Assembly: GCF_017569225.1 (NCBI RefSeq)
Contig: NZ_CP071868.1
Coordinates: 1,364,001 to 1,428,000 of the forward strand
Reading direction: 5' to 3'
From: Pengzhenrongella sicca
GTDB taxonomy: Bacteria > Actinomycetota > Actinomycetes > Actinomycetales > Cellulomonadaceae
DNA length: 64,000 nt
A program made the translations under genes and the position numbers. This document shows, piece after piece, positions 1 through 64,000 of the stretch (position 1 is the first letter of the stretch; each line of letters opens with the position of its first letter). The notes beneath the pieces were generated by a model, which saw only the letters and a program-made list of their open reading frames with translations, was not told the DNA's origin and ran no database searches.

Positions 1-122
1 CCGCCCCGGCCGCGCCGGTCCCCGCAGCGCCTGCCGCTGCGGCTCCAGCCGTCGAGGCTGCCGCTCCGGCCGCCGAGGTCGCCGCACCCGAGACCGAGAC
101 CGGCGCCGCGAAGACCGAGTAG
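1..122 (+). CDS. rpsB: 30S ribosomal protein S2, C-terminal tail (partial)
   Basis: The window opens inside a reading frame that ends with TAG at 120-122. The visible 39 codons encode a low-complexity tail of alanine, proline, valine and glutamate ending in GAAKTE. Such Ala/Pro/Glu-rich extensions are usual at the C-terminus of actinobacterial ribosomal protein S2, and rpsB almost always lies directly upstream of tsf, which starts 50 nt later. The assignment rests on context and composition because the conserved S2 core lies outside the window. Confidence 0.8.
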   Translation, partial: APAAPVPAAPAAAAPAVEAAAPAAEVAAPETETGAAKTE

Positions 123-171
123 GTCTTCACACCGCCGCGGACCCAGCATCGACGAAGGACGGTAACTCTTC

Positions 172-1017
172 ATGGCGAACTACACCGCCAGTGACATCAA
201 GGCGCTCCGGGAGCGCACCGGCGCCGGCATGCTCGACGTCAAGCGCGCGCTCGACGAGGCCGACGGCGACGCGGAGAAGGCTCTCGAGCTCATCCGGGTC
301 AAGGGCCTCAAGGGCGTCAGCAAGCGCGAGGGCCGCTCGGCCTCCGACGGTCTCGTCGCGGCGAACGTGTCCGCGACGCCCGACGGCGAGGGTGAGGTCG
401 GCGTGCTCGTCGAGGTCAACTCTGAGACGGACTTCGTCGCGAAGAACGTGACCTTCATCGGCCTGGCCGAGAAGGTCCTCGCGGCGGCGGTCTCCTCCGG
501 GGCCCGCGACGCGGACGCACTGCTCGCCGCCGAGATCGACGGCGCGCCGCTGCAGTCCGCGGTGGACAACACCGCGGCGACGCTCGGCGAGAAGATCGTC
601 GTGCGCCGGGTTGCCCGGGTCGCCGGCGAGAAGGTCGCCGTCTACCTGCACAAGGTGAACAAGGACCTGCCCCCGCAGGTCGGCGTGCTCGTCGCCACGG
701 ACGCGGCCGGAGCCTCGGTGGCCAAGGACATCGCGATGCACATCGCGGCGTACTCGCCGACGTTCCTGTCGCGGGACGACGTCCCGGCCGAGACGGTCGA
801 GTCCGAGCGTCGCATCGCGGAGGAGACCTCGCGTAACGAGGGCAAGCCCGAGGCCGCGCTCGCGCGCATCGTCGAGGGCCGGCTCAACGGGTTCTTCAAG
901 GAGGCGGTCCTGCTCGAGCAGGCTTTCGCGAAGGACCAGAAGAAGACCGTCGCGCAGGTGCTGGCCGAGTCCGGTGGCTCCGTCACCGGCTTCGTGAGGT
1001 ACCGCGTCGGCGCGTGA
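172..1017 (+). CDS. tsf: Elongation factor Ts
   Basis: This is the guanine nucleotide exchange factor that recycles EF-Tu-GDP to EF-Tu-GTP in the cytoplasm. The 281-residue protein is full length for the family. It begins with the UBA-like N-terminal domain (TASDIKALRERTGAGMLDVKRAL, here split as TASDIKALRERTG and AGMLDVKRAL), followed by the core with the NSETDFVAKN motif near residue 83 that contacts EF-Tu. The ATG at 172 is preceded by AAGGA at 155-159, a rather long spacing. It is probably co-transcribed with rpsB, and a GC-rich hairpin follows the stop codon. Confidence 0.97.
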   Translation: MANYTASDIKALRERTGAGMLDVKRALDEADGDAEKALELIRVKGLKGVSKREGRSASDGLVAANVSATPDGEGEVGVLVEVNSETDFVAKNVTFIGLAEKVLAAAVSSGARDADALLAAEIDGAPLQSAVDNTAATLGEKIVVRRVARVAGEKVAVYLHKVNKDLPPQVGVLVATDAAGASVAKDIAMHIAAYSPTFLSRDDVPAETVESERRIAEETSRNEGKPEAALARIVEGRLNGFFKEAVLLEQAFAKDQKKTVAQVLAESGGSVTGFVRYRVGA

Positions 1018-1035
1018 GCTGACAAGCGTGGGGGT

Positions 1036-1061
1036 GGCCCCGGTCCTTCGGGGCCGGGGCC
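1036..1061 (+). terminator. Hairpin between tsf and pyrH
   Basis: An 8-bp perfect stem (GGCCCCGG at 1036-1043, CCGGGGCC at 1054-1061) extends inward through TCC/GGG around a TTCG-type loop. No T-tract follows. It could be a weak intrinsic terminator or an attenuator that separates rpsB-tsf from pyrH-frr. Confidence 0.6.
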
Positions 1062-1124
1062 ATCGCCGCAGGTGCAGACGCCCGCGGCAAACGAGCACGA
1101 CGACAACCGGCTAGTGGAGGACTT

Positions 1125-1886
1125 GTGGCGCAGGACCTGGGCACGACGAACGCCAGCGGCGCGACGCGCGGGGAAGCCTCCGCCCGCCGCGTCCTGCTCA
1201 AGCTCTCGGGCGAGACCTTCGGCGGCGGCGCGATCGGCCTGGCGCCGGACGTCGTCCAGCGGGTCGCGGCCGAGATCGCGGTCGCGGTGCGCGACGGCGT
1301 CCAGGTCGCCGTCGTCACCGGCGGCGGCAACTTCTTCCGCGGCGCCGAGCTCTCCTCCCGCGGCCTCGACCGCGCGCGCGCCGACTACATGGGCATGCTC
1401 GGCACCGTGATGAACGCCCTCGCCCTGCAGGACTTCCTCGAGCAGGCCGGCGTGGACACCCGCGTGCAGACCGCGATCACGATGGGTCAGGTGGCCGAGC
1501 CGTACGTGCCGCTGCGCGCGATCCGGCACATGGAGAAGGGCCGCGTGGTCATCTTCGGTGCGGGCGCGGGCATGCCCTACTTCTCCACCGACACCGTGGC
1601 CGTCCAGCGCGCGCTCGAGACGCACTGCCAGGAGGTCCTGATGGGTAAGAACGGCGTCGACGGCGTCTACACCGCCGACCCGCGCACCGACCCGACCGCC
1701 GTCCGGCTCGATCACGTGACGTACTCCGACGCCCTGCTGCAGGGGCTCAGCGTCGTCGACTCGACAGCCTTCAGCCTGTGCAAGGACAACGACGTGCGCA
1801 TGCGCGTGTTCGGAATGAGCGACCTGGGCAACGTCACCCGCGCCCTGCAGGGTGAGAAGATCGGCACGTTGGTCTCCGCCGAGTGA
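1125..1886 (+). CDS. pyrH: Uridylate kinase (UMP kinase)
   Basis: It phosphorylates UMP to UDP in pyrimidine nucleotide synthesis and belongs to the amino-acid kinase fold, forming cytoplasmic hexamers. The 253-residue protein shows the N-terminal LLKLSGE phosphate-binding motif, [11 protein letters not shown], the [15 protein letters not shown] helix typical of bacterial UMPK, and VFGMSDLGN near the C-terminus. The chosen start is GTG at 1125, which has GGAGG at 1116-1120 just upstream. It is followed after 59 nt by frr, the usual partner. Confidence 0.97.
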
Positions 1887-1945
1887 CATCCCCGCCCGTC
1901 GAGGGCGACCAACGCACGCGAGCCACGCAGACCTAAGGAGCACCG

Positions 1946-2503
1946 GTGATCGACGAGACGCTTCTCGAAGCCGAGGAGAAGATGGACAAGGCGATCGAGG
2001 TCGCCAAGGACGACTTCGCGACGATCCGGACGGGCCGGGCCAACGCGGCCATGTTCTCGAAGATCTTCGTCGACTACTACGGCAGCCCGACGCCGCTGCA
2101 GCAGCTCGCCTCGTTCAGCACCCCCGAAGCGCGCACGATCCTCATCTCGCCGTTCGACAAGTCGTCGATGGTCGGGATCGAGAAGGCCCTGCGCGAGTCC
2201 GACCTGGGCGTCAACCCGAGCAACGACGGCAACGTCATCCGGGTCATGCTCCCGTCCCTGACCGAGGAGCGCCGCAAGGACTTCGTGAAGCTCGCCCGGG
2301 CCAAGGCCGAGGACGCGCGCATCGCGGTGCGCAACATCCGCCGCCGCGCCAAGGAGCAGCTCGACCGCATCGTCAAGGACGGCGACGCCGGCGAGGACGA
2401 GGTCGCGCGCGCCGAGAAGGAGCTCGAGCACCTCACCAAGAGCCGGGTCGACATCATCGACTCGGTGCTTGCGACCAAGGAGAGCGAGCTGCTCGAGGTC
2501 TGA
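1946..2503 (+). CDS. frr: Ribosome recycling factor
   Basis: With EF-G, this factor splits post-termination ribosomes. The 185-residue length is exactly that of the family. Visible marks are the [22 protein letters not shown]-terminal helix (positions about 10-31), the NASMFSK-like segment NAAMFSKI, the hinge with [14 protein letters not shown], and the long C-terminal helices with KDGDAGEDE. The GTG start at 1946 has AAGGAG at 1935-1940. Its TGA (2501-2503) overlaps the ATG of cdsA by one base, so translation is probably coupled. Confidence 0.97.
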
Positions 2504-3354
2504 TGACGGAGCTCGCCCAGCCCATGGCACGCCAGGTCACCCGCTCCGGCCGGGACCTTCCTGTGGCGAGCGCCGTCGGGATCGCGCTCCTGGCCGGGGT
2601 GGGCCTGTCGCTGTTCATCCGCAAGGAGGCGTTCGTGGCCGTCGCGATCGTCGCGGTCGGCGCGTGCCTGTGGGAGCTCGCGCAGGCGTTCGGCCGGCGC
2701 GGCATCCAGCTGCCGCTCCTGCCGCTGCTCGTCGGGGCGGTCGGGATCCTCGTGTCGGCCTACGTCGCGGGCAGCGAGGCGCTGCTCGTGTCGTTCATGC
2801 TCACCGCGGGCGGCGTCGTCGTCTGGCGCGTCCTCGACGGCAACGGCCCGGCCGCGCTGCGTGACGCGACCGCGGGGATCTTCGCGGCCGCGTACCTGCC
2901 CTTCCTCGCGGGCTTCGTGATGCTCACGCTGTCGATGCCCGACGGCGCGCGCCGGGTCCTGCTCTTCGTCCTGCTCGCGGTCGCGAGCGACGTCGGCGGG
3001 TACGCGGCGGGCGTCCTGATGGGGAAGCACCCGCTCGCGCCGTCGGTCAGCCCGAAGAAGACCTGGGAGGGCCTCGCCGGCTCGATCGTGCTCTCGGGCG
3101 TCGTCGGCGCGGTCGGCATCGGGTGGGGGTTCGGGGCGAGCCCGTGGATCGGCGTCGGCCTCGGCCTCGCGACCGTGACGACGGCGACCATCGGCGACCT
3201 GTCGGAGTCCCTCATCAAGCGTGACCTCGAGCTCAAGGACATGGGCAGCCTGCTGCCCGGCCACGGCGGCGTGCTCGACCGCCTCGACTCGATGCTGTTG
3301 ACCGCACCCGTCGTGTACCTCGTGCTGCTGGCGTTCCTGCCAGTGGGCGACTGA
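2503..3354 (+). CDS. cdsA: Phosphatidate cytidylyltransferase (CDP-diglyceride synthase)
   Basis: It makes CDP-diacylglycerol from phosphatidic acid and CTP in the membrane, the precursor of all phospholipids, including the product of pgsA at the window's end. The 283-residue protein has about eight hydrophobic segments and a C-terminal cytidylyltransferase signature: SPKKTWEGLAGS near 183-194 and GDLSESLIKRDLELKDMGSLLPGHGGVLDRLDS near 232-264 (here quoted as two parts, GDLSESLIKRDLELKD and MGSLLPGHGGVLDRLDS). The ATG at 2503 lies on the stop of frr. The frame is open further upstream inside frr, but those codons do not resemble this family. Confidence 0.95.
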   Translation: MTELAQPMARQVTRSGRDLPVASAVGIALLAGVGLSLFIRKEAFVAVAIVAVGACLWELAQAFGRRGIQLPLLPLLVGAVGILVSAYVAGSEALLVSFMLTAGGVVVWRVLDGNGPAALRDATAGIFAAAYLPFLAGFVMLTLSMPDGARRVLLFVLLAVASDVGGYAAGVLMGKHPLAPSVSPKKTWEGLAGSIVLSGVVGAVGIGWGFGASPWIGVGLGLATVTTATIGDLSESLIKRDLELKDMGSLLPGHGGVLDRLDSMLLTAPVVYLVLLAFLPVGD

Positions 3355-3372
3355 ACTGGAAGACTGCCGCCG

Positions 3373-4524
3373 ATGACCGCTCCGACCGAAGCCCCCCGGG
3401 TCCCGAACCCGGTCGCGCTCGACTTCTCCACGAGTCGGCGCGGACCCCGCGGCAAGCCGCCGCGGCACTACGTCGACCTCACGCCTGAGCAGCGCCTCGT
3501 GGCCGTCACCGACCTCGGCGAGCCCGCGTACCGCGCCAAGCAGCTCGCGACCCACTACTTCACCCACCTCACGGCCGACCCCGCCGCGATGACGGACCTG
3601 CCCAAGGCCAGCCGCGACGTGCTCGTCGCCGGCCTCTTCCCGCCGCTGCTCACCGCGGCGCGCACGCTGCAGGCCGACGCCGGCACGACCGTCAAGACGC
3701 TCTGGCACCTGTTCGACGGTGCCAAGGTCGAGTCGGTCCTCATGCGCTACAAGCACCGGTCGACGCTGTGCGTCTCGAGCCAGGCCGGCTGCGGACTCGC
3801 CTGCTCGTTCTGTGCGACGGGCCGGCTGGGGCTCATCCGCAACCTCTCGACGGCCGAGATCGTCGAACAGGTCCGGTCCGCGGGGCGCTCGCTCGCCGAC
3901 GGGGAGCTCCCTGGCGGCCCGACCCGGCTCTCGAACGTCGTGTTCATGGGCATGGGCGAGCCGCTCGCCAACTACAAGTCGGTGTTGGAGACCGTGCGCC
4001 GGCTGATCGCCCCGAACCCCGACGGGTTCGGGATGTCCGCGCGCAACATCACGGTCTCGACCGTCGGCCTCGTGCCCGCGATCGAGAAGCTGACCAACGA
4101 GGGGATCCCGGTCACGCTCGCGGTGTCGCTGCACGCCCCGGACGACGAGCTGCGCGACGAGCTCGTGCCCGTCAACACGCGGTGGAGCGTGGATCAGACG
4201 ATCGACGCCGCGTACCACTACTTCGAGGTCACGGGCCGGCGGGTGTCGATCGAGTACGCCCTCATCCGCAACATCAACGACCAGGGCTGGCGCGCGGACC
4301 TGCTCGGCGAGAAGCTCAACGCGCGGGGCAAGGGCTGGGTGCACTGCAACCCGATCCCGCTCAACCCCGTGCCCGGGTCGAAGTGGACCGCGAGCGACCC
4401 CGAGGTCGAGGATGAGTTCGTCGCCCGGCTGCGCGCGCACGGCATCCCGACCACGATCCGGGACACGCGGGGAAGCGACATCGACGGAGCCTGTGGACAG
4501 CTGGCCGCGGAGGAGGAGCTGTGA
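3373..4524 (+). CDS. rlmN: Dual-specificity 23S rRNA/tRNA m2A methyltransferase
   Basis: This radical SAM enzyme methylates C2 of A2503 in 23S rRNA, and in E. coli also A37 of some tRNAs. The 383-residue protein carries the CxxxCxxC cluster motif at C140, C144 and C147 (CGLACSFC). The two cysteines that handle the methyl group are present: one in STLCVSSQ (C133) and the mCys-forming one in the C-terminal ACGQL (C374). [11 protein letters not shown] follows in the TIM barrel. It lies 19 nt after cdsA and its stop overlaps the GTG of the next gene (GTGA at 4521-4524). Confidence 0.96.
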
Positions 4525-5075
4525 GCAAGGGGATGTTCCGTACCGTCTCGAAGCTGCACTCGGGGTACGCCACGCAGGAGGTCGACGAGTTCTTCGACCT
4601 CGCGCGGCGCGCGTACGAGGGTGAGGCGACCGAGAAGCTGACCGGGCGCGAGGTCCGCGCGACGGCGTTCGACGTTGTGCGCGGGGGCTACTCGACGGGC
4701 GCGGTCGACGCGGCGCTCGACCGGCTCGAGGCCGCATTCGTGGCCCGGACCCGGCAGGAGTTCGTGGCGGCCCACGGCCAGCAGGCGTGGATGGTGCAGC
4801 TCGCCGACGGCGCGCGCACGCTCTACGGTCGCCTGACCCGGCCCGACGGCGAGCGGTTCGCTCCCGCGCATCGCGGCGCCGCCGGCTACGAGCCCGCCGA
4901 CGTCGACGCGCTGTGCCGCCGGCTCGTCGCGTACTTCGACCGCGGCGAACCGCTGACCGCGCAGGAGGTGCGCTCGGCGACGTTCCGCCGTCGCCACGGC
5001 GCGAAGGGGTACGGCGAGGCCCCGGTCGACGCGTTCTTCGACCGCGCCGTCGAGGTCCTGCTCGGCGTCGAGTAG
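4521..5075 (+). CDS. DivIVA-repeat protein
   Basis: The 184-residue soluble protein consists almost entirely of DivIVA-like modules. Four copies of the signature G-Y-x(3/4)-V-D can be seen: [33 protein letters not shown] and [11 protein letters not shown], paired as two tandem modules. The two halves each contain a (L/F)T-(G/A)-(R/Q)-EVR segment, which indicates an internal duplication. DivIVA domains bind curved membranes and cell-pole or septum complexes, but this protein lacks the long coiled coil of true DivIVA/Wag31, so it may be an adaptor rather than a scaffold. GTG at 4521 overlaps the rlmN stop. The function is not established. Confidence 0.8.
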
Positions 5076-5129
5076 CAGCTCGGCGTTTCGTCGAACGCTC
5101 GAGCGGTGCGGGCTGTCAACTTGGCTATG

Positions 5130-5161
5130 TTTGTTTGTCTGCGCTTTTGTTGACAAACAAA
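5130..5161 (+). promoter_or_regulatory. Putative FruR operator (inverted repeat)
   Basis: A perfect 10-bp inverted repeat, TTTGTTTGTC at 5130-5139 and GACAAACAAA at 5152-5161, is separated by 12 nt and overlaps the -35 element of the fruR promoter. This is an AT-rich patch in very GC-rich DNA. DeoR-family fructose repressors commonly bind repeats next to their own gene, so autoregulation of the fru operon is a reasonable inference. Confidence 0.75.
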
Positions 5162-5179
5162 GATAAACACAGATAGTGT
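5150..5179 (+). promoter_or_regulatory. Promoter of the fruR-fruK-fruA operon
   Basis: TTGACA at 5150-5155 matches the -35 consensus exactly, and TAGTGT at 5174-5179 is a plausible -10 at an 18-bp spacing. The start codon of fruR is about 50 nt further on. The -35 lies inside the right half of the inverted repeat at 5130-5161, so a bound repressor would exclude RNA polymerase. Confidence 0.75.
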
Positions 5180-5229
5180 CCTGAGGACCGGGGCCCGTGG
5201 CCCAGATCGCTCAGTGTCGAGGTGGCAGC

Positions 5230-6018
5230 GTGTTCGCGGAAGAACGTCAGGTCCTGATCGCCGAGCTGGTCGCGGACCGCAGCCGGATCACCGTGAGCGA
5301 GCTGGCGGAACGCTTCAAGATCACCCCGGAGACCGTGCGTCGCGACCTGGCCACGCTCGAGGTCGCCCGGCAGCTGCGCCGGGTGCACGGCGGCGCGGTG
5401 GCCATGAACAAGCTCAGCATGTCCGAGCCAAGCCTGCACGAGCGGCAGTCCCAGCGTCAGCACGAGAAGTCGCGGATCGCGGCCGCGGCGCAGGCCATGG
5501 TCCCGGCGAGCCGCACGGGCTCGATCGTCCTCGACGCCGGCACCACGACCGAGCGGCTGGCCGAGCTGCTGGTGGATTGGTCGCCCGCGGCGCCGGGGGA
5601 GCAGCTGCTCGTCATCACCAACGCCGTGCCGATCGCGTTCAAGCTCTCGGGCAACCCCGAGATCCAGCTGCACATCCTCGGTGGCCGGGTCCGCGGTCTG
5701 ACCAGCGCCGTCGTCGGCGCGACGACCGCCGCCCAGCTCGAGGTGCTGCGCCCCGACATCGCGTTCGTCGGCGCCAACGGCGTCGACGCCTCCTTCGGGT
5801 TCAGCACGCCCGACTCGCTCGAGGCGGCGGTCAAGACGGCGATCGTCCGCTCCGCGCGCCGGGTCGTCGCGCTGGTGGACTCCTCCAAGCTCGGGGTCGA
5901 GACGCTCGTGCGCTTCGCGGCGCTGACGGAGATCGACATGCTCATCACCGATGCCCCCCCATCCACCGAACTTGCCGTGGCCCTGGCCGCGGCCGACGTC
6001 GAGGTTGTGATCGCATGA
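5230..6018 (+). CDS. fruR: DeoR-family repressor of fructose utilisation
   Basis: The N-terminal winged helix (ITVSELAERFKITPETVRRDL, quoted as ITVSELAERF and KITPETVRRDL) is the DeoR DNA-binding signature, and the C-terminal sugar-phosphate sensor domain has LDAGTTTERLAELL and FVGANGVDASFGFSTPD. I chose GTG at 5230, giving MFAEERQ, the typical DeoR beginning (262 aa), with GAGGTGG just upstream; GTG at 5197 is in frame but adds residues untypical of the family. It overlaps fruK (ATGA at 6015-6018). Fructose 1-phosphate or fructose 1,6-bisphosphate is the expected inducer, as in related systems. Confidence 0.9.
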   Translation: MFAEERQVLIAELVADRSRITVSELAERFKITPETVRRDLATLEVARQLRRVHGGAVAMNKLSMSEPSLHERQSQRQHEKSRIAAAAQAMVPASRTGSIVLDAGTTTERLAELLVDWSPAAPGEQLLVITNAVPIAFKLSGNPEIQLHILGGRVRGLTSAVVGATTAAQLEVLRPDIAFVGANGVDASFGFSTPDSLEAAVKTAIVRSARRVVALVDSSKLGVETLVRFAALTEIDMLITDAPPSTELAVALAAADVEVVIA

Positions 6019-6986
6019 TTGTCACGTTTACGCCCAACCCGAGCCTGGACCGCACGATCGAGCTCGAGGGCGAGCTCGCTCGCGGCGACGTCCAGCGTGC
6101 CGTCGGGGCCCGGCAGGAGCCGGGCGGCAAGGGCGTGAACATCTGCCGCGCGCTCGACTCCTCCGGCGTGAGCTGCCTCGCGCTGCTGCCCGGCGACGAC
6201 GCGGACCCGGTCCTGCTCGCGCTGACGGCCCAGGCCATCCCGCACATCGGCCTGCACATCGGCGCGACGCTGCGCAGCAACGTCGCGATCACCGAACCCG
6301 ACGGCACGACGACGAAGGTCAACGAGCCCGGGCCCGCCCTGACGGTGGAGCAGCAGCGCGACCTCGTCGAGCTGGTCCTGGCCAAGGCCGAGGGCGCGAG
6401 CTGGCTCGTCCTGGCGGGCTCGCTCCCGCCGGGGGTCCCGGCGGACTTCTACGCCGGCATCACCCGCGAGCTGCGCGAGCGGCTCGGCGCCAACGCTCCC
6501 AAGGTCGCCATCGACTCCTCGGGCGCGCCGCTCGCGGCGTCCGTCGTTGCCCACCCCGACCTGCTCAAGCCGAACGCCGAGGAGCTCGCCGAGCTCGCCG
6601 GCTGGTCCGACGGCCCGAGCCTCGAGGCCGATCCGATGCTCGCCGCCAAGGCCGCTCGCCGGCTCGTGGACGGTGGCGTCGGCGCCGTGCTCGCGACGCT
6701 TGGGTCGAAGGGCGCCGTCCTCGTGACGGCCGCCGGGAGTTGGCTCGCGCGCGGGCCGAAGATCGTCGCCCGCAGTACGGTGGGTGCCGGAGACTGCGCC
6801 TTGGCGGGGTTCCTGCTCAGCAACGTCGCTGGTGCATCCGCACCCGACAGCCTGGGTCAGGCCGTCGCTCACGGAGCGGCCGCCGCGGAGTTGCCCGGTT
6901 CGACCGTCCCGACCCTGAGCCAGACCCGTCCCGAAGCCGTCACCGTGACGGCGCTAGTGTCCGATCCGAAGGAGGACGACCAGTGA
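6015..6986 (+). CDS. fruK: 1-phosphofructokinase
   Basis: It phosphorylates fructose 1-phosphate, the product of the fructose PTS, to fructose 1,6-bisphosphate. This PfkB/ribokinase-family protein has 323 residues. MIVTFTPNPSLDRTI is the characteristic N-terminus, GGKGVNICRAL the first family signature near residue 36, and STVGAGDCALAGFL the second, carrying the catalytic aspartate of GAGD. The ATG at 6015 overlaps the fruR stop, and the TGA at 6984-6986 overlaps the GTG of fruA, so the three genes form a tightly coupled operon. Confidence 0.96.
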   Translation: MIVTFTPNPSLDRTIELEGELARGDVQRAVGARQEPGGKGVNICRALDSSGVSCLALLPGDDADPVLLALTAQAIPHIGLHIGATLRSNVAITEPDGTTTKVNEPGPALTVEQQRDLVELVLAKAEGASWLVLAGSLPPGVPADFYAGITRELRERLGANAPKVAIDSSGAPLAASVVAHPDLLKPNAEELAELAGWSDGPSLEADPMLAAKAARRLVDGGVGAVLATLGSKGAVLVTAAGSWLARGPKIVARSTVGAGDCALAGFLLSNVAGASAPDSLGQAVAHGAAAAELPGSTVPTLSQTRPEAVTVTALVSDPKEDDQ

Positions 6987-9004
6987 GCGCACTGATCACA
7001 CCGGGGCTCGTGGCCCTGGACGCAGACCTGGGGACCGAACCCGCCACCGTGATCCGGCACCTGGCCGAGCTCGTCGTCGCCGCCGGCCGCGCCAGCGAGG
7101 TCGAGGGCCTGTACGCCGACGCCATGGCGCGCGAGGCGAAGACGGCCACGGGGATCCCCGGCGGGCTCGCCATCCCGCACTGCCGGTCGACCGCGGTGCT
7201 CGAGCCGACGCTCGCCATGGCCCGGCTCGCGACCCGCGCCGACTTCGGCTCCGCGGACGGCGCGGCCGACCTGGTCTTCTTCATCGCGGCCCCGGCAGGC
7301 GCCGACCAGGCGCACCTGAAGCTGCTCGCCAAGCTCGCCCGCTCGCTGATGAAGAAGGACTTCACCGCGTCGCTGCGCTCGGCCGCCTCGGCCGAGGAGA
7401 TCGTCGCCATCGTGACCGCGGTCGTGAGCCCCGACGCGGCCCAGGTGGCCGCGAACGAGGCCGCCAGCGCGGCGGCGGCCGCGGCGACCCCGGCGGTGGC
7501 GGCCGGCGCGACGAGCCTCGTCGCGATCACGGCGTGCCCGACGGGCATCGCCCACACCTACATGGCCGCCGACGCGCTGGTCGCGGCGGCCCGGGAGGCG
7601 GGCGTCGACCTCCAGGTCGAGACCCAGGGCTCGGCCGGGCTCACGCCGCTCGACCCAGCGGTCATCGCCGCGGCGGGCGCCGTGATCTTCGCCGTCGACG
7701 TCGACGTGCGCGGCCGGGAGCGGTTCATCGGCAAGCCGGTCATCAACGCGCCCGTCAAGCGCGGTATCGACGAGCCGAAGGAGCTGATCGCGGAGGCGCT
7801 CGCCGCGGCGCACAACCCCAACGCGCGGCGCGTGAGCGGCGGCGCCGACCCGGGCGCGGAGCAGTCCGCGGAGTCCGGCGAGCACCTCGGCCAGCAGCTC
7901 AAGCGCGCGCTGCTCACCGGCGTCAGCTACATGATCCCGTTCGTCGCGGGCGGCGGCCTGCTGATCGCCCTCGGCTTCCTGCTCGCGGGGTACGAGATCG
8001 CGCTCGGCACCACCGCCGACGATGTGCTCGCCGCGGCCACGCTCACGAACCTCCCGCCCGAGGGCCTGATCTACTTCCTCGGCGCGGTGCTTTTCAAGAT
8101 CGGCGCGCTGTCGATGGGCTTCCTGGTCCCCGCGCTCGCCGGGTACATCGCGTACGCGATCGCGGACCGGCCCGGCATCGCGCCCGGGTTCGTCTCCGGT
8201 GCGGTCGCGGGCTACATGGGCGCCGGCTTCCTCGGCGGCATCGTCGGCGGTCTGCTGGCCGGCGTCGTGGCCAAGTGGATCGGCAGCTTCGCGGTGCCGC
8301 GGTGGCTGCGCGGGCTGATGCCCGTCGTGATCATCCCGCTGCTCGCCTCGATCGTCGCCTCCGGGCTGATGTTCCTCGTGCTCGGCGGGCCCATCGCGGC
8401 CCTGACCGAGGGCCTCAACAGCTGGCTCACCGGGATGAGCGGCGCGGGTGCGATCACGCTCGGCATCATCCTCGGCCTCATGATGGCGTTCGACCTCGGC
8501 GGCCCGGTCAACAAGGTCGCCTACGCGTTCGCCGTCGCCGGCCTCTCGGCCGCGACCGTCCAGAACCAGGCGCCGTGGGAGATCATGGCGACGGTGATGG
8601 CCGCCGGCATGGTGCCGCCGCTCGCGATGGCCCTGGCCACGACGGTCGACCGCCGGCTGTTCAGCCTCGCCGAGCGCGAGAACGGCAAGGCCGCGTGGCT
8701 GCTCGGGGCATCGTTCATCTCCGAGGGCGCGATCCCGTTCGCCGCGGCCGACCCGCTGCGCGTCATCCCGTCGTGCATGCTTGGGGCGGCCACGACCGGC
8801 GCGATCGTCATGGGCTCGGGGGTGACCTCAAAGGCGCCGCACGGCGGGATCTTCGTGTTCTTCGCCATCGGCAACGTGGGCATGTTCGTGCTGGCGATCG
8901 CCATCGGGACCGTGATCTCGGCGGCCGCCGTGATCGCGCTGAAGCGGTACGCGGTCCGCAAGGCGCCGGCCGATGAGCCGGCGGGCGACCTTGTCAGCGT
9001 CTAG
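6983..9004 (+). CDS. fruA: PTS fructose transporter subunit EIIABC
   Basis: This 673-residue membrane permease imports fructose and phosphorylates it at C1. Domains in order: EIIA (about 1-150) with the phosphorylated histidine H66 in IPHCRS; an Ala-rich linker; EIIB (about 175-275) with the phosphocysteine C185 in ACPTGIAHTYMAADAL; and EIIC (about 300-660) with some ten hydrophobic segments and FISEGAIPFAAADP near the substrate site. The GTG at 6983 follows AAGGAGG at 6969-6975 and overlaps the fruK stop. All domains are on one chain, so only HPr and EI are needed, and both lie just downstream. Confidence 0.96.
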   Translation: MSALITPGLVALDADLGTEPATVIRHLAELVVAAGRASEVEGLYADAMAREAKTATGIPGGLAIPHCRSTAVLEPTLAMARLATRADFGSADGAADLVFFIAAPAGADQAHLKLLAKLARSLMKKDFTASLRSAASAEEIVAIVTAVVSPDAAQVAANEAASAAAAAATPAVAAGATSLVAITACPTGIAHTYMAADALVAAAREAGVDLQVETQGSAGLTPLDPAVIAAAGAVIFAVDVDVRGRERFIGKPVINAPVKRGIDEPKELIAEALAAAHNPNARRVSGGADPGAEQSAESGEHLGQQLKRALLTGVSYMIPFVAGGGLLIALGFLLAGYEIALGTTADDVLAAATLTNLPPEGLIYFLGAVLFKIGALSMGFLVPALAGYIAYAIADRPGIAPGFVSGAVAGYMGAGFLGGIVGGLLAGVVAKWIGSFAVPRWLRGLMPVVIIPLLASIVASGLMFLVLGGPIAALTEGLNSWLTGMSGAGAITLGIILGLMMAFDLGGPVNKVAYAFAVAGLSAATVQNQAPWEIMATVMAAGMVPPLAMALATTVDRRLFSLAERENGKAAWLLGASFISEGAIPFAAADPLRVIPSCMLGAATTGAIVMGSGVTSKAPHGGIFVFFAIGNVGMFVLAIAIGTVISAAAVIALKRYAVRKAPADEPAGDLVSV

Positions 9005-9047
9005 CCGCACGTCCGTCCTTGCCGGCCACACACATCGGGGGTCTTCC

Positions 9048-10733
9048 GTGCACGAGTACGCAGGAGTTGGGGTCAGCCCGGGTCGGGTGATCGGGCTGGT
9101 CCGGCAGATGCCGAAGCCCGTCAGCGAGCCGCCGGCGGGGGAGCAGCTCGCGTCGTCGACGACGCCGGACGAGGCGGTGACCGCGCTGAAGGCGGCGTCG
9201 CAGGCGGTCCAGGCGGGCCTGTCGGCGCGCGCGCAGGACGCGCGCGGCGACGCGCGCGCGGTGCTCGAGGCCACCGCGCTGATGGCCGCCGACCCGATGC
9301 TGATCAAGGCGGCCGTGAAGCTGGTCCGCGGCGGCGCGTCCAGCGAGCGCGCGATCTGGGACGCGGCCGCGTCGGTCGCGGAGATGCTGCACAACCTCGG
9401 CGGCTACATGGCCGAGCGGGCGACTGACGTCTTCGATGTGCGGGCCCGGCTGGTCGCCGAGCTGCGCGGGGTGCCCGCGCCGGGGATCCCGGCGGCGAGC
9501 GAGCCGTTCGTGCTCGTCGCGCACGACCTGGCGCCCGCGGACACCGCGACGCTCGATCCCGCGAAGATCCTCGCCCTGGTCACGTCCGGGGGAGGGCCGC
9601 AGTCCCACACGGCGATCATCGCCCGGGCCCTGGGCCTCCCGGCGGTCGTCGCGGCGGTCGGGGTCGAGGACCTGGCGGACGGCACCGAGGTGTACCTCGA
9701 CGGGACGGCCGGCACGATCACGGCCGAGCCGGGCGAGAGCGAGGTCGCGGCCGCGGCCGCGTGGGCGTCGACGGCGTCCAAGCTGGCGGTCTTCGACGGC
9801 GACGGGCGCACGGCCGACGGGCACCTCGTGCCGCTGCTCGCCAACGTCGGCGGCGCGAAGGACGCTGTGAAGGCCGCCGCCGCCGGGGCGCAGGGCGTCG
9901 GCCTCCTGCGCACCGAGTTCTGCTTCCTCGAGCGCGACACGGAGCCGACCCTCGACGAGCAGGTCGCCGCATACAAGGGCGTGTTCGACGAGTTCGCCGG
10001 CAAGAAGGTCGTGATCCGCACGCTCGACGCGGGGGCCGACAAGCCGTTGCCGTTCCTCACCGACGCGAGCGAGCCCAACCCCGCCCTCGGTGTCCGCGGG
10101 TACCGGACCGACTGGACGTCGCCAGGGGTGCTCGAGCGTCAGCTCGCGGCCATCGCGGCGGCGGCCGAGAGCTCCGCGGCGCTCGTGTGGGTGATGGCGC
10201 CCATGATCGCCACGGTCGAGGAGGCGGGGCACTTCGCCTCGATGTGCGCCGCGGCGGGCCTGGAAACGCCCGGCGTGATGGTCGAGATCCCGTCCGCCGC
10301 GCTTCGCGCGGAGCACATCCTCGGCCAGGTCGAGTTCGCGAGCCTCGGCACGAACGACCTCACGCAGTACACGATGGCGGCGGACCGCCAGCTCGGCCCG
10401 CTCGCCGCGCTGAACAGCCCGTGGCAGCCGGCCGTGCTCCAGCTCATCGGCCTGACGGTCACGGGCTCGCGTGCCGAGGGGCACGACAAGCCCGTCGGGG
10501 TCTGCGGTGAGGCGGCTGCGGATCCGGCGCTCGCCGTCGTCCTGGTGGGTCTCGGCGTGTCGACCCTCTCGATGACGCCGCGCGCGCTCGCCGCGGTCGG
10601 TACCGTGCTCAGCAGCGTGACGTTGGCGCAGGCGCAGGACCTGGCTCAGCTCGCCCTCGCGGCGCCGAGCGCGGCGGCGGCGAAGGAGAGCGTCCGGGCG
10701 AAGCTGCCCATTCTCGACGAGCTGGGTCTGTGA
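9048..10733 (+). CDS. ptsI: PTS enzyme I (phosphoenolpyruvate-protein phosphotransferase)
   Basis: Enzyme I takes phosphate from PEP and passes it to HPr. The 561-residue protein has the phosphohistidine motif GGGPQSHTAIIARALGLPAVV near 182-202 with H187 (quoted in parts: GGGPQSHTAI and ARALGLPAVV), LLRTEFCFLERD, and the catalytic SLGTNDLTQYTMAADR near 440. I chose GTG at 9048 (MHEYAGVGVSPG), preceded by GGGGG at 9036-9041. An in-frame ATG at 8973 would overlap fruA and add residues unlike the family. The 43-nt gap to fruA suggests the same transcript. Confidence 0.95.
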   Translation: MHEYAGVGVSPGRVIGLVRQMPKPVSEPPAGEQLASSTTPDEAVTALKAASQAVQAGLSARAQDARGDARAVLEATALMAADPMLIKAAVKLVRGGASSERAIWDAAASVAEMLHNLGGYMAERATDVFDVRARLVAELRGVPAPGIPAASEPFVLVAHDLAPADTATLDPAKILALVTSGGGPQSHTAIIARALGLPAVVAAVGVEDLADGTEVYLDGTAGTITAEPGESEVAAAAAWASTASKLAVFDGDGRTADGHLVPLLANVGGAKDAVKAAAAGAQGVGLLRTEFCFLERDTEPTLDEQVAAYKGVFDEFAGKKVVIRTLDAGADKPLPFLTDASEPNPALGVRGYRTDWTSPGVLERQLAAIAAAAESSAALVWVMAPMIATVEEAGHFASMCAAAGLETPGVMVEIPSAALRAEHILGQVEFASLGTNDLTQYTMAADRQLGPLAALNSPWQPAVLQLIGLTVTGSRAEGHDKPVGVCGEAAADPALAVVLVGLGVSTLSMTPRALAAVGTVLSSVTLAQAQDLAQLALAAPSAAAAKESVRAKLPILDELGL

Positions 10734-10784
10734 CCGCCTCGGCATAGTTCGCACGTGTTGTCCGACCACTACGCAGGAGGAACA

Positions 10785-11063
10785 ATGTCCGAACGTAAGG
10801 CCACCATCGGCAGCCGAGTGGGGCTGCACGCGCGGCCCGCCGCGATCTTCGCCGAAGCGGCCGGAAAGGTCCCGCTCGAGGTCACGATCGCGATGGACGG
10901 CGAGCCCGCCGACGACGCGATGGACGCCTCGAGCATCCTGTCCCTGATGAGCCTCGGCGCCACGCACGGCGACGTCGTGGTGCTCCGGGCCGAGGGCGAT
11001 GGCGCCGACGAGGCCCTCGAGACGCTCGCCAAGATCCTCGAGACGGACCACGACGCCGCCTAG
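10785..11063 (+). CDS. ptsH: Phosphocarrier protein HPr
   Basis: This 92-residue protein is the small phosphocarrier between enzyme I and EIIA. The active histidine is H15 in VGLHARPAA, and the regulatory-site region reads MDASSILSLMSLGATHGD. The ATG at 10785 has AGGAGG at 10775-10780. An upstream in-frame TTG at 10755 has no such site. ptsH ends the cluster, and a very strong intrinsic terminator lies 22 nt after the stop codon. Confidence 0.97.
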   Translation: MSERKATIGSRVGLHARPAAIFAEAAGKVPLEVTIAMDGEPADDAMDASSILSLMSLGATHGDVVVLRAEGDGADEALETLAKILETDHDAA

Positions 11064-11085
11064 GTCGACTCCGCGTTGAGCTGGC

Positions 11086-11125
11086 GCCCTGCCGCCGGGA
11101 TCATTCCCGGCGGCAGGGCTTTTTT
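11086..11125 (+). terminator. Rho-independent terminator of the fru-pts operon
   Basis: A perfect 15-bp stem (11086-11100 and 11105-11119) with a TCAT loop is followed directly by six T residues (11120-11125). It is the clearest classical terminator in the window; most others here lack the T-tract. Confidence 0.97.
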
Positions 11126-11178
11126 CTGCCCCGGCGCGCCGGCAAATTCCCTGCGCAATCCGATCGAACGCCGGCCGA

Positions 11179-11248
11179 AATCTCGCCAGAATCGGAGAGG
11201 AATCTCACCAGAATTGCGCCGTGATCACGCTGTGATCTCGCCAAAAAT
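11179..11248 (+). repeat. Three phased direct repeats upstream of the MHS transporter
   Basis: Three imperfect copies of AATCTCRCCARAAT start at 11179, 11201 and 11234. The first two differ at one of 14 positions; the third matches the first at 11 of 14. The starts are 22 and 33 bp apart, that is two and three turns of 11 bp, so all copies face the same side of the helix. A GTGATCAC palindrome sits at 11221-11228. The region is markedly richer in A/T than its surroundings. This looks like an activator or repressor binding array for the downstream transporter. Confidence 0.6.
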
Positions 11249-11305
11249 CGGGACAAGTCGGGCGCGCGAATGCTACGTCCCACGCGACGGCCGCGCAACC
11301 GCTGG

Positions 11306-11311
11306 TAGAAT
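11306..11311 (+). promoter_or_regulatory. Possible -10 element of the MHS transporter gene
   Basis: TAGAAT is close to the -10 consensus and lies about 58 bp after the last phased repeat and 68 bp before the chosen start codon. I see no convincing -35, which would fit a promoter that depends on an activator bound to the phased repeats. Confidence 0.4.
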
Positions 11312-11378
11312 TGAAGGCCTGCCCGGAGCGGGCCGCCGAGATTTCTCCAGCACAATGACCTCCACGGGAGTGGCCTCA

Positions 11379-12962
11379 GTGCCAAAAGACCACAGTATTG
11401 CCAGCGGTGCCAAGGGCATTGCGAAGAAGATTAAGAAGCCCCAATTGCGGCGCCGTCGACTCGACGTGTCGCACGTGAATGTGGTCGACCAGCCGATGTT
11501 GAAGAAAGCGCTCGGCGGGACGATCGTCGGAAACACGATGGAATGGTACGACGTCGGTGTCTTCGGTTATCTGATCACGACGATGGGGCCGGTCTTCCTG
11601 CCCGAGGCCGACGCCTCCGTCCAGACGCTGTTCCTGCTGGGCACATTCGCGGCGACCTTCATCGCGCGGCCCGTGGGCGGGGTGTTCTTCGGCTGGCTCG
11701 GGGACAAGCTCGGGCGCCAGAAGGTGCTCGCGATGACCCTCATCCTCATGGCGGCCTCGACCTTCGTGGTCGGGCTCCTGCCGGGCTACTCCTCGATCGG
11801 CATCTGGGCCGCGGTTCTGCTCGTGCTCACAAAGCTGGTCCAGGGCTTCTCGACCGGTGGCGAGTACGCCGGCGCCACGACGTTCGTGAGCGAGTACGCC
11901 CCCGACAACCGGCGTGGCTTCGTCGCGAGCATGCTCGACATGGGCAGCTACCTCGGCTTCGCGATCGGTGCCGCCCTGGTGTCGGTCCTGCAGCTGACGC
12001 TCGGCCAGGCCGCGATGGAGGACTGGGGGTGGCGCCTGCCGTTCCTGATCGCGGGCCCGCTCGGGCTCATCGCGATCTACTTCCGGATGAAGATCGAGGA
12101 GTCGCCGACCTTCCAGGCGACGCTCGACGCGCAGCAGGCCAGCGCGGACGAGCCCGTCGGCTCCGACGACGCGGCCTTGAAGACGCCGATCGGCATCTTC
12201 CGGGCGTACTGGCGCAAGATCCTCGTGGCGATGATCATCGTGGCCGCGGCGAACACCGTCGGCTACGCGCTCACGTCCTACATGCCGACCTACCTCACGA
12301 GCACCATGGGGTACGACGAGGTGCACGGAACGCTGCTGACGATCCCGGTGCTCGTGATCATGTCGATCTGCATCCCGCTGGCGGGGCGGCTGTCGGACAA
12401 GATCGGGCGCCGGCCGGTGCTCTGGCTCGGCTCGATCTCCGCCGTCGTCGGCGCCGTCCCGGCCTTCCTGCTCATCGGCCACGGCGCGCTGTGGTCGACG
12501 CTGCTCGGGCTCGCCCTCATCGCTGTGCCGGTGACGTTCTACGTCTCGAACATCGCGTCTGCCCTGCCGGCGCTGTTCCCGACCGCGAGCCGCTACGGCG
12601 CGATGGGGATCGCTTACAACTTCGCGGTCGCGATCTTCGGCGGGACGTCGCCGTTCATCATCGCGGCGCTGATCACCTACACCGACGACGTGATGATGCC
12701 CGCGTACTACCTGATGGGCACCTCGGCCATCGGTGCGGTGGCGATCTACTTCCTCACGGAGTCCGCCAACCGGCCGCTGCCCGGCTCGATGCCGAGCGTC
12801 GACACAGAGGAGGAGGCCCACGCGCTCGTGGCCACGCAGGAGGAGAACCCCCTGCTGGACATGAACGAACTGCCGTTCGACGACACGTACGAGCCCGCCG
12901 AGACCGACGCGGACCTCGTGCACGCCGGCGAGGTCGGCGAGGGCGAGCGCGTCCCGGTCTAG
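11379..12962 (+). CDS. MHS-family MFS transporter (ProP-like metabolite:H+ symporter)
   Basis: This is a 12-helix proton symporter of the metabolite:H+ symporter group. TMEWYDVGVFGYL near residue 52, the loop signature GWLGDKLGRQKVL between helices 2 and 3, and FSTGGEYAGATTFVSEYAP are diagnostic; AGRLSDKIGRRPVLW is the second-half loop. The substrate cannot be told from sequence (citrate, shikimate, proline/betaine and others are known in the group). There is a basic N-terminal tail (KGIAKKIKK, RRRR) and an acidic C-terminal tail. I chose GTG at 11379 because GGGAG lies at 11365-11369; ATG at 11355 is an alternative. It stands alone, between the PTS terminator and dxr. Confidence 0.88.
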   Translation: MPKDHSIASGAKGIAKKIKKPQLRRRRLDVSHVNVVDQPMLKKALGGTIVGNTMEWYDVGVFGYLITTMGPVFLPEADASVQTLFLLGTFAATFIARPVGGVFFGWLGDKLGRQKVLAMTLILMAASTFVVGLLPGYSSIGIWAAVLLVLTKLVQGFSTGGEYAGATTFVSEYAPDNRRGFVASMLDMGSYLGFAIGAALVSVLQLTLGQAAMEDWGWRLPFLIAGPLGLIAIYFRMKIEESPTFQATLDAQQASADEPVGSDDAALKTPIGIFRAYWRKILVAMIIVAAANTVGYALTSYMPTYLTSTMGYDEVHGTLLTIPVLVIMSICIPLAGRLSDKIGRRPVLWLGSISAVVGAVPAFLLIGHGALWSTLLGLALIAVPVTFYVSNIASALPALFPTASRYGAMGIAYNFAVAIFGGTSPFIIAALITYTDDVMMPAYYLMGTSAIGAVAIYFLTESANRPLPGSMPSVDTEEEAHALVATQEENPLLDMNELPFDDTYEPAETDADLVHAGEVGEGERVPV

Positions 12963-12969
12963 CTGTTCA

Positions 12970-13026
12970 GCCCTCGTCGCGGCGGACGGTGCGTGCACCG
13001 ATCCGGACGCCGCCCGCGACGAGGGC
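12970..13026 (+). terminator. Hairpin after the MHS transporter gene
   Basis: The arms at 12970-12985 (starting GCCCTCGTCGCG) and 13010-13026 (ending CGCGACGAGGGC) pair over 16 bp with one bulged G, around a 24-nt loop. No T-tract follows. It probably ends the transporter transcript before dxr. Confidence 0.6.
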
Positions 13027-13082
13027 CGCGGTCAGGACGCACGTCGGCGCGAGCGGCGCGCGCACCGGGGGAGAATGCGCGC

Positions 13083-14276
13083 ATGAGCCAGCGCACCGCC
13101 ATTCTGCTCGGGTCCACCGGTTCGATCGGCACCCAGGCCATCGACGTGATCACCCGCAACCCCGACCGGTTCGCCGTCGTCGGGCTGAGCGCGGGCGGCG
13201 CCGATCCGGTCGCGCTCGCCCGGCAGGCGGTGTCGCTCGGGGTGCAGGTCGTCGCGGTGGCCGATCCACACGCGGCGCCCGCGCTGATGTCGGCGATCGC
13301 CGACGCCGCCTTCGCGGCCGGGCGGACCAGCGCCGGGATCGAGGTGCTCGTCGGCCCCGACGCCGCGACCGAGCTGGCCGGGCGCCCCGCCGACGTCGTG
13401 CTCAACGGGATCACCGGCTCGGTCGGCCTGGGGCCCACCCTCGCCGCGCTGGCGGCCGGCACCACGCTCGCGCTCGCGAACAAGGAGTCACTCGTCGTCG
13501 GCGGCCCGCTCGTGGCCGCGGCGCTGACCCGGCCGGACCAGATCGTGCCGGTGGACTCCGAGCACTCCGCGATGGCGCAGGCGCTGCGGTCCGGGACCCA
13601 CGCGGAGGTGCGCCGGCTCATCCTCACCGCGTCCGGGGGGCCGTTCCGCGGGCGCTCCCGCGACGAGCTGAAGCCCGTCACGCCGGACGAGGCGCTGCAC
13701 CACCCCACCTGGACCATGGGTCCCGTCGTGACGATCAACTCGGCGACGCTGATGAACAAGGGGCTCGAGCTCATCGAGGCCCACCTGCTGTTCGACGTCC
13801 CGACCGACGACATCACCGTCGTCGTGCACCCGCAGTCGGTCGTGCACTCGATGGTCGAGTTCGTCGACGGCTCGACCCTCGCGCAGGCGTCGCCGCCCGA
13901 CATGCGCCTGCCGATCGCCCTCGGGCTGTCGTGGCCCGAGCGGATCGCCGACGTCGCGTCCGCGTGCGACTGGACCGCGGCGCGTGAGTGGACCTTCGAG
14001 CCGCTCGACGAGGCAGCGTTCCCCGCCGTCGGGCTGGCGCGCGCCGCCGTCGCGGCGTCGGCCACCCACCCGGCGGTCTTCAACGCCGCGAACGAGCAGG
14101 GCGTGCGGGCGTTCCTCGCCGGGCGCATCGGCTTCCTGGACATCGTCGACACGGTCGCCCGGGTGCTCGACGAGCACGACGGGGCGGCCACCGCCGCGGG
14201 CCTGACCCTCGCGGACGTGCTCGCGGCCGAAGAGTGGGCCCGGGCCCGCGCCGACGAGCTCCTGCGCCGCAGCTAG
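13083..14276 (+). CDS. dxr: 1-deoxy-D-xylulose 5-phosphate reductoisomerase
   Basis: It converts DXP to 2-C-methyl-D-erythritol 4-phosphate with NADPH, the committed step of the MEP isoprenoid pathway. The 397-residue protein has the NADPH-binding [16 protein letters not shown] at its N-terminus, the [12 protein letters not shown] motif, [12 protein letters not shown] at the metal site, and [12 protein letters not shown]. The ATG at 13083 has GGGGGAG just upstream. In most actinobacteria rseP and ispG follow dxr directly; here 13.5 kb intervene. Confidence 0.97.
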
Positions 14277-14394
14277 CCGAGTGTGGGCGATCTGCTCCTG
14301 AACGCGCGGGTGTGCAGGATCTGCTGGTCCGGGACCAGTTCAGGGGACCGATTTCCCACACACGCGGCGTTGGGAGCCGAATGCCCACACTCGG
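14277..14394. repeat. 118-bp imperfect palindrome between convergent genes
   Basis: The two ends form a perfect 12-bp inverted repeat (CCGAGTGTGGGC at 14277-14288, GCCCACACTCGG at 14383-14394), and the interior continues to pair with short gaps. Matched blocks are GCTCC/GGAGC, AACGC/GCGTT, GTGTG/CACAC. A separate CTGGTCC/GGACCAG hairpin lies at 14324-14337. It sits between the convergent dxr and the oxidoreductase gene and could serve as a two-way terminator, but it is longer than a terminator needs to be. Confidence 0.75.
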
Positions 14395-14446
14395 AGCATG
14401 CGGTGGGTGTGGAGCATGCGGTGGGTGTGGAGCACACGGTGGGTGG
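14394..14446. repeat. 18-bp tandem repeat, three copies
   Basis: GAGCATGCGGTGGGTGTG occurs at 14394-14411 and again, identical, at 14412-14429. A third copy at 14430-14446 differs by CACA for ATGC and is one base shorter. The array abuts the palindrome at 14277-14394 and ends about 30 bp before the stop of the minus-strand oxidoreductase gene. Confidence 0.9.
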
Positions 14447-14475
14447 AGCTCGCGCCGGGGTGGAGGTGGTGCGGG

Positions 14476-15852
14476 CTAGTGGCCCGTGAACCGGCCGAGG
14501 GCGGTCGCCAGGGCGCTCGGGCGCCGAGTGAGGCGCTCCTCGGCGTCGGCGGCGACGGCGACGGCGAACCCCGCGTTGATGCCGAGCCAGCGCGCGGGTT
14601 CGGCCTCCCAGCGCGGCGAGCGGTGGTTGACCCACGGGAGCCGCGTCAGCGCGCTGTCATGGCCCGAGATCAGGTCCGCGAGCGTGCGGCCGGCGAGGTT
14701 GGTCGTGGCCAAGCCGTCGCCGACGTACCCACCCGCCCAGGCCAGCCCCGTGCGCGGGTCGAGGCCGACGCTCGCCTGCCAGTCGCGGGCGATGCCCAGT
14801 GGTCCGCCCCAGGAATGGGTCACCGCGAAGTCCGCGACGTCCGGGAACAGGTCGATCAGGGCCGCGCGCAGGTGGGCGTGCACCCGCCGGTCGCGGTCGA
14901 ACGCGCCCTCGATCTTCGAGCCCGCGTGGTACGGCGCGCCCCGGCCGCCGAACGCGAGCCGGTCGTCCGCCGTGCGCTGGCCGTAGACGATGAGGTGGCG
15001 GTGGTCGGCGAACGTCTCACCGCGCGCCAGGCCGAGGCGGTCCCACACCGACGTCGGCAGCGGCTCGGTCGCGATCATCAGCGAGTAGACCGGCACGACG
15101 TCGCGGCCGGTGCCGGGCAGCCGGGCCGTCCACGCCTCCGTCGCCCGCACGACGTGCTTGGCGCGCACAATGCCGTGATCGGTGACGACGGCACGCGGCG
15201 ACAGGCGCAGCGCCGTCGTGCCCTCGGCGATCTGCACGCCGCGGCGCTCGAGCACGCGCGCGAGGCCGCGCGCCAGTCGGGCCGGTTGGACCCGGGCGCA
15301 GTCCGGGGTGAAGGTCGCGCCGAGCACGCGCGTGGCGCCGACCCGCTCGCGGGCCTGCGCGGCGTCGAGCAGCGTGACCTCGTCGCCCCAGCGTGCGGCG
15401 GCATCGGCGTCGGCGCGGGCCCGGTCGAGCTGGGCGGCCGAGCGCGCGAGCGTGACCGTCCCGCCGTACGCGAAGTCGCACTCGATCTCCTCGAACGCCG
15501 CGACGCCGCCCACCTCGACCACGGTGTCCCGCATCGCGGCGCGCAGCGCGCGCGCCGCCTCGGGCCCGTGCTCGCGGGCGATCGCGTCGGCCGACGTCGG
15601 GAACAGGGCCGAGCACCAGCCCCCGTTGCGCCCGCTCGCCCCGAAGCCGGCGAACTCGCGCTCGACGATCACGACCCGCACCTCGGGGTCGGCCTCGGTC
15701 AGGTAGTAGGCCGTCCACAGCCCGGTCAGGCCCGCGCCGACGACGACGACGTCGGCCTCGCAGTCGCCGTCCAGCGGGGCGCGGGGCGTGAGCGGGTCGC
15801 CGTCCGCGACCACCTGGTCGAGCCAGAGGGAGAGGTCGCGGGGGCCGCTCAC
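14476..15852 (-). CDS. FAD-dependent oxidoreductase (DadA/PuuB-like amine oxidase)
   Basis: The 458-residue protein has the dinucleotide-binding motif DVVVVGAGLTGLWTAYYL near residue 33 and GASGRNGGWCSALFP, as in gamma-glutamylputrescine oxidase and other glycine-oxidase-like flavoproteins. GYVGDGLATTNLAGRTLADL near the C-terminus is the FAD-proximal segment. It would oxidise an amine or amino acid to an aldehyde or oxo-acid with release of ammonia and H2O2. The GTG at 15850-15852 overlaps the stop of the upstream aminotransferase gene (GTGA), so the two are translationally coupled. Context points to a polyamine or its derivative as substrate; this is inference. Confidence 0.85.
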   Translation of the reverse strand: MSGPRDLSLWLDQVVADGDPLTPRAPLDGDCEADVVVVGAGLTGLWTAYYLTEADPEVRVVIVEREFAGFGASGRNGGWCSALFPTSADAIAREHGPEAARALRAAMRDTVVEVGGVAAFEEIECDFAYGGTVTLARSAAQLDRARADADAAARWGDEVTLLDAAQARERVGATRVLGATFTPDCARVQPARLARGLARVLERRGVQIAEGTTALRLSPRAVVTDHGIVRAKHVVRATEAWTARLPGTGRDVVPVYSLMIATEPLPTSVWDRLGLARGETFADHRHLIVYGQRTADDRLAFGGRGAPYHAGSKIEGAFDRDRRVHAHLRAALIDLFPDVADFAVTHSWGGPLGIARDWQASVGLDPRTGLAWAGGYVGDGLATTNLAGRTLADLISGHDSALTRLPWVNHRSPRWEAEPARWLGINAGFAVAVAADAEERLTRRPSALATALGRFTGH

Positions 15853-17240
15853 AGGCGAGTCCAGGCTTCCGACAGCACGCCGCGCAGGATCTGCTCCATC
15901 TGGTCGAACTCGGCGGGGCCGCAGGTCAGCGGCGGCGCGAGCTGGACCACCGGGTCGCCGCGGTCGTCGGCGCGGCAGTACAGGCCGGCGTCGAACAGGG
16001 CCTTGGACAGGAAGCCGCGCAGCAGGCGCTCGCTCTCGTCGTCGTCGAAGGTCTCGCGGGTCGCCTTGTCCTTGACGAGCTCGATCCCGTAGAAGTACCC
16101 GTCCCCGCGCACGTCGCCGACGATCGGCAGGTCGAGCAGCTTCTCGAGCGTGCTGCGGAAGATCGGCGCGTTCGCGTGCACGTGCTCGGTGATCTTCTCG
16201 CGCTCGAAGATGTCGAGGTTCGCCATCGCGACGGCCGCCGAGACCGGGTGCCCGCCGAACGTGTACCCGTGGTAGAAGGTCGTCGAGCCCGTGCTGAACG
16301 GCTCGAACAGCCGGTCGGACGCGATGAGCGCGCCGATCGGGGAGTACCCCGAGGTCATGCCCTTCGCGCAGGTGATCATGTCGGGGACGTACCCGTAGTC
16401 GTTGCACGCGAAGATCTCGCCGATCCGGCCGAACGCGCAGATCACCTCGTCGGACACGAGCAGCACGTCGTAGGCGTCGCAGATCTCCCGGACCCGCTCG
16501 AAGTACCCGGGCGGCGGGGGGAAGCAGCCGCCGGAGTTCTGGACCGGCTCGAGGAACACGGCCGCGACGGTATCGGCGCCCTCGAAGAGGATCGCCTCCT
16601 CGATCCGGTCGGCGGCCCACCGGCCGAACGCCTTGGGATCCTCGCGCAGCGCCTCCGGCCCGCGGTAGATGTTCGTGTTGGGCACCTTGTGCGCGCCGGG
16701 CACGAGCGGCTCGAACGGGGCCTTCATCGCGGGGATGCCGGTGATCGACAGCGCCCCCTGCGGGGTGCCGTGGTAGGCGACCGCGCGCGAGATGACCTTG
16801 TACTTGGTCGGCTGACCCTGGAGCTTCCAGTACTGCTTCGCGAGCTTCCAGGCCGTCTCGACGGCCTCGCCGCCGCCGGTCGTGAAGAAGACGCGGTTGA
16901 GGTCGCCCGGCGCGTGATGCGCGAGGCGTTCGGCCAGGTCGATCGCGTTCGGGTGCGCGTACGACCAGAGCGGGAAGAACGCGAGCTCGCTGGCCTGGGC
17001 GTGGGCCCGCTCGGCGAGCTCGGCGCGGCCGTGGCCGACCTGCACGACGAACAGCCCCGACAGGCCGTCGATGAGCTGGTGACCGGTGTCGTCCCAGATG
17101 TGGTGGCCCTGCCCGCGCACGATCGTCGGCACGGACAGGTCCCAGCTGCTGTGCCGCGTGAAGTGGCCCCACAGGTGGCGCCGCGCGGCGTCGTCGCGGG
17201 GGGTGCCGGTGGGCGTGACGGAGCGGGCTTCGGTGGTCAT
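15849..17240 (-). CDS. Class III aminotransferase (putrescine/polyamine:pyruvate type)
   Basis: This PLP-dependent omega-aminotransferase of 463 residues shows GLSGLFVVQVGHGR, TTGGGEAVETAWKLA (phosphate-binding region), AYHGTPQGALS, SDEVICAFGRIGE with the PLP-contacting aspartate, and CAKGMTSGYSPIGA with the Schiff-base lysine. It resembles the SpuC group, which moves the amino group of putrescine or a related diamine to pyruvate. Genes for polyamine transport, an aldehyde dehydrogenase and GabT close by support that role. The ATG (17238-17240) overlaps the stop of the Lrp gene (ATGA), so regulator, aminotransferase and oxidoreductase form one operon. Confidence 0.9.
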   Translation of the reverse strand: MTTEARSVTPTGTPRDDAARRHLWGHFTRHSSWDLSVPTIVRGQGHHIWDDTGHQLIDGLSGLFVVQVGHGRAELAERAHAQASELAFFPLWSYAHPNAIDLAERLAHHAPGDLNRVFFTTGGGEAVETAWKLAKQYWKLQGQPTKYKVISRAVAYHGTPQGALSITGIPAMKAPFEPLVPGAHKVPNTNIYRGPEALREDPKAFGRWAADRIEEAILFEGADTVAAVFLEPVQNSGGCFPPPPGYFERVREICDAYDVLLVSDEVICAFGRIGEIFACNDYGYVPDMITCAKGMTSGYSPIGALIASDRLFEPFSTGSTTFYHGYTFGGHPVSAAVAMANLDIFEREKITEHVHANAPIFRSTLEKLLDLPIVGDVRGDGYFYGIELVKDKATRETFDDDESERLLRGFLSKALFDAGLYCRADDRGDPVVQLAPPLTCGPAEFDQMEQILRGVLSEAWTRL

Positions 17241-17713
17241 CGGGTTCCCCAGTTGTATTGCTGCTTGCGGAGCTTGAGGTAGACGAACGTCTCGGTGCCG
17301 AGCACTCCCGGGAGCGCGCGGATCTTGTTGTTGAGCACGTCGAGGAGGTGCTCGTCGTCCTCGCAGACGACCTCGACCAGCAGGTCGAACCCCCCGGCGG
17401 TGATCACCACGTAGTCGATCTCGGGCAGCTCGGCGATCGAGTCGGCGAGCTTCTCGAGGTCGCCGCCGCTGCGGATCCCGATCATCGCCTGGCGCGCGAA
17501 GCCCACCTGGACGGGGTCGGTGACGGCGACGATCTGCACGATGCCGGACTCGACGAGCCGTTGGACGCGCTGGCGGACCGCGGCCTCCGAGAGGCCGACC
17601 GCCTTGCCGATCGACGCGTAGGCGCGCCGGCCGTCCTCCTGGAGCTGCTCGATGATGGCCTTCGAGATCGCGTCCAGCGGGACGGTCGCCGAGGTGCGCG
17701 AGCGCTGAGTCAT
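17237..17713 (-). CDS. Lrp/AsnC-family transcriptional regulator
   Basis: The 158-residue protein has an N-terminal AsnC-type helix-turn-helix (DAISKAIIEQLQEDGRRAYA, then IGKAVGLSEAAVRQRVQRL) and a C-terminal RAM/ligand-sensing domain (ITAGGFDLLVEVVCEDDEHL). I chose the ATG at 17711-17713, giving MTQRSRTSATVPLD; the frame is open further upstream but runs across the divergent promoter region. It is transcribed away from the aldehyde dehydrogenase gene and probably controls both directions of the polyamine cluster. Three phased repeats lie directly in front of it. Confidence 0.92.
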   Translation of the reverse strand: MTQRSRTSATVPLDAISKAIIEQLQEDGRRAYASIGKAVGLSEAAVRQRVQRLVESGIVQIVAVTDPVQVGFARQAMIGIRSGGDLEKLADSIAELPEIDYVVITAGGFDLLVEVVCEDDEHLLDVLNNKIRALPGVLGTETFVYLKLRKQQYNWGTR

Positions 17714-17750
17714 GTGCCGATGGTCCCTGCTGGACCCGCGTGTGCGCAAG

Positions 17751-17821
17751 TGATTCCGCAGTGCGCCGGCCTGCGGGCCGCTGATTTCGGCGTCACGGGC
17801 CCGTGCAACCGTTGATTTCGG
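17751..17821. promoter_or_regulatory. Phased repeat array, probable Lrp operator
   Basis: TGATTCCGC at 17751, TGATTTCGG at 17782 and TGATTTCGG at 17813 start exactly 31 bp apart, close to three helical turns. They fill the divergent region between the Lrp gene and the aldehyde dehydrogenase gene. Lrp/AsnC proteins assemble as octamers that wrap DNA and contact regularly spaced sites, so this is a good candidate for the operator of the cluster's own regulator. Confidence 0.65.
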
Positions 17822-17839
17822 ATCGAACTCGACTAGCCT
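17812..17839 (+). promoter_or_regulatory. Possible promoter of the aldehyde dehydrogenase gene
   Basis: TTGATT at 17812-17817 and TAGCCT at 17834-17839 are separated by 16 bp and lie about 55 bp upstream of the GTG start. The -35 falls inside the third phased repeat, which would make the promoter directly responsive to the bound regulator. Confidence 0.5.
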
Positions 17840-17894
17840 CGGAGCGCGGGCGGATGCACCCAGCGACCCGCGACCCGGGCCCGAGGAGACCGTT

Positions 17895-19361
17895 GTGAGC
17901 GCCACGACCACCGACCTGACACCCCCGCCGCCGCTGACCGCGCTGCGCAACTTCATCGACGGCGCGCACCACGACGCCGGCTCGGGCCGCACCGCCGAGA
18001 TCATCGATCCGAGCACCGGTCGGGCCTACGCGAGCGCGCCCGTCTCCGACGCCGACGACGTCGACCGGGCCCTGCGCGCCGCCTCGCGGGCGTTCGGAGC
18101 GTGGCGCGACAGCACGCCGGGCGAGCGCCAGCTCGCGCTGCTGCGCATCGCCGACGCGATCGACGCGCGCGCGGGGGAGTTCGTCGAGGTCGAGTCCCGC
18201 AACACCGGCAAGCCGCTCGCCCTCGTCGCCAGCGACGAGCTGCCGCCGTCGAGCGACCACTTCCGCTTCTTCGCGGGCGCGGCGCGCCTGCTCGAGGGGT
18301 CGAGCGCGGGGGAGTACCTCGCCGGCCACACGTCGTTCGTGCGGCGCGAGCCCATCGGCGTGTGCGGGCAGGTCACGCCGTGGAACTACCCGCTCATGAT
18401 GGCCGTGTGGAAGATCGCGCCGGCGCTCGCGGCCGGCAACACGGTGGTGCTCAAGCCGTCCGACACGACGCCCGCGTCGACGCTGCTGCTGGCCGAGATC
18501 GCCGCCGAGTTCCTGCCCGCCGGCGTGTTCAACGTCGTGTGCGGGGACCGGGACACCGGCCGGGCGCTCGTGGACCACCCGCTCCCGGACATGGTCTCGA
18601 TCACCGGCTCCGTGCGCGCAGGGATGGAGGTCGCGGGCAGCGCGGCCCGCGACGTCAAGCGTGTGCACCTCGAGCTCGGGGGCAAGGCCCCGGTCGTCGT
18701 GTTCGCCGACGCCGACCTCGCGGCGGCCGCGGCGGGGATCGCCTACGGCGGCTTCTACAACGCGGGCCAGGACTGCACCGCCGCGACCCGGGTGCTCGTG
18801 CACGAGTCGGTGCACGCGGACTTCGCCGCCGCGCTCGCCGAGCAGGCGGCCGGCCAGCGCACGGGCCGCCCGGACGAGGACGACATCGCGTTCGGGCCGG
18901 TCAACAGCGCGGGCCAGCTCGCGCGCGTCGCCGGCTTCCTCGACCGGCTGCCCGACCACGCGCGGATCCTCACGGGCGGGCACCGGCAGGGCGACACCGG
19001 CTACTTCCACGAGGCGACGGTGGTCGACGGGCTGCGCCAGGAGGACGAGGTCAGCCAGACCGAGATCTTCGGTCCCGTCATCACGATCCAGACGTTCCGG
19101 GACGAGGCGGAGGCGGTCGCGCTCGCGAACGGGGTCGACTACGGGCTGTCGAGCTCGGTGTGGACGAAGGACCACGGCACTGCGATGCGGATGTCCCGGT
19201 CGCTCGACTTCGGCGTCGTGTGGATCAACACCCACATCCCCTTCGTCTCGGAGATGCCGCACGGCGGGTTCAAGCACTCCGGCTACGGCAAGGACCTGTC
19301 CAAGTACAGCCTCGAGGACTACACGCGGATCAAGCACGTCATGACGAATCTCGACGCCTGA
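17895..19361 (+). CDS. Aldehyde dehydrogenase (gamma-aminobutyraldehyde dehydrogenase type)
   Basis: The 488-residue NAD(P)-dependent dehydrogenase has QVTPWNYPLMMAVWKIAPAL, the catalytic glutamate motif LELGGKAPV near 257 and the catalytic cysteine in NAGQDCTAATR near 290-300. The C-terminal FGVVWINTHIPFVSEMPHGG with FKHSGYGKDLS is like PatD/PuuC enzymes. It would oxidise 4-aminobutanal from putrescine to GABA. The GTG at 17895 follows GAGGAG. It is divergent from the Lrp gene and leads the potDABC genes, 167 bp upstream of potD. Confidence 0.9.
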   Translation: MSATTTDLTPPPPLTALRNFIDGAHHDAGSGRTAEIIDPSTGRAYASAPVSDADDVDRALRAASRAFGAWRDSTPGERQLALLRIADAIDARAGEFVEVESRNTGKPLALVASDELPPSSDHFRFFAGAARLLEGSSAGEYLAGHTSFVRREPIGVCGQVTPWNYPLMMAVWKIAPALAAGNTVVLKPSDTTPASTLLLAEIAAEFLPAGVFNVVCGDRDTGRALVDHPLPDMVSITGSVRAGMEVAGSAARDVKRVHLELGGKAPVVVFADADLAAAAAGIAYGGFYNAGQDCTAATRVLVHESVHADFAAALAEQAAGQRTGRPDEDDIAFGPVNSAGQLARVAGFLDRLPDHARILTGGHRQGDTGYFHEATVVDGLRQEDEVSQTEIFGPVITIQTFRDEAEAVALANGVDYGLSSSVWTKDHGTAMRMSRSLDFGVVWINTHIPFVSEMPHGGFKHSGYGKDLSKYSLEDYTRIKHVMTNLDA

Positions 19362-19371
19362 CGGCGGGAAA

Positions 19372-19411
19372 CCGCAGCGAATGTTCCGAACGTGAAACTT
19401 TTTCGTTGCGG
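19372..19411 (+). promoter_or_regulatory. Hairpin between aldehyde dehydrogenase gene and potD
   Basis: CCGCAGCGAA at 19372-19381 can pair with TTCGTTGCGG at 19402-19411 over 10 bp with one G-T wobble and a 20-nt loop. The rest of this 167-bp gap shows no other clear signal apart from GGAG at 19518-19521 before potD. The hairpin may attenuate or protect the transcript; the role is unknown. Confidence 0.4.
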
Positions 19412-19528
19412 CCAGTGACATCCACCACGGAATCCCTTGTGCTCTCCCGGTTCCGGTGTCAGCATCCCCACAACGACTCGGTGCCCCCGGCCGCGTCCTG
19501 CTGATCGCCTCGAGACCGGAGCCCAGAG

Positions 19529-20767
19529 ATGACCCGTGCGCGCGACCTCCCCGGCGATCCCCTCATCCGGTCCCTCGTCCAGCAGGCCCGGCGGTCGCAG
19601 CGCGGGGCCGTCTCGCGCCGCACGGTGCTCGCGGGTGCGGGCGTCGCGGGCGTCGGGTCGCTCCTCGCGGCGTGCGGGACGGGCGGGACGTCGGGCGGGA
19701 CGTCGTCGTCGGCGGCGCCTGGCACGGACGTCTCGGCGACCGACCCGACCGTCTCGTGGGCGAACTGGACCCTCTACCTCGACTACGACGACGAGTCCCA
19801 GAGCTACCCGACGCTCGACGCGTTCGCCGCGGAGACCGGCATCACGGCGAACTACGCCGAGGACATCGACGACAACGACACCTACTTCGGCAAGATCCAG
19901 GGCCAGCTCGCGATCGGGCAGGACATCGGGCAGGACATCGTGGTCTTCACGGACTGGATGGCCGCGCGCATGATCCGCCTCGGCTACACCCAGGAGCTGG
20001 ACCGCACGAACATCCCGAACGCGAGCAACCTGCTCGCGAGCCTCCAGGAGGTCGACTTCGACCCGGGCCGCAAGCACTCGCTGACCTGGCAGTCGGGCTT
20101 CGGTGGTCTCGCCTGGTCGAAAGAGAAGATCCCCGGCGGCCTGACCAGCGTCTCCGACCTGTGGAAGCCCGAGTACAAGGGCCGCGTCGAGGTGCTCTCG
20201 GAGATGCGGGACACGATCGGGCTGATCATGCTCGACCAGGGCGTGGACATCTCGGGAGACTGGGGCGACGACGAGTTCGACGCCGCGCTCGCGGTCGTGA
20301 CCGAGCAGATCGCGTCCGGCCAGATCCGTCAGGTCAAGGGCAACTCCTACAAGGAGGACCTGATCTCGGGGGACGCCGTCGCCGTGATCGGCTGGTCGGG
20401 GGACATCACCCAGATCAACTTCGAGTACGACGACCAGTGGTCGTTCCTGCTGCCGGAGGCTGGCGGCACGCTCTGGTCGGACAACATGGAGATCCCGATC
20501 GGCGCGACCCACAAGGCGAACGCCGAGGCGCTGATGAACTACTACTACGACCCGGTCGTGGCCGCCCAGGTCGCCGCGTACGTCAACTTCATCTGCCCCG
20601 TCGACGGCGCCCAGGACGCGATGGCGGACATCGACCCCAGCCTCGTCGAGAACCCCCTGATCTTTCCCGACGCCGCGACCCTGGCGCAGGCGCACGTGTT
20701 CCGGAGCCTGAGCGCGGAGGAGGAGACGAAGTACAACGGCGCCTACCTCACGGCCGTGGGGGCCTGA
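19529..20767 (+). CDS. potD: Polyamine ABC transporter substrate-binding lipoprotein
   Basis: This 412-residue protein is the extracellular binding protein for spermidine/putrescine. Its N-terminus has a twin-arginine motif, SRRTVLAGAG (RR at 30-31), followed by the lipobox LLAAC with the lipidated C49, so it is probably a Tat-exported lipoprotein. The mature part carries PotD-like segments TLYLDYDDE, IVVFTDWMAARMIRLGY, and GDAVAVIGWSGDI. The ATG at 19529 has GGAG at 19518-19521. potA begins two bases after its stop. Confidence 0.93.
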   Translation: MTRARDLPGDPLIRSLVQQARRSQRGAVSRRTVLAGAGVAGVGSLLAACGTGGTSGGTSSSAAPGTDVSATDPTVSWANWTLYLDYDDESQSYPTLDAFAAETGITANYAEDIDDNDTYFGKIQGQLAIGQDIGQDIVVFTDWMAARMIRLGYTQELDRTNIPNASNLLASLQEVDFDPGRKHSLTWQSGFGGLAWSKEKIPGGLTSVSDLWKPEYKGRVEVLSEMRDTIGLIMLDQGVDISGDWGDDEFDAALAVVTEQIASGQIRQVKGNSYKEDLISGDAVAVIGWSGDITQINFEYDDQWSFLLPEAGGTLWSDNMEIPIGATHKANAEALMNYYYDPVVAAQVAAYVNFICPVDGAQDAMADIDPSLVENPLIFPDAATLAQAHVFRSLSAEEETKYNGAYLTAVGA

Positions 20768-20769
20768 GC

Positions 20770-21933
20770 GTGGCCGGCGGGCCGGGCACGGCGACGGACA
20801 CGCCGCCCGCGCCCCAGGTCGCGACGTCGTCGGGCGCCGACCTCGAGATCGCCGGTGTCACGAAGGACTTCGGCACGTTCCTCGCCGTCGACGACCTGAC
20901 CCTGACCGTGCCGTCGGGCTCGTTCTTCGCGCTGCTCGGCCCGTCCGGCTGCGGCAAGACGACCACGCTGCGGATGGTCGCGGGGCTCGAGCACCCGACG
21001 GCGGGCTCGATCTCGATCGGCGGCGTCGACATGACGGCGCGCAAGGCGTACCAGCGCCCCGTGAACACGGTGTTCCAGAGCTACGCGCTGTTCCCGCACC
21101 TGACGGTGCTCGAGAACGTCGCGTTCGGGCTGCGCCGCACGAAGGTGCCCGACGCCGTCGCCCGCGCCGGGGAGGGCCTGGACCTCGTCGAGCTGCGCCA
21201 CCTCGCGGACCGCAGGCCCGCGCAGCTCTCGGGCGGCCAGCAGCAACGCGTCGCGCTCGCCCGCGCGCTCGTGAACAACCCCGCCGTGCTGCTCCTGGAC
21301 GAGCCGCTCGGCGCGCTCGACCTCAAGCTGCGCCGCCAGATGCAGGTCGAGCTTAAGCGGATCCAGACCGAGGTCGGCCTGACGTTCGTGCACGTCACGC
21401 ACGACCAGGAGGAGGCCATGACGATGGCCGACACCGTCGCGGTGATGAACGCCGGCCGGATCGAGCAGATGGGGCCGCCGGAGCAGCTGTACGAGCTGCC
21501 GCGCACGGCGTTCGTCGCGAACTTCCTCGGGCAGTCGAACCTGCTCCCGGGCGTCGTCGTCGAGTCCCGCGACGGGTGGCTCGGCGTCGACGTCGCGGGC
21601 ACCCGGCTGGTCGTGCCCGGCGCCCGCGCGGTGAGCACCTCGGGGTCGGTGCTGGTCGGGGTCCGCCCCGAGAAGGTGCTGCTGCTCGCCGGCGGCGAGG
21701 AGCCCGCACCGGATGCCAACGTGATCGGGCCGGGCACCGTCGCTGATGTGTCCTTCTCCGGCGTCAGCACGCAGTACCAGGTCGACGTGCCGGGCCTGGG
21801 CACGCTCGGGGTGTTCGCGCAGAACCTCGCCGGCGGGGCGCGCGTCGCGGTGGGGGACCGGGTCCGGCTCGCCTGGGCGCCGGGGTTCACCTTCGGCCTC
21901 GACGGCGACGACGACGCGTCGGCCGGCGCATGA
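20770..21933 (+). CDS. potA: Polyamine ABC transporter ATP-binding protein
   Basis: The 387-residue ATPase drives polyamine import. It shows Walker A GPSGCGKTTT, the Q-loop FQSYALFPHLT, the ABC signature LSGGQQQRVALARAL, Walker B LLLDEPLGALD and the switch histidine in HVTHDQEEAM. A C-terminal TOBE-like domain (about 290-387) follows. The GTG start at 20770 is chosen because conserved sequence begins soon after it. The stop at 21931-21933 overlaps the first of two micro-ORFs that lead to potB. Confidence 0.95.
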   Translation: MAGGPGTATDTPPAPQVATSSGADLEIAGVTKDFGTFLAVDDLTLTVPSGSFFALLGPSGCGKTTTLRMVAGLEHPTAGSISIGGVDMTARKAYQRPVNTVFQSYALFPHLTVLENVAFGLRRTKVPDAVARAGEGLDLVELRHLADRRPAQLSGGQQQRVALARALVNNPAVLLLDEPLGALDLKLRRQMQVELKRIQTEVGLTFVHVTHDQEEAMTMADTVAVMNAGRIEQMGPPEQLYELPRTAFVANFLGQSNLLPGVVVESRDGWLGVDVAGTRLVVPGARAVSTSGSVLVGVRPEKVLLLAGGEEPAPDANVIGPGTVADVSFSGVSTQYQVDVPGLGTLGVFAQNLAGGARVAVGDRVRLAWAPGFTFGLDGDDDASAGA

Positions 21934-21985
21934 GCATCGTCCGGCCGGAGGCCCGCGCATGAGCATCGTCCGGCCGGAGGACGGC
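21928..21985 (+). repeat. 29-bp tandem duplication carrying start signals, potA-potB junction
   Basis: Two 29-bp copies (21928-21956 and 21957-21985) differ at only two positions, and the first bases of a third copy run into potB at 21986. Each unit holds GC-ATGA, then GGAGG placed 7 nt before the next ATG. The duplication therefore repeats both the ribosome-binding site and the start/stop overlap. Confidence 0.95.
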
Positions 21986-21991
21986 GCATGA
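21930..21991 (+). other. Two chained 10-codon micro-ORFs between potA and potB
   Basis: Micro-ORF 1 (21930-21962, MSIVRPEARA) starts on the potA stop codon (ATGA) and its own TGA overlaps the ATG of micro-ORF 2 (21959-21991, MSIVRPEDGA). The TGA of the second overlaps the ATG of potB at 21988. Each of the second and third starts has GGAGG at an ideal spacing. A ribosome ending potA can thus reach potB only by re-initiating three times, or by loading directly at the duplicated GGAGG. Translation is not proven. Confidence 0.65.
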
Positions 21992-22920
21992 GCATCGCGG
22001 CGGCGCTCGGCACCGAGGCCGCGGCCGGCCCGCTCGGCGGCGCGGCGCCGCCAGCGCAGCGGCGCGCGCGCAGCGGCGCGTACCTGCTCCTGATCCCGGG
22101 CCTCGCCTACCTCGTCGTGTTCTTCGTGCTCCCCGTGGTGGCGCTGCTCGCGACCTCGTTGTACGTGCCGGTCCCGGGCGGCGACGTCGGCCAGTTCCAG
22201 CCGGCGTTCCACTGGCAGAACTACACCGCGGCGCTCGCGGAGTTCTGGCCCCAGCTCGTGCGCTCGTTCGCCTTCGCGCTCGTGGCGACCGTCGCCGCGC
22301 TGCTGATCGGCTACCCGATCGCCTACGTCATCGCCGTGAAGGCGCGCGGCAGGTCGTTCCTGCAGGGGCTGCTGCTCGTCCTGCTCATCGCGCCGTTCTT
22401 CACCAGCTTCATCCTGCGCACGGTCGCCTGGAAGCAGATCCTCGCCGACGACGCGTTCGTCGCCACCGCGCTGCGCTGGCTGCACGTGCTGCCGGCGGAC
22501 GGCCGGCTCACCGCGACCGCGTTCGCGGTCGTCGCGGGGCTCACGTACAACTTCCTGCCGTTCATGGCGCTGCCCATCTATGCGAGCCTCGAGCGCATGG
22601 ACCCGCGCCTGATCGAGGCGGGCGGCGACCTGTACGCGAACGGGCCGACGACCTTCTGGCGGGTCACGCTGCCGCTGTCGATGCCCGGCGTCGTCTCGGG
22701 GACGCTGCTCACGTTCATCCCGGCCTCGGGCGACTACGTCAACTCGAGCCTGCTCGGCAACCCGACGAGCACGGTGATGATCGGGCAGGTCATCGACTCG
22801 CGGTTCTTCCGGGTGTCCGACTACCCGACGGCGTCGGCGTTGTCCGTCGTGCTCATGGTCGCGATCCTCGTGCTCGTCGGCCTGTACGTCCGCCGCGCCG
22901 GGACGGAGGACCTCGTATGA
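21988..22920 (+). CDS. potB: Polyamine ABC transporter permease PotB
   Basis: The 310-residue inner-membrane permease has six hydrophobic segments and the ABC-permease EAA loop near residues 205-225 (LIEAGGDLYANGPTTFWRVTLPL, quoted as LIEAGGDLYANG and FWRVTLPL), which docks on PotA. The first helix begins near residue 29 (YLLLIPGLAYLVVFFVLPVV). ATG at 21988 has GGAGG 7 nt upstream. Its stop overlaps potC (ATGA at 22917-22920). Confidence 0.95.
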   Translation: MSIAAALGTEAAAGPLGGAAPPAQRRARSGAYLLLIPGLAYLVVFFVLPVVALLATSLYVPVPGGDVGQFQPAFHWQNYTAALAEFWPQLVRSFAFALVATVAALLIGYPIAYVIAVKARGRSFLQGLLLVLLIAPFFTSFILRTVAWKQILADDAFVATALRWLHVLPADGRLTATAFAVVAGLTYNFLPFMALPIYASLERMDPRLIEAGGDLYANGPTTFWRVTLPLSMPGVVSGTLLTFIPASGDYVNSSLLGNPTSTVMIGQVIDSRFFRVSDYPTASALSVVLMVAILVLVGLYVRRAGTEDLV

Positions 22921-23729
22921 GCCGGCGGCGGCACTGGTCCCTCGGGGACGCGATCGTCCCCGTGTTCGCGACGCTCGCGTTCGCCTACCTGCTCGTGCCG
23001 ATCGCGTACACCGTCGCGTTCTCGTTCAACGACGCGGGCAAGTCGAACCTCGTGTGGCGCGGCTTCTCGCTGCGCGCCTGGCAGCACCCGTGCGGCGCCC
23101 CGCAGGTGTGCCAGTCGCTCGTGAACTCGCTCACGGTCGGCGTCATCGCGACGGCGGTCGCCACGGTGCTCGGGACGCTCATCGCGATCGCGCTCGTCCG
23201 CTACCGGTTCCGGGGCCGCTCGGCCGCGAACCTGCTGATCTTCCTGCCGATGTCGACCCCCGAGGTCGTGCTCGGCGCGGCGCTGCTCGCGCAGTTCCTG
23301 TCGCTGCGGGTGCAGCCGGGCTTCGGGACCGTCGTCGTCGCCCACGTGATGTTCTGCATCTCGTTCGTGGTGGTCACGGTCAAGGCGCGCGTGGCGAGCC
23401 TCGATCCCCGGCTCGAGGAGGCCGCGGCCGACCTGTACGCCTCGGCCTGGCTCGCGTTCTGGAAGGTCACCTTCCCGCTGCTGGTCCCGGGGATCGCCGC
23501 CGCCGCGCTGCTGGCGTTCTCGCTGAGCTTCGACGACTTCATCATCACGAACTTCAACTCGGGGAGCTTCACGACGTTCCCGAAGTTCGTCTACGTCTCG
23601 GCGACCCGCGGCATCCCGCCGCAGGCGAACGTCATCGGCTCGATGATGTTCTTCCTCGCCCTCGCGCTGGTCATCGGCGTGCAGGTCGTCTCGTCGGCCC
23701 GTCGGCGCAGGGCCGCGGCCGTGGGCTGA
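22917..23729 (+). CDS. potC: Polyamine ABC transporter permease PotC
   Basis: The 270-residue second permease has six predicted helices and the EAA loop LEEAAADLYASAWLAFWKVT near residues 164-183. FSFDDFIITNF, typical of PotC/PotI proteins, occurs near residue 203 as SLSFDDFIITNFNSG. It overlaps potB by four bases, which indicates coupled translation and equal amounts of the two membrane subunits. Confidence 0.95.
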   Translation: MSRRRHWSLGDAIVPVFATLAFAYLLVPIAYTVAFSFNDAGKSNLVWRGFSLRAWQHPCGAPQVCQSLVNSLTVGVIATAVATVLGTLIAIALVRYRFRGRSAANLLIFLPMSTPEVVLGAALLAQFLSLRVQPGFGTVVVAHVMFCISFVVVTVKARVASLDPRLEEAAADLYASAWLAFWKVTFPLLVPGIAAAALLAFSLSFDDFIITNFNSGSFTTFPKFVYVSATRGIPPQANVIGSMMFFLALALVIGVQVVSSARRRRAAAVG

Positions 23730-23781
23730 GCCGCCCGCGGGGCCAGCGGGTGGTAGGCAGGAGGCAACGGAGGGAGCGGAC

Positions 23782-25095
23782 GTGCGGATTCTCGTGATCG
23801 GCAGCGGTGGGGTGGGCGACGCGGTCGCCCGGATCGCGGCTCGGAGGACGTTCTTCGAGCTGATGGTGGTGGCGGACTTCGACCTGGGCCGCGCCGAGAG
23901 GACGGTTGCTGCTGCGCTCGTGCGCGATGAAACTGGCGCGCTCGCGCGCGATGAGACTGCCGCGCCCGGCCCGCGGTTCGTCGCGGCGCGGGTGGACGCC
24001 TCGGACGCCGCCGCCGTCGAGTCGCTCGCGCGCGAGCACGGCGCCACGCACGTGCTCAACGCCGTCGACCCGCGGTTCGTGCTGCCGGTGTTCACGGGAG
24101 CGCTCGCCGCCGGCGCCGACTACCTCGACATGGCCATGTCCCTGTCGCGCCCGCACCCGGAACGCCCCTACGAGCTGACCGGGGTCAAGCTCGGCGACGA
24201 GCAGTTCGCCGCGCACGAGTCGGTCCGCGCGGCGGGCAGGCTCGCGCTGGTCGGCATGGGCGTCGAGCCGGGACTGTCGAACGTGTTCGCGCGCTACGCC
24301 GTCGACCACCTGTTCTCGGAGGTCGACGAGCTCGGCACGCGCGACGGCGCCAACCTCGAGGTGGTCGGCGACGACGGCGAGCCGATCTTCGCGCCCTCGT
24401 TCTCGATCTGGACGACGATCGAGGAATGCCTCAACCCGCCCGTGATCTGGGAGGCGGGCCGCGGCTGGTACACCACGGCGCCGTTCTCCGAGCCTGAGGT
24501 GTTCGACTTCCCCGGCGGCATCGGCCCGGTGGAGTGCGTGCACGTCGAGCACGAGGAGGTGCTGCTGATGCCGCGCTTCCTCACCGCGAAGAAGGTCACC
24601 TTCAAGTACGGCTTGGGCGAGGAGTTCATCTCGGTGCTGCGCACCCTGCACACCCTCGGGCTCGACCGGACGACGCCCGTGCGGGTGAAGTCGGCCGACC
24701 CCGCCGCCCCCGGCGCCGTCGCGGTCAGCCCCCGCGACGTCGTCGCCGCCGTGCTGCCCGACCCGGCGACGCTGGGGGACCGGATGCGGGGCACCACGTG
24801 CGCGGGCCTGCTCGTGACCGGCCTCGGCCTCGACGGCCGCCCGCGCGAGGTCTACCTGCACCATCTGGTGGACAACGCCTGGTCGATGCGCGAGTACGGG
24901 GCGCAGTGCGTCGTCTGGCAGACCGCAGTCAACCCCGTCGTCGCGCTCGAGCTGCTCGCGACCGGCGTCTGGTCCGGGGCGGGAGTGCTCGGCCCGGAGG
25001 CGTTCGACGCGGTCCCGTTCCTCGACCTGTTGGCGGCCCCCGAACCGGCAGGCTACGGCTCCCCCTGGTCCCTCCAGGAGCGCCCCCCTTCCTGA
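23782..25095 (+). CDS. Saccharopine-dehydrogenase-like NAD(P)-dependent reductase
   Basis: The 437-residue protein starts with a Rossmann nucleotide-binding motif (ILVIGSGGVGDAVARIAAR) and contains DYLDMAMSLSRPHPERPYEL and GMGVEPGLSNVFARYAVDHL, typical of the Lys9-like group that includes saccharopine, carboxynorspermidine and homospermidine-forming enzymes. In the polyamine cluster a role in reductive coupling or cleavage of a polyamine adduct is plausible but unproven. GTG at 23782 follows GGAGGGA-like sequence. An in-frame 24-bp tandem duplication (23917-23940, 23941-23964) repeats the peptide LxRDETGA/LARDETAA in a surface loop. Confidence 0.8.
   Translation: MRILVIGSGGVGDAVARIAARRTFFELMVVADFDLGRAERTVAAALVRDETGALARDETAAPGPRFVAARVDASDAAAVESLAREHGATHVLNAVDPRFVLPVFTGALAAGADYLDMAMSLSRPHPERPYELTGVKLGDEQFAAHESVRAAGRLALVGMGVEPGLSNVFARYAVDHLFSEVDELGTRDGANLEVVGDDGEPIFAPSFSIWTTIEECLNPPVIWEAGRGWYTTAPFSEPEVFDFPGGIGPVECVHVEHEEVLLMPRFLTAKKVTFKYGLGEEFISVLRTLHTLGLDRTTPVRVKSADPAAPGAVAVSPRDVVAAVLPDPATLGDRMRGTTCAGLLVTGLGLDGRPREVYLHHLVDNAWSMREYGAQCVVWQTAVNPVVALELLATGVWSGAGVLGPEAFDAVPFLDLLAAPEPAGYGSPWSLQERPPS
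23917..23964 (+). repeat. 24-bp in-frame tandem duplication
   Basis: Two adjacent 24-bp units, starting CTCGTGCGCGATGA and CTCGCGCGCGATGA, differ at three positions and add eight residues to the saccharopine-dehydrogenase-like protein between the first and second strands of its Rossmann fold. Confidence 0.85.
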
Positions 25096-25125
25096 CCAAC
25101 CCTCCTCCCCTCCCCAACTTCCGCG

Positions 25126-25170
25126 TTTTCAGGGGAATATGTGCGGCTGCCGCACACATTCCCTTGAAAA
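25126..25170. repeat. Palindromic intergenic element, copy 1
   Basis: A 21-bp stem (25126-25146 with 25150-25170) has one A-C mismatch, one G-T pair and a 3-nt loop. The left arm begins TTTTCAGGGGAATATGTGCG. It is almost the same sequence as the element at 35334-35388. It lies in the 112-bp gap between two genes on the same strand; nothing else is recognisable in that gap. Confidence 0.9.
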
Positions 25171-25207
25171 GGCGCCGGGGGCGGGGCGGGAGTGGTGTGC
25201 TTGCGGC

Positions 25208-26224
25208 ATGAGGGTGCTCGTGCTGGGGGGGAATGGGTGGGTTGGGCGGCTCGTGGCGGAGGGCGCGCTTGCTCGCGGGCATGAGGTCACGTGCCTCGCG
25301 CGGGGGACTGCGGGGGCCCCGCCGACCGGCGCCGTCGTCGTCCGCGCCGACCGCGACGGGCCGGACGCGTACCGCGACGTCGTCGGGACGGCGTGGGACG
25401 CGGTGCTCGACGTGTCCCGCCAGCCCGGACACGTCCGGCGCGCGTGCGCGGCGCTGTCCGGCAGCGCGGCGACCTTCGCGTTCGTGTCGTCCAGCAGCGT
25501 CTATGCCGGTGCCGCGACGCCGGGGGACGCCGAGGACGCCGATCTCCTGCCCGCGCTCGCGGGCGACGTGCTGACGAGCATGGACGACTACGGCCAGGCC
25601 AAGGTCGCGTGCGAGCAGCACGTGCTCGACGCGTTCGGTCCGGAGCGCTCGCTCCTCGCCCGCTGCGGCCTGATCGGCGGCCCGGGCGACGAGTCGGACC
25701 GGACCGGGTACTGGCCTGCCCGTTTCGACCGGCCGGCCGCGGCCGACGGCAGCGTCCTGGTGCCCGATGTGCCCGAACTCGGCACCCAGGTGCTCGACGT
25801 GCGCGACCTCGCGGCGTGGCTGGTCGGCGCCGTTGAGCGCGCGCTGGCGGGGATCTTCAACGTCGCCGGCGAGACGGTCCGCCTGCCCGACCACCTCGCC
25901 GTCGCGCGGTCGGTCGCGGGCCACGTCGGGCCGGTCGTCCACGCGAGCCCGGACTGGCTGATCGCCCACGACGTCGAACCCTGGGCCGGGCCCCGCTCCC
26001 TGCCGCTGTGGCTGCCGTGGCCCGAGTACGCGGGCTTCGCGGCGCGCAGCACCGCGGCGGCGCGCGCGGCCGGGCTGGTGACGCGCTCGCTCGCGCAGAC
26101 ACTCGCGGACACCCTCGCCTGGGAACGCGCCCGCCCCGAGCCCGAGAACCGCCGCGCGGGCCTCACCCGCCCGGCGGAACGAGCCCTCCTTGCCCTGGAC
26201 CCCCCACGTTCGGGCCGAATCTGA
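25208..26224 (+). CDS. NAD-dependent epimerase/dehydratase family protein
   Basis: The 338-residue protein belongs to the extended short-chain dehydrogenase family. It has the N-terminal nucleotide-binding motif [30 protein letters not shown] where the catalytic serine is expected near residue 96, and [12 protein letters not shown] with the YxxxK catalytic pair near 128-132. The substrate is not recognisable. The ATG at 25208 has no good ribosome-binding site. Its stop codon lies within the palindrome at 26204-26256, opposite the convergent gabT. Confidence 0.8.
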
Positions 26225-26256
26225 CCGTTTCTCGATCAGATTCCGCCCATTCGTGG
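26204..26256. terminator. Imperfect palindrome between convergent genes, probable two-way terminator
   Basis: The 21-nt arms at 26204-26224 and 26236-26256 pair at 17 of 21 positions around an 11-nt loop. The left arm includes the stop codon of the epimerase gene, and the right arm ends 12 bp before the gabT stop. The position between convergent genes fits termination from both sides. There is no T-tract. Confidence 0.6.
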
Positions 26257-26267
26257 GCGGTCAGCAG

Positions 26268-27623
26268 CTAGCGGGCGAGGACGACCTCCGTCAGCACGTC
26301 GAGGGCGTCGTCGAGCAGCTCGGCCGCGATCACGAGCGGCGGCAGGAAGCGCAGCACGTTGCCGAACGTGCCGCAGGTCAGCACCAGGACGCCGCGCTGC
26401 GCGCACTCGCGCGCGATGCGGGCGGCCTCCGCCGCGTCGGGTTCGAGCGTGCCGGGGCGCACGAGCTCGATCGCGAGCATCGCGCCGCGCCCGCGAACCT
26501 CGGCGATCTGCGGCGCGTCGTCGGCGAGGGCCCGCAGCCGCGGCACCATGCGCGCCTCGATCGCGCGCGCCGCGGCGGCCAGGTCGTCCCGCTCGTACAG
26601 GGCGATCGCCGCGAGGGCGGCAGCGCACGAGACCGGGCTGCCGCCGAACGTGCCACCCAGCCCGCCGGCGTGCACGGCGTCCATGAGCTCCGCTCGCCCG
26701 GTCACCGCCGCGAGCGGCAGCCCGCCCGCGATGCCCTTGGCCGTGGCGACCAGGTCGGGCACGACGCCCTCGTGCTCGCACGCGAACATCGTGCCGGTGC
26801 GGGCGAAGCCCGTCTGCACCTCGTCGGCGACGAAGACGACGCCGTTGGCCCTCGCCCAGGCCGCGAGGGCGGGCAGGAAGCCGGGCGCGGGCACGATGAA
26901 GCCGCCCTCGCCCAGGATCGGCTCGATCACGAGCGCCGCCACCGCGCTCGCCCCCACCTGCTTCTCGATCACCGCGATCGCGCGGGCGGCGGCGTCGGCG
27001 CCGCTGATCGGCACCGGCTCGCGCAGGGGGTACGACGCCGGCGCCCGGTAGACCTCGCCCGCGAACGGCCCGAAGCCGGCCTTGTACGGCATCGCCTTGG
27101 CGGTCATCGCCATCGTGAGGTTGGTGCGGCCGTGGTAGGCGTGGTCGAACACCACGACCGCGTCGCGACCGGTCGCGTGCCGCGCGATCTTCACCGCGTT
27201 CTCCACCGCCTCGGCGCCCGAGTTCACGAGCACCGACTTCTTCGCGTGGTCGCCGGGGGTCAGCCGCGCGAGCGCCTCGCACACGGCCACGTACCCCTCG
27301 TAGGGCGCGATCATGAAGCACGTGTGGGTGAAGTCGGCGGCCTGGGCGGCCACGGCGGCGACGACGGCGGGGGCCGAGTTGCCGACCGACGTCACCGCGA
27401 TGCCCGACCCGAGGTCGATGAAGGTGTTGCCGTCGACGTCCTCGAGCACCCCGCCGCCGGCCCGGGCGACGTAGACGCCCAGCGCGCTCGTGACCGCGCC
27501 GGCCACGAACTCGGCACGCCGCGCGCCGAGCTCGAGCGACCGGGGCCCGGGTACGGCGGTCAGCACCCGGCGACGCTGGTCGAGGGTCGGGCGCGCGGCC
27601 CGCAGGGCGGATTCGGTGGTCAT
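26268..27623 (-). CDS. gabT: 4-aminobutyrate aminotransferase
   Basis: This PLP enzyme of 451 residues transfers the amino group of GABA to 2-oxoglutarate, giving succinate semialdehyde. Visible are [67 protein letters not shown] with the PLP aspartate, and [20 protein letters not shown] with the Schiff-base lysine near 287. These are standard GabT features. It closes the polyamine island: putrescine to GABA upstream, GABA onward here. The next enzyme, a succinate-semialdehyde-type dehydrogenase, is at 55.4 kb. Confidence 0.93.
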
Positions 27624-27744
27624 CTGCCGAATCTACTGGCGCGATCCGTGGGAGGCGGCGCCAACTCTCCAGCGAACTGTCAGACTTCCGGGAGATGATG
27701 GCCGACCGCACGGGCCCCGCCGCGCACAACACATCGGAGACCTG

Positions 27745-29052
27745 ATGGCGTACCTCGTAGGCGTGCTGGTGATGGTCGTCGGCGTGCTGATCTCGATCGC
27801 GCTGCACGAGGTCGGCCACATGGTGCCCGCACGGAGGTTCGGGGTGCGGGTGAGCCAGTACATGGTCGGCTTCGGCCCGACGCTGTGGTCGCGCACGCGC
27901 GGGGAGACCGAGTACGGCATCAAGGCCATCCCGCTCGGCGGGTACGTGCGCATGGTCGGGATGTACCCGACGCCCGACGCCGTCGGGAACCCCCCGGTCA
28001 CGAACTGGTTCGCCCGCGTAGCCCAGGATGCGCGCGAGGTCAGCGTCGAGGAGATCCGGCCCGGCGAGGAGCACCGCGCGTTCTACCGGCTCTCGACGCC
28101 GAAGAAGCTCGTGGTGATGCTCGGCGGGCCGGTCATGAACCTCGTCATCGCCACCGTGCTGCTCACGGTCGTGCTCTGCGGCCTCGGGGTGGCCAGCCTC
28201 TCCTCGACGGTCTCGGCCGTGACGCCGTGCGTGCCCGCCGCCGGCGCCACCGAGTGCGCGGCCGGCGACCCGCAGTCGCCGGCCGCCGCCGCGGGGCTGG
28301 CCGTCGGCGACACCGTCACCTCCTTCGACGGCACCGCCGTCACCTCGTGGACGCAGCTGTCCGGCCTGATCCGGGAGGCGGGGGGCGAGTCCGTGCCCGT
28401 CGTCGTCGACCGCGACGGCGCCGACGTCGCCCTGACCGTCAGCCCAGTCCAGCTGGACCGCGCGGTCGTGGACGCCGACGGCGAGCCCGTGCTCGCGGCG
28501 GACGGCACCGCCCGCACGGAGTCCGTGGGCTACCTGGGCATCGGCCCCAGCTACGTGCTGGCGCGCCAGCCGCTGTCGGCGGTGCCCGCGGCGATCGGCG
28601 CCGCTGTCGCCGGGACCGCCGAGGTGGTCCTGCACCTGCCCGCGCGGGTCGTCGACGTCGCCCAGTCGGCGTTCGGCTCGCAGGAGCGCGACGCCAACTC
28701 GGTCATCGGCGTCGTCGGGATCGGCCGGATCGCGGGCGAGGTGGCGGCCGACGGCGGCGGCGACCTCGGCCTGCTCGGTCAGGTCGTCACGATGCTCAGC
28801 CTGATCGCGTCCCTGAACATCGCGCTGTTCGTCTTCAACCTCATCCCGCTTCTCCCGCTCGACGGCGGCCACGTCGCGGGCGCGCTCTGGGAGGGCGCCC
28901 GCCGGCAGGTCGCGCGCCTGCGGGGGCTGCCGCGCCCGCGCCCGGTCGACGTGGCGCGCATGATGCCGCTCGCGTACGGCGTCTTCGTGGTGCTCGCCGG
29001 AGTGGGCGTGCTGCTGATCTACGCCGACATCGTGCGCCCGGTCTCGCTGTGA
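27745..29052 (+). CDS. rseP: Site-2 intramembrane metalloprotease (RseP-like)
   Basis: The M50-family protease cleaves membrane substrates such as anti-sigma factors. The 435-residue protein has the zinc motif HEVGH at H21, E22, H25 in the first helix, and LDG ([12 protein letters not shown], with D373) supplying the third ligand near the C-terminal helices. A PDZ domain (about 150-235) lies between. The ATG at 27745 has GGAG at 27736-27739. The order dxr-rseP-ispG is usual in actinobacteria, but here the polyamine island separates dxr from this gene. Its stop overlaps a 20-codon micro-ORF leading to ispG. Confidence 0.93.
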
Positions 29053-29111
29053 CGACCGAGACGCCGCCCGCCGAGAGGGACTGCACCGGAAGAGGGATAC
29101 TGGCTGCGTGA
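29049..29111 (+). other. Possible 20-codon linking ORF between rseP and ispG
   Basis: GTG at 29049 overlaps the rseP stop (GTGA), and the frame runs for 20 codons to a TGA that overlaps the ispG GTG at 29108 (again GTGA). It has no repeated sequence. It could couple translation of rseP to ispG across the 55-bp gap, but one such frame could also arise by chance in GC-rich DNA. Confidence 0.4.
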
Positions 29112-30256
29112 GCATCAACCTTGGTATGCCGGAGGCCCCGGCCCCGGTCCTCGCCCCCCGCCGGCTGACCCGCAAGATCAAGGTCGGCAAGGTCGACGTC
29201 GGTGGCGACGCCCCCGTCAGCGTCCAGTCCATGTGCACGACGCAGACGACCAACATCGACGCGACCCTGCAGCAGATCGCCGAGCTGACCGCGGCCGGCT
29301 GCGACATCGTGCGCGTCGCGGTACCGACGCAGGACGACGCCGACGCGCTCCCGGTCATCGCCCGCAAGTCCCAGCTCCCGGTGATCGCCGACATCCACTT
29401 CCAGCCGAAGTACGTCTTCGCGGCGATCGACGCCGGCTGCGCGGCCGTGCGCGTGAACCCCGGCAACATCCGCAAGTTTGACGACCAGGTCAAGCAGATC
29501 GCGCGCGCGGCGTCCGACGCCGGCGTGTCCATCCGGATCGGCGTCAACGCCGGCTCGCTCGACCCGCGTCTGCTCGCCAAGTACGGCAAGGCGACCCCCG
29601 AGGCGCTCGTGGAGTCCGCCGTCTGGGAGGCCTCGCTGTTCGAGGAGCACGGCTTCCACGACTTCAAGATCTCGGTCAAGCACAACGACCCCGTGATCAT
29701 GGTGCGCGCCTACGAGCTGCTCTCCGAGCGCGGCGACTGGCCGCTGCACCTGGGCGTGACCGAGGCGGGCCCGACGTTCCAGGGCACGATCAAGTCGGCG
29801 ACGGCGTTCGGCGCGCTCCTGAGCAAGGGTATCGGCGACACGATCCGCGTCTCGCTCTCGGCCCCGCCGGTCGAGGAGGTCAAGGTCGGCATCCAGATCC
29901 TGCAGTCGCTCAACCTGCGCCCGCGCAAGCTGGAGATCGTCTCGTGCCCCTCGTGCGGCCGGGCGCAGGTGGACGTCTACTCGCTCGCCGAGCGCGTCGC
30001 CGCCGGGCTCGAGGGCCTCGAGGTCCCGCTGCGCGTGGCCGTCATGGGCTGCGTCGTGAACGGACCCGGCGAGGCGCGCGAGGCCGACCTCGGCGTGGCG
30101 TCCGGCAACGGCAAGGGCCAGATCTTCGTCCGCGGCCAGGTCATCAAGACGGTGCCCGAGTCGATGATCGTCGAGACGTTGATCGAGGAGGCGATGCGGA
30201 TCGCCGAGTCGATGGAGCCCGTCGCCGACGGCGCGCCCGTCGTGACGGTGTCCTGA
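29108..30256 (+). CDS. ispG: 4-hydroxy-3-methylbut-2-enyl diphosphate synthase
   Basis: It reduces MEcPP to HMBPP in the MEP isoprenoid pathway, using a [4Fe-4S] cluster. The 382-residue protein has the N-terminal TIM-barrel start with [18 protein letters not shown], and cluster ligands C280 and C283 in SCPSCGR and C315 in [11 protein letters not shown]. The GTG at 29108 is preceded by a purine-rich stretch (GGAAGAGGG). A weak hairpin (CCGCGAC at 30282-30288 with GTCGCGG at 30306-30312) follows the gene. Confidence 0.96.
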
Positions 30257-30365
30257 GGTCGCGCACCTGACCGCTGAATGACCGCGACGTGACCGGCGCC
30301 GGGCTGTCGCGGGCGCCTGGGCGCGTTCCGGTGTCGCTCACAGCCACGTAGTGCACAATTCACTC

Positions 30366-31253
30366 ATGGCACGCTGGCGTGGCTCCACCCTCAGTGGCAC
30401 CGCAGTGGGCGGTCGGCTGCTCGACGACGCCGACCTCCCGGCGGCGGCCCGGCTGTGCGCGCGGATGCCCGTCGAGTCCGTGCTCGCCGCGAACCGGATC
30501 GACGCGGTGGCCCGGTCGGGCCTGAAGTCCTCCGGCGGGCAGCTCTGGGGCTTCGATCGGGCCGGCGAGCTGGCCGCGGTGTGCTGGTCCGGCGCGAACC
30601 TCGTGCCCGTCATCCCCCCGGACGCCGACGGCGCGCTCGACGGGTTCGCGGCGCTCGCGCGCGCGCAGGGACGGCGGTGCTCGTCGATCGTCGGCGCGGC
30701 CGACGCGGCCCTCGGGCTGTGGGAGCGGCTCGCCCCGTCCTGGTCGAAGCCGCGCGAGATCCGCGCGAACCAGCCGTCGCTCGTGATCGACCACGCACCG
30801 CTCGTCGCCCCCGATCCGCTCGTGCGCGTGTCGCGGCCAGACGAGTACGACGCCGTGCTGCCCGCCTGCGTGCTGATGTTCGCCGAGGAGGTCGGGTACT
30901 CGCCGGCCTCGGGGCCGAACGGGCCGTACGAGACCCGTGTGCGGTCGCTGATCGCCGAGGAGCGCTCGTTCATCCGGATGGCCCGCGGGCCCCGAGGCCC
31001 CGAGGTGATCTTCAAGGCCGAGCTGGGCGCCGTCGCCGGCAAGGTCGCGCAGGTCCAGGGCGTCTGGGTCGCGCCGGACTACCGCGGCCGCGGCTTCTCC
31101 GAGGCAGGCATGGCGGCCGTCGTCGCGATGACGCGCGCGCACGTCGCCCCGACCGTCTCGCTGTACGTCAACGACTACAACACCCGCGCCCTCGCGGCCT
31201 ACTACCGCGTGGGCTTCCGCCAGGTCGGCACCTTCGCGACGATCCTCTTCTAG
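30366..31253 (+). CDS. GNAT-family N-acetyltransferase with DUF4081-like N-terminus
   Basis: The 295-residue protein has a C-terminal GNAT domain (about 155-295) with the acetyl-CoA motif GVWVAPDYRGRGFSEAGMA and LYVNDYNTRALAAYYRVGFR. The N-terminal half resembles the DUF4081 domain found in actinobacterial acetyltransferases of this locus. A gene of this kind sits between ispG and proS in many actinobacteria; the substrate is unknown. I chose ATG at 30366. TAGTGC at 30348-30353 could be a -10 giving a very short leader; GTG at 30351 is an alternative start. Confidence 0.85.
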   Translation: MARWRGSTLSGTAVGGRLLDDADLPAAARLCARMPVESVLAANRIDAVARSGLKSSGGQLWGFDRAGELAAVCWSGANLVPVIPPDADGALDGFAALARAQGRRCSSIVGAADAALGLWERLAPSWSKPREIRANQPSLVIDHAPLVAPDPLVRVSRPDEYDAVLPACVLMFAEEVGYSPASGPNGPYETRVRSLIAEERSFIRMARGPRGPEVIFKAELGAVAGKVAQVQGVWVAPDYRGRGFSEAGMAAVVAMTRAHVAPTVSLYVNDYNTRALAAYYRVGFRQVGTFATILF

Positions 31254-31313
31254 CCGAGCCCCGAGCCCCGCACACTCGCCCTGCCATCGGGTCACCGGCG
31301 CCTCAGTGGCGCC

Positions 31314-32291
31314 TCACCGGCGCACGCCGGCGGCCGCCAGGCGCGCGCGCAGCGCGGCGGGTGCGCCGAGGTCGGCCGTCGTCCAGCGCACCACGGCGAC
31401 GTCCAGCCCGCGCAGGCGGTCCTCCCGGAGCTGCTCGGCCCAGCGCATCGCCGCCCCCGGGCGCACCGCCGGATCCGCGCGTCCGTAGGCCGCCCGGCCG
31501 TCGAACTCGCCCGCGACGCGGTGCCGCTCCCACCAGAAGTCGACCCGCCCGATCGAGCCGCCCCGGTCCGCGAACGCGGCCTGCCGCGCCGGGGCCGGTA
31601 CCCCGAGGGCGTCGAGGACGACGGCCGACCAGGACTCGCCCGGGCTCTCGGACAGCGGGGACGCGAGCTCGCGGGCGAGGCGGGCGTTGCGCACCCGCCA
31701 CAGGCGCGGCATGCGCGCGAGCGCGGTGTCGAGGTCGTCGTGCGTGACGGAGCCGGCGCGCAGCGCGGCGTCGGCGGCCGCCACGCCCGCCTGGACCGTG
31801 TGCCAGCGGGCGACGTCGAGCGCCGCGCGGGCCGGGCCGGCCACGAGCGCGCCGTCGCGCCGCACGACGTCGTCGGCGCCGAGCGGGCCCGTCGGCCGGA
31901 TCAACCCGCCCCCCGAGCGGCCGCCGGGGTAGGCGCGGGCGACCGTGATCGCGGCGGGCGGCGTGCCGAGCAGCGGGAGGCCGTGCAGCACGAGCGCAGC
32001 GGCCCCCGTGAGGATCGGTTCGCCGCCTGCGACGTGACCGGCGGCGCGGCGCTCGGCGTCGGCGGCGAGGAAGGCCCGCACCCGCAGGAGGTAGGCCTCG
32101 ACCGGGAATCGGGCCGGGTCCGCGAGCGCGTACCAGCCGTGGTGCAGGCGCACGAGCCGACCCGTGCGCACGAGCTCGCGCACCTCGGCGTGCCCGAGCC
32201 CGGCGCGTTCGAGCGCGTGCCGCCCGAACACGCGCGGCGGGCCGCCGGGAGCGAGGCCGTCGAGCAGGTCCGAGGCAGTCGTGGTGTCCAT
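31314..32291 (-). CDS. AbiEi-like antitoxin-domain / DUF559-like protein
   Basis: The 325-residue protein begins with a winged-helix module ([36 protein letters not shown], quoted in parts as [15 protein letters not shown] and [13 protein letters not shown]) seen in AbiEi-type antitoxins. Its C-terminal part has [22 protein letters not shown], like Vsr/DUF559 restriction-endonuclease-fold proteins. Such two-part proteins are common and usually single genes in actinobacteria. No AbiEii-type toxin gene lies next to it, so a toxin-antitoxin role is not supported here. Confidence 0.7.
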
Positions 32292-32390
32292 CGCCCGACC
32301 GTGCCCACCCGCGCCGGCCCAGCCAAGCCCCCGCCGGCCGGCCTGTGGACATCTCGCCGTCCACCGCGCCCACGGGAGGGTCGCCCCAGG

Positions 32391-33317
32391 TCAGCGCAGG
32401 AGGCGGCTGAGCCGACGGTCGGCGAGGGGGTGGCCGTCCGTCTGGCAGGTGGGGCAGTACTGCAGTGCCGAGTCCGCGAAGCTCACTTCGTGCACGGTGT
32501 CGCCGCACGGGACGCCGTCCCACCCCGGGCACGGAAGGCCCGCGCGGCCGTGCACGCGCATGCCGCGCCGCTTGGAGTCCTTCAGCTCCGCCGCGGGCTT
32601 GCCCGCCGACGCCGCGATCGCCTCGGTCAGCACGTCGCCGATCGCGACGTGCAGGGCCGCGATCCGGGCTGCGCTGAGCGAGCGGGTGAGCGCGAACGGG
32701 CTGGTGCGCGTCACGAGCAGGATCTCGTCGGAGTACGCGTTGCCGATCCCCGCGATCACCGACTGGTCGCGGAGCAGCCCCTTGATCTGCTGGTTGCGCG
32801 CGGCGAGCAGGGCCGTGAGCCGCTCGACGGTGAACTCCGGGCTCAGCGGCTCGACGCCGAGCGTCGCGATCGCCCGGACCTGCTGCGGGTCGTCGACGAC
32901 GTGCACCGCGAGCCGCTTGCGCGTGCCTGCCTCCGTCAGGTCGAACCCGGCGCCGTCGTCGAATCGCACGCGCAGCGCCAGCGGCGACTTCCCCGGGCGC
33001 ACGCGCGTCGTGGGGGCCTTGTCCGACCAGCGCAGCCACCCGGCCCGGGCGAGGTGGAAGACCAGGTGCGGGCCGGCGTCGTCGGCGAGGTCGGCGGCCG
33101 ACGACGCCGGCGCACCCGGGGGCGGGCCCGTCGCCACGTCGAGCCACTTGCCGTGGCGCGACACGCCCCGCACGGTCTGCCCGACGAGGTCGGCCGGCGC
33201 GGGGGCGAACGTCTTGAGCGCGCTGATCGCGCCGATGTCGGCGGCGGCCACGGCGTGCCCGACCGTCCGCTCGCGCAGGAAGCGCGCGAGCGCCTCGACC
33301 TCGGGCAGCTCCGGCAT
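32391..33317 (-). CDS. Fpg/Nei-family DNA glycosylase
   Basis: This base-excision repair enzyme removes oxidised bases and nicks the abasic site. The 308-residue protein starts [11 protein letters not shown], where P2 is the catalytic nucleophile and E3 assists. The helix-two-turn-helix segment [15 protein letters not shown] is near 205-219. The C-terminus has a zinc-finger-like set of cysteines ([33 protein letters not shown]) in place of the classic form. Nei-like and Fpg-like specificity cannot be separated by eye. The ATG is at 33315-33317. Confidence 0.9.
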
Positions 33318-33443
33318 CCGCCCATCGTGGCGCACCGCGCGCCGATGCACCGCCCGAACGGCGTGGTGGGCGCAGCGGGTGCGGCGACGGGAGCGGGTAG
33401 GCGGGGGAGCGAGGCCGCGGGTGGAGCGGGCGGCCGCCGACAG

Positions 33444-33449
33444 TAGGCT
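33444..33449 (+). promoter_or_regulatory. -10 element for a leaderless proS transcript
   Basis: TAGGCT is followed by seven bases and then the ATG of proS at 33457. In actinobacteria this spacing places the transcription start on or next to the start codon. There is no ribosome-binding site between them. Confidence 0.6.
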
Positions 33450-33456
33450 GACGCCC

Positions 33457-35286
33457 ATGCTGCTGCGGATGTCGTCCCTGTTCGTCCGGACTCTGCGGGA
33501 GGACCCGGCCGACGCCGAGGTGGACAGCCACCGGCTCCTGGTGCGCGCGGGGTACATCCGCCGCGCCGCGCCCGGCATCTACACCTGGCTCCCGCTCGGG
33601 CTGCGCGTGCTGCGCAAGGTCGAGGCCGTCGTCCGCGAGGAGATGGACGCCGCCGGCGCGCAGGAGGTGCATTTCCCCGCGCTCCTGCCGAAGGAGCCGT
33701 ACGAGGTCACGGGCCGGTGGACCGAGTACGGCCCGAACATCTTCCGGCTCAAGGACCGCAAGGGCGGGGACTACCTGCTCGCGCCCACGCACGAGGAGCT
33801 CTTCACGCTCCTGGTCAAGGACCTGTACTCGTCCTACAAGGACCTGCCGCTGTCGCTCTACCAGATCCAGACGAAGTACCGCGACGAGGTGCGCCCGCGC
33901 GCGGGCCTCATCCGCGGCCGCGAGTTCGTGATGAAGGACGCCTACTCGTTCGACATCGACGACGCCGGGCTCGAGGCGTCCTACCAGATCCAGCGCGACA
34001 CCTACCGGCGGATCTTCGAGCGTCTCGGCCTCGAGTACGTCATCGTCGCGGCGACGTCGGGCGCGATGGGCGGCTCGCGCAGCGAGGAGTTCCTCACGCC
34101 GACCCCGATCGGCGAGGACACTTACGTCCGCTCGGCCGGCGGCTACACCGCCAACGTCGAGGCCGTCACGACGCCCTCCCCGGCGCCGATCGACTTCGCC
34201 GATGCCCCGGCCGCGCACGTCGAGGACACCCCGGACACGCCGACGATCGACACGCTCGTCGCCGTCGCGAACGAGCGCTTCGGGCGCCCCGACCGCGCCT
34301 GGACGGCGGCCGACACGCTCAAGAACGTCGTCCTCGCCCTCGTGCAGCCGTCGGGTGCGCGCGAGCTGCTCGTGGTGGGCCTGCCGGGCGACCGCGAGGT
34401 CGACCTCAAGCGGCTCGAGGCGTCGCTCGCCCCCGCGGAGGTGGAGACCGCGACCGCGGCCGACCTCGCGACGCGGCCCGAGCTCGTCAAGGGCTACATC
34501 GGCTCCGCCGCGCTCGGCGAGAACGCCGGGACGGACGCGAAGGGCGCCCCGCTCGGGGTCCGTTACCTGCTCGACCCGCGCATCTCGATCGGCACCCGCT
34601 GGATCACCGGCGCCAACGAGCCCGGCCGGCACGTCTTCGACCTCGTGGCGGGGCGGGACTTCCTCGCCGCGGGCCAGGGCGGCGCGGCGAACACGGTCGA
34701 GGCCGCCGAGGTGCGCGCCGGCGACGAGGCGCCAGACGGCTCCGGCCCGCTCGAGCTCGCGCGCGGGATCGAGATCGGCCACATCTTCGCCCTCGGCCGC
34801 AAGTACGCGAAGGCGCTCGGCCTGACGGTGCTCGACAAGAACGGCAAGGCGACCGTCGTGACCATGGGGTCGTATGGCATCGGCGTCTCGCGCGTCCTCG
34901 CGGCCCTCGCGGAGGCGCACCACGACGACGCCGGGCTCGCGTGGCCCGCGCAGGTCGCCCCCGCGCACGTCCACGTCGTCGCGACCGGCAAGGACCCCGC
35001 CGTGTTCGAGGCGGCCGAGTCCATCGCGACGACGCTGTCGAGCCGCGGCATCGAGGTGCTGTTCGACGACCGGCCCAAGGTCTCGCCCGGCGTGAAGTTC
35101 GCGGATGCGGAGCTGCTCGGGGTGCCGCTCGTCGTCGTGGTCGGCCGCGGGCTGGCCGACGGCGTGGTCGAGGTGCGCCCGCGCGTCGCGAGCGCCGACG
35201 CCGACGCCCCGCAGGCCGAGCAGGTCCCGGTCGCCGACGCCCCGGACCGCATAGCCGAGCTCCTAGACGCCCTCCTCCCGAGCTAA
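33457..35286 (+). CDS. proS: Prolyl-tRNA synthetase
   Basis: This class II synthetase charges tRNA-Pro. The 609-residue protein is of the long bacterial type with an editing (INS) domain. Visible are [21 protein letters not shown], the class II motif 2 region [25 protein letters not shown] (near 145-169, quoted as [12 protein letters not shown] and [13 protein letters not shown]), motif 3 [17 protein letters not shown] near 470-486, and a C-terminal anticodon-binding domain. The ATG at 33457 fits a leaderless start. Confidence 0.96.
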
Positions 35287-35333
35287 CCCCCGCCCCACCC
35301 CGCTAGCCCCCCCCGCCCACCCACCCGCCGCGA

Positions 35334-35388
35334 CCCGGTTTTCAGGGGAATGTGTGCGTGTGGCGCACACATTCCCCTGAAAACCGGG
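35334..35388. repeat. Palindromic intergenic element, copy 2
   Basis: A perfect 25-bp stem (35334-35358 with 35364-35388) has a 5-nt loop. Its left arm reads CCCGGTTTTCAGGGGAATGT and on through GTGCG at 35354-35358. The core GTTTTCAGGGGAATRTGTGCG-type sequence is shared with copy 1 at 25126-25170. It lies between the convergent proS and the lipoprotein gene and could end transcription from both. Confidence 0.95.
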
Positions 35389-35425
35389 GCTGGTGGCGGG
35401 GCTGGGCGGGCGGGGTGGGGGTGAG

Positions 35426-36388
35426 TTAGAGGCCCGGGAAGGGTGGGGTGGGGGCGCCCCAGGTGGCCGCCTCGTTCGTGGCCTCGGCCAGCGCGTCGAT
35501 CAGCGGTGTGCGCGCGTCGGGGTCGGCGCTTGCCACGAGGGCCGCGTACGTCGCCGCGAGGGACTGCTCCATGGTCTGGGCCAGGGTCGCGGCGGTCGCG
35601 GGGTCCTCGAGACCGGCCGGGAGCGCGTAGGCGGTCCGGCGTGGGTCCAGGCCGGTGCGCGAGATCCCGGCGGCGACGGCCCAGTCCTGCGCGCGGCTCC
35701 GGTGCACCGCGGCGCGCGCGAGGGCGTTGGCGCGCATCGTCTCCGACTGCTTCGCCGCGATGACCTCGTACCCGTACGCCGCCTCGTCCTCGGCCGCGAC
35801 CAGCGCGCTCAGCGCGCTCGCCGGAACGCCGGCCGGGGCCTGGTCGGGCGCGACGAGGCCGGGCAGCTCGGGCACGGCCGGGGTCGCGGCGCCCGCGAGC
35901 TGCCGCGCGAGCAGGAGCCGCTCGGCGGCGATCGAGGCGAGCAGCCGCGCGAGCGCGCCGTCGGGCACCGTCTCGGCGTCGGCGCGCGCGTTCGCCGCCG
36001 ACTGGGTGAGCTGCGTGACGACGGCGTCCGTCGAGGCCGCGGCGACCTCGCCCGGCGCGGGGTCGGTCGTGGCAGTGCTCGAGGGCGAGGGCGAGGCCGC
36101 CGAGTCGGCGTAGACCCCGCCGAGCGCGAGCAGGTGCTCGCCCGCGTGCGCGGCAACCGTGGCGCGGACCGCGGTCGCCGGGTTCGCGGGATCAGCGGCC
36201 GGGTCGGAGGCGAGCACCTCGAGGCTCAGGGCGTCGGCGCTCCCGCGCTGGCGCGCCGACTCGGTCGCGTCGGGGGTCAGCGGGGCAGGCGCTTCGGTCT
36301 CGAGCCGAACCCCGCAGCCCGCGAGCAGGCCGGCGAGGGCGACGGTCGCAACGAGCGCGCGCACGGACGTGAGCGGTCTGGTAGCCAT
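35426..36388 (-). CDS. Lipoprotein with ferritin-like DUF4439 domain
   Basis: The 320-residue protein has a signal peptide (TSVRALVATVALAGLLAGC) with a lipobox cysteine near residue 25, so it is probably anchored to the outer face of the membrane. The mature part is helical and Ala-rich. The C-terminal 130 residues (ASALSALVAAEDEAAYGYEV, then SRAQDWAVAAG) resemble the DUF4439 ferritin-like fold found next to rimP in several actinobacteria. The function is unknown. It is divergent from rimP. Confidence 0.75.
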   Translation of the reverse strand: MATRPLTSVRALVATVALAGLLAGCGVRLETEAPAPLTPDATESARQRGSADALSLEVLASDPAADPANPATAVRATVAAHAGEHLLALGGVYADSAASPSPSSTATTDPAPGEVAAASTDAVVTQLTQSAANARADAETVPDGALARLLASIAAERLLLARQLAGAATPAVPELPGLVAPDQAPAGVPASALSALVAAEDEAAYGYEVIAAKQSETMRANALARAAVHRSRAQDWAVAAGISRTGLDPRRTAYALPAGLEDPATAATLAQTMEQSLAATYAALVASADPDARTPLIDALAEATNEAATWGAPTPPFPGL

Positions 36389-36441
36389 CGCGGGTGATCC
36401 TGCCACGTCCCGCGTGTGCGAGCCCCGCGCCCGGGACTCGA

Positions 36442-36447
36442 TAGGCT
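36442..36447 (+). promoter_or_regulatory. -10 element of the rimP-nusA-infB operon
   Basis: TAGGCT in GATAGGCTGGG lies 71 bp upstream of the rimP start, giving a leader of roughly 65 nt. I do not see a consensus -35. Genes from rimP to rbfA are packed on this strand, so this is the likely operon promoter. Confidence 0.5.
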
Positions 36448-36518
36448 GGGGTCCGCACAACTTCACACAGGGTCGAATCCACGCCGGGTTGCCCGGTTGG
36501 AGCCGACAGGAGATGAGC

Positions 36519-37070
36519 ATGGCGACGCCAGCAAGCACGCAGCGAGTTCGCACGGCGGTCGAACCGGTCGTCACCGCAGCAGGACTGGTCCTCGACGGAC
36601 TCGAGATCAGCGCGGCCGGGCGGCGCACCGTGGTGCGCGTGACGATCGACCTGGCCGAGGACGCCGTCGGGAGCCTCGACCTCGACACCCTGGCCGCGGT
36701 CTCGCGCGAGGTCGGTGCCGCGCTCGACGCGGCGTCCCCCGTCCCGGGTGAGTACACCCTCGAGGTCAGCACCCCCGGCACGAGCCGCCCGCTGACCGAA
36801 CCCCGCCACTTCAAGCGGGCCCGCACGCGGCTCGTGCGCCTGAACCTGCGCGAGGGCGTGGCCGCGTTCGGCCACGTCAGCGGCTCGGCGTTCGGCCGCA
36901 TCACCGACGTGACGGACGGCCGGCTGACGCTGAGCCCGGTCGACGCCGCCACGGGCCGTGACGTCACCGGCGTACCCACCCACATCGCGCTCGCGGACAT
37001 CACGAGCGCAGCAGTCGAGGTCGAGCTCACCCACGCCCCGGCCGGCGACGACCCAGACGAAGAGAGCTGA
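36519..37070 (+). CDS. rimP: Ribosome maturation factor RimP
   Basis: It helps mature the 30S subunit. The 183-residue protein has the N-terminal alpha/beta domain ([21 protein letters not shown], quoted as [13 protein letters not shown] and LVLDGLEI), SREVGAALD, the conserved [19 protein letters not shown] segment near 85-103, and a C-terminal SH3-like domain. I chose ATG at 36519, six bases after AGGAG (36508-36512); the ATG at 36513 abuts that site. nusA begins two bases after its stop. Confidence 0.93.
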
Positions 37071-37071
37071 C

Positions 37072-38166
37072 ATGGACATCGACATGACGACCCTGCGGAT
37101 GCTGGAGCGTGAACGCGACCTCAGCCTGGACGTGCTCGTCTCGGCCATCGAGCAGGCCCTGCTGTCCGCCTACCACCGCACGCCGGGCGCCCGCGAGAAG
37201 GCGCGTGTCGTCGTCGACCGCAAGTCGGGTCACGTCACCGTGTGGGCCACGGACGACGTCGTCGTCGGCGAAGACGGGGTCGCGAGCGACCCGGGCCCCG
37301 AGTACGAGGACACGCCCGACGGCTTCGGCCGGATCGCGACCGCGACGGCCCGCCAGGTCATCGTCCAGCGCCTGCGCGACGCCGAGGACGACCAGGTGCT
37401 CGGCAACTTCCGCGGCAAGGAGGGCGAGGTCCTCGCGGGCGTCATCCAGCAGGGTCGCGATCCGCGGGTCGTGCTCGTCGACGTCGGCGGCACCGAGGCC
37501 GTCCTGCCCGCGCACGAGCAGGTGCCCACCGAGAAGTACGTGCACGGCGAGCGGCTGCGCGCCTTCGTGCTCGATGTCGGCCGCGGCCCGCGCGGGCCGC
37601 AGATCACGCTCTCGCGCACGCACCCCAACCTCGTGCGCAAGCTGTTCGCGCTCGAGGTCCCCGAGGTCGCCGACGGCTCGGTCGAGATCATCTCGATCGC
37701 GCGCGAGGCCGGGCACCGCACCAAGATGTCGGTGCGCACGAAGATCCCCGGGCTCAACGCCAAGGGCGCCTGCATCGGGCCGCTCGGCTCGCGCGTGCGT
37801 GCGGTGATGTCCGAGCTGCACGGCGAGAAGATCGACATCGTCGACCACAGCGACGACCCCGCCGAGATGGTCGCGCACGCCCTCTCGCCGGCCCGCGTCC
37901 TGTCGGTCACCGTCGTCGACGCCGTGGCCCGCTCGGCCCGCGTCATCGTGCCGGACTTCCAGCTGTCGCTCGCGATCGGCAAGGAGGGACAGAACGCCCG
38001 CCTCGCCGCGAAGCTCACCGGGTGGCGGATCGACATCCGGTCCGACGCCGCGGTCGCCGAGCCCGCGCACGAGGGTCGGCCCGACGCGACGGCCGGCGGG
38101 CCGACCTCCGCACCCGGCGGCGCCGCGACCCACGACGCCGAGGGATCATCCGGTAACGCTCGGTGA
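37072..38166 (+). CDS. nusA: Transcription termination/antitermination protein NusA
   Basis: It modulates RNA polymerase pausing, termination and antitermination. The 364-residue protein has the N-terminal RNAP-binding domain (1-125), an S1 domain ([21 protein letters not shown]), and KH domains ([20 protein letters not shown], then [20 protein letters not shown] near 300). The short C-terminal tail and lack of acidic repeats are normal for actinobacteria. Its TGA overlaps the GTG of ylxR. Confidence 0.96.
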
Positions 38167-38510
38167 GCCGGAGCGTTAGACTTGGGGGTGCTGGGCCCGA
38201 AGCCCGGCGCTCCCGCGCGAGCGCTCCCGAGTCGATCCCTGGCCCGGTCCGCACGTGCGTAGGGTGCCGGTCGCAGGGTTCCAGGTCCGTCTTGCACCGC
38301 GTGGTGGCGACAGACTGCGGCCCGGGAGAGATTCCGGTGCTGGTCATCGACACCGGGCGGAGCCTGCCGGGCAGGGGAGCGTGGCTGCACCCCGATCCTT
38401 CGTGCCTCGAGCTTGCCGAGCGCCGTCGGGCGTTCCCTCGGGCCCTGCGCATAGCGGGTCCGGTGGACACCTCTGCGGTGCGCGGCTTCCTTGCGGCACG
38501 GGAGCACTAG
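38163..38510 (+). CDS. ylxR: YlxR family RNA-binding protein (DUF448)
   Basis: The 115-residue protein has the hallmark [13 protein letters not shown] near residue 27, [25 protein letters not shown] and a C-terminal helix, as in YlxR proteins encoded between nusA and infB. These bind RNA and have been linked to RNase P and transcription control in other bacteria. The GTG at 38163 overlaps the nusA stop. The N-terminal 26 residues are not conserved, so a later start is possible. Confidence 0.9.
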
Positions 38511-38595
38511 CCAGCACGACGATCGGCGGTGAGTGCTTCCGAAGCCCTCGCCTGAGCAGTGACCGAACATCGACACGAAAGCGGGTTGGAAGCCG

Positions 38596-38666
38596 ATGGC
38601 TGCCCGATGAGCATCCAACGATGAGTTCCCAGCGATGAGTACCCAGCGATGAGTACCCAGCACTAA
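38596..38666 (+). other. Chain of five overlapping micro-ORFs in the infB leader
   Basis: Starting at ATG 38596 the frames MAAR (38596-38610), MSIQR (38607-38624), MSSQR (38621-38638), MSTQR (38635-38652) and MSTQH (38649-38666) follow one another, and each stop overlaps the next start as ATGA; the last ends in TAA. infB starts 42 nt further on with its own AGGAG. A GTG at 38559 also opens a 21-codon frame ending at the same TGA as MSIQR. Translation is unproven, but the arrangement would allow a re-initiating ribosome to step along the leader. Confidence 0.6.
38605..38660 (+). repeat. 14-bp tandem repeat, four copies, infB leader
   Basis: Four adjacent 14-bp units begin at 38605, 38619, 38633 and 38647. 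Their sequences are CGATGAGCATCCAA, CGATGAGTTCCCAG and CGATGAGTACCCAG (twice). The two last copies are identical, and the first differs most. The invariant CGATGAG supplies the ATGA overlaps of the micro-ORF chain. Confidence 0.97.
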
Positions 38667-38708
38667 CGACGGTCTGACCCTGTCCGGGCGGACCGAGACA
38701 GGAGAGTT

Positions 38709-41576
38709 GTGGCCAAGGTCCGCGTATACGAGCTCGCTAAAGAGCTCGGTGTGGAAAGCAAGACGATCATGAACAAGCTGGGCGAGCTCGGAGAGTTCGT
38801 CCGCTCGGCATCCTCGACCATCGAGCCGCCGGTTGTGCGCAAGCTGCGCGACCTGTACCCGGCCGGTGCGTCCGACGGTGCCGCTACCCCGGCAGCGCCC
38901 AAGCCCGGTGGCTCCAAGCCCGCAGCGCCCGCCGTACCGGCGACGCCCGCCGCGACCGCTGCACCGGTGGCGCCCGCCGCACCGGCCGCGTCGAGCCCCG
39001 CACCCGCGGCGCCCGCCGCTCCCGCCGTCGTCGCACCGGCTGCCTCGGCGCCGCGCGTCGCGCCCGCACCCGGCCCGCGGCCCGCCCCGGCGGCGCCCGC
39101 GCCTGCCGCCGCACCCGCGACGGGTGGTCGCCCCGGCGCCCCTCGTCCCGGCAACAACCCGTTCGCGCCGAGCCAGGGGATGCCGCGCTCCGGCGGATCC
39201 GGCGCGGCGCCTGCTGCTCCCGCGGCCCCCGCCCGACCGGGCGCGGCCCGCACGAGCGGACCCCGCCCCGGCAACAACCCGTTCGCCCCGAGCCAGGGCA
39301 TGCCCCGGCCCGGCGAGCGTCGGGTCGACCCGGCCGCGGCCGCGGGAACTCCCGCCCCCGCAGGCGAGCGTCCCGGCGGTCCCCGTCCCGGCGGCCCCCG
39401 CCCGGGCGGACCGCGTCCGAGCCCCGGCATGATGCCGCAGCGCACCGCGGTCGGTCGCCCCGGTGACCGTCCGGCCAGCGGCCCTGGTGGTGGGCGCGCC
39501 GGTGGCGGTGCCCGTCCCGGCGGTGGCGGCGGCTACGCCGGTCGTCCCGGCGGCGCCGGTGGCGCTCCGGGTGGAGCGCCCGGCGGCTTCGCCGGTCGTC
39601 CCGGCGGCGGCGGTCGTCCCGGTGGTGCCGGTCGCGGCAGCACGCAGGGTGCCTTCGGCCGCGCCGGAGGCCGCCCCGTTCGCGGGCGGAAGTCGAAGCG
39701 CGCGAAGCGCCAGGAGTTCGAGCAGATGCAGGCGCCCTCGCTGGGTGGCGTGCAGGTGCCTCGCGGCAGCGGCACGACCCCGGTCCGCCTGCGTCGCGGC
39801 TCGTCGCTGAACGACTTCGCGGACAAGATCGACGCGAACCCGGCCAGCCTCGTCACGGTGCTGTTCCACCTCGGTGAAATGGTGACCGCGACGCAGTCGC
39901 TCGACGAGGACATGTTCGGCACGCTCGCCGCCGAGCTCGGCTACGTCATCGAGATGGTCTCGGCCGAGGAAGAGGACCGCGAGCTGCTCGGGGCCTTCGA
40001 CATCGACCTCGACGCCGAGCTGGCGGACGAGGACGACTCGCAGCTCAAGGCCCGTCCGCCGGTCGTGACCGTCATGGGTCACGTCGACCACGGTAAGACG
40101 AAGCTCCTCGACGCGATCCGCCAGACCGACGTCGTCGCGGGCGAGGCCGGTGGCATCACCCAGCACATCGGTGCCTACCAGGTCCGCACGATGCACGAGG
40201 GCGTCGACCGCGCCATCACCTTCATCGACACCCCGGGTCACGAGGCGTTCACCGCCATGCGTGCACGTGGTGCGCAGGTCACCGACATCGCGATCCTCGT
40301 GGTCGCGGCCGATGACGGCGTGATGCCGCAGACGATCGAGGCGCTCAACCACGCCCAGGCGGCCAACGTGCCGATCGTGGTCGCGGTCAACAAGGTGGAC
40401 AAGGAGGGGGCCAACGCCTCCAAGATCCGCCAGCAGCTCACCGAGTACAACCTCGTGGCGGAGGAGTACGGCGGCGACACGATGTTCGTCGACGTCTCCG
40501 CGCTCAAGCGCATGGGTATCGAGGCACTCCTCGAGGCCGTGCTCCTGACGGCCGACGCCGCGCTCGACCTGCGGGCGAACCCCGACAAGCCGGCGCGCGG
40601 TGTGGCCATCGAGGCGAACCTCGACAAGGGCCGCGGTGCGGTTGCGACCGTGCTGGTCCAGTCCGGGACGCTGCACATCGGCGACGCGATCGTGGCGGGT
40701 ACCGCTCACGGGCGGGTCCGCGCGATGTTCGACGAGCACGGCGAGGCCGTCACGGCGGCCGGTCCGGCGCGTCCGGTCATGGTGCTCGGTCTGGCCTCGG
40801 TGCCCGGCGCCGGCGACACGATCCTCGTGGCGTCCGACGAGCGGACGGCGCGGCAGATCGCCGAGAAGCGCGAGGCCGCCCAGCGGGCCGCGCTGCTCGC
40901 CAAGCGCCGCAAGCGCATCAGCCTCGAGGACTTCACTCAGGCGCTCCAGCAGGGCAAGGTCGAGACCCTCAACCTGGTCCTCAAGGGCGACGTGTCCGGT
41001 GCCGTCGAGGCGCTCGAGGACTCGCTGCTCAAGATCGACGTGGGCGAAGAGGTCGAGCTGCGGGTCATCCACCGTGGGGTGGGTGCCATCACGCAGAACG
41101 ACGTCAACCTGGCCACGGTCGACAACGCGATCATCATCGGGTTCAACGTCAAGTTCGCCGAGCGGGTCGAGGAGCTGGCGGACCGCGAAGGCGTCGACGT
41201 CCGGTTCTACTCGGTCATCTACGCCGCGATCGACGACGTCGAGAGCGCGCTCACGGGCATGCTCAAGCCGGAGTACGAGGAGGTCCAGCTCGGTACCGCA
41301 GAGGTGCGCGAGGTGTTCCGGTCCTCCAAGTTCGGGAACGTCGCGGGTTCGCTCGTGCGGTCCGGGACGATCGTCCGCAACTCGAAGGCGCGTGTGCTGC
41401 GCAACGAGAAGGTCATGGGGGACAACCTCACGGTCGAGTCGCTCAAGCGGTTCAAGAACGACGCCACCGAGGTCCGCGAGGGCTACGAGTGCGGTATCGG
41501 GCTCGGCTCGTTCAACGACGTCGAGATCGGCGACGTGATCGAGACGTTCGAGATGCGCGAGAAGCCCCGCAAGTAG
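38709..41576 (+). CDS. infB: Translation initiation factor IF-2
   Basis: This GTPase brings initiator tRNA to the ribosome. The 955-residue protein has an IF2_N domain ([21 protein letters not shown]), then a long disordered Ala/Pro region turning Gly/Arg-rich (about 55-340). The segment [15 protein letters not shown] occurs twice there. The G domain starts with GHVDHGKT near 457; DTPGHEAF and NKVDKEGA follow, then the C-terminal EF-Tu-like domains. The GTG at 38709 has AGGAG just upstream. A 15-bp hairpin follows the gene. Confidence 0.97.
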
Positions 41577-41603
41577 GGGGTCGTGGCACGGCAGTAGCGG
41601 TTC

Positions 41604-41637
41604 GGCCCGGGTGACGACACGCGTCGTCGCCCGGGCC
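41604..41637 (+). terminator. Hairpin after infB
   Basis: Arms at 41604-41618 (GGCCCGGGTGACGAC) and 41623-41637 (GTCGTCGCCCGGGCC) form a 15-bp stem with one G-T pair and an ACGC loop. TTCCC follows rather than a T-run. It may end or attenuate the operon before rbfA. Confidence 0.7.
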
Positions 41638-41702
41638 TTCCCGTCCGCCCGGGTACCGGGCGCTGGTAGTACTGGAAGCTCGTCCGAGAAGGAGTTCAAG
41701 TC

Positions 41703-42188
41703 ATGGCTGATCACGCACGCGCGCGCAAGCTCGCCGACCGGATCCAGGTCATCGTCGCGAAGATGATCGACACCCGGGTCAAGGACCCGCGGCTCGGCTT
41801 CGTCACGGTGACCGATGTGCGCGTCACCGGCGACCTGCAGCACGCGTCGGTGTTCTACACCGTGCTCGGCGACGAGGAGGCCCGCGCCGGTTCCGCCGCG
41901 GCGCTCGAGAGCGCGAAGGGCCTCATCCGGTCCGAGGTCGGCAAGCAGACCGGGATCCGGCTGACGCCGTCGCTCGAGTTCGTGCTCGACGCCGTCCCGG
42001 AGGTCGCCGCGACCCTCGAGGCCGCGCTGCACGAGGCGGCCCGTCGCGACTCGGAGGTCGCGGCCCTCGCGGCCGGCGCCGTCTACGCAGGCGACGCCGA
42101 CCCGTACCGCAAGCCCGAGCCCGCGTTCGACGAAGAAGACGACACCGACGACGGCGAGCCCGCCGAGCCCGCGGACCGCGACGCGTAG
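41703..42188 (+). CDS. rbfA: 30S ribosome-binding factor A
   Basis: It assists late maturation of the 30S subunit. The 161-residue protein has the KH-like core ([40 protein letters not shown], LRxxxG-like [12 protein letters not shown]) and an acidic C-terminal tail. The ATG at 41703 follows AAGGAG. truB normally comes next, but a divergent MFS/TetR pair is inserted here. Confidence 0.94.
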
Positions 42189-42217
42189 ACCGCCGTCGGC
42201 GGAACCCGGCGGGCCAG

Positions 42218-43675
42218 CTAGTCCGCGCGCCGGTGCCGGGGGAGCCAGAGCGTCGCGACGGCGCCCAGGGCGAGCACCCCGGCGCCGGTGAGGATGGCGG
42301 CGCGCAGGCCGTCGTCGTAGCCGGTCGGGGTCAGCGTGCCGCCGCTCGCCTGGAAGACCGCGACGAGCACCGCCACCCCGAGCGCGACGCCGATCTCGCG
42401 GATGGTCGAGTTCGTCGAGCTGGCGGTGGCGTGGTCGTCGGGGGCCATGTCGGCGAGGACGGCGGTCGCGCTGGGCGCGAACGTCAGGCCCATGCCCACC
42501 CCCGCGAGGACGAAGCCGGGCACCAGCGAGCCGTAGGCGGCCGTCGTCGTGGTCAGGACGGCGAGCCAGGTTAGCCCGACCGCCTGGAACGTGAGCCCCG
42601 TGGCGAGCAGGACGCGCACGCCGACGCGGGGAGCGAGCAGGCCCGCGATCGGTGCGACGATCATCGGGGCGGCCGTCCACGGCAGGGTCCGGATGCCCGC
42701 CTCCAGCGGCGTGTACCCGCTGACGACCTGCAGGTACTGCGCGAGCAGGAACACCGACCCGAACATCCCGAGGCTGAACGCGAGGGACGTGACGTTGGCG
42801 ACCGAGAAGCTGCGCGAGCGGAACAGGCGCAGGGGGACGAGCGGGTACGCGGTCCGGCCCTCGTGCCACCCGAACGCCGCGATCAGCGCGATCCCGGCCG
42901 TGAGCGAGCCCGCGACGGTGAGCGAGGTCCAGCCGAGCTCGTTGGCGCGCACGATGCCCCAGACCGTGGCGAGCACCCCCGCGCCGACCAGCACGAGCCC
43001 GGCGATGTCGAGCGGCTGGCGGCGCCCGTAGGACTCGGGCAGGGCGCGCAGGATCAGCGGCACCGCGATGAGCGCGATCGGGACGTTGAGCCAGAAGATC
43101 GCCTGCCAGGAGAAGCCGTCGACGACGGCGCCGCCGATCACGGGACCGAGCGCCACGCCCAGCCCCGAGACGCCGCCCCAGACGCCGATGGCCATCGCGC
43201 GGCGCGAGACGGGCACGGCGCTGGCGAGCAGGGTGAGGGAGAGCGGCATGATCGCGGCCGCGCCGACGCCCTGGACGGCGCGGGCCGCGATGAGCGCGCC
43301 GGCGCTCGTGGCGAGCGCGGAGCCGATCGACGCCAGCGTGAAGACGGCGATGCCGCCGAGGAACAGGCGCCGGCGACCCCACCGGTCGCCGAGCGTCGCG
43401 GCGGCGAGCATGAGGGTCGCGAACGCCAGGGTGTAGGAGTTCATCATCCATTGGAGCTGCTCGACGCTCGCGCCGAACGCGGTCTGGAGGACCGGCAGCG
43501 CGCTGGTCATGACCAGGTTGTCGAGCGAGGACATGAACATCGGCAGGGACGCCGCAGCGAGCGCCAGTGCGAGCGGGACGGCCCGCGGGGCGGGGGCGGG
43601 CCGGCCGGCCGGGGCGACCGGGGCGGGACCGGCGGGCGTCGGCCCGAGCGGTCCGGGGGGAGCGCTGATGGTCAT
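42218..43675 (-). CDS. MFS drug efflux transporter (DHA2 type)
   Basis: The 485-residue protein has about 14 hydrophobic segments. Visible signatures are LDNLVMTSALPVLQTAFGAS in the first helix, the loop LGDRWGRRRLFLGG between helices 2 and 3, and motif C-like GPVIGGAVVDGFSWQAIFWLNVPI near 165-188 (quoted as GPVIGGAVVDG and WQAIFWLNVPI). These mark drug:H+ antiporters of the EmrB/QacA group. The ATG at 43673-43675 has AGGAG on the minus strand five bases upstream. It is divergent from a TetR gene with a shared operator, the usual layout for an inducible efflux pump. Confidence 0.93.
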   Translation of the reverse strand: MTISAPPGPLGPTPAGPAPVAPAGRPAPAPRAVPLALALAAASLPMFMSSLDNLVMTSALPVLQTAFGASVEQLQWMMNSYTLAFATLMLAAATLGDRWGRRRLFLGGIAVFTLASIGSALATSAGALIAARAVQGVGAAAIMPLSLTLLASAVPVSRRAMAIGVWGGVSGLGVALGPVIGGAVVDGFSWQAIFWLNVPIALIAVPLILRALPESYGRRQPLDIAGLVLVGAGVLATVWGIVRANELGWTSLTVAGSLTAGIALIAAFGWHEGRTAYPLVPLRLFRSRSFSVANVTSLAFSLGMFGSVFLLAQYLQVVSGYTPLEAGIRTLPWTAAPMIVAPIAGLLAPRVGVRVLLATGLTFQAVGLTWLAVLTTTTAAYGSLVPGFVLAGVGMGLTFAPSATAVLADMAPDDHATASSTNSTIREIGVALGVAVLVAVFQASGGTLTPTGYDDGLRAAILTGAGVLALGAVATLWLPRHRRAD

Positions 43676-43709
43676 GAGATCTCCTGTGAGCACGCGGTAA
43701 GCATCGGAT

Positions 43710-43737
43710 GATAACTACTCTCCCGACCGTAGTTATC
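43710..43737. promoter_or_regulatory. TetR operator between efflux pump and regulator genes
   Basis: A perfect 9-bp inverted repeat, GATAACTAC at 43710-43718 and GTAGTTATC at 43729-43737, has a 10-bp spacer. A further GATAAC at 43742-43747 overlaps the -10 of the TetR gene. It lies in the 81-bp divergent gap and would let the repressor control both genes. Confidence 0.85.
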
Positions 43738-43743
43738 GACTGA

Positions 43744-43749
43744 TAACCT
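43744..43749 (+). promoter_or_regulatory. -10 element for a leaderless tetR-type transcript
   Basis: TAACCT is followed by seven bases and the ATG at 43757, with no ribosome-binding site. The element overlaps the third half-site of the operator. Confidence 0.55.
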
Positions 43750-43756
43750 GTCAACC

Positions 43757-44392
43757 ATGACTTCCGGAACCGCCCTTCGACGCATGACGGCGCACGAGCG
43801 CCGCGAGCAGATCCTGCACGCGGCGCGGTCGGCGTTCGCGGACGGCGGCTACGCCGCCACGACGACCGACCAGGTCGCGCGCGCGGCGGGCGTCTCGCAG
43901 CCCTACGTGGTCCGCCTGTTCGGGGGCAAGCAGCAGCTCTTCGTCGAGGTCTACACCCGGGCGTGCACCCAGATCGTCGACACCCTCGCGGCGGTGCCGG
44001 CGGGGCCTGAGGCGAAGGCGCGGATGGGGGACGCCTACATCGGGTTGCTCACCGACCACGACCTGCTTCGCCTGGTGCTGCACGGCTTCGCCGCGGGCTC
44101 GGACCCCGAGATCGGCCGGCTCGCGCGCGCGACGCTCAGCGACGCGTTCCGGCTGTACCGCGAGCGGACGGGGGAGGGTCCGGACGAGGCCCGGGTGTTC
44201 GTCGCCCACGGCATGCTCATCAGCGTGCTCCTCGCGGTCGACGCGGCCGAGCACCTGGGCGAGAGCGCGGCCCTCGCGGCGCTCGCGGAGTGCACGTTCG
44301 GCGACGCCCTCGGCGCCGCCAGCGTCGGTGCGACCAGCGTCGGTGCGGCCAGCGTTGGTGCGACCGGCGCGCACGCGGCGGTGTCCCGATGA
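43757..44392 (+). CDS. TetR-family repressor
   Basis: The 211-residue protein has the N-terminal TetR helix-turn-helix (REQILHAARSAFADGGYAAT, then TTDQVARAAGVSQPYVVRLFGGKQQLF in the recognition region, quoted as VARAAGVSQPYVVRLFGGK). The rest is a helical ligand domain. It probably represses the divergent DHA2 pump. The C-terminus carries three copies of a 5-residue repeat (SVGAT, SVGAA, SVGAT) from a 15-bp tandem repeat at 44321-44365. Its stop overlaps the start of truB (ATGA), an odd coupling of a drug-sensing regulator to a tRNA modification gene. Confidence 0.92.
   Translation: MTSGTALRRMTAHERREQILHAARSAFADGGYAATTTDQVARAAGVSQPYVVRLFGGKQQLFVEVYTRACTQIVDTLAAVPAGPEAKARMGDAYIGLLTDHDLLRLVLHGFAAGSDPEIGRLARATLSDAFRLYRERTGEGPDEARVFVAHGMLISVLLAVDAAEHLGESAALAALAECTFGDALGAASVGATSVGAASVGATGAHAAVSR
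44321..44365 (+). repeat. 15-bp in-frame tandem repeat at the end of the TetR gene
   Basis: AGCGTCGGTGCGACC, AGCGTCGGTGCGGCC and AGCGTTGGTGCGACC follow each other without gaps at 44321, 44336 and 44351, encoding SVGAT-type pentapeptides. The array stops 24 bp before the start of truB. Confidence 0.9.
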
Positions 44393-45396
44393 TCGCGACG
44401 CCGGCCGCGGAGAGCGCGCCTCGGGCGGGCAGAGCGCCCCGGAAGCCCCGGACGGACCGCGGCCCGCGCGCCGCGCGCCGACCGACGGCCGCCGACGGCC
44501 TCGTCATCGTCGACAAGCCCGCGGGCTGGACCAGCCACGACGTCGTCGCGCGGATGCGCGGGATCGCGGGCACGCGCAAGGTCGGCCACGCGGGCACGCT
44601 CGACCCGATGGCGACCGGGGTGCTCGTGCTCGGCATCGGCCGGGCGACGAAGCTGCTCACGTACGTCGTCGGCGCCGACAAGGAGTACACCGCGACCATC
44701 CGGCTCGGCGTCGCGACGAACACCGACGACGCCGAGGGCGAGGTCATCGCGACCGTCGACGCCGCCGCGGTCACCCGCCCGGCGATCGACGCGGGAGTGG
44801 CCGCGCTCACCGGGCCCATCGAGCAGGTCCCCTCGACCGTCAGCGCGATCAAGGTCGACGGCCAGCGCGCGTACGCCCGCGTGCGCGCCGGCGAGCAGTT
44901 CGAGCTCGCCGCGCGCCCGGTCACGATCGTGAGCTTCACCGTGCACGACGTACGTGCCGAGGAGCTCGCCGACGACGGCGGCACGGCCGTCGACGTGGAC
45001 GTCACCGTCGTGTGCACCTCGGGCACCTACATCCGCGCGCTGGCCCGCGACCTCGGCACCGGGCTCGGCGTCGGGGGGCACCTGACGGCGTTGCGGCGCA
45101 CGCGCGTGGGCGGCTACCCGATCGGGCTCGCGCGCACGCTGGACGAGCTCGAGGCGCACCCCGACTCGACGCCGCTCGAGGTGCTGCCGCTCGCGGCCGC
45201 GGCGCGCGCGACCTTCCCGGTGCGCGAGCTCACCGCCGACGAGGCGACGGCGTTGTCCTACGGCAAGCGCATCGACGCGGGCGAGCCCGCCCCGAGCGAC
45301 CCGATCGCGGCCATCGCACCGGACGGCACGCTCGCCGCGCTGCTGACGGCCGACGGCCCTCACGCCCGCCCGGTCCTGGTCTTCGCCCCCGCCTAG
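44389..45396 (+). CDS. truB: tRNA pseudouridine-55 synthase
   Basis: It makes pseudouridine 55 in the T loop of tRNAs. The 335-residue protein has GLVIVDKPAGWTSHDVVARM and the catalytic motif VGHAGTLDPMATGVLVLGIG, with D72. The first 35 residues are a basic, non-conserved extension ([20 protein letters not shown]) typical of some actinobacterial TruB. The start at ATG 44389 overlaps the stop of the inserted TetR gene; a later start is possible. Confidence 0.94.
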   Translation: MIATPAAESAPRAGRAPRKPRTDRGPRAARRPTAADGLVIVDKPAGWTSHDVVARMRGIAGTRKVGHAGTLDPMATGVLVLGIGRATKLLTYVVGADKEYTATIRLGVATNTDDAEGEVIATVDAAAVTRPAIDAGVAALTGPIEQVPSTVSAIKVDGQRAYARVRAGEQFELAARPVTIVSFTVHDVRAEELADDGGTAVDVDVTVVCTSGTYIRALARDLGTGLGVGGHLTALRRTRVGGYPIGLARTLDELEAHPDSTPLEVLPLAAAARATFPVRELTADEATALSYGKRIDAGEPAPSDPIAAIAPDGTLAALLTADGPHARPVLVFAPA

Positions 45397-45518
45397 CCGC
45401 CGCCCCGGCCGGCTCGGTGCTTGGGCCGCGCGGCGGGCGTGGCAGTCTTGTCCTCGCTGTTGCCCTGGGGTGGCGGGACGGCAGGACCAGATCACTGACT
45501 GCAACTCAGGAGCGTTTC

Positions 45519-46562
45519 GTGCACCGTTGGACCGACCTCGCCGAGGTACCGACCGGTTTCGGACCCTCGGTGGTCACGCTCGGCAACTTCGACGGCGTGC
45601 ACCGCGGGCACCACAGCGTGCTCACCCGGATGGTCACGGACGCGCGCGCGGCCGGGGCGCGGGCGGTCGCGGTCACCTTCTCTCCGCACCCCGCGCAGGT
45701 GCACCACCCGGACACCGCCCCGCCGCTGCTCACGGGCGACGAGGACCGCCTGCTGCTGCTCGAGCGCACGGGTCTCGACGCCGTCCTGATGCTCACCTAC
45801 ACGCTCGACTTCGCGCGGCAGACGCCGGAGGAGTTCGTCAGCCGCTACCTGGTGCACGCCCTCGGCGCGCGCACCGTCGTCGTCGGCCGCGACGTCCGGT
45901 TCGGCTGGGAGAACGCGGGCGACCTCACGACGATGACCGAGCTGGGCGCGAAGTACGGCTTCGCCGTCGACGTCATCGAGGACCTCGCGGCCGAGCCGGA
46001 GCCCGAGGCACCTCTCGGCCGGACGCCCGACGAGGAGCACCTGTCGCGCGTCGCGGACCCGTTGCACCGGCGCTGGTCCTCGACCTGGGTTCGCGAGCTG
46101 CTCACCGACGGGCGGGTCACCGAGGCCGCGAGCATCCTCGGCCGCCCGCACCGGGTGCGCGGCGTCGTCGTGCACGGTGATGCGCGCGGCCGCGAGCTCG
46201 GCTACCCGACCGCCAACCTCAGCGCCGACGCGGCGGGCATGGTCCCGGCCGACGGCGTCTACGCGGGCTGGCTGCGCCGGCTCGACCTGGCGCCCGACGC
46301 GGCCGACGCCGTGCTGCCCGCCGCGATCTCGGTCGGCACCAACCCGACGTTCGACGGCGTCGCCCGCCGCGTCGAGGCCTACGTCCTGGACCGGACGGAT
46401 CTCGACCTGTACGGCGAGGACGTCGCGTTGGAGTTCGTGGCCCGGTTGCGCGCGACGCTGCGCTTCGACTCGATCGACGAGCTGGTCGCGACCATGCACG
46501 ACGACGTCGCTCGCGCCCGCGAGCTGCTCGTCGCGGCGGGCGGGCCGCCCGCCGGCTGGTAG
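45519..46562 (+). CDS. ribF: Bifunctional riboflavin kinase/FMN adenylyltransferase
   Basis: It converts riboflavin to FMN and FAD. In the 347-residue protein the N-terminal adenylyltransferase domain shows [18 protein letters not shown] and [19 protein letters not shown]. The C-terminal kinase domain has [16 protein letters not shown] and [19 protein letters not shown]. The GTG at 45519 has AGGAG at 45508-45512. Several in-frame starts upstream lie in non-conserved sequence. The order truB-ribF-rpsO-pnp is the usual one. Confidence 0.95.
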
Positions 46563-46651
46563 TATCAGGTCGCCGTCAGATCGGCCGCGGACCCAGAGCG
46601 CTCGGGTGGATGTGCCCCAGAGCACCGCGCAGCGAACACACTAGGAGAACC

Positions 46652-46921
46652 GTGCCCCTCGACGCAGTAAAGAAGCAGTCCATCATGACCGAGTACGCCA
46701 CGCACGAGGGCGACACCGGGTCTCCTGAGGTCCAGATCGCCATGATGACCGCTCGGATCACCGACCTGACCGAGCACCTCAAGGAGCACAAGCACGATCA
46801 CCACAGCCGCCGCGGGCTGCTGCTCATCGTCGGCAAGCGCCGCCGGATGCTCAGCTACCTCAAGCGCATCGACATCGGCCGCTACCGCGCGCTGATCGAG
46901 CGCCTCGGCCTGCGCCGCTAG
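46652..46921 (+). CDS. rpsO: 30S ribosomal protein S15
   Basis: The 89-residue protein has the standard S15 length and the sequence [20 protein letters not shown] with [20 protein letters not shown]. The GTG at 46652 follows AGGAG at 46643-46647. The preceding 89-nt stretch has a TAGTAT element (46559-46564) overlapping the ribF stop, a plausible -10 for a separate rpsO transcript. The gene precedes pnp as in most bacteria. Confidence 0.97.
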
Positions 46922-46929
46922 CACCATCC

Positions 46930-46962
46930 GCCAGCCCGGACCTCACTGAGGTCCGGGCTGGC
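46930..46962 (+). terminator. Hairpin between rpsO and pnp
   Basis: A 15-bp perfect stem (46930-46944 and 46948-46962, GCCAGCCCGGACCTC with its complement) has an ACT loop. GTTGCG follows. In other bacteria the rpsO-pnp gap carries a partial terminator and RNase processing site, and this hairpin could serve the same purpose. Confidence 0.8.
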
Positions 46963-47126
46963 GTTGCGAGGGCCCTGTGCCCCGCCCCCTAGACGTCACC
47001 TGCACAACCCACGCGCCGCCCCGGCTCCGCCGGTCCTCGGTAGTGGCCCGCGGAGCCTCGCTCCGCAGGCCTCCATCGAAGATCGCAACGAAGCGGTCGG
47101 CGCCTTCACGAAAGAGGAGGGTACCC

Positions 47127-49355
47127 ATGGAGGGTCCCGAGATCGAGTTCAGCGAAGCCATCATCGACAACGGCAAGTTCGGCAAGCGCACGGTGCGCTT
47201 CGAGACCGGGCGCCTCGCGCGCCAGGCCGCCGGCTCCGCCGTCGCCTACCTCGACGGCGAGACGATGCTCCTGTCGGCCACGACGGCCGGCAAGCACCCG
47301 AAGGAGCAGTTCGACTTCTTCCCGCTCACGGTCGACGTCGAGGAGCGGATGTACGCCGCCGGGCGCATCCCCGGCTCGTTCTTCCGCCGCGAGGGCCGCC
47401 CGTCCACCGAGGCGATCCTGGCGTGCCGCCTGATCGACCGCCCGCTGCGGCCGACCTTCATCAAGGGCCTGCGCAACGAGGTCCAGGTCGTCATCACGGT
47501 GATGGCGCTGCACCCCGACGACTCGTACGACACGCTCGCGATCAACGCCGCGTCGCTCAGCACGCAGCTGTCCGGCCTGCCGTTCGACGGCCCGATCGCC
47601 GGTGTGCGCATCGCGCTGGTCGACGGCCAGTGGATCGCGTTCCCGAAGTACTCCGACAAGGAGCGCGCCGTCTTCGACATGGTCGTCGCCGGTCGCATCG
47701 CTGGTGACGACGTCGCCATCATGATGGTCGAGGCCGAGGCCACGAACGATTCCTGGAACCTCATCTCCGAGGGTGCCGGCGCGCCGACCGAGGCCGTCGT
47801 CGCCGAGGGCCTCGAGGCCGCCAAGCCGTTCCTCAAGCTGCTCTGCGAGGCGCAGTCCGACCTCGCCGCTCGCGCCGCCAAGCCGGTCCGCGAGTTCCCG
47901 CGCTTCCTCGACTACCAGGACGACACGTACGCCGCCGTCAAGGCCGTCGTCGAGGCCGACCTCACCGTGGCGCTCACCATCGCGGACAAGCACGACCGCG
48001 AGGCGCGCCTCGACGAGATCAAGTCCGCCGCGGTCGCGCAGCTGTCCGGTCAGTTCGAGGGCCGCGAGAAGGAGCTGTCCGCGTCGGTTCGGGGCATCAC
48101 CAAGCAGCTCGTGCGCCAGCGCGTGCTCACGGACGGCGTCCGCATGGACGGCCGCGGGCTCGCGGACATCCGCACCCTGTCCGCCGAGGTCGAGGTCCTG
48201 CCCCGCGTGCACGGTTCGGCGCTGTTCGAGCGCGGCGAGACCCAGATCCTGGGCGTCACCACGCTGAACATGCTCCGCATGGAGCAGCAGCTGGACACGC
48301 TCGCGCCCGAGACGCGCAAGCGCTACATGCACAACTACAACTTCCCGCCCTACTCGACCGGGGAGACGGGCCGCGTCGGCTCGCCGAAGCGGCGCGAGAT
48401 CGGCCACGGCGCGCTCGCCGAGCGGGCGCTCATGCCCGTCCTGCCGAGCCGCGAGGAGTTCCCCTACGCGATCCGCCAGGTCTCCGAGGCGCTGGGCTCC
48501 AACGGCTCCACGTCGATGGGCTCGGTCTGCGCCTCGACCCTCTCGCTGCTCAACGCGGGCGTGCCGCTGCGCGCACCCGTCGCCGGCATCGCGATGGGCC
48601 TCATCTCCGACACGGTGAACGGTGAGACCCGCTACGCGGCCCTGACCGACATCCTCGGCGCCGAGGACGCGTTCGGCGACATGGACTTCAAGGTCGCCGG
48701 TACCCGCGAGTTCATCACGGCCATCCAGCTCGACACCAAGATCGCCGGCATCCCGGCGTCGGTGCTCGCGTCGGCCCTGACCCAGGCCCGCGACGCGCGC
48801 CTGGCGATCCTCGACGTGCTGGCCGAGGCCATCGACGTCCCGGACGAGATGTCCCCGAACGCCCCCCGCGTCATCTCCGTGAAGGTGCCGATCGACAAGA
48901 TCGGCGAGGTCATCGGGCCGAAGGGCAAGATGATCAACCAGATCCAGGAGGAGACCGGCGCCGACATCTCCATCGAGGACGACGGCACGGTCTACATCGG
49001 CGCGACCGACGGCCCGTCGGCCGAGGCCGCTCGGGCCGCGATCAACGCCATCGCCAACCCGATGATGCCGGAGATCGGCGAGCGCTTCGTGGGCACCGTG
49101 GTCAAGACCACGACCTTCGGCGCGTTCATCTCGCTCTCGCCGGGCAAGGACGGGCTGCTGCACATCTCGCAGATCCGCAAGCTCGTCGGTGGCAAGCGTG
49201 TCGAGAACGTCGAGGACGTCCTGACCGTGGGCCAGAAGGTCCAGGTCGAGATCGGCGAGATCGACCCGCGCGGCAAGCTGTCGCTGCACGCCGTGGTCGA
49301 GGGTGACGACGCGGCGGAGTCCTCCGCCGCCGTGCCGGCGAACGCCGACGTCTGA
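47127..49355 (+). CDS. pnp: Polynucleotide phosphorylase
   Basis: This 3'-5' phosphorolytic exoribonuclease of 742 residues has two RNase PH domains (about 10-150 and 345-570; [20 protein letters not shown] in the first, [18 protein letters not shown] in the second). A helical linker joins them. A KH domain ([20 protein letters not shown]) and a C-terminal S1 domain ([27 protein letters not shown], quoted as [19 protein letters not shown]) complete it. ATG 47127 follows GAGGAGG. Confidence 0.97.
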
Positions 49356-49356
49356 C

Positions 49357-51603
<2,247 letters not shown>

Positions 51604-51604
<1 letters not shown>

Positions 51605-52086
51605 TGAGCCCGACGCCGGAGTCGGCGCGACCCGCGCGGCGCTGGCGCCGCGGCCTGGCCGGGGCGATCGCGCTGACGGCGCTGCTCGGGCTGTACACCG
51701 TGCTGCTCGCCTCGCGCGGCCTCGCGCTCGTGCGCACGGGCGAGCCGGTCGGAATCGCCCTCGGCGTGGCGATCGGCGTCCTGCCGCTGCTGGGCGTCTG
51801 GTTCGTCGTGAGCGAGTGGCGGCTCGCCGCGCAGGTGCAGCGGATGGCCGACGAGCTCGCGGCCGACGGCGCGCTGCCGGTCGACGATCTGCCCCGCTCG
51901 CCGGGCGGACGGATCGACCGCGCGGCCGCGCGCGCGGCCTTCGCCGGCGCGCGCGCCGAGGCGCAGGAGCACGACGACGACTGGGCCGCGTGGTACCGCC
52001 TCGCGTTCGCCTACGACGCGGCGGGCGACCGCCGGCGTGCCCGCGCGGGGCTGCGCCGCGCTGCGGCCCTGTACCGCGCGCGCTGA
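51604..52086 (+). CDS. Small membrane protein with TPR-like C-terminus
   Basis: The 160-residue protein has a basic N-terminus, two hydrophobic helices (LAGAIALTALLGLYTVLLAS and GIALGVAIGVLPLLGVWFVV) and a soluble C-terminal part. The segment DDWAAWYRLAFAYDAAGDRRRARAGLRRA (about 125-153, quoted as AAWYRLAFAYDAAGDRRRAR) looks like one tetratricopeptide-type helix pair. Proteins like this often follow dapB in actinobacteria. The ATG at 51604 shares a base with the dapB stop; GTG at 51601 is also in frame. The function is unknown. Confidence 0.8.
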
Positions 52087-52087
52087 C

Positions 52088-52648
52088 CTACAGCTCGGCC
52101 GCCCAGCGGTGCTCCGCCACGGTCTGCCCCGGCGTGGGGCCGGTCGCGAGCTCGCGGGTCACGTCGTCCGGGCCGAGCCCGGCCGAGCGCAGGAACTCCG
52201 CACGCGCGGAGTCGCCGTCGAGCACCCAGGCCACGAGGTAGCCGGCGCCGTCGGCGCGCAGCGTGTCCACGGCGGCTGTGAGAAGCCGGGAGCCGTGCCC
52301 GCCGCGGCGCGCGTCCGGCGCGACCTCGAGCGCGAGCAGCTCGCCCCCCGACGACGCCAGCGGGGTCCGCTCGTCCACGAGCAGCGGGCGCACCGCGGTG
52401 AAGCCGACGACGTCAGCCCGGTCGCACGCGACGAGCACGCGGTAGCCGGCGCCGGGCGGGGTCGTGATCGCGGCGGCCCAGCGCGAGCGGATCTCGGTCG
52501 GGTCGAGGCCGTCGAGCACGTCGGCCCCGAGCACCTCGGCGTGCCCGGCCCGCCAGGCGGCGAGCTGGATGCGGGCGATCGCCGTCTCGTCGCCGGGGAC
52601 GGCCGGGCGAACCGACACGTCGGCGTCCTCGCGGAAGAGCGCCATCAT
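52088..52648 (-). CDS. GNAT-family N-acetyltransferase
   Basis: The 186-residue protein has a GNAT fold: VRPAVPGDETAIARIQLAAW at the start and the acetyl-CoA motif LEVAPDARRGGHGSRLLTAAV near 100-120 (quoted as EVAPDARRGGHGSRLL). The substrate is unknown. I chose ATG at 52646-52648; the frame stays open to 52753 but those residues are Arg/Pro-rich and unlike the family. It is convergent with the preceding membrane-protein gene, one base apart. Confidence 0.82.
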   Translation of the reverse strand: MMALFREDADVSVRPAVPGDETAIARIQLAAWRAGHAEVLGADVLDGLDPTEIRSRWAAAITTPPGAGYRVLVACDRADVVGFTAVRPLLVDERTPLASSGGELLALEVAPDARRGGHGSRLLTAAVDTLRADGAGYLVAWVLDGDSARAEFLRSAGLGPDDVTRELATGPTPGQTVAEHRWAAEL

Positions 52649-52810
52649 CGGCCCGCGGCGGTGGGCGGGGGGACGAGCGTGCTGGTCGGCGCGAGCCGAC
52701 GGGCGGGGTGGGGCACGGTCTCTCCGAGCGTCGGGGAGCGGGTGGGTAGGCAAGGCAGGCTACCTCTGCCGCCCGGTAGTGGCGCGGGGCGGTGCGGCGG
52801 GCCAGCGACG

Positions 52811-53131
52811 TCACATCCCGAGGGCGCGGAGCACCGCGGCGGTCGCCGCGGCCGCGAGCACGACCACGACGAATGGCGCCCGGAGCGCGAGCGCGCCTGC
52901 CGCGACCGCGAGCGCCGGCAGCCGCGCGTCGACGACGAGCTGGTGCCCGGCGGTCATCGTCTGCACCCCGACGAGCGCCGCGAGCAGCGCGACCGTGACG
53001 AGCGCCGCCGTGCGGGCCACGCGCGGCTGCGAGAGCCAGTGGTCGGGCACGAGGTGACCTGCGAGCTTGAGCGCGAAGCAGACGGCCGACGCCGCGAGGA
53101 TCGCCCACCAGGTCATGGCGAAGGTGCTCAT
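52811..53131 (-). CDS. azlD: Branched-chain amino acid transport protein AzlD-like
   Basis: The 106-residue protein has four hydrophobic helices and starts STFAMTWWAILAASAVCFAL, with DARLPALAVAAGALALRAPF as in AzlD. AzlD is the small subunit of the AzlCD exporter of branched-chain amino acids and analogues. Its ATG (53129-53131) overlaps the azlC stop. Confidence 0.88.
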   Translation of the reverse strand: MSTFAMTWWAILAASAVCFALKLAGHLVPDHWLSQPRVARTAALVTVALLAALVGVQTMTAGHQLVVDARLPALAVAAGALALRAPFVVVVLAAAATAAVLRALGM

Positions 53132-53865
53132 GGCTGCACCGGCCGATCGGGCACCGGCACGGGCGTGGGCACCGGCTCGGGTGCCGGCCCGCGCCAGCCG
53201 ATCACGATCGCCACGGCCGCGGCGGCGAGGACCGGGATTCCCGCCGGCACGACCGGGGTCAGTGCGAGCGCGACGACGACGGCGGCGAGCGCGGTCGCCC
53301 GGGCGGTCCGGCCGGCGCGGCCGCCGCCCAGCCGAGGCCAGACGAGGGCGAGGAACGCGGCCGGTGCCGCGGCATCCAGGCCGTAGCGGCGCGGATCGCC
53401 GAGGGCGTCGCCGAGCACGGCGCCGAGGATCGTGCTGGCGCCCCACAGGACGAACACGCCCACGCCCGTCCACCAGAACCCGGCCCGGGTGGCCGCGAGC
53501 GTGGGCTGGGCGGTGGCGACCGCGGCGGACTCGTCGATCGTCACCTGCGCCGCGGCGTAGCGCCGCCAGCCCGTCGCGGCGAGCAGCGGCGCGACCCGCA
53601 CGCCGTAGAGGGCGTTGCGCACGCCCAGCAGCCCCGCGGTCGCGATCGCCGCGCCGCCGGCGCCGCCGGCACCGAGCACGCCGATGAACGCGAACTGCGA
53701 GCCGCCGGAGAACATCAACAGGCTCAGGGCGGCGGTCTGCGCGAGGTCGAGCCCCGCCGCGACGGCGAGCGCGCCGAACGAAATCCCGTAGGCGCCGGTC
53801 GCGACGGACACGCTCACGGCCTGCCGGATGGCGCGGCGCACGCCGTCGTCGTCTGCTGGGGGCAC
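53128..53865 (-). CDS. azlC: Branched-chain amino acid exporter AzlC-like
   Basis: The 245-residue membrane protein has the AzlC segments GAYGISFGALAVAAGL, SLLMFSGGSQFAFIGV and RNALYGVRVAPLL. I chose GTG at 53863-53865 (VPPADDDGVRR), because it sits seven bases after a minus-strand TAGCCT (53873-53878) and gives the family length. The frame is open to 53982. A Pro/Val-rich C-terminal tail (PEPVPTPVPVP) is unusual. It forms an operon with azlD. Confidence 0.88.
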   Translation of the reverse strand: MPPADDDGVRRAIRQAVSVSVATGAYGISFGALAVAAGLDLAQTAALSLLMFSGGSQFAFIGVLGAGGAGGAAIATAGLLGVRNALYGVRVAPLLAATGWRRYAAAQVTIDESAAVATAQPTLAATRAGFWWTGVGVFVLWGASTILGAVLGDALGDPRRYGLDAAAPAAFLALVWPRLGGGRAGRTARATALAAVVVALALTPVVPAGIPVLAAAAVAIVIGWRGPAPEPVPTPVPVPDRPVQP

Positions 53866-53872
53866 GCGGGCC

Positions 53873-53878
53873 AGGCTA
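53873..53878 (-). promoter_or_regulatory. -10 element for a leaderless azlC transcript
   Basis: On the minus strand TAGCCT is followed by seven bases and GTG. A plus-strand TAGCCT at 53910-53915 faces the other way, so the 129-bp gap holds two divergent promoters. Confidence 0.55.
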
Positions 53879-53994
53879 GCGGGCGGTCGTCGGCGCCGTC
53901 GGGGTCCGTTAGCCTGTGTGCGCCCCATGCGGTCTGAGGTGCGTGTATGCCGCGCGCAAGCCGTCGCATCCCCACCCCGCACGAGGAGTCAACC

Positions 53995-55368
53995 ATGGCC
54001 ACCGATCACCGCGCGCTGCCGGCCGAGGACGCCCCGGCCAGCGGCACGGACGCCCCGGCGGGCGACACCGACACCAGGCCCGCGTGGCTGCGCGACCGCT
54101 CCGCTGCGGCCGCGCCGGTCACCACCACCGGGCTCGTCGTCCGCGCCGCAGTCATCGTCTTCGGCCTGTACCTCATCTGGCTCGGCGCGCACGGTGACCC
54201 GCTGCCGAGCGGCCTGGGTGCCGATGACCGGGCCGGGCAGGCGCTCGCCGGCCTGGACGCCTGGGTCGCGCAGTCCGTGGTCGCGCTTGCCCTCGGCGTG
54301 TTCGCGGTGCTCGGCGCGGCCACCAGCCTGTTGGCGTCCCGGCCGGTCGGCGGCGCTCGCGGCGCGGCGCTGCGCACGCGCGTCAGCGACCGCTACCTCC
54401 TGATCCTGTTCGGCCTCCTCGGCGTCATCTTCACCGCGACGATCGTCGTGCTCGCGAGTCTGTGGGCGACCGGCGTGGCGTACCGCAACTACGAGGTGGA
54501 CAACTCCGTGCCGAGCGGCGCGAACTACGCGATCCTGATCGGCGTCTGCGTCATCCTCGCGGGCGTCGGCTGGGGCATGGTGGTCACCCTCGTGCGTGGC
54601 CCCGCCCGCGTCGTGGCGGCGGGCGAGCACCTGCCGACGGCGCGGTTGGTCCTGCGGCCGTTCGGCTACCTCGCGATGGGGGTCGTCTGGGTCGCGCTCT
54701 GGCTCGTCATCGTCGCTCTCGCCGCCGCGCTGCCCGTCGCGCTCTCCGACCGCAAGCCGATCGGGCTGGCCGACGGGCCCTTCTCGACCGCTGCGGGCAT
54801 CGTGGACCTGCAGGAGAACCCGCTCACGCTCATCCTCGTCCTCCTCCTGCTCATGCCGTTCCTCGCGCTGGTCTTCGGCTACGTCGTCGCGCTCTTCCCG
54901 CTCACGTCGTGGCCGCTCGCGGCGCTCTCGTTCGTCTACGTGGCCCGGTCGCTGCGACCGAGCTACGCGGGCGAGGCGCTGTCGGGAACGTCGTACAGCG
55001 ACGAGGCCATCGGGCCGCCCACGGTCGGGGGCAGCACGGCTCTGTCGTTGCTGCCGATGCGCAGCAGCTGGCTCACCGACGTGCTGATGAAGGCCTACAT
55101 CATGGGCTGGACGCCGTCGTTCACCGCGATCAAGCACTGCTTCTGGCTCGGGATCGGCTACCTCGTCGCGACGCTCGCGTTCGTCTGGCCGGTGACGAAC
55201 CCGGTCCTGGTCGCGCTGTTCGCGATCCTCAGCCTCGGCCTCGTCGGGTACTCGGTCGCGAAGCTTGTCGCCATCGCGCGCGCGATCCCGCCGCGCTCGG
55301 TGCGAGCCTACGGATCCAAGGCGGCCGAGGACGCCACGGTGTCGGGTCCGAAACGCACGCGGCGCTGA
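53995..55368 (+). CDS. Polytopic membrane protein of unknown function
   Basis: The 457-residue protein has a polar 40-residue N-terminus and about nine hydrophobic segments, among them VVRAAVIVFGLYLIWLG, LILFGLLGVIFTATIVVLAS, ILIGVCVILAGVGWGMVV, and LTLILVLLLLMPFLALVFGY. I do not recognise a family. The ATG at 53995 follows GAGGAG at 53983-53988, and TAGCCT at 53910-53915 is a candidate -10. It stands alone, convergent with the aldehyde dehydrogenase gene. Confidence 0.8.
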   Translation: MATDHRALPAEDAPASGTDAPAGDTDTRPAWLRDRSAAAAPVTTTGLVVRAAVIVFGLYLIWLGAHGDPLPSGLGADDRAGQALAGLDAWVAQSVVALALGVFAVLGAATSLLASRPVGGARGAALRTRVSDRYLLILFGLLGVIFTATIVVLASLWATGVAYRNYEVDNSVPSGANYAILIGVCVILAGVGWGMVVTLVRGPARVVAAGEHLPTARLVLRPFGYLAMGVVWVALWLVIVALAAALPVALSDRKPIGLADGPFSTAAGIVDLQENPLTLILVLLLLMPFLALVFGYVVALFPLTSWPLAALSFVYVARSLRPSYAGEALSGTSYSDEAIGPPTVGGSTALSLLPMRSSWLTDVLMKAYIMGWTPSFTAIKHCFWLGIGYLVATLAFVWPVTNPVLVALFAILSLGLVGYSVAKLVAIARAIPPRSVRAYGSKAAEDATVSGPKRTRR

Positions 55369-55372
55369 GCGC

Positions 55373-56845
55373 CTAGATCGCGACGTACACGCTCTCGAGG
55401 TACTCCTCGAGGCCGGCCTCGCCGCCCTCGCGGCCCAAGCCCGAGGACTTCACGCCCCCGAACGGCGCGCTCGCGTCCGACACCATGCCGCGGTTGATGC
55501 CGAGCATGCCGGCCTCGATCCGGTCCGCGACCCGGAACGCGCGGCCTACGTCCTGCGTGTACGCGTAGGCGACGAGGCCAAACTCGGTCGAGTTCGCCAT
55601 CGTCAGGGCCTCGTCCTCGTCCGCGAACGTCACGATGGGGGCGACGGGGCCGAAGATCTCCTCGCGCACCACGCGAGACTCGGGGTCGACGTTCGTCAGG
55701 ACGGTCGGCGCGTAGAACCAGCCGGGCCGGCGCGGCCGGTCGGCGCCGATCGCGACGCGGGCGCCGTCGTCGAGCGCCTCCGCGACGACCTGCTCGACGC
55801 GGTCCACCGCGCGCTCCTCGATGAGCGGCCCGACGGTGGTGCCGCCGGCCGCGCCGTGGCCGACCACGAGCCGGTCGAACGCCTCGGTCAGGCCGGCCGC
55901 GAACTCCTTCGCGACGGACTCGTGCACGAGGAACCGGTTGGCCGCCACGCAGGTCTGGCCGGCGTTGCGCATCTTGGCGGCGAGCGCGCCCGTGACCGCG
56001 GCCGGGATGTCGGCGTCCTCGAAGACGAGGAAGGGCGCGTTCCCGCCGAGCTCCATCGACGTGCGCAGCACGCCCTCGGCGGCGCCGCGCAGCAGCACCC
56101 GGCCGACCTCGGTGGACCCGGTGAACGACAGCTTGCGCAGTCGCGGGTCCGCCAGCAGCGGCTCGACGAGCGAGCTCGACGACGAGGTCGGGACGACGTT
56201 GATGATCCCGGTGGGTAGCCCGCGGTCGGCGAGCTCGGCGCGCACCACCTCGGCGAACAGTGCCGTCGTGAGCGGCGTGAGGCCGGCCGGCTTGATCACG
56301 ACAGTGCAGCCCGCCGCGAGCGCCGGGGCCACCTTGCGCGTGATCATCGCGATCGGGAAGTTCCACGGCGTGATCAGCAGGGCCGGGCCGACGGGCCGGC
56401 GCAGCACGAGCTGGCGGTTGGCGCCCGAGGGCGCGGTGCGCGTCAGGCCGTTGATCCGGACGGCCTGCTCGGAGTACCAGCGCACGTACTCGGCGCCGTA
56501 GGCGACCTCGGCCCGCGACTCGGCGAGCGGCTTGCCACCCTCGGCGGTGATGAGCGCCGCGAAGTCCTCGGTGCGCGCGACCAGTGTCTCGAACACCGCG
56601 CGCAGCAGCTCGGCCCGCTCCCGCGGTGCCGTGGAACGCCAGGCGGGCAGCGCGGCGTCGGCGGCGGCGAGCGCGGCCAGCCCGTCCTGCGCGGTCGCGT
56701 CCGCGACGTCGAACAGCACCTGCCCGGTGCCCGGATCCGCCACGGGGAAGGTTGCCCCGCCAGTCGCGGGGCGCCAGGCCCCGCCGATCAGCAGCCCGGT
56801 CGGAAGGTGCGCGGCGACGGTGGGAGGGAGGGTCGAGGTCGGCAT
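55373..56845 (-). CDS. gabD: NAD(P)-dependent succinate-semialdehyde dehydrogenase type
   Basis: The 490-residue aldehyde dehydrogenase has [20 protein letters not shown], the catalytic glutamate in [17 protein letters not shown] and the catalytic cysteine in [38 protein letters not shown] near the C-terminus matches the succinate-semialdehyde subgroup (GabD). It would oxidise succinate semialdehyde from GabT to succinate. It lies 28 kb from gabT in this window, on its own, divergent from thyA. Confidence 0.88.
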
Positions 56846-56903
56846 CCGGCCAGTATTGCGCCCACGGCGGCCTCCCGCGCGACCCCAGCGGGCGCGCGCA
56901 ACT

Positions 56904-56909
56904 TAGGAT
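56904..56909 (+). promoter_or_regulatory. -10 element for a leaderless thyA transcript
   Basis: TAGGAT is followed by seven bases and the ATG of thyA at 56917. Confidence 0.55.
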
Positions 56910-56916
56910 GACCCGC

Positions 56917-57723
56917 ATGACGGCACCCGTACGCACCCAGTACGAGGACCTGCTGCGGCTGGTGCTCGAGACCGGGACCCCGAAGGCGGACCGCACCGGC
57001 ACCGGCACGCGGAGCCTGTTCGGTCACCAGCTCCGCTTCGACCTGAGCGAGGGGTTCCCGCTCGTGACGACCAAGCGGGTGCACCTGAAGTCGATCGTGT
57101 ACGAGCTGCTGTGGTTCCTGCGCGGCGACTCCAACGTGACGTGGCTCCAGGAGCGCGGCGTCAAGATCTGGGACGAGTGGGCTGGCCCCGACGGCGACCT
57201 CGGGCCCGTCTACGGCGTGCAGTGGCGGTCCTGGCCGACGCCGGACGGCGGCCACATCGACCAGATCACGCAGGTGCTCGAGACGCTGCGCACCGACCCC
57301 GACTCGCGCCGGATGGTCGTGTCCGCCTGGAACGTCGCCGAGATCCCGAAAATGGCGCTCGCGCCGTGCCACGCGTTCTTCCAGTTCTACGTCGCCGACG
57401 GCAAGCTGTCGTGCCAGCTGTACCAGCGCAGCGCCGACCTGTTCCTCGGGGTCCCCTTCAACATCGCGAGCTACGCCCTGCTCACCCACATGGTGGCCGC
57501 CCAGGCCGGGCTCGAGGTCGGCGAGTTCGTGTGGACCGGGGGCGACTGCCACCTCTACGACAACCACGTCGACCAGGCCCGCGAGCAGCTCGCGCGCGAG
57601 CCCTTCCCGTTCCCGACGCTGCGCCTGCACCCCGCCGCGACGATCTTCGACTACGCCTACGACGACGTCGAGGTCGTCGGCTACCAGCACCACGCCGCGA
57701 TCAAGGCGCCCGTCGCCGTATGA
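56917..57723 (+). CDS. thyA: Thymidylate synthase
   Basis: It methylates dUMP to dTMP with methylene-tetrahydrofolate. The 268-residue protein has [38 protein letters not shown], the nucleophile C151 in [12 protein letters not shown] and [20 protein letters not shown]. The TGA overlaps folA (ATGA at 57720-57723), a natural pairing since ThyA yields dihydrofolate that FolA reduces. Confidence 0.97.
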
Positions 57724-58247
57724 CCGTCGCGCTCGTCTGGGCGCAGGCCCGCGCGCTCGACGGCGGGCCGGCGATCATCGGCGCCGGCGGCGCGCTGCCG
57801 TGGCACCTGCCCGCGGACCTGGCTCACTTCCGCGCCCTGACGACCGGCCGGCCGGTGCTGATGGGCCGGCTCACCTGGGAGTCCCTGCCGGCCCGGTTCC
57901 GGCCGCTCCCGGGGCGCACCAACCTCGTGCTCAGCCGGAGGCCGGGATTCGAGGCCCCCGGCGCTGTCGTCGTGCCCGACCTCGGGGCGGCCCTCGCGCT
58001 CGCCGACGACGGCGCGGGGGAGGTGTGGATCATCGGCGGCGCGCAGCTGTACGCCGCGACGATCGACCGGGCGCACCGCCTCGAGGTCACCGAGATCGAC
58101 CTCGACCTCGACGGCGACGCGCGTGCGCCGGCGATCGGCGCCGGCTGGCACCGGGACGCGACCGCCTGGCACACGCTCGACGCGGGCCCGCGATACCGCT
58201 TCGTCACCTACACGCGGGCCCCCCGCCCCGAGCCGCCGAGGGCCTGA
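57720..58247 (+). CDS. folA: Dihydrofolate reductase
   Basis: It reduces dihydrofolate to tetrahydrofolate with NADPH. The 175-residue protein shows [13 protein letters not shown], the substrate loop [34 protein letters not shown] and [17 protein letters not shown]. It is translationally coupled to thyA. Confidence 0.95.
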
Positions 58248-58285
58248 CCGGCCGGGCCGGCGGGCTCCGCAGCGCGGCCGGCGGG

Positions 58286-58291
58286 TATCTT
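58286..58291 (+). promoter_or_regulatory. -10 element for a leaderless dapA transcript
   Basis: TATCTT is followed by six bases (GGCCCC) and the ATG of dapA at 58298. No ribosome-binding site is present. Confidence 0.6.
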
Positions 58292-58297
58292 GGCCCC

Positions 58298-59206
58298 ATG
58301 TCTCACGTCTCGTCGTCGCGCCCGTTCGGCGCCGTGCTCACCGCCATGGTCACCCCGATGACGGCCGACGGCGCCGTCGACCTCGCGGCCGCCGCGCGCC
58401 TGGCCCAGCACCTCGTCGACCACGGCCACGACGGCCTGGTCCTCAACGGGACGACGGGGGAGTCGCCCACGACCCACACGCCCGAGAAGTCCGACCTCAT
58501 CGCCGCGGTCGTCGCGGCCGTGGGTGACCGCGCCGTCGTCGTCGCGGGCGCCGGATCGAACGACACCGCGCACGCCGTCCGGATCGCCGAGCAGGCCGCG
58601 GCCGCCGGGGCGCACGGGCTGCTCGTCGTCAGCCCCTACTACTCCCGGCCCTCGCAGGAGGGCATCTACCAGCACACGGTCGCCGTCGCTGACGCGACCG
58701 CCCTGCGCGTCATGCTCTACGACGTGCCCGGGCGGACCGTCGTGCGGTACTCGGCGCAGACGCTCGACCGGCTCGCGGACCACCCGAACGTCGTCGCCGT
58801 CAAGGATGCGACGGGCGACGTGTACGGCGCCGCGCGGACGATGGCCCGCACAGGGCTCGCGTACTACTGCGGCGACGACCCGCTGAACCTGGCGTTCCTG
58901 GCGCACGGCGCCGCCGGGATCGTGAGCATGGTCGGGCACATCGCGGGCGACGAGCTGGCGGCGATGGTCGCGGCCGTCGACGCGGGCGATCTCGCGCTCG
59001 CGCGGGCGACCTTCGTCGCGATGCTGCCGAAGATCGAGCTCATCTGCGGGTCCGGCAACGGCGCCGTGCGCGCCAAGGCGGTGCTCGAGCTCGCCGGCGT
59101 GATCCCGTCCCGGGCGATGCGGCTGCCGCAGGTCGCCGCGGACGCCGACGAGCTCGAGGTCGTGCGGGCCGCCATGGTCACCGCGGGCCTGCTCGTCGCG
59201 CTGTGA
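58298..59206 (+). CDS. dapA: 4-hydroxy-tetrahydrodipicolinate synthase
   Basis: It condenses pyruvate with aspartate semialdehyde, the first step of the diaminopimelate/lysine branch. The 302-residue TIM-barrel protein has GLVLNGTTGESPT, the proton-relay tyrosines in SPYYSRP and LYDVPGRT, and the Schiff-base lysine K169 in VAVKDATGD. It is followed by two micro-ORFs that link it to RNase J, an order often seen in actinobacteria. Confidence 0.96.
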   Translation: MSHVSSSRPFGAVLTAMVTPMTADGAVDLAAAARLAQHLVDHGHDGLVLNGTTGESPTTHTPEKSDLIAAVVAAVGDRAVVVAGAGSNDTAHAVRIAEQAAAAGAHGLLVVSPYYSRPSQEGIYQHTVAVADATALRVMLYDVPGRTVVRYSAQTLDRLADHPNVVAVKDATGDVYGAARTMARTGLAYYCGDDPLNLAFLAHGAAGIVSMVGHIAGDELAAMVAAVDAGDLALARATFVAMLPKIELICGSGNGAVRAKAVLELAGVIPSRAMRLPQVAADADELEVVRAAMVTAGLLVAL

Positions 59207-59234
59207 GAACCGCACTGTGACGACGACGCTGTGA
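59203..59234 (+). other. Two chained 5-codon micro-ORFs between dapA and RNase J gene
   Basis: GTG at 59203 overlaps the dapA stop and opens VRTAL (59203-59220). Its TGA overlaps GTG at 59217, which opens VTTTL (59217-59234), and that TGA overlaps GTG 59231, the start of the RNase J gene. The three GTGA sites are exactly 14 nt apart, and the two 14-nt units match at 9 of 14 positions. There is no clear ribosome-binding site, so re-initiation would be needed. Confidence 0.55.
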
Positions 59235-60928
59235 CGACCATGTTCCACCCGCACCCCGAGCTCGAGCTTCCGCCGCCGCTCGCCGACGGCGCGCTGCGCA
59301 TCGTCGCGCTCGGCGGCCTCGGCGAGATCGGTCGCAACATGACCGTCTTCGAGCACGGCGGGCGGCTGCTCGTGGTCGACTGCGGCGTGCTGTTCCCCGA
59401 GGAGACCCAGCCCGGCGTCGACCTGATCCTGCCGGACTTCAGCTACCTCGCCGACCGGCTCGAGGACATCGAGGCCATCGTGCTCACGCACGGGCACGAG
59501 GACCACATCGGCGCCGTGCCGTACCTGCTGCGCCTGCGCGGCGACATCCCGCTCATCGGCTCGCAGCTCACGCTCGCGTTCCTCGAGGCGAAGCTCAAGG
59601 AGTTCCACCTCGACTCGCTCACGATGGTCGTCGCCGCGGGTCAGACCGAGCAGGTCGGCCCGTTCGAGTGCGAGTTCGTCGCGGTCAACCACTCGATCCC
59701 CGACGCGCTCGCCGTCGCGGTGCGCACCGCGGCCGGCACCGTGCTGCACACGGGCGACTTCAAGATGGACCAGCTCCCGCTCGACGGCCGGGTCACCGAC
59801 CTGCGCGCGTTCGCCCGGCTCGGCGAGGCCGGCGTCGACCTGTTCATGGTCGACTCCACGAACGCCGAGGTGCCGGGCTTCGTCACGCCGGAGCGCGAGA
59901 TCGGCCCGGTGCTCGACGCGGTCTTCGCGGCCTCCTCCCGGCGCATCGTCGTCGCGTCGTTCTCCTCGCACGTGCACCGCGTGCAGCAGGTGCTCGACGC
60001 CGCGGCGTCGCACGGCCGGCGCGTCGCCCTGGTCGGGCGGTCGATGGTCCGGAACATGACGATCGCCGCCGACCTCGGCTACCTGACCGTCCCGACCGGC
60101 GTGCTGGTCGACGTCAAGAAGGTCGACGCCCTGCCCGACGACGAGGTCGTGCTGATGTGCACGGGCTCGCAGGGCGAGCCGATGGCGGCGCTGTCGCGGA
60201 TCGCGAACAACGACCATTTCCGCATCTCGGTCGGGCCGGGGGACACCGTGATCCTCGCGTCCTCGCTCATCCCGGGCAACGAGAACGCCGTCTACCGCGT
60301 GATCAACGGCTTGACCCGGCTGGGCGCGAAAGTCGTGCACAGCGGGACCGCGAAGGTGCACGTGTCCGGTCACGCCAGCGCCGGCGAGCTCCTGTACTGC
60401 TACAACATCGTCCGCCCGCGCAACGTGCTGCCGGTGCACGGCGAGATGCGGCACCTCGTGGCCAATGGCGAGCTCGCCGTCGCGACCGGCGTCGCGCCGG
60501 AGGCGGTGCTCATCGCCGAGGCAGGCGTCGTCGTCGACCTCGCAGACGGCCACGCCCAGATCGTCGGCGCCGTGCCGTGCGGGTACGTGTACGTCGACGG
60601 CTCGAGCGTCGGGGGCGTGACCGAGGCCGAGCTCAAGGACCGCCGGATCCTGGGCGAGGAGGGCTTCGTCTCGATCTTCGCCGTCGTCGACTCCGGCACC
60701 GGCAAGGTGCTGGCGGGCCCGCATATCCAGGCGCGCGGCTTCGCGGAGGACGACGCGGTGTTCGACGAGATCCTCCCGCAGGTCACCGCCGCGCTGCAGG
60801 AGGCGACGCTCGCGGGAGCCATCGACGCCCAGCAGCTGCAGCAGGTCGTCCGCCGCGTCGTCGGCAAGTGGGTGTCCGCCAAGCTCGGTCGCCGCCCGCT
60901 CATCCTGCCGGTGGTCGTCGCGGCCTGA
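59231..60928 (+). CDS. rnj: Ribonuclease J
   Basis: This metallo-beta-lactamase/beta-CASP nuclease has 5'-3' exonuclease and endonuclease activity in RNA decay and processing. The 565-residue protein has the metal-binding motif HGHEDHIGAVPYLL (H87, H89, D91, H92), FKMDQLPLDG, and a beta-CASP region with VVASFSSHVHRVQQVLDAA. The C-terminal domain ends RPLILPVVV. The start is GTG 59231; ATG at 59240 is an alternative in the same frame. Confidence 0.94.
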   Translation: MTTMFHPHPELELPPPLADGALRIVALGGLGEIGRNMTVFEHGGRLLVVDCGVLFPEETQPGVDLILPDFSYLADRLEDIEAIVLTHGHEDHIGAVPYLLRLRGDIPLIGSQLTLAFLEAKLKEFHLDSLTMVVAAGQTEQVGPFECEFVAVNHSIPDALAVAVRTAAGTVLHTGDFKMDQLPLDGRVTDLRAFARLGEAGVDLFMVDSTNAEVPGFVTPEREIGPVLDAVFAASSRRIVVASFSSHVHRVQQVLDAAASHGRRVALVGRSMVRNMTIAADLGYLTVPTGVLVDVKKVDALPDDEVVLMCTGSQGEPMAALSRIANNDHFRISVGPGDTVILASSLIPGNENAVYRVINGLTRLGAKVVHSGTAKVHVSGHASAGELLYCYNIVRPRNVLPVHGEMRHLVANGELAVATGVAPEAVLIAEAGVVVDLADGHAQIVGAVPCGYVYVDGSSVGGVTEAELKDRRILGEEGFVSIFAVVDSGTGKVLAGPHIQARGFAEDDAVFDEILPQVTAALQEATLAGAIDAQQLQQVVRRVVGKWVSAKLGRRPLILPVVVAA

Positions 60929-60990
60929 CCGGAGCCGAACTCGAAGCCGGCCGCCGGGGTGTCCCCGGCGCTCCTGTGCGGGACCGCCGG

Positions 60991-60996
60991 TAGGTT
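60991..60996 (+). promoter_or_regulatory. -10 element for a leaderless ftsK transcript
   Basis: TAGGTT is followed by seven bases and the ATG of ftsK at 61004. Confidence 0.6.
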
Positions 60997-61003
60997 GGGC
61001 ACC

Positions 61004-63745
61004 ATGGCGACCCGTACGACCCCTTCAGCGCGGTCCGCCCCCGCGGCGCGCGCCCGCACCACGGCCGCGCGCGTGACGGCGTCCGGCGGCGCTTCGTCGC
61101 GCCCGGCTGGGCGGGCTCCGAAGAAGCCCGCCGCGGGGTCCACGCAGTCGGCGCTGCCCGTGCGGATGGTGCGCGGCGCCTGGATGGGCAGCGCTCACCT
61201 GATCGGCGGCACGGCGCGGCGCATCGGGCGCGGCGCCCGCGACCTCGACCCCGCTCACCGTCGCGACGGCCTGGCGTTCACCCTGCTCGGCGTCGCGATC
61301 GTCGTGGCCGCACGCGAGTGGTGGAACCTGTCGGGCACCGCCGGGAACGCCATCCATGCCGTCGTCGCCGGCACGTTCGGCCGGGTCGGCCTCGCCGTTC
61401 CGCTCATGCTGCTCGGCCTGGCCGTGCGCCTGATGCGTCACCCGGACCGGACCCAGGCCACCTCCCGCATCACCATCGGGCTCTCCGCGATCGTCCTCGC
61501 GGCGTGCGCGCTCGTGCACGTGTCTGCCGGCATGCCCGACCCGGCGGACGGCTTCGTCGGCGTGCGCGCGGCCGGCGGCGTCGTCGGCTACCTCCTCGGG
61601 ACGCCGCTGTCGAGCGCCCTGACGATCTGGGTCGCCGTGCCGCTGCTCGCCCTGCTGGCGTTCTTCGGCGTCCTGGTCGTCACCGCCACGCCGGTCTACG
61701 CGATCGGGCCCCGGCTGCTCGCCGGCTTCGACCGGCTCACCGGCGGGCGCGGCCGGTCGGAGCAGGACAGCGAGGCCGAGGACGACGACGCCGACGACGA
61801 CGGCCCGCTCGTCATCAACGCGGGACACACCGAGGTCCAGCTTCCCGAGCCGCGGCCGAAGAAGGGCCTCCGCCGGCTCGCGTCGCGGCGGGCCGCCGCC
61901 GGCGCGTCGGACGCCGACCTGCTGGACGCGTACGAGGCCGACGAGGCCTTCCGCCGGGCCGCGATCGTCGAGGCCGCCCGCACCGAGGCCGCCGCGACCG
62001 CGATCGAGTCGGCAACCGAGGCGGCCGCGACCGTCTACATCGACCACGACGCCATCGACCGCGACGCCATCGACCGCGGGGCCGACGCCGCCGCGTCGAC
62101 CGAGCTCATCGCGCCGCCGACGACGGGCGTCCCGCGCGGCGAGCAGCCCATGCTCGAGGGCGACATCGTCTACACGTTGCCGCCCGACGAGGCGCTCGCC
62201 AAGGGCCCGCCGCACAAGCTCCGCTCCGCCGCGAACGACCGCATCGTCGCCGCTCTGACCACCGTCCTCGACCAGTTCGAGATCGACGCGCAGGTCACGG
62301 GGTTCATGCGCGGGCCGACCGTGACGCGCTACGAGGTCGAGCTCGGCCCGGCGGTCAAGGTCGAGCGGGTCACCGCGCTGAGCAAGAACATCGCCTACGC
62401 CGTCGCCAGCGCGGACGTCCGCATCCTGTCGCCCATCCCGGGAAAGTCCGCGATCGGCATCGAGATCCCGAACACCGATCGCGAGACGGTGTCGCTCGGC
62501 GACGTGCTGCGCTCGTCGGCCGCGCGCCGCTCGACCCACCCGATGGTGATCGGCGTCGGCAAGGACGTCGAGGGCGGCTACGTCATCGCGAACCTCGCGA
62601 AGATGCCCCACCTGCTCGTGGCCGGCGCGACCGGCGCCGGCAAGTCGGGCTTCGTCAACGCGATGATCGTCTCGATCCTGATGCGCGCCACGCCCGACGA
62701 GGTCCGCATGGTGCTCGTCGACCCGAAGCGGGTCGAGCTGACGATCTACGAGGGCATCCCGCACCTCATCACGCCCATCATCACGAACCCCAAGAAGGCG
62801 GCCGAGGCGCTCGAGTGGGTCGTGCGCGAGATGGAGACGCGGTACGACGACCTCGCGTTGTACGGGTTCAAGCACCTCGACGACTTCAACGCCGCCGTGC
62901 GGTCGGGCAAGGTCAAGCCGCTCCCGGGCAGCAAGCGCAAGATCGCCCCGTACCCGTACCTGCTCATCGTCGTTGACGAGCTCGCTGACCTGATGATGGT
63001 CGCGCCGCGCGACGTCGAGGCCTCGATCCAGCGGATCACGCAGCTCGCGCGGGCCGCCGGGATCCACCTCGTGCTGGCCACCCAGCGCCCGAGCGTCGAC
63101 GTCGTCACGGGCCTGATCAAGGCCAACGTGCCCTCCCGGCTCGCGTTCGCGACGTCGTCGCTGACCGACTCCCGGGTGGTGCTCGACCAGCCCGGCGCCG
63201 AGAAGCTCATCGGCCAGGGCGACGCGCTGTTCCTGCCCATGGGGGCGGCCAAGCCGATGCGCACCCAGGGTGCCTGGGTGACCGAAACGGAGATCCACGC
63301 CGTCGTGGCCCACGTCAAGGGCCAGCACAAGCCCGTCTACCGCGAGGACGTCGCCGTCACGGTCACGAAGGCGCACGTCGACGAGGACATCGGCGACGAC
63401 CTCGACCTGCTGCTGCAGGCGGCTGAGCTGTGCGTGACGACCCAGTTCGGCTCGACCTCGATGCTCCAGCGCAAGCTGCGGGTCGGGTTCGCCAAGGCGG
63501 GTCGCCTCATGGACCTGCTCGAGTCGCGCGAGATCGTCGGGCCGTCGGAGGGCTCCAAGGCGCGAGACGTCCTGGTGCGGCCGGACGACCTCGCGGGCAC
63601 GCTGGCGATGCTGCGCGGAGAGCCGGACCCCGGCGCTGACGACGCCTACGACCAGGGCATCAGCGCGGGGCTGCCGCCCGTCGCGACCGACTATCACGAC
63701 GACGCGGACGACGCCGACGGACCCGGGTTGCGGCCCGGTCGGTAA
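61004..63745 (+). CDS. ftsK: DNA translocase FtsK
   Basis: It pumps chromosomal DNA at the division septum or in sporulation-like segregation. The 913-residue protein has a basic Ala-rich N-terminus and four hydrophobic helices (about 90-245). An acidic linker contains a 15-bp tandem repeat (62048-62062, 62063-62077) giving DAIDRDAIDR. The motor domain has Walker A GATGAGKSGF near 541 and LLIVVDELADLMM as Walker B. The C-terminal gamma winged helix (CVTTQFGSTSMLQRKLRVGF) reads KOPS-type sites. Confidence 0.96.
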   Translation: MATRTTPSARSAPAARARTTAARVTASGGASSRPAGRAPKKPAAGSTQSALPVRMVRGAWMGSAHLIGGTARRIGRGARDLDPAHRRDGLAFTLLGVAIVVAAREWWNLSGTAGNAIHAVVAGTFGRVGLAVPLMLLGLAVRLMRHPDRTQATSRITIGLSAIVLAACALVHVSAGMPDPADGFVGVRAAGGVVGYLLGTPLSSALTIWVAVPLLALLAFFGVLVVTATPVYAIGPRLLAGFDRLTGGRGRSEQDSEAEDDDADDDGPLVINAGHTEVQLPEPRPKKGLRRLASRRAAAGASDADLLDAYEADEAFRRAAIVEAARTEAAATAIESATEAAATVYIDHDAIDRDAIDRGADAAASTELIAPPTTGVPRGEQPMLEGDIVYTLPPDEALAKGPPHKLRSAANDRIVAALTTVLDQFEIDAQVTGFMRGPTVTRYEVELGPAVKVERVTALSKNIAYAVASADVRILSPIPGKSAIGIEIPNTDRETVSLGDVLRSSAARRSTHPMVIGVGKDVEGGYVIANLAKMPHLLVAGATGAGKSGFVNAMIVSILMRATPDEVRMVLVDPKRVELTIYEGIPHLITPIITNPKKAAEALEWVVREMETRYDDLALYGFKHLDDFNAAVRSGKVKPLPGSKRKIAPYPYLLIVVDELADLMMVAPRDVEASIQRITQLARAAGIHLVLATQRPSVDVVTGLIKANVPSRLAFATSSLTDSRVVLDQPGAEKLIGQGDALFLPMGAAKPMRTQGAWVTETEIHAVVAHVKGQHKPVYREDVAVTVTKAHVDEDIGDDLDLLLQAAELCVTTQFGSTSMLQRKLRVGFAKAGRLMDLLESREIVGPSEGSKARDVLVRPDDLAGTLAMLRGEPDPGADDAYDQGISAGLPPVATDYHDDADDADGPGLRPGR
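62048..62077 (+). repeat. 15-bp tandem repeat in the ftsK linker
   Basis: GACGCCATCGACCGC occurs twice without a gap, identical in both copies. It adds one DAIDR unit to the variable linker between the membrane and motor domains. Confidence 0.9.
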
Positions 63746-63765
63746 GCACGCACAGCGCGGACGCC

Positions 63766-63771
63766 TAGGCT
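63766..63771 (+). promoter_or_regulatory. -10 element for a leaderless pgsA transcript
   Basis: TAGGCT is followed by six bases (GGACCC) and the GTG at 63778. Confidence 0.6.
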
Positions 63772-63777
63772 GGACCC

Positions 63778-64000
63778 GTGGCCGCGTCAACTCCCTCCCG
63801 CTGGAACGTCGCGAATATCGTGACGGTCGGGCGCATCGCGTTCGTCCCGTTCTTCGCCCTCGCGCTGCTGGTCGACGGCGGTGACTCGATCGCGTGGCGC
63901 CTCGTCGCCACCGTGCTCTTCGTCATCGCGGCGCTCACCGACAAGCTCGACGGCTACCTCGCGCGGCGGCACGACCTCGTCACGGACCTCGGCGCGCTGC
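63778..64000 (+). CDS. pgsA: CDP-diacylglycerol-glycerol-3-phosphate 3-phosphatidyltransferase (partial)
   Basis: Only the first 74 codons lie in the window; the gene runs off the end. The protein starts MAASTPSRWNVANIVTVGRI, which is typical of PgsA. The CDP-alcohol phosphotransferase motif DGxxARxxxxxxxxG is present as DKLDGYLARRHDLVTDLG before the sequence ends. It would make phosphatidylglycerol phosphate from CDP-diacylglycerol. A pgsA gene after ftsK is usual in actinobacteria. Confidence 0.9.
   Translation, partial: MAASTPSRWNVANIVTVGRIAFVPFFALALLVDGGDSIAWRLVATVLFVIAALTDKLDGYLARRHDLVTDLGAL

Follow-up and report, generated by a model that had tools for sequence, protein, structure and literature searches.

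A chain of GTGA stop/start overlaps between dapA and the RNase J gene of Pengzhenrongella sicca: probably a chance product at an ordinary junction

Layout of the junction

The junction described here lies in a 64,000-nucleotide stretch of the Pengzhenrongella sicca genome (contig NZ_CP071868.1, positions 1,364,001 to 1,428,000, forward strand), which we call the window and whose own numbering is used throughout. It separates dapA from an RNase J gene, and its features are collected in Table 1. The two genes are adjacent and co-directional by the gene calls, and the site scan places no terminator-like site between them; in the region scanned (58200-59400) none was found and none was expected. 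The downstream product passes the RNase J profile test (TIGR00649, 475 bits with a cut-off of 400), and it is below threshold for the narrower RnjA model, at 556.1 of 820.

The coding sequence of dapA closes with GCG CTG TGA, the stop codon occupying 59204-59206. GTGA is found at 59203, 59217 and 59231, and each TGA ends the preceding frame, namely dapA itself, a first candidate mini-frame (stop at 59218-59220) and a second one (stop at 59232-59234). The coordinates, frames and overlaps of this chain were given correctly in an earlier sequence-only reading, which had supposed that translation of RNase J might depend wholly on stepwise re-initiation along it. The third GTG is in the RNase J frame, as is an ATG three codons further 3', at 59240; the gap from the dapA stop to this ATG is +33 nt.

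Table 1. Features at the dapA-RNase J junction (window coordinates)
Feature	Position	Strand	Basis or remark
dapA (4-hydroxy-tetrahydrodipicolinate synthase)	58298..59206	+	NCBIfam TIGR00674 above cut-off; gene call with the same coordinates
Predicted RNA hairpin, dapA end plus repeat	59173..59242	+	-33.8 kcal/mol; the outer stem includes ATG 59240
Degenerate 14-nt tandem repeat, three units (CTGTGA...)	59201..59242	+	Local shuffle test
Mini-frame 1, MRTAL* (candidate)	59203..59220	+	GTG start shares 4 nt with the dapA stop
Mini-frame 2, MTTTL* (candidate)	59217..59234	+	GTG start overlaps the mini-frame 1 stop
GTG in the RNase J frame, alternative start at most	59231..59233	+	Chosen by the gene caller
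RNase J coding sequence from the likeliest start, ATG 59240	59240..60928	+	N-terminus MFHPHPEL; MSHPHPEL in many relatives

For comparison we used 132 RNase J loci, the window included, all oriented to one strand; loci of second RNase J copies had been excluded, as had one weak match and the pattern matches. The nearest genomes compared share 81-84% identity in RNase J with the window. A same-strand dapA match is present at 128 of the 132 loci, with its stop lying anywhere from 164 nt ahead of the RNase J start position to 3 nt past it. No RNase J-dapA operon is named among the literature matches listed; judged by their titles, the closest of these deal with replication stress or the processing of forks. 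Another copy of RNase J, with 63% identity to that of the window, is located at G000:C1:4124051-4125718, and two strong RNase J matches are present in each of the five genomes of the genus that were compared.

The start of RNase J

Alignment of the relatives indicates that RNase J most likely starts at ATG 59240 and not at GTG 59231, because in 57 of the 58 loci with at least 75% identity (window included) a start codon stands at precisely the position of ATG 59240. This codon is ATG in 27 cases, GTG in 23 and TTG in 7, and it is mostly followed by an N-terminus resembling SHPHPEL. The 58 loci include two pairs of identical junctions and so represent 56 distinct ones. In the single exception (L004) the start lies three codons upstream of that position, where no start is present, apparently as the result of an N-terminal indel; within this set a start three codons upstream is found only there and in the window. 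When all 132 loci are taken, distant ones with differing N-termini included, the 59240 place is occupied by a start in 82 and the 59231 place in 4.

In the close relatives nothing corresponds visibly to the residues VTT that would precede ATG 59240. Our own gene caller chose 59231, but it maximises coding score alone and knows no homology. The start at GTG 59231 proposed by the sequence-only reading is not supported by the close loci, and the annotation of RNase J should begin at ATG 59240.

A degenerate tandem repeat

The three 14-mers counted from 59201 are a real but degenerate tandem repeat, locally beyond chance. Units 1 and 2 match at 9 of 14 positions, as do units 1 and 3, and to this extent an earlier figure of 9 matches in 14 holds; it understates units 2 and 3, which match at 12. 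When the 54-nt junction was dinucleotide-shuffled 2000 times, no shuffle reached similarity of this degree at any period from 9 to 20. In the same shuffles a 14-spaced RTGA triple appeared in 0.1%, and an equally spaced RTGA triple with any spacing from 8 to 20 in 1.6%. Tandem Repeats Finder, run at a score of 30, does not report the repeat. The pattern GTGA-N10-GTGA-N10-GTG occurs a single time in the window, for a mean of 0.00 over 100 shuffles. In the genome as a whole it does not stand alone: 6 RTGA-triple matches fall at 3 places there, as against 2 for the mirrored control. The repeat reads as an old micro-duplication that has degenerated.

A kinship with the leader of infB, which lies in the same window, had been suggested. 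The infB leader repeat (about 38605-38661) does share the 14-nt period and the overlap of stop and start in successive units. However, it is better preserved (4.1 copies, 88% matches) and has ATGA in each unit, and the infB start itself, GTG 38709, stands 47 nt after the repeat behind its own strong Shine-Dalgarno sequence (-9.8 kcal/mol), unlike that of RNase J. The likeness is not supported.

The chain in relatives

Among the loci compared, the triple chain is a peculiarity of the window. In the 60 nt ahead of RNase J it was found at none of the 131 other loci, and for these loci we reject conservation of the chain as a 14-nt GTGA regulatory array at this junction (1 of 132, the window itself). 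Single 14-nt steps near the start do occur at four loci (L061, L076, L081 and L086), three of them from Terrabacter. As the relatives examined have no such chain here, it has probably arisen by accident, at a junction that is otherwise ordinary.

A looser form of sharing was also considered, in which mini-frames of any length bridge the gap by steps of -4 to +6 nt. Among the 54 distinct junctions whose gap measures 11-120 nt, 9 have such a bridge, where shuffled spacers give an expectation of 5.98; this is not clearly beyond chance, and bridges as a shared function were likewise set aside. The window's own spacer yields a bridge in a fraction of 0.23 of its shuffles.

GTGA patterns elsewhere in the family

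At each of the four spacings compared, GTGA tandem patterns are in excess. A GTGA triple is found in 47 of 61 family genomes at spacing 13, in 53 at 14, in 42 at 16 and in 53 at 17, and the summed matches exceed those of the mirrored control throughout (121 versus 29 at 13 nt, 227 versus 42 at 14 nt, 149 versus 60 at 16 nt, 151 versus 31 at 17 nt), the total of 227 counting overlapping matches in long 7-nt-repeat arrays many times, uncollapsed. One genome has 27 spacing-14 matches, nearly all of them inside one 7-nt repeat. As for a mild preference for 14 nt, the genome counts show none, and the uncollapsed raw totals favour 14. The genome counts do show a mild excess for the two chain-keeping spacings, 14 and 17, over 13 and 16.

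The surroundings of 33 arrays were determined with a simple codon-usage gene caller, which in the window had picked up dapA, infB and RNase J. The arrays comprise 12 automatic loci, 20 chosen by hand (mostly near-perfect repeats) and 1 from the genome itself. Relative to the strand of the array, the flanking genes are arranged ++ in 13 cases, -- in 8, +- in 7 and -+ in 2, with 3 arrays overlapping a gene; the next downstream gene is on the strand of the array in 15, on the other strand in 15 and overlapping in 3. In 8 of the 33, a co-directional gene has its stop codon in overlap with the first unit, and in 5 a called gene start coincides with the last GTG. Both features are combined in one array only (L165, G034:C3 near 450685), whose layout is that of the window, consisting of an upstream gene's stop, a pair of identical GTGACGGACACGTC units and a third GTG that is called as a gene start.

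Shine-Dalgarno pairing and the 33-nt gap

Pairing was measured as the duplex energy between the stretch 4-20 nt before a start and the 16S tail, the latter confirmed in the genome's own 16S. The earlier impression that RNase J has no visible ribosome-binding site is borne out: 59231 and 59240 each give -3.4 kcal/mol, the weakest pairing of 79 RNase J junctions, and the median is -7.4 kcal/mol among the 58 junctions with an identity of 75% after rounding. With the same identity limit, 47 junctions have a gap longer than 10 nt, and of these the window alone has pairing no better than -3.5. The second weakest site, in a member of the same genus (L002), has -4.3 kcal/mol and a 17-nt gap, and has no chain. 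Nine of the 55 genes called in the window, RNase J included, have no start between -45 and +60 nt of the called one with pairing better than -3.5 kcal/mol, and weak sites are therefore tolerated here. The weakness of the site, together with the co-directional neighbour, makes help from the translation of dapA plausible.

What such help could amount to depends on distance. In published work, native pairs nearly lose re-initiation coupling at gaps of about 20 nt, and a 38-nt gap brings a loss of 80-90%, or complete loss, in three E. coli pairs (PMC10666635); a review gives a 3- to 10-fold loss near +40 nt, dependent on context (PMC12548453). The first of these papers also cites opposite findings, with coupling across long gaps. 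Given the losses at about 20-38 nt (PMC10666635), a direct jump over 33 nt would be inefficient. The distance of about -8 to +10 nt that the same source gives for coupled pairs is exceeded by the +33 nt found here, and the junction would come within it only if the mini-frames were translated.

This is the main reason why the idea of a relay stays alive. A ribosome leaving dapA might restart at GTG 59203 and then at GTG 59217, and so be delivered within 5 nt of ATG 59240 or onto GTG 59231, steps of 4-nt overlap taking the place of the inefficient jump. The geometry for this is exact, the Shine-Dalgarno pairing of the window is the poorest in the comparison, and in published work re-initiation falls steeply with distance, while the final 15 nt of an upstream gene are sufficient (PMC10666635). 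Nevertheless, we consider stepping stones of this kind unlikely: no other RNase J locus has the triple, bridges of any length are not clearly more frequent than shuffling predicts, each step uses GTG with weak pairing (-2.5 and -3.7 kcal/mol at 59203 and 59217, and the value already given at 59231), and the gene downstream of arrays elsewhere lies as often on the opposite strand. The evolutionary version, that a lineage which nearly lost the Shine-Dalgarno sequence of RNase J spans a too-long gap by two duplicated five-codon frames relaying the dapA ribosome, strikes us as improbable. If a relay were real, micro-duplication would be a simple way to gain coupling without gene overlap or a ribosome-binding site.

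Known systems offer partial parallels. In termination-reinitiation coupling at NTGA, a 4-nt overlap (PMC6728339, PMC10666635, PMC12548453) we find, as here, the sharing of stop and start at each step (GTGA), co-directional genes and a weak Shine-Dalgarno sequence; but the known pairs join two real genes, whereas the junction here has two frames of five codons, and the likely real start of RNase J sits outside the overlap. The upstream non-functional ORF boosters of PMC13255528 are alike in being short, meaningless frames just 5' of a gene, but are synthetic and have a strong internal ribosome-binding site beside the stop, of which none is seen here. Among the literature matches listed (title and start of abstract) there is no natural tandem-repeat relay of re-initiation through short ORFs.

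Interpretation

We favour, with a probability of about 0.6, an ordinary dapA-RNase J operon junction at which RNase J starts at ATG 59240 with the assistance of dapA, and at which the mini-frames are a by-product of duplication. The two genes would share one transcript. The spacer of this lineage has the degenerate 14-nt tandem repeat, presumably an old micro-duplication, and a very weak Shine-Dalgarno sequence; with CTGTGA inside the unit that is repeated, each copy brings along an overlapping stop and start, giving two five-codon frames that would themselves be without function. Ribosomes finishing dapA, 33 nt upstream, would help RNase J by opening local structure, by local re-initiation or by both, and some direct initiation would add to this. 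RNase J is probably coupled to dapA translation, and the direct 33-nt route, opening of the hairpin and weak direct initiation are each a possible path. A striking chain of overlaps in GC-rich DNA can arise as a side effect of short tandem duplication when the unit includes GTGA.

Several observations count against this ordinary junction. The only junction with both a long gap and weak pairing is also the only one with the triple chain, and this coincidence of weak pairing, long gap and triple chain is what a functional bridge would give. A direct jump over 33 nt would be inefficient at the published losses. The raw totals of matches peak at spacing 14, though with the multiple counting described above. 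The nearest genomes, at 81-84% identity in RNase J, are rather distant. Finally, the hairpin is not significant: five cuts gave z-scores of -1.74, -1.34, -0.58, +1.26 and -1.75, and a 121-nt stretch gave -0.95.

The hairpin also enters a sharper form of one part of the favoured explanation. The end of dapA would pair with the repeat and hide ATG 59240, a ribosome reading dapA would open the stem, and fresh ribosomes would then start RNase J, leaving the mini-frames no role. ATG 59240 is indeed paired within the predicted stem with a probability of 1.0, a value that ranks with the three highest of 57 loci, and RNA unfolding is one of the two models in the field (PMC12548453). Such a gate is nonetheless hard to credit, since the z-score shifts with the cut across the range above and fresh ribosomes would have only a weak Shine-Dalgarno sequence to bind.

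Expression independent of dapA, from a promoter or processing site within that gene, would produce an RNase J mRNA that begins at or close to ATG 59240, with a short leader or none, and that would need no Shine-Dalgarno sequence. Leaderless mRNAs are frequent in an actinobacterium, 264 of them being reported in S. coelicolor (PMC4681348). We hold this to be quite unlikely, as there are 0 promoter-like matches in 58200-59400 (a weak test, with 0.0 expected in shuffles and a scan that knows only the sigma-70 consensus) and no TANNNT-like element is visible by eye just upstream of 59240.

No Rfam family reaches its gathering score at the junction in the part of the window scanned (37000-61500). 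Within that part an Actino-pnp RNA (RF01688) lies at 47029-47087, just 5' of a gene called at 47127. Just upstream of dapA, the genes for thymidylate synthase and a dihydrofolate-reductase-like protein overlap by ATGA at 57720-57723 with weak pairing (-3.0), and are a plain candidate for a coupled pair.
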